11,272 nucleotides of DNA from assembly GCA_905233515.1 (NCBI GenBank), contig CAJOEQ010000008.1, positions 1,112 through 12,383 of the forward strand. The letters run 5' to 3'. The notes below the pieces were generated by a model, which was given only the letters and a program-made list of their open reading frames with translations, was not told the origin of the DNA and did no database searches. The DNA comes from an uncultured Synergistales bacterium. Its GTDB lineage: Bacteria; Synergistota; Synergistia; Synergistales; Aminobacteriaceae. Numbering within the stretch: the first letter of the stretch is position 1; every line of letters begins with the position of its first letter. The position numbers were made by a program, and so were the translations under genes. Positions 1-11,272 of the stretch are shown here, piece by piece.

Positions 1-204
1 GGAGTCGCTGAAGGGGGCGGGGCTTTGCTTTATTCTGTCTTAATGCCTGAAAACATGGCCGGAGTCATGTCGATTATTTGCAGATTTTTCACTGATTATA
101 TTTCTATTTTTATGGGAGTTGTCGTAGTTATTCGCATGTTAGGCTGGGGAGTAACTGAAAATCTACACAAGGGAGCAGCACCTGATGAGGCCGGCAATAC
201 ATAA
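1..204 (+). CDS. C-terminal end of a flippase-like / LPG-synthase-type integral membrane protein (partial)
   Basis: The left edge cuts this gene; 67 codons and a TAA stop remain, read in frame 1. The visible part starts GVAEGGGALLYSVL and continues into a hydrophobic helix around residues 32-47 before a short polar tail. A Gly-rich GVAEG segment, then a small helix, an Arg-containing segment (CRFFTDY) and a final membrane helix is the usual C-terminal pattern of the lysylphosphatidylglycerol synthase transmembrane / UPF0104 family. That family contains MprF-like flippase domains and the YbhN type. Its members are thought to move or make lipid-linked molecules at the cytoplasmic membrane; the substrate cannot be told from this fragment. 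The next gene follows after 42 bases on the same strand, so co-transcription is likely. The family call rests on the motif pattern of a short fragment only. Confidence 0.6.
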   Translation, partial: GVAEGGGALLYSVLMPENMAGVMSIICRFFTDYISIFMGVVVVIRMLGWGVTENLHKGAAPDEAGNT

Positions 205-246
205 CGGGCGGGAGAAAAGGAATAAAATTTTTTGTAAATATATATA

Positions 247-825
247 GTGATGACAATGGAAAAATTTAGTGAATTTATCTTCAAAATGCGCGGAGGAATT
301 TGGACTCTTTTATTCGTGCTGATTTTAATAAGCGCGTGGGGTAATAAATCAAGCTCAATGCAAATATATATATCACTTGCGATTATAATAATCGGTCAAA
401 TTTGGCGGTGCTGGGCGGCTGGCTGTATAGGCTTATATAGAGGCGAAAACGTGAAGGCTCTAAAACTTGCACAAACTGGCTCATATGCTTTAATGCGAAA
501 TCCCTTATATTTCGGTAATTTCTTAATCGGTCTCGGCTGGAGCATAATTGCAGGTTCTTACGCTGTAATAATATTTATAGTGAGCTTTTATTTATTATAT
601 ATTCTCGTGATAATCCCTCATGAAGAGAATTTTTTACGCGGCAAATTCGGCGATGAGTATATTAATTATTGCAAGCGCGTTAAAAGATTCTGGCCTATAT
701 CTCTTAAAATCAGCGATTTAACAGGAAATTTTGACTCAAAAATTTTGTTGCGCAGTGAAATTCATACTATAATAACTACGCTGATAGGAACACTAATAAT
801 TATTGCTGTAACGTGTTATACTTAA
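247..825 (+). CDS. Isoprenylcysteine carboxyl methyltransferase family (ICMT/PEMT-like) membrane protein
   Basis: A 192-residue membrane protein with hydrophobic segments near residues 17-33, 39-56, 88-124 and 172-190. It carries the family's two signatures. One is GSYALMRNPLYFG at residues 78-90 (pattern G-x-Y-x3-RNP-x-Y-x-G). The other is EENFLRGKFGDEYINY at 126-141, followed by a basic stretch ending RFWP at 147-150. In this family these C-terminal elements bind S-adenosylmethionine, and members methylate small or lipid-like acceptors at the membrane. Bacterial members rarely have known substrates, so none is assigned. The start is uncertain: GTG 247, ATG 250 and ATG 256 are all in frame, an in-frame stop at 235-237 excludes anything further upstream, and none has a well-spaced Shine-Dalgarno (the AAAGG at 217-220 is about 26 bases from GTG 247). 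It sits 42 bases after the flippase-like gene and 27 bases before the next gene, suggesting one transcription unit. A C-terminal hydrophobic segment beyond RFWP extends the usual core. Confidence 0.8.
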   Translation: MMTMEKFSEFIFKMRGGIWTLLFVLILISAWGNKSSSMQIYISLAIIIIGQIWRCWAAGCIGLYRGENVKALKLAQTGSYALMRNPLYFGNFLIGLGWSIIAGSYAVIIFIVSFYLLYILVIIPHEENFLRGKFGDEYINYCKRVKRFWPISLKISDLTGNFDSKILLRSEIHTIITTLIGTLIIIAVTCYT

Positions 826-852
826 TTGCTTTATTTAAAGGAGGCGTAATTA

Positions 853-1491
853 ATGCCCAGAAAATATATAATAAATGAACCAGTGAAGGAACGCAAAATT
901 ACAACGACGCAGGAACTTTTAGACGCAATCACAGAAACTGAATATCCCGATTATGTGCTTGAAATCGTCGCTATTTTCCGAGAATGGATGCATGACTCAA
1001 TTGAAGAGCCTGACACAGTTTATAACGGTCAGAATGTTTTTGATGCCATGTTGAGCCAATTTTTTGACGAGGAAGCAGTCGGAGTTATGAATCTTTATGA
1101 GAGTCTCAGCAAATTTGAAGATATTGCCGATCTCATACCCGGACACAAGAAACCTGAGGGCAAACCTGACACTATAGTAGTGAGTGTGAATCCTCCTGAC
1201 TGTGAAAATGGACTTCACGCGGCTATAGATTATGCAGCAGTCTTTAACCGGCCTGAATGTAAAAGAATCTGGATAATCTCAAACACTTATATATATGACG
1301 ACATGACGAGATATGCGGCTCACATTGACGCACTAGCAAAACAGGGAATCAAAGTCAGATTTATTCTAGTAAACGCGTGGGGATGGGTTGAGCTCCCGTT
1401 AAGTTCAGCCACTGCAACAAAGCAGCAATTTATATTAAACACTGAAACGCCAAAACGCACAATCAGAAGCAGAAGAAAGAAGACAATATAA
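853..1491 (+). CDS. Conserved-looking protein of unknown function, 212 residues
   Basis: I do not recognise this protein. The start is secure: AAAGGAGG at 837-844 lies 8 bases before the ATG. It has no signal peptide or membrane segment, so it should be cytoplasmic. Residues 18-98 are acidic and probably mostly helical. Residues 105-183 alternate hydrophobic strands (DTIVVSV, RIWIIS, VRFILVN) with helices, like a small alpha/beta Rossmann-type fold, but no nucleotide-binding glycine motif is evident. Notable residues are NPPDCENGLH (113-122), NTYIYDD (144-150) and the aromatic patch NAWGWVELP (174-182). The C-terminus is strongly basic (RTIRSRRKK, 202-210), which could bind nucleic acid or acidic lipid; that is inference. 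It is the last gene of the plus-strand group and is followed within 10 bases by a terminator. Confidence 0.75.
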   Translation: MPRKYIINEPVKERKITTTQELLDAITETEYPDYVLEIVAIFREWMHDSIEEPDTVYNGQNVFDAMLSQFFDEEAVGVMNLYESLSKFEDIADLIPGHKKPEGKPDTIVVSVNPPDCENGLHAAIDYAAVFNRPECKRIWIISNTYIYDDMTRYAAHIDALAKQGIKVRFILVNAWGWVELPLSSATATKQQFILNTETPKRTIRSRRKKTI

Positions 1492-1498
1492 AATTTTT

Positions 1499-1533
1499 AA
1501 CAGGTCTCGTGAAGGTGCGAGGCCTGTTTTTTT
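1499..1533 (+). terminator. Rho-independent terminator closing the plus-strand gene group
   Basis: A 10-bp stem, ACAGGTCTCG (1500-1509) against CGAGGCCTGT (1518-1527), has one G-T wobble and an 8-base loop and is followed by a run of T to 1533. It begins 8 bases after the stop of the 212-residue protein. The minus-strand antiporter gene ends at 1540, so the same stem may also serve that transcript; the T-rich tract on that side (complement of AAAATTTTT) is less clean. Confidence 0.9.
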
Positions 1534-1539
1534 GCGCGA

Positions 1540-3492
1540 TTATAACATTAAGAACGCAATCACGAATAATAAACCGACTGCAAATGTCATTAAGCCATAT
1601 GCAAGACTTGAGGGCAAAAGAGTCCCTACTGTCTCATTTTTTGACTCATCTTGATAGAATCCGAAATCAGTATCTTCAGGCGGCTTAATAAATTTAATTC
1701 TTGACATATTAGACAATGCCAAAGTAACCGGCCCCGCTGTTATTAAATCTAAAATTTTCGCAAATAATGAGCCTATAAACGGCAATATCAAGCCAATAAC
1801 CGGCCTGAATAAGAAATTTTCTATATTGAGCCACGCAGGCCACTTGTCATAATAATTATAATTTTCGCGGCTGATTAAAAATTTTTTAATGAACAAGAAA
1901 TATACTATTACCCCGATTGAAATCGAAATTAATGAGCCTTCTAAATTTGCGAACGTGAAATAATTTATAAAGTGATGATGTTCAGGGGCATTCATGAAAG
2001 CCGAGCCGAGTACGCTAATTTTATCGCCTGTATCATAAGGCAGCATTCCTATTAACGGCAGCAATAAAGCCGAGAAAGTTAGCAAAAACGCATTTATTCC
2101 AGAAATATATTTTTCTTTCACGTGCATATCTTGAGAAGGCCGGGCAATGAATAACGCTACAAATAATTTTATTACATATGCAGTAGTCAAGCCGCCTGAA
2201 ATCAAGAACAGCCATTCACAAATATTAAATAAAAATTTTTCGCTTGAAAGACTCATAAATCCAAGAGTCCCCGCCGTGTGATGTATATGTTCTACAATGC
2301 TTTCATGTATTAAAGTTTTGCCTAAATATCCATTCCATAACGGCGCACCCATCAGGCCAAGACCTCCCATTATGAAAGCAAACATAAAAACTTTTTTCCC
2401 ACGTCCGAAACCTTTTATATCATTCAAGTTTAATTTATGAGTATTCATGTGAACTACTCCGGCACAAAGAAATAATACTAATTTTATAAGCGAATGACCG
2501 ACCATATATAAAATTGTGCCTCTGACTGCTAGATCATTTTCTTGACCGAGAAAACACTGCATAGCAATACCAGTTAAAATAAAACCTAATTGAGACATTG
2601 ACGAACATGCTAGAGTGCGCTTAATATTTATTGAGAATACAGCGAGAACAGCTCCGAGAGTCATTGTTATAATTGCTAGAATCAAGAGCAAAAATCCCCA
2701 TATAGAATCATGCAAGAATACCCCCGCAGATAATATAATTATTCCGAATAGTCCCGATTTAGTTAATAGTCCTGATAATAAAGCACTTGAGGGAGCAGGC
2801 GCGGCAGTATGAGCAGTAGGCAGCCATATATGAGACGGAAATATAGCAGCTTTTGCCGCAAATCCGGTGAAAATCAACACACCTGAAATATATAGCTCGT
2901 TCTTGTCGATTTTGAGCCGTGATAGTGAATCAATATCAAGAGTCCCCGTTTTCGCGTAAAATAAAATCAGCCCCGTTAAAGTAACAAGCCCGCCTATAAT
3001 TGCAATTGCTAAATAAGTCTGTGCGGCTCGCTGGGCTTCTCTTGTTTCGTCCTGAACTACCATAATATACGAGAATAATGACATCATCTCGAAAAATATA
3101 AATGTCGTGTATAAATCTCCTGATAAGAATACTCCCATGATTGAGCCTAGAGTCATTAACACGTATAAATAATAGCGATTTCTATTCCTGTGATGAGTCA
3201 AATATTCGCGTGAAAAAATTGTAGTAACTGCCCACATGAAAGCAATTATTACAGCATAAATATATCTGAATCCATCAAGACAAAATTTTATGCCCAGTCC
3301 GCAAACTCCGGCGGCTTTGAATTCAGTACCGAGAAATTTATACGCGTAAAGAGTTGTAGCAAGCTCAAGCAAACAAACAAAATCTGCCGTGTAATCGCGA
3401 ATTTTCCTGTCTTTTTTGCCGACAAAATACGAAATAAGCCCGCCCGTCATCGGCCATAATACTAAGAATAATAATAAAAAATTGCCTTCCAT
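1540..3492 (-). CDS. Stand-alone MrpD/NuoL-like proton-translocating antiporter subunit
   Basis: A 650-residue polytopic membrane protein of the family shared by complex I NuoL/M/N, Mrp antiporters and membrane hydrogenases. The channel residues are all visible: Glu135 in FIFFEMMSLF, Lys214 in GFAAKAAIFPSHIWLP, the AHTAAPAPSSALLSG segment (227-241), Lys245 in LLTKSGLFG, His333 and Lys337 in GHSLIKLVLF, and Lys392 in YLGKTLIHES. SMSQLGFILTGIA (298-310) is the usual helix after the broken helix. Beyond about residue 460 there is an extra region with a His cluster (505-507), further membrane helices and a soluble loop, so it is longer than a typical MrpD (about 500) and nearer NuoL or MrpA in length. 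AAGGAG (complement of 3503-3508) precedes the ATG by about 10 bases. No other Mrp, Nuo or hydrogenase gene is adjacent: the gene stands alone between a divergent promoter region and a convergent terminator. Proton or sodium translocation across the cytoplasmic membrane is the likely role; the partner complex is unknown. Confidence 0.85.
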   Translation of the reverse strand: MEGNFLLLFLVLWPMTGGLISYFVGKKDRKIRDYTADFVCLLELATTLYAYKFLGTEFKAAGVCGLGIKFCLDGFRYIYAVIIAFMWAVTTIFSREYLTHHRNRNRYYLYVLMTLGSIMGVFLSGDLYTTFIFFEMMSLFSYIMVVQDETREAQRAAQTYLAIAIIGGLVTLTGLILFYAKTGTLDIDSLSRLKIDKNELYISGVLIFTGFAAKAAIFPSHIWLPTAHTAAPAPSSALLSGLLTKSGLFGIIILSAGVFLHDSIWGFLLLILAIITMTLGAVLAVFSINIKRTLACSSMSQLGFILTGIAMQCFLGQENDLAVRGTILYMVGHSLIKLVLFLCAGVVHMNTHKLNLNDIKGFGRGKKVFMFAFIMGGLGLMGAPLWNGYLGKTLIHESIVEHIHHTAGTLGFMSLSSEKFLFNICEWLFLISGGLTTAYVIKLFVALFIARPSQDMHVKEKYISGINAFLLTFSALLLPLIGMLPYDTGDKISVLGSAFMNAPEHHHFINYFTFANLEGSLISISIGVIVYFLFIKKFLISRENYNYYDKWPAWLNIENFLFRPVIGLILPFIGSLFAKILDLITAGPVTLALSNMSRIKFIKPPEDTDFGFYQDESKNETVGTLLPSSLAYGLMTFAVGLLFVIAFLML

Positions 3493-3562
3493 TTATAAAT
3501 TACTCCTTTTTTGAGAACGCCGAAATTAAATTTTTTGCACTTGTGAATATGATTTTGCTTTG

Positions 3563-3571
3563 ATTATAGCA
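3563..3571 (-). promoter_or_regulatory. Candidate extended -10 promoter for the antiporter gene
   Basis: Read on the minus strand, these bases are TGCTATAAT, a perfect TATAAT with the TG of an extended -10. Transcription would start near 3556, giving a leader of about 65 bases with the AAGGAG site near its end. No good -35 is visible at 16-18 bases upstream, which extended -10 promoters can tolerate. Prediction only. Confidence 0.45.
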
Positions 3572-3606
3572 TGAGTGAAGATTTATAGAATCTGCAAATT
3601 TTCATG

Positions 3607-3615
3607 TGATAGAAT
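3607..3615 (+). promoter_or_regulatory. Candidate promoter for the CDC48-RluD fusion gene
   Basis: TGATAGAAT fits an extended -10 (TG-N-TAGAAT) about 69 bases upstream of the ATG at 3684. An alternative is TTGTGA (3541-3546), a 17-base spacer, then TTATAG (3564-3569); this would overlap the minus-strand -10 and make the two divergent promoters mutually exclusive. Neither is strong, and I cannot choose between them from sequence. Confidence 0.3.
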
Positions 3616-3666
3616 AATAAACAGTTCGTAAATTTTTGCGAATTAAGAAGACCCCTATTATAACAC

Positions 3667-3671
3667 GGAGG
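3667..3671 (+). promoter_or_regulatory. Shine-Dalgarno that decides the start of the fusion gene
   Basis: GGAGG lies 12 bases before ATG 3684. The same frame stays open to a TTG at 3636, but that codon has no ribosome binding site, and the GGAGG would then lie inside the coding region. The protein starting at ATG 3684 begins IKSFKVLEAYSGD, as expected for a CDC48 N domain, so 3684 is preferred. The spacing is a little long. Confidence 0.7.
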
Positions 3672-3683
3672 ATTCATAATAGT

Positions 3684-6600
3684 ATGATTAAATCTTTTAA
3701 AGTCTTAGAGGCTTATTCGGGCGACGCTATGAAGGGACTCGCACGGATTCACCCTGATGATATGAACGCATTAAATTTGTCAGAAGGTGATTTAATAGAA
3801 CTCACCGGCAGAACTACAACGCCCGCACGAATCAGAGCAGCCGATAAAGAAACAGGCACGGGAATAATTCAAATCGACGGACTTATACGAGAAAACGCCG
3901 GAGTCTCTCTTGACGAAAATATAAATCTTGAGACAAGCATAATTTATCACTTTGCAGGAAGTATAACCCTTCAGCCCTTAGGAGACGTAAAATTATCTGA
4001 CAGGGAGAAAGACGAAAATTATATACTTTCACTCTTAGAAGGTCAGGCAGTCAGAGTCGGTGATAGAATCCGCGTTAATTTATTCGGGACTCGTATTTGC
4101 GACTTTCAAGTTACAGCAGCGACTCCCGACGGCACTGTCATAATTAATAAATCTACTTATTTAAATTTGCTCAAGCCTTTAGAAATAAAACACTCTCACA
4201 AAATTTCTTATGAAGATATAGGCGGTCTTAGTTCACAGATTCGCAAAGTCCGTGAAATGATAGAGCTGCCGTTAAGATTCCCGCAAGTTTTTGAGCGTCT
4301 AGGAATTCAACCCCCGCGCGGAGTGTTATTATATGGCCCTCCCGGAACTGGTAAAACAGTAATAGCCCGTGCTGTAGCAAATGAGACTGACGCATGGTTC
4401 ACTCATATATCAGGCCCGGAAATAATAGGCAAATTTTACGGTGAAAGCGAAGAAAGATTACGCAAAATTTTTGAAGAGGCTCAAGACCGCGCACCCTCGA
4501 TTATATTTATAGATGAGATTGACGCTATAGCCCCTAAACGTGCCGACATGGGCGGAGAAAAACAGGTAGAACGCCGAGTAGTTGCGCAGTTACTCGCATT
4601 AATGGACGGTTTGAAATCACGCGGTCAATTAATAGTAATAGGAGCTACAAATATTCCGAATTCTTTAGATCCTGCTTTGAGAAGGCCGGGAAGATTTGAC
4701 AGGGAAATTTCGATTCCAATTCCTGACAGAAACGGGCGGCTTGAGATTTTAAAGATTCATACTCGGGGAATGCCTTTAGCTAAAGACGTTGATTTAATGA
4801 AAATTGCTGATTTATCACATGGCTATGTCGGTGCAGATTTAGAAGCTCTTGCGAAAGAGGCCGCTATGTCCTGCGTTAGAGATATTTTACCGATGATTAA
4901 TTTCACGACTCAAGAAATCCCATATGAAGAAATTGCAAAACTTGAAGTTACTCAACAGCATTTTATGAATGCATTACTAGAGACTAACCCATCGGCGACT
5001 CGTGAGTTTTTTGTTGAAGTCCCTGATACTAAATTCAGCGATATAGCAGGACTCGACGACATTAAGCAGCAATTAATTAACGCAGTAAGACAACCTTTAG
5101 AACACGCTGATTTATTCATAAAGCACAAATTAACGCCCATTAAAAGCATTTTACTATATGGAGCGCAGGGAACTGGCAAAACCTCACTAGCTAAGGCACT
5201 TGCTCATGAAAGCGGCTTAAATTTTATAAACGTTCAGAGCGCAAATTTATTATTACGTTATCAGGGAGACTCAGAACGCGCGCTAAAAAATATTTTCCGT
5301 GTAGCAAAACAGGCAGCACCCTCAATTATATTTTTTGACGGGATCGACTCAATTTTTCCGGAAAAGAATCCGCCTTCTCAAACTTTACGAGGTCAATTTT
5401 TTGCGGAACTCAACGGAATCGAAGAACTTAACGGCGTTACTGTCTTAGCTGCAACTGATAATCCCAGAGGTTTAGACAAGGCTTTATTTTCTCCGACAGT
5501 CTTTAATTTGCGCGTAAAAATTCCTATGCCTGAAGAGAATGACCGAGCAGAAATTTTTAAACTTGAACTCGCTAATAAGCCATTAGATAATAATATTGAT
5601 TTTATAGAATTAGCGCAATCAACTGAAGGACTTAACGGCGGAGATATTAATTTTATTTGCAGGAGTGCCATAATGGAAGCTCTAAACGAGAACACGGACG
5701 AATTTATTATAAAACGTGAAAATTTTGACGAGGCTATAGACTCATTCAGTGAGATAATAGCAAAACGCAAAGAATCAAACGAGCAGGAAAAATTACAGGA
5801 AAATGCTATAGAAATCACAGCAGAAGCAAGTTATTCAAGACTTGATGTTTTCTTAGCTGAAAAAATAAATATAACCCGCTCACAAATACAAAGAATGCTC
5901 AAAACCGGCGCGGTTTCTCTCAACGGGGAAAAGCATTTAAAGCAGGCTCAAAAAGTGAATAAGGGCGATAAAATTATTGCAATTGTCCCAGAGTCAGAAA
6001 ATATCACGGCTCTTGTCGGTGAAGATGACGTACCATTTGACGTAATTTATGAAGACGATCATTTAATCGTAGTCAATAAGCCAGCGGGAGTCATCGTTCA
6101 CCCAGCACCCGGGAAAATGCACGGCACATTAATTCAAGGACTCGTCCAGCGTTATCCGGAAATGAAGGAAATGGAAGGATTTTTGCGTCCGGGAATTGTC
6201 AGCCGCTTAGATATGGGAACATCGGGACTCTTAGTCGTTGCAAGAAATCAAGAGGCTTATATTTTGCTGCAAAAAATGTTCGCTTCCCGTGAAGTAAATA
6301 AATATTATTTAGCACTGGTACACGGACATTTGCCGCAGCCTGAGGGGATTTTATCGGGGCCCATTGATAGAGATCCTAACGATCAAACTCACAGCATTAT
6401 AGTTGAAGGCGGGAAGCCCTCAATAACCGGCTATAAAGTCATAAAGGAGACTCGAAAATATTCGCTAGTTGAATGCAAATTATATACTGGTAGGACTCAT
6501 CAAATTAGAGTTCACATGTCAGCGGCTGGGTGTCCTTTATACGGGGATTCTGCTTACGGCGCGCCTGAAAAATTCATGAATCGAGTATTTTTGCATTCGT

Positions 6601-6707
6601 GGAAATTGTCATTTATTCACCCTGTAACAGGCAAAGAATTATCATTCAGGCAATATATACCTGAAGAGTTTAGTAATTTATTATATGTCTTGAATCACGA
6701 GAATTAA
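3684..6707 (+). CDS. Fusion protein: CDC48/VCP-like AAA+ ATPase (N-D1-D2) joined to an RluD-like 23S rRNA-type pseudouridine synthase
   Basis: A 1007-residue cytoplasmic protein. Residues 1-165 form a CDC48 N domain (double-psi barrel; KVLEAYSGDAMKGLARIHPDD near the start). D1 (about 172-435) is canonical: Walker A GPPGTGKT 218-225, Walker B IIFIDEID 273-280 (Asp277, Glu278), sensor-1 Asn323, arginine fingers Arg334 and Arg337 in RRPGRFD, pore loop KFYGESE. D2 (about 444-690) keeps Walker A GAQGTGKT 493-500 but reads FFDGID at Walker B (Gly553 replaces the catalytic Glu), ATDN at sensor-1, and SPTVFN where RPGRFD belongs. An acidic/basic linker leads to an S4 RNA-binding domain (712-770) and an RluA-family catalytic domain (780-1000): HPAPGK 806-811, SRLDMGTSGLLV 840-851 with catalytic Asp843, GRTHQIRVHM 936-945. 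The family isomerises uridine to pseudouridine in RNA; RluD itself acts on 23S rRNA. There is no in-frame ATG, GTG or TTG at the junction (5760-5882), so the synthase has no obvious separate start. The gene is monocistronic, between a divergent promoter region and a convergent terminator. Domain calls are secure; coupling of the two activities is inference. Confidence 0.93.
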   Translation: MIKSFKVLEAYSGDAMKGLARIHPDDMNALNLSEGDLIELTGRTTTPARIRAADKETGTGIIQIDGLIRENAGVSLDENINLETSIIYHFAGSITLQPLGDVKLSDREKDENYILSLLEGQAVRVGDRIRVNLFGTRICDFQVTAATPDGTVIINKSTYLNLLKPLEIKHSHKISYEDIGGLSSQIRKVREMIELPLRFPQVFERLGIQPPRGVLLYGPPGTGKTVIARAVANETDAWFTHISGPEIIGKFYGESEERLRKIFEEAQDRAPSIIFIDEIDAIAPKRADMGGEKQVERRVVAQLLALMDGLKSRGQLIVIGATNIPNSLDPALRRPGRFDREISIPIPDRNGRLEILKIHTRGMPLAKDVDLMKIADLSHGYVGADLEALAKEAAMSCVRDILPMINFTTQEIPYEEIAKLEVTQQHFMNALLETNPSATREFFVEVPDTKFSDIAGLDDIKQQLINAVRQPLEHADLFIKHKLTPIKSILLYGAQGTGKTSLAKALAHESGLNFINVQSANLLLRYQGDSERALKNIFRVAKQAAPSIIFFDGIDSIFPEKNPPSQTLRGQFFAELNGIEELNGVTVLAATDNPRGLDKALFSPTVFNLRVKIPMPEENDRAEIFKLELANKPLDNNIDFIELAQSTEGLNGGDINFICRSAIMEALNENTDEFIIKRENFDEAIDSFSEIIAKRKESNEQEKLQENAIEITAEASYSRLDVFLAEKINITRSQIQRMLKTGAVSLNGEKHLKQAQKVNKGDKIIAIVPESENITALVGEDDVPFDVIYEDDHLIVVNKPAGVIVHPAPGKMHGTLIQGLVQRYPEMKEMEGFLRPGIVSRLDMGTSGLLVVARNQEAYILLQKMFASREVNKYYLALVHGHLPQPEGILSGPIDRDPNDQTHSIIVEGGKPSITGYKVIKETRKYSLVECKLYTGRTHQIRVHMSAAGCPLYGDSAYGAPEKFMNRVFLHSWKLSFIHPVTGKELSFRQYIPEEFSNLLYVLNHEN

Positions 6708-6719
6708 TTTATGAAAATA

Positions 6720-6769
6720 TGCGGTGCTGCTTTGATGGAAAATTTATAACAACACCGCAAAAATTTTTT
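6720..6769 (+). terminator. Terminator between the convergent fusion gene and YjfF-like permease gene
   Basis: A 7-bp perfect stem, TGCGGTG (6720-6726) and CACCGCA (6753-6759), extended imperfectly by a few pairs, is followed by AAAAATTTTTT. It ends transcription of the plus-strand fusion gene. The stop of the minus-strand permease lies at 6768-6770, so its transcript enters the same stem, but the tract beyond it on that strand (TATTTTCAT) is weaker. The loop is long, about 26 bases. Confidence 0.65.
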
Positions 6770-7796
6770 ATTTCCTGCTCGCTGAAGTAGTTATTACTCT
6801 CTGAATGCATATAAACAATAGCAATAATAAACCTGTCGCAATTTTGCCCCACCATGATAATAAATTGCCGTTGAATGTAATTAAAGCAGGTATTATTGAT
6901 TTCAAGAGAACACCGAAAAGAGTACCAGCCATGTAACCGACTCCGCCGGTTAAAAGAGTCCCGCCTATTACTGCACAGGTTATTACTTCGAGTTCGCCGC
7001 CCTGTAGTGAAAGATTCCAGCCGCTTTTTACGTAAAGAGCGTAACTTATACCGGCCAAGACTGAACATAACCCGTTAAAGCCGTAAACTAAAATTTTAGT
7101 TCGTCCGACTGGGAGTCCCATTAAGGCCGCTGATTGTTCATTGCCTCCGATTGCGTAAATATTCCGCCCGAATCGTGTTCGCTGTAAAATAAAAGCACCG
7201 ATTAATATTACAATCAAGAATAATATCACGTTGAAATTTATAAAAGCTATAGGCTTAATTCTTACCCATTTCCCATCAGCAAATTTCATTAAATAAATTT
7301 TCCAGCCTGCTAACGAGTCTATCATGGGATGATGTATATCAATTGATTCACGGCTTATCAGTGAGCAGACCCCGCGCGCTAAAAACATACCTGTCAAAGT
7401 AGTTATAAACGGCGGAACGTTCAAATAATGAATTACCCAGCCCATAACGAGGCCAAGACCGACTCCCATAACTATAGCCGCAGCAATGCAAATTAACGGG
7501 TGAAGATTTAAAACTGTAGTCCCATATGCTATAAACATTCCAGTTAAAGACGCTACAGCACCGACTGATAAATCAATACCGCCCGTGATTAATACCATAG
7601 TCATGCCGACTGCTGAAATCCCGAAATATGCATTATCGATAAATAAATTTACAAATGTCCTAACAGTTAAGAAGCCTTTATCACCGTAAAGAAATGCGCC
7701 GATTGCATAAATCACAAGAAAAATTCCTATAGTGGCATATACCATTATATATTTAGGATTAGTTATCTTGCTGAAAAAACTTTGTCGATTTCTCAT
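6768..7796 (-). CDS. yjfF: Sugar ABC transporter permease, YjfF-like (galactofuranose-type system)
   Basis: A 342-residue inner-membrane permease of the BPD_transp_2 (ribose/galactose) family with about 8-10 hydrophobic segments. Family marks are GGIDLSVGA (72-80), the cytoplasmic coupling loop TRFGRNIYAIGGNEQSA (207-223), and VIGGTLLTGGVG (276-287). Several stretches match E. coli YjfF as I remember it rather than RbsC or MglC: TGMFLARGVCSL followed by ESIDIHHP (150-157), and TFNGNLLSWWGKIATG near the C-terminus (307-322). In E. coli, YjfF pairs with YtfT as the heterodimeric channel of a galactofuranose importer. Its ATG overlaps the stop of the YtfT-like gene by 4 bases (ATGA), indicating translational coupling. 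It is the last gene of the minus-strand cassette. The family assignment is firm; the exact sugar is inferred from resemblance. Confidence 0.87.
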   Translation of the reverse strand: MRNRQSFFSKITNPKYIMVYATIGIFLVIYAIGAFLYGDKGFLTVRTFVNLFIDNAYFGISAVGMTMVLITGGIDLSVGAVASLTGMFIAYGTTVLNLHPLICIAAAIVMGVGLGLVMGWVIHYLNVPPFITTLTGMFLARGVCSLISRESIDIHHPMIDSLAGWKIYLMKFADGKWVRIKPIAFINFNVILFLIVILIGAFILQRTRFGRNIYAIGGNEQSAALMGLPVGRTKILVYGFNGLCSVLAGISYALYVKSGWNLSLQGGELEVITCAVIGGTLLTGGVGYMAGTLFGVLLKSIIPALITFNGNLLSWWGKIATGLLLLLFICIQRVITTSASRK

Positions 7797-8857
7797 GATT
7801 TCGCCCCCTCTTGACGCATTGCCGCTCGTTTTGCAAAATATTTTCTGACTGGCTCAGACTGCAAAACAATAACGACTGCTATAATTAACGCCTTAAATGC
7901 CATAGTAGCTTCTGCAACAATCCCGAAATAATATACAAATGTTACAATTGTGCGAATAATTAACGAGCCTACTACAGTCCCTGCAAGACTAAACCGCCCG
8001 CCTGACATGTTAGTGCCGCCTATTACTACAGCTAAAATCGCGTCCATCTCAAAATTTAAGCCCGCATTATTTGAATCATTCGACATTATACGACTCGAAT
8101 AAATTAATCCCGCTATTCCTGATAATAAGCCGGTAATCATGAAAACTAATAAAATTACTTGGCCGGCTTTGATTCCTGAAAGTCTGCTGGCACTGGGATT
8201 AACTCCGACTGACTCGACAAATGCACCGAACGCGGTTTTACGAGTAAATAAAGCAACTGCAACAACTACTATAATCGTAATAATTATTGGCATGGGTAAA
8301 CATAAAAAACTCCCTTGTCCGATAACTCTAAAAGGTGAATAACCTGTAGTAAATTGCTTACCATCCGTTAAAATTTGAGCGATTCCACGACCGCAGACCA
8401 TTAATATTAAAGTCGCAATAATCGGCTGCATTCCGCCTTTTGCAACAAGAAATCCGTTAAACAGTCCCATTAAAGCACAGACAATCAAAGGCACTCCGAG
8501 AACTAAAATATACGGATAAACTGTATAATCTCCGGGAGTCGTATATGTCAGAACGTCCCAGCGCAAAAATTTCAAGGCAATAGCTCCGGCAACTGCAACA
8601 AGTGCACCGACCGACAAATCAGTCCCGCCCAGCGCAATAACGAGAGTCATTCCCATTGAAATAATCGTGATTTCTGCTGAACGATTCACAATGTCTATTA
8701 AGCTCCCGTAAAGCATACCGGTTGAAGGTTGATAGCTTATACTGAAAAAATCAGGCCGAATCAGAAAGCAGACTAGCAAAATTAAAGCCTCAGCAATTAC
8801 TGCCCATGTTACTTTTGACTGCATAAGCCCGGAAATATCAAATTTTTTTGCTGACAT
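7793..8857 (-). CDS. ytfT: Sugar ABC transporter permease, YtfT-like (galactofuranose-type system)
   Basis: A 354-residue inner-membrane permease. The hydrophobic N-terminal helix (about 16-33) is followed by GSLIDIVNRSAE (51-62) and GGTDLSVGALVAVAG (77-91), where the conserved Asp80 is kept. ATLILMVCGRGIAQ (148-161), the coupling loop TRKTAFGAFVESVGVN (205-220), NNAGLNFEMDAILAVVIGG (263-281) and the GGRFS segment correspond well to E. coli YtfT. Together with the YjfF-like protein it would form the two-subunit channel driven by the YtfR-like ATPase. The ATG directly abuts the TAA of the ATPase gene (TAAATG), and a G-rich ribosome site (AGAGGGGG) sits in the end of the ATPase gene. Transport of a furanose or similar monosaccharide is inferred from the family match. 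Confidence 0.87.
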   Translation of the reverse strand: MSAKKFDISGLMQSKVTWAVIAEALILLVCFLIRPDFFSISYQPSTGMLYGSLIDIVNRSAEITIISMGMTLVIALGGTDLSVGALVAVAGAIALKFLRWDVLTYTTPGDYTVYPYILVLGVPLIVCALMGLFNGFLVAKGGMQPIIATLILMVCGRGIAQILTDGKQFTTGYSPFRVIGQGSFLCLPMPIIITIIVVVAVALFTRKTAFGAFVESVGVNPSASRLSGIKAGQVILLVFMITGLLSGIAGLIYSSRIMSNDSNNAGLNFEMDAILAVVIGGTNMSGGRFSLAGTVVGSLIIRTIVTFVYYFGIVAEATMAFKALIIAVVIVLQSEPVRKYFAKRAAMRQEGAKS

Positions 8858-10357
8858 TTAAGCCGCCCCCTCTGCTATGATTCTTAAAATATCCTGCTGA
8901 GTGCATGAAGAGCCTTCAACTTCTGCAACTTTTTCACGATCACGCATTATTATAATCCTGTTTGAGCAGCGTATTATTTCGTCAAGTTCAGAGCTTATAA
9001 ATATTAACGAGACTCCATCTTTGCACATTTCAAGCATTAGACGCTGAATTTCTGCTTTAGCTCCTATATCGATTCCACGCGTGGGCTCATCGAGAATTAA
9101 AATTTTTGGGCTCGCTGCCATCCAACGAGCTAAGATAACTTTTTGCTGATTACCTCCTGAGAGTTCACCGGCTTTTTTCTCGCAATCGGGAGTCGCTATT
9201 CCTAAAAGTTTTATGTATTTATTAGCAAGATCTTCTTGTTCCTGACGAGTCATAGGATGTGTAAAACCTTTTCGAGACTGCACAGCAAGCATTATATTTT
9301 CTCGTATGCTCAAATCGCCGATAATTCCGTCGCGCTTTCTATCTTCAGGACAAAAGGCAATCTGTGATTTTATTGCGTCAAATGGCTGCTTGATTTCTAC
9401 TTTTTCGCCGTCGATAAAAATATCGCCCCGTGAAATTTTTTCAGCTCCGAATAACATTTCTGCTGTCTCAGTCCGTCCGCTGCCTAAGAGTCCAGCAAAT
9501 CCTATTAATTCACCTTTTCGCAATTCTAAAGAAATATCATTTATTTGCGAGTCCCCTATGTGTTCAGCTTTTAATACAATATCCGCGTCGTCCTGAACTT
9601 CTGCACGTTTCAAGCTAAAAATCACGTCCATATCTTTACCGACCATTTTTGTAACAAGCTCAAATTTTCCGAGTTCGTTAATTTCATAAGTCCCGATTAA
9701 ATGACCGTTGCGCAAAATTGTCATTCTGTCTGATACGGCGTAAATCTGATCTAAAAAGTGAGTTATAAATATTATTCCCATTCCTGAAGATTTTAACTCA
9801 CGCATGACACTGAATAATAATTGTACTTCGTTCTCATCTAGTGAGCTTGTAGGCTCGTCGAGAATTAAAATTTTTGCTTGAATGTCAACGGCTCTAGCTA
9901 TAGAAGTCATTTGCTGTATTGCAGTCGAATAATAAGAAAGCGGGCGGGTTACGTCAATATCTAAATGAAAGCGAGACATTAACTCTTCTGCTCTGTGATT
10001 GATTTCTGACCAGTCAATTTGGCCGTGTTTCATGGGCTGACGACCGACAAAAATATTTTCAGCGACGCTCAAATTTGGACATAAATTTATTTCCTGAAAG
10101 ACGGCAGAAATTCCCAGCTCTATAGCATTCCCCGGCCCAGTCGGGTGAATCTCTTGACCGTCAAGAATAATTTGCCCCGAGTCCATTTGATTAACACCTG
10201 TCAGACATTTTATAAGAGTCGATTTTCCTGCGCCGTTTTCGCCTAAAAGTGAGTGAATTTCGCCCGCCCTTAGTGAAAAGTCAACGCCGTCAAGTGCTTT
10301 AACTCCCGGAAATTGTATAGTTATGCCCTTCATTTCGAGAATATTTTTTCCTGACAA
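8858..10357 (-). CDS. ytfR: Sugar ABC transporter tandem ATPase, YtfR-like
   Basis: A 499-residue protein with two fused ABC ATPase domains, the length typical of RbsA/MglA/YtfR. Domain 1 has Walker A GENGAGKST (39-47), Q-loop FQEINL (87-92), a divergent signature (SYYSTAIQQM, 141-150) as in YtfR, Walker B ILILDEPT (163-170) and the H-loop His200. Domain 2 has a modified Walker A (GLLGSGRTE, 289-297, Arg in place of Lys, usual for this family), the marker EDRKRDGIIG (338-347), signature LSGGNQQK (399-406) and Walker B ILILDEPTRGID (419-430). It energises the YtfT/YjfF channel from the cytoplasmic side. The start is TTG 10357, with GGAGGG (complement of 10365-10370) 7 bases upstream; the first ATG, at codon 8, lacks such a site. 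It is the first gene of the three-gene cassette. No periplasmic binding protein (YtfQ) gene lies in this window. Confidence 0.9.
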   Translation of the reverse strand: MSGKNILEMKGITIQFPGVKALDGVDFSLRAGEIHSLLGENGAGKSTLIKCLTGVNQMDSGQIILDGQEIHPTGPGNAIELGISAVFQEINLCPNLSVAENIFVGRQPMKHGQIDWSEINHRAEELMSRFHLDIDVTRPLSYYSTAIQQMTSIARAVDIQAKILILDEPTSSLDENEVQLLFSVMRELKSSGMGIIFITHFLDQIYAVSDRMTILRNGHLIGTYEINELGKFELVTKMVGKDMDVIFSLKRAEVQDDADIVLKAEHIGDSQINDISLELRKGELIGFAGLLGSGRTETAEMLFGAEKISRGDIFIDGEKVEIKQPFDAIKSQIAFCPEDRKRDGIIGDLSIRENIMLAVQSRKGFTHPMTRQEQEDLANKYIKLLGIATPDCEKKAGELSGGNQQKVILARWMAASPKILILDEPTRGIDIGAKAEIQRLMLEMCKDGVSLIFISSELDEIIRCSNRIIIMRDREKVAEVEGSSCTQQDILRIIAEGAA

Positions 10358-10364
10358 ATTGAGT

Positions 10365-10370
10365 CCCTCC
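10365..10370 (-). promoter_or_regulatory. Shine-Dalgarno supporting the TTG start of the ATPase
   Basis: GGAGGG on the minus strand sits 7 bases before TTG 10357, an ideal spacing. This supports the TTG start over the in-frame ATG seven codons later. Confidence 0.8.
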
Positions 10371-10387
10371 TTATTTGATAAATTCTT

Positions 10388-10421
10388 GAGAAGTCAACGC
10401 CGTCAAGCAAATTGACTCCTC
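10388..10421 (-). other. Hairpin in the leader of the sugar-import cassette
   Basis: On the minus strand GAGGAGTCAA (10421-10412) pairs with TTGACTTCTC (10397-10388): 10 bp around a 14-base loop. The one imperfect pair is G-U in minus-strand RNA but A-C in plus-strand RNA, so the fold favours the minus-strand transcript. No U-run follows, so it is not a simple intrinsic terminator. It may protect or separate two message segments; its function is unknown. Confidence 0.45.
10391..10407 (-). repeat. 17-base exact copy of ATPase coding sequence in the intergenic leader
   Basis: CTTGACGGCGTTGACTT (minus strand) also occurs inside the ATPase gene at 10278-10294, where it encodes LDGVDF (residues 22-27). 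After one mismatch the next three bases also agree (TTCTCA against TTTTCA), and that mismatch is synonymous in the ATPase frame. The copies are direct and about 113 bases apart. Confidence 0.7.
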
Positions 10422-10423
10422 TT

Positions 10424-10432
10424 ATAATAGCA
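10424..10432 (-). promoter_or_regulatory. Candidate extended -10 promoter for the YtfR-YtfT-YjfF cassette
   Basis: The minus strand reads TGCTATTAT, an extended -10. TTATCA (complement of 10446-10451), inside the end of the upstream permease gene, is a possible -35 at 16 bases. A start near 10417 would leave a leader of about 60 bases. Because no U-run terminator separates it from the upstream permease, read-through from that gene is also possible. Confidence 0.35.
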
Positions 10433-10440
10433 AAAATTTT

Positions 10441-11272
10441 TTACTTGATAACTTTCAGGGCTTTGCGGTCAATAGTCAGTGCTACGAAAATCAAGAATAC
10501 TACACCTTTTATTAATTGCTGAGTTGCTGACTCATAGCCTAACATGACAAGGCCGTTATTTAAAACAGTATACATGAGAGTGCCGACTACGATATTTGAG
10601 AATCTTACTTTAGCACCGCCCGTGATAGGCAGCCCGCCCAGTACTAACGAGATTAATATTTGAGTCTCTAACTGATTCCCCGCTGTTGCAGTAATTGAGC
10701 CTACTTTTATGACATTCACGAATGCAGCAAGCCCCGTTAATGCACCTGCAGCAACGAACGCTAAAAATTTGACTCTATCAGTGCGGACTCCTGAAAATCT
10801 TGCGGCTGTTTCTCCTGATCCTACGGCTTTAACGTCATTTCCGATTCTGGTAAATTTGAACAGGAAAAACGCAATTATTAAGACTCCGACTGTTATAGAA
10901 ATCTTTAAATTATCGCTGTCAAGTGCCTTTATTGCTGCTGAAGCGGGGATCGCTGTCTCTGTTGTGAGATAAGCACAGACTCCGCGAAATAAATACATTG
11001 TGCAAATTGTAACTATAAAACTTTGAAGTCTGAATTTAACATGAAAGAATCCATTTACAGCACCGATTGCCGCACCCGTTAAGATTCCGCCTATAATTGC
11101 AAGAGGTATACTATAAAATGAAAGCATTGACACTACAATTGAAGCTACACCGAGAGTCGATCCTTCTGTGAAATCAATTGAGCCTAGAGTCATTACAAAA
11201 AATACGCCGGTTGCTACTATCATGGGATAATAGACTTGAGATAATAATAATCTAAGCTGACGAGGCCGCATA
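10441..11272 (-). CDS. Monosaccharide ABC transporter permease, RbsC-like (N-terminus beyond right edge)
   Basis: The last 276 or so residues of a BPD_transp_2 permease. The Met encoded at 11269-11271 is probably internal: MRPRQLRLLLSQVYYPMIVATG aligns with the segment that lies some 30-50 residues into RbsC-type proteins, so the true start lies outside the window. Family features are GSIDFTEGSTLG in the place of the usual GGIDLSVGS, the coupling loop TRIGNDVKAVGSGETAARFSG, and LVLGGLPITGGA. It has multiple membrane helices and a short basic C-terminal tail (DRKALKVIK). It does not look like YtfT or YjfF and is probably the last gene of a separate upstream sugar-import operon. An 83-base gap separates it from the YtfR-like gene. 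The substrate is unknown. Confidence 0.82.
   Translation of the reverse strand, partial: MRPRQLRLLLSQVYYPMIVATGVFFVMTLGSIDFTEGSTLGVASIVVSMLSFYSIPLAIIGGILTGAAIGAVNGFFHVKFRLQSFIVTICTMYLFRGVCAYLTTETAIPASAAIKALDSDNLKISITVGVLIIAFFLFKFTRIGNDVKAVGSGETAARFSGVRTDRVKFLAFVAAGALTGLAAFVNVIKVGSITATAGNQLETQILISLVLGGLPITGGAKVRFSNIVVGTLMYTVLNNGLVMLGYESATQQLIKGVVFLIFVALTIDRKALKVIK

Follow-up and report, generated by a model that had tools for sequence, protein, structure and literature searches.

The 11,272-nt stretch of Synergistales DNA analysed here (the window) contains an open frame in which a CDC48-type AAA+ ATPase is followed by an RluA-family pseudouridine synthase, raising the questions of whether the two proteins are truly fused and whether such a fusion means a shared function. 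The frame (Table 1) has no internal stops and ends with a stop codon at 6705-6707. A mechanical ORF list gave TTG 3636 as its start; we prefer ATG 3684, which is preceded by GGAGG and is also the start in three fused protein clusters of the protein database (P0002-P0004). The matches to the Pfam models CDC48_N, CDC48_2, AAA (two stretches), S4, and PseudoU_synth_2 all exceeded the curated cut-offs, in agreement with the initial annotation of one continuous frame with CDC48, S4, and RluA-family parts. Against the NCBIfam models, the head scored 747.2 bits with the CDC48 model TIGR01243 (cut-off 802.65), and the tail scored 265.1 bits with the RluA-subfamily model TIGR00005 (cut-off 192.7), 194.4 bits with the RluD equivalog (cut-off 351), and 136.3 bits with the RluC model. 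Because of these scores, we refer to the head as CDC48-like and to the tail as RluD-like within the RluA family; the label 'RluD-type' that was first given to the synthase is thus justified at the subfamily level but not at that of the equivalog.

Table 1. Positions in the window of the fused gene, its domains, and associated sequence features
Feature	Position	Strand	Basis
Shine-Dalgarno-like GGAGG of the fused gene	3667..3671	+	Sequence motif
Fused CDC48-RluA-family ORF, 1007 aa	3684..6707	+	ORF and Pfam/NCBIfam
CDC48 N domain region, residues 1-165 (CDC48_N 5-82, CDC48_2 110-162)	3684..4178	+	Pfam; boundary 165 set by us
D1 AAA module, residues ~166-440	4179..5003	+	Pfam and motif alignment; boundaries set by us
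D2 AAA module, residues ~441-690	5004..5753	+	Motif alignment; boundaries set by us
AGGAG (5661-5665) and in-frame ATG 5673 (codon 664), candidate internal start of a 344-aa synthase	5661..5675	+	
Junction, residues ~691-712	5754..5819	+	Boundaries set by us
S4 RNA-binding domain, residues 719-764	5838..5975	+	Pfam
PseudoU_synth_2 catalytic domain, residues 793-947	6060..6524	+	Pfam
Catalytic Asp843	6210-6212	+	Alignment; HRLD -> SRLD

The fusion is real, as the initial annotation had supposed, and it is clade-specific and retained. It recurs in four of the 43 genomes of the genus, namely the window genome (G000; 2.03 Mb, 353 contigs, 89.6% complete), G062, G016, and G032, and in five clusters of the protein database (P0001-P0005), which stand for 13, 2, 16, 3, and 1 member sequences, respectively. 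P0001 is the window's own protein, P0002 is identical to the G016 protein in the CDC48 tree, and P0005 is fused but lacks the N-terminal part. Loss of a stop or a shift of the frame through an error in assembly or sequencing, conceivable in a genome broken into 353 contigs, has a practically negligible probability and was rejected, because the junction is likewise open in G062, G016, G032, and clusters P0002-P0005. G023 was considered as a fifth fusion and dropped, since its CDC48 frame is closed by TGA, with an in-frame ATG 15 nt later.

As read from match coordinates, the cdc48 and synthase genes are separate but adjacent in 32 genomes of the genus, a count that takes in G015 (~590 bases between the matches), G023 (the TGA between), and G003 and G008, in which the genes are cut by contig ends; they lie apart in G018 and G024. 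Separate genes in relatives had been named in the initial annotation as evidence against a fusion. Most relatives do have them, but this does not overturn the fusion, as the fused genes make up a clade with an open junction. A CDC48-level match (E 1e-150 or better) was found in 38 of the 43 genomes and is absent from G017, G020, G034, G064, and G065. In G065 (99% complete, 0% contamination), the query had no hits at E 1e-58; this genome therefore has neither the CDC48 nor the RluD-like protein, while it retains a protein resembling the second synthase of the window genome. We did not accept this joint absence as proving a link, since a single deletion would take out both genes. G064 has an RluD-like gene and no CDC48 match, and in G034, where a partial RluD-like match lies at a contig end, the missing CDC48 may reflect a contig break. 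Outside the genus, both matches were detected in 26 of 38 genomes of the same family and in 12 of 24 from other families of the order; the genes were adjacent in none of these 38 genomes with both matches, among which fragmented assemblies could hide cases at contig ends.

The unfused loci point to the state from which the fusion arose. The nearest records are assemblies of Synergistaceae, uncultured Synergistales, and uncultured Fretibacterium, and ruminant stomachs are the source of many of these. Their 24 loci comprise one fused locus (L054), one without a visible synthase (L053), and 22 unfused loci with both genes. The two frames overlap in 19 of these 22, by 4 nt in 13 and by 7, 8, 11, or 17 nt in six, and do not overlap in L031, L043, and L045. 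Among the unfused loci of the genus that were covered with both genes, 22 of 26 show an overlap, mostly as ATGA, GTGA, or TTGA; the 22- and 26-locus sets comprise in part the same organisms, and their starts were picked mechanically. According to published work (PMC10666635), overlapping genes undergo coupled translation and are enriched among complex subunits, and 30.4% of Escherichia coli gene pairs spaced at -8 to +10 nt encode heteromeric complexes versus 6.8% of those at >20 nt. The conserved overlapping pair would therefore favour a functional link.

In a CDC48 tree of 68 rows (quick method), the fused forms make up one clade with an SH-aLRT of 99, and in a synthase tree of 43 rows (careful method; G008, with its cut synthase, was left out), they do so with a bootstrap value and an SH-aLRT of 100 each; these trees, like the motif tables used below, include near-copies such as G016/P0002 and G018/P0116. 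Because the fused forms are monophyletic in the trees of either half, one joining event is the simplest account of them. Independent repeated fusions, hinted at by the differing linkers of G032 and G000, were rejected on the same ground. The unfused G027 stands beside the fused clade in the CDC48 tree (support 86) but not in the synthase tree. A dnaN-like gene lies downstream on the same strand in 10 of the 24 nearest-record loci and a glmM-like gene upstream in six, the names coming from our own reading of the sequences and some loci being too short to tell. Fused G032 retains the glmM-like/dnaN-like order and G016 the glmM side. Other neighbours surround the fused gene in the window and in G062; therefore, its surroundings have changed at least once.

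The two AAA modules of the head differ in their state. D1 is intact, with Walker A K224, Walker B D277 and E278, and arginine fingers R334 and R337, and these residues as well as N323 are unchanged in all seven covered fused rows. D2 retains Walker A K499 and the Walker-B Asp, but in all eight fused rows (seven distinct), the Walker-B Glu is replaced by G553 and both arginine fingers are replaced (S603 and V606); the finger positions were assigned by analogy to p97. The claim of a full CDC48 N-D1-D2 module thus holds for D1 but not for D2, which is also the least conserved part, with a mean identity to the window protein over 59 rows of 0.544, versus 0.889 for D1 and 0.725 for N. In the 51 unfused rows of the genus, the Walker-B Glu position is Glu in 36, Gly in 12, Asn in one, Asp in one, and uncovered in one. 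All nine outgroup rows have Glu at this position; all nine lack the first D2 arginine finger and have Arg at the second. Therefore, the loss of D2 residues started before the fusion. Because the arginine fingers and Walker-B Glu of D2 are lost in all fused rows, D1 alone should drive the ring. The best PDB sequence match of the CDC48 part is a VCP-like ATPase (PDB 5g4f, 5g4g), which we take to be archaeal VAT. The fused protein shares the order N, D1, D2 with the VCP-like ATPase/CDC48/p97 family (TIGR01243) but differs from it in the altered D2, the C-terminal synthase, and the score below the family cut-off. NSF, the eukaryotic SNARE-breaking factor, provides an analogy from which we infer that D1 acts as the motor and D2 as the scaffold. 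One AAA ring of NSF is thought to serve nucleotide-dependent hexamerisation (PMC5070193), and fused D2 may do the same. The D2 ring, its hydrolysis residues lost and Walker A kept, would then probably be a nucleotide-bound scaffold. NSF is not known to carry a fused enzyme.

The synthase tail has the S4 and catalytic domains of E. coli RluD (PDB 1v9f, 1qyu, 7bl5), the alignment covering residues 16-302 of the 306 searched, and differs from RluD in its position behind CDC48, in SRLD for HRLD, and in the score below the RluD equivalog cut-off. Asp843 is retained in the seven distinct fused proteins, and the tail also keeps a conserved Tyr and the GRTHQIRVHM stretch; the roles of all three are those presumed from the family. 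The residue before RLD is Ser in all fused forms versus His in 34 of 35 unfused rows, and position 818 is Gln in all fused forms versus Asn in 35 of 36 unfused rows. Another candidate, R781D, was dropped because it was based on one unfused row. Although the replacement of HRLD by SRLD next to the catalytic Asp could alter the activity, it need not abolish it, because RsuA-type enzymes also have other residues before RLD. The stem of the fused clade in the synthase tree is long (0.46).

Both halves have been under purifying selection since the fusion, with S4 and the linker the least constrained. Between G000 and G062, dN/dS is 0.061 for N, 0.051 for D1, 0.040 for D2, 0.072 for the linker (22 codons), 0.095 for S4, and 0.065 for the catalytic part. 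In more distant genome pairs, where synonymous sites are near saturation, the values that could be computed are 0.22-0.41 for S4 and 0.14-0.82 for the linker (0.82 being G016-G032), and D1 is steady at 0.03-0.06; the junction alone, with 20-22 codons, is too short for a verdict on selection. Both activities are probably retained.

The account that we favour, with some confidence, is that the gene was fused once, in a sub-clade of a Synergistaceae genus, from an overlapping cdc48-rluD-like pair, and encodes a D1-driven hexamer with an RluD-like tail in which both activities are kept. The neighbouring genes would have been joined a single time, and the product would likely be a hexameric CDC48-type unfoldase with D1 as its sole motor. 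In the AlphaFold monomer model (mean pLDDT 82.2; pTM 0.37, too low to fix domain placement), residues 678-706 are predicted as a helix that extends the D2 lid into the linker, where the blocks at 691-710 have pLDDT values of 69 and 64; a strand is predicted next, at 708-712. Such a helix from each D2 lid would lead to an S4-RluA module, which the presumed geometry places at the C-terminal end of the ring, on its exit side. RluD acts at positions 1911, 1915, and 1917 of 23S rRNA, and the fused tail, as a member of this family, presumably pseudouridylates helix 69. The fusion would most likely fix what the overlap had already given, that is, co-synthesis and co-location.

A competitor, to which we give considerable weight while leaning slightly against it, is a fusion without functional coupling, in which gene order brought the two genes into overlap and their frames then merged, each half working as it did before. 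Overlap eases joining, and RluA-family domains have been joined to many other proteins. A protein-database search for proteins of ~554-1762 aa with this synthase domain found 344, and among the 120 listed, 115 have no CDC48 part: 80 have PF01121, 18 PF08282, four PF03793, and three PF01252 (dephospho-CoA kinase, HAD, PASTA, and LspA, respectively), another six have a single partner of some other kind, and the last four have only S4 besides the synthase. These long proteins resemble the fused protein in being joined to another protein, but their partner is not an AAA unfoldase; CDC48 occurs in five of the 120 listed, all from this clade. Because RluA-family domains have so many partners, the fusion alone argues only weakly for a shared function or a ribosome role, and the case for a functional link would rest more on the genus-wide overlap than on the fusion. 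Several observations nevertheless count against uncoupled halves. The fused gene has stayed whole despite the changed surroundings in the window and G062, and the long synthase stem and the two changed conserved residues hint at adaptation. No reversal is seen in the seven distinct fused proteins, but reversal would be hard anyway in G000, G062, and G016 because their synthase no longer has its own start at its former position.

In a second alternative, rather unlikely in our view, two products are made, the full-length fusion and a separate synthase from ATG 5673. The junction itself was correctly said to be free of start codons at residues 690-712: no in-frame ATG, GTG, TTG, or CTG was found between codons 664 and 738. 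However, the ATG at codon 664, with AGGAG 7 nt upstream, had been overlooked. It is the only internal start with a five-base Shine-Dalgarno core 4-11 nt away among 33 in G000, 39 in G062, and 45 in G016, and the other sub-clade of fused forms (G032, P0003, P0004, and P0005) has instead retained a Met where the synthase used to begin. On the other hand, Met664 is frequent in unfused D2 too, and a synonymous redraw places the core at this ATG in 2.8% of draws, which over 33 starts amounts, as a rough sum, to about one core expected by chance. The conservation of the five bases across the three genomes, rejected as evidence of an internal start, is at background (348 of 652 comparable codon pairs). 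In G032, none of 46 internal starts has the core, and AGGAG lies 21 nt from its Met.

A role at the ribosome may fairly be put forward as a hypothesis and no further, and the two halves could act jointly on pre-50S particles. The initial annotation had suggested a remodeller for ribosome assembly or rescue; in the explicit form of an assembly remodeller, which we consider unlikely, the tail docks onto helix 69 in pre-50S particles, D1 pulls off an assembly factor, and modification and remodelling are coupled. Rix7/NVL2 and Drg1/AFG2 are CDC48-type double-ring ATPases, and their part in large-subunit assembly is the proposed analogy; they are not known to have a synthase part. Both AAA domains of Drg1 are active (PMC6920918). 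The release of factors from pre-60S has been proposed for Rix7 and Drg1 (PMC6355894), and the enrichment of close gene pairs for heteromeric complexes (PMC10666635) fits such a remodeller. However, D2 is held to be the main motor in Rix7 (PMC6355894), whereas D2 of the fused protein is degenerate and lacks the hydrolysis residues. The adjacency of the pair in one genus only and the many partners of RluA-family domains also speak against the remodeller. A more far-reaching version appears quite improbable to us: an independently evolved bacterial counterpart of the pre-60S ATPases, in which the RNA-modifying domain would anchor a one-engine CDC48 ring on pre-50S helix 69 and modification would gate the ATP-driven release of assembly factors.

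The architecture had been described as not established, and this still holds: no report of it was found in the open-access literature as judged from titles and the beginnings of abstracts, and no CDC48-RluA fusion from outside this clade was present among the 120 listed of the 344 long RluA-family proteins. The domain pairing is new, and its origin is ordinary. To our knowledge, bacterial CDC48 proteins have no well-defined job, and a pair that is adjacent in most genomes of the genus, mostly overlapping, and then fused provides a concrete lead to a CDC48 partner. In living relatives, the pair can be seen unlinked, adjacent, overlapping, or fused, along with a step-wise loss of D2 residues. 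Since these states occur in sister species, the question of whether fusion means function becomes practically testable by comparing split and fused forms.

Three PF00849 matches were detected in each of the 10 genomes tested, fused and unfused. A 217-residue piece of the second synthase of the window genome scored highest among the enzyme models with RluC (113.1) and TruC (112.7) and lower, by a narrow margin, with RluD (104.0). The second synthase shares 27.6% identity with the fused tail, versus 47-65% for the RluD-like genes of four relatives. The fused tail is the only RluD-like copy found in the window genome, the assembly of which is 89.6% complete; the third PF00849 match is weaker and lies in a 234-codon frame.

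In the alignment of CDC48 rows across Synergistales, the residues for hydrolysis in the second AAA module (D2) have disappeared in a step-wise manner. The first arginine finger of D2 is absent from all nine outgroup rows, and the second has been lost from most rows of the window's genus. In the fused clade, as well as in 12 of the 51 unfused rows of the genus, Gly takes the place of the D2 Walker-B Glu. A second AAA protein is encoded on contigs G005:C39, G003:C242, G028:C143 and G023:C7. Its similarity to the fused query is confined to D1-D2 (48-53% identity in the best stretch), and the N domain of the query is unmatched in all four.

In L029 (genome G015), a long Ala/Glu/Lys-rich stretch separates CDC48 from the synthase and forms a single 480-codon frame with the latter. 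In L045 (genome G028), the CDC48 end and the synthase start are each present in two copies at about 8090-8340, giving this junction the appearance of a partial duplication.

The fused query yielded no match at E 1e-58 in G065, a genome of the window's genus with 99% completeness, which is therefore considered to lack both CDC48 and the RluD-like synthase; a protein resembling the second, non-fused synthase of G000 (the window's genome) is retained. CDC48 was found in four genomes of genus g25 (G086, G087, G088 and G089), the synthase part was unmatched at the same threshold, and PF00849 matches numbered 2, 3, 2 and 1, respectively.

Long RluA-family proteins often bear extra partner domains among the matches listed in the protein search, namely dephospho-CoA kinase (80 of 120), HAD (18), PASTA (4) and LspA (3) domains. 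Our literature search found no publication treating dephospho-CoA kinase and pseudouridine synthase as fused.

Neighbours of the fused gene in the window, assigned by eye
Feature	Position	Strand	Location relative to the fused gene
Putative antiporter or NADH-dehydrogenase-like membrane subunit	1540-3492	-	Upstream
Putative sugar-type ABC transporter gene set	6768-11271	-	Downstream
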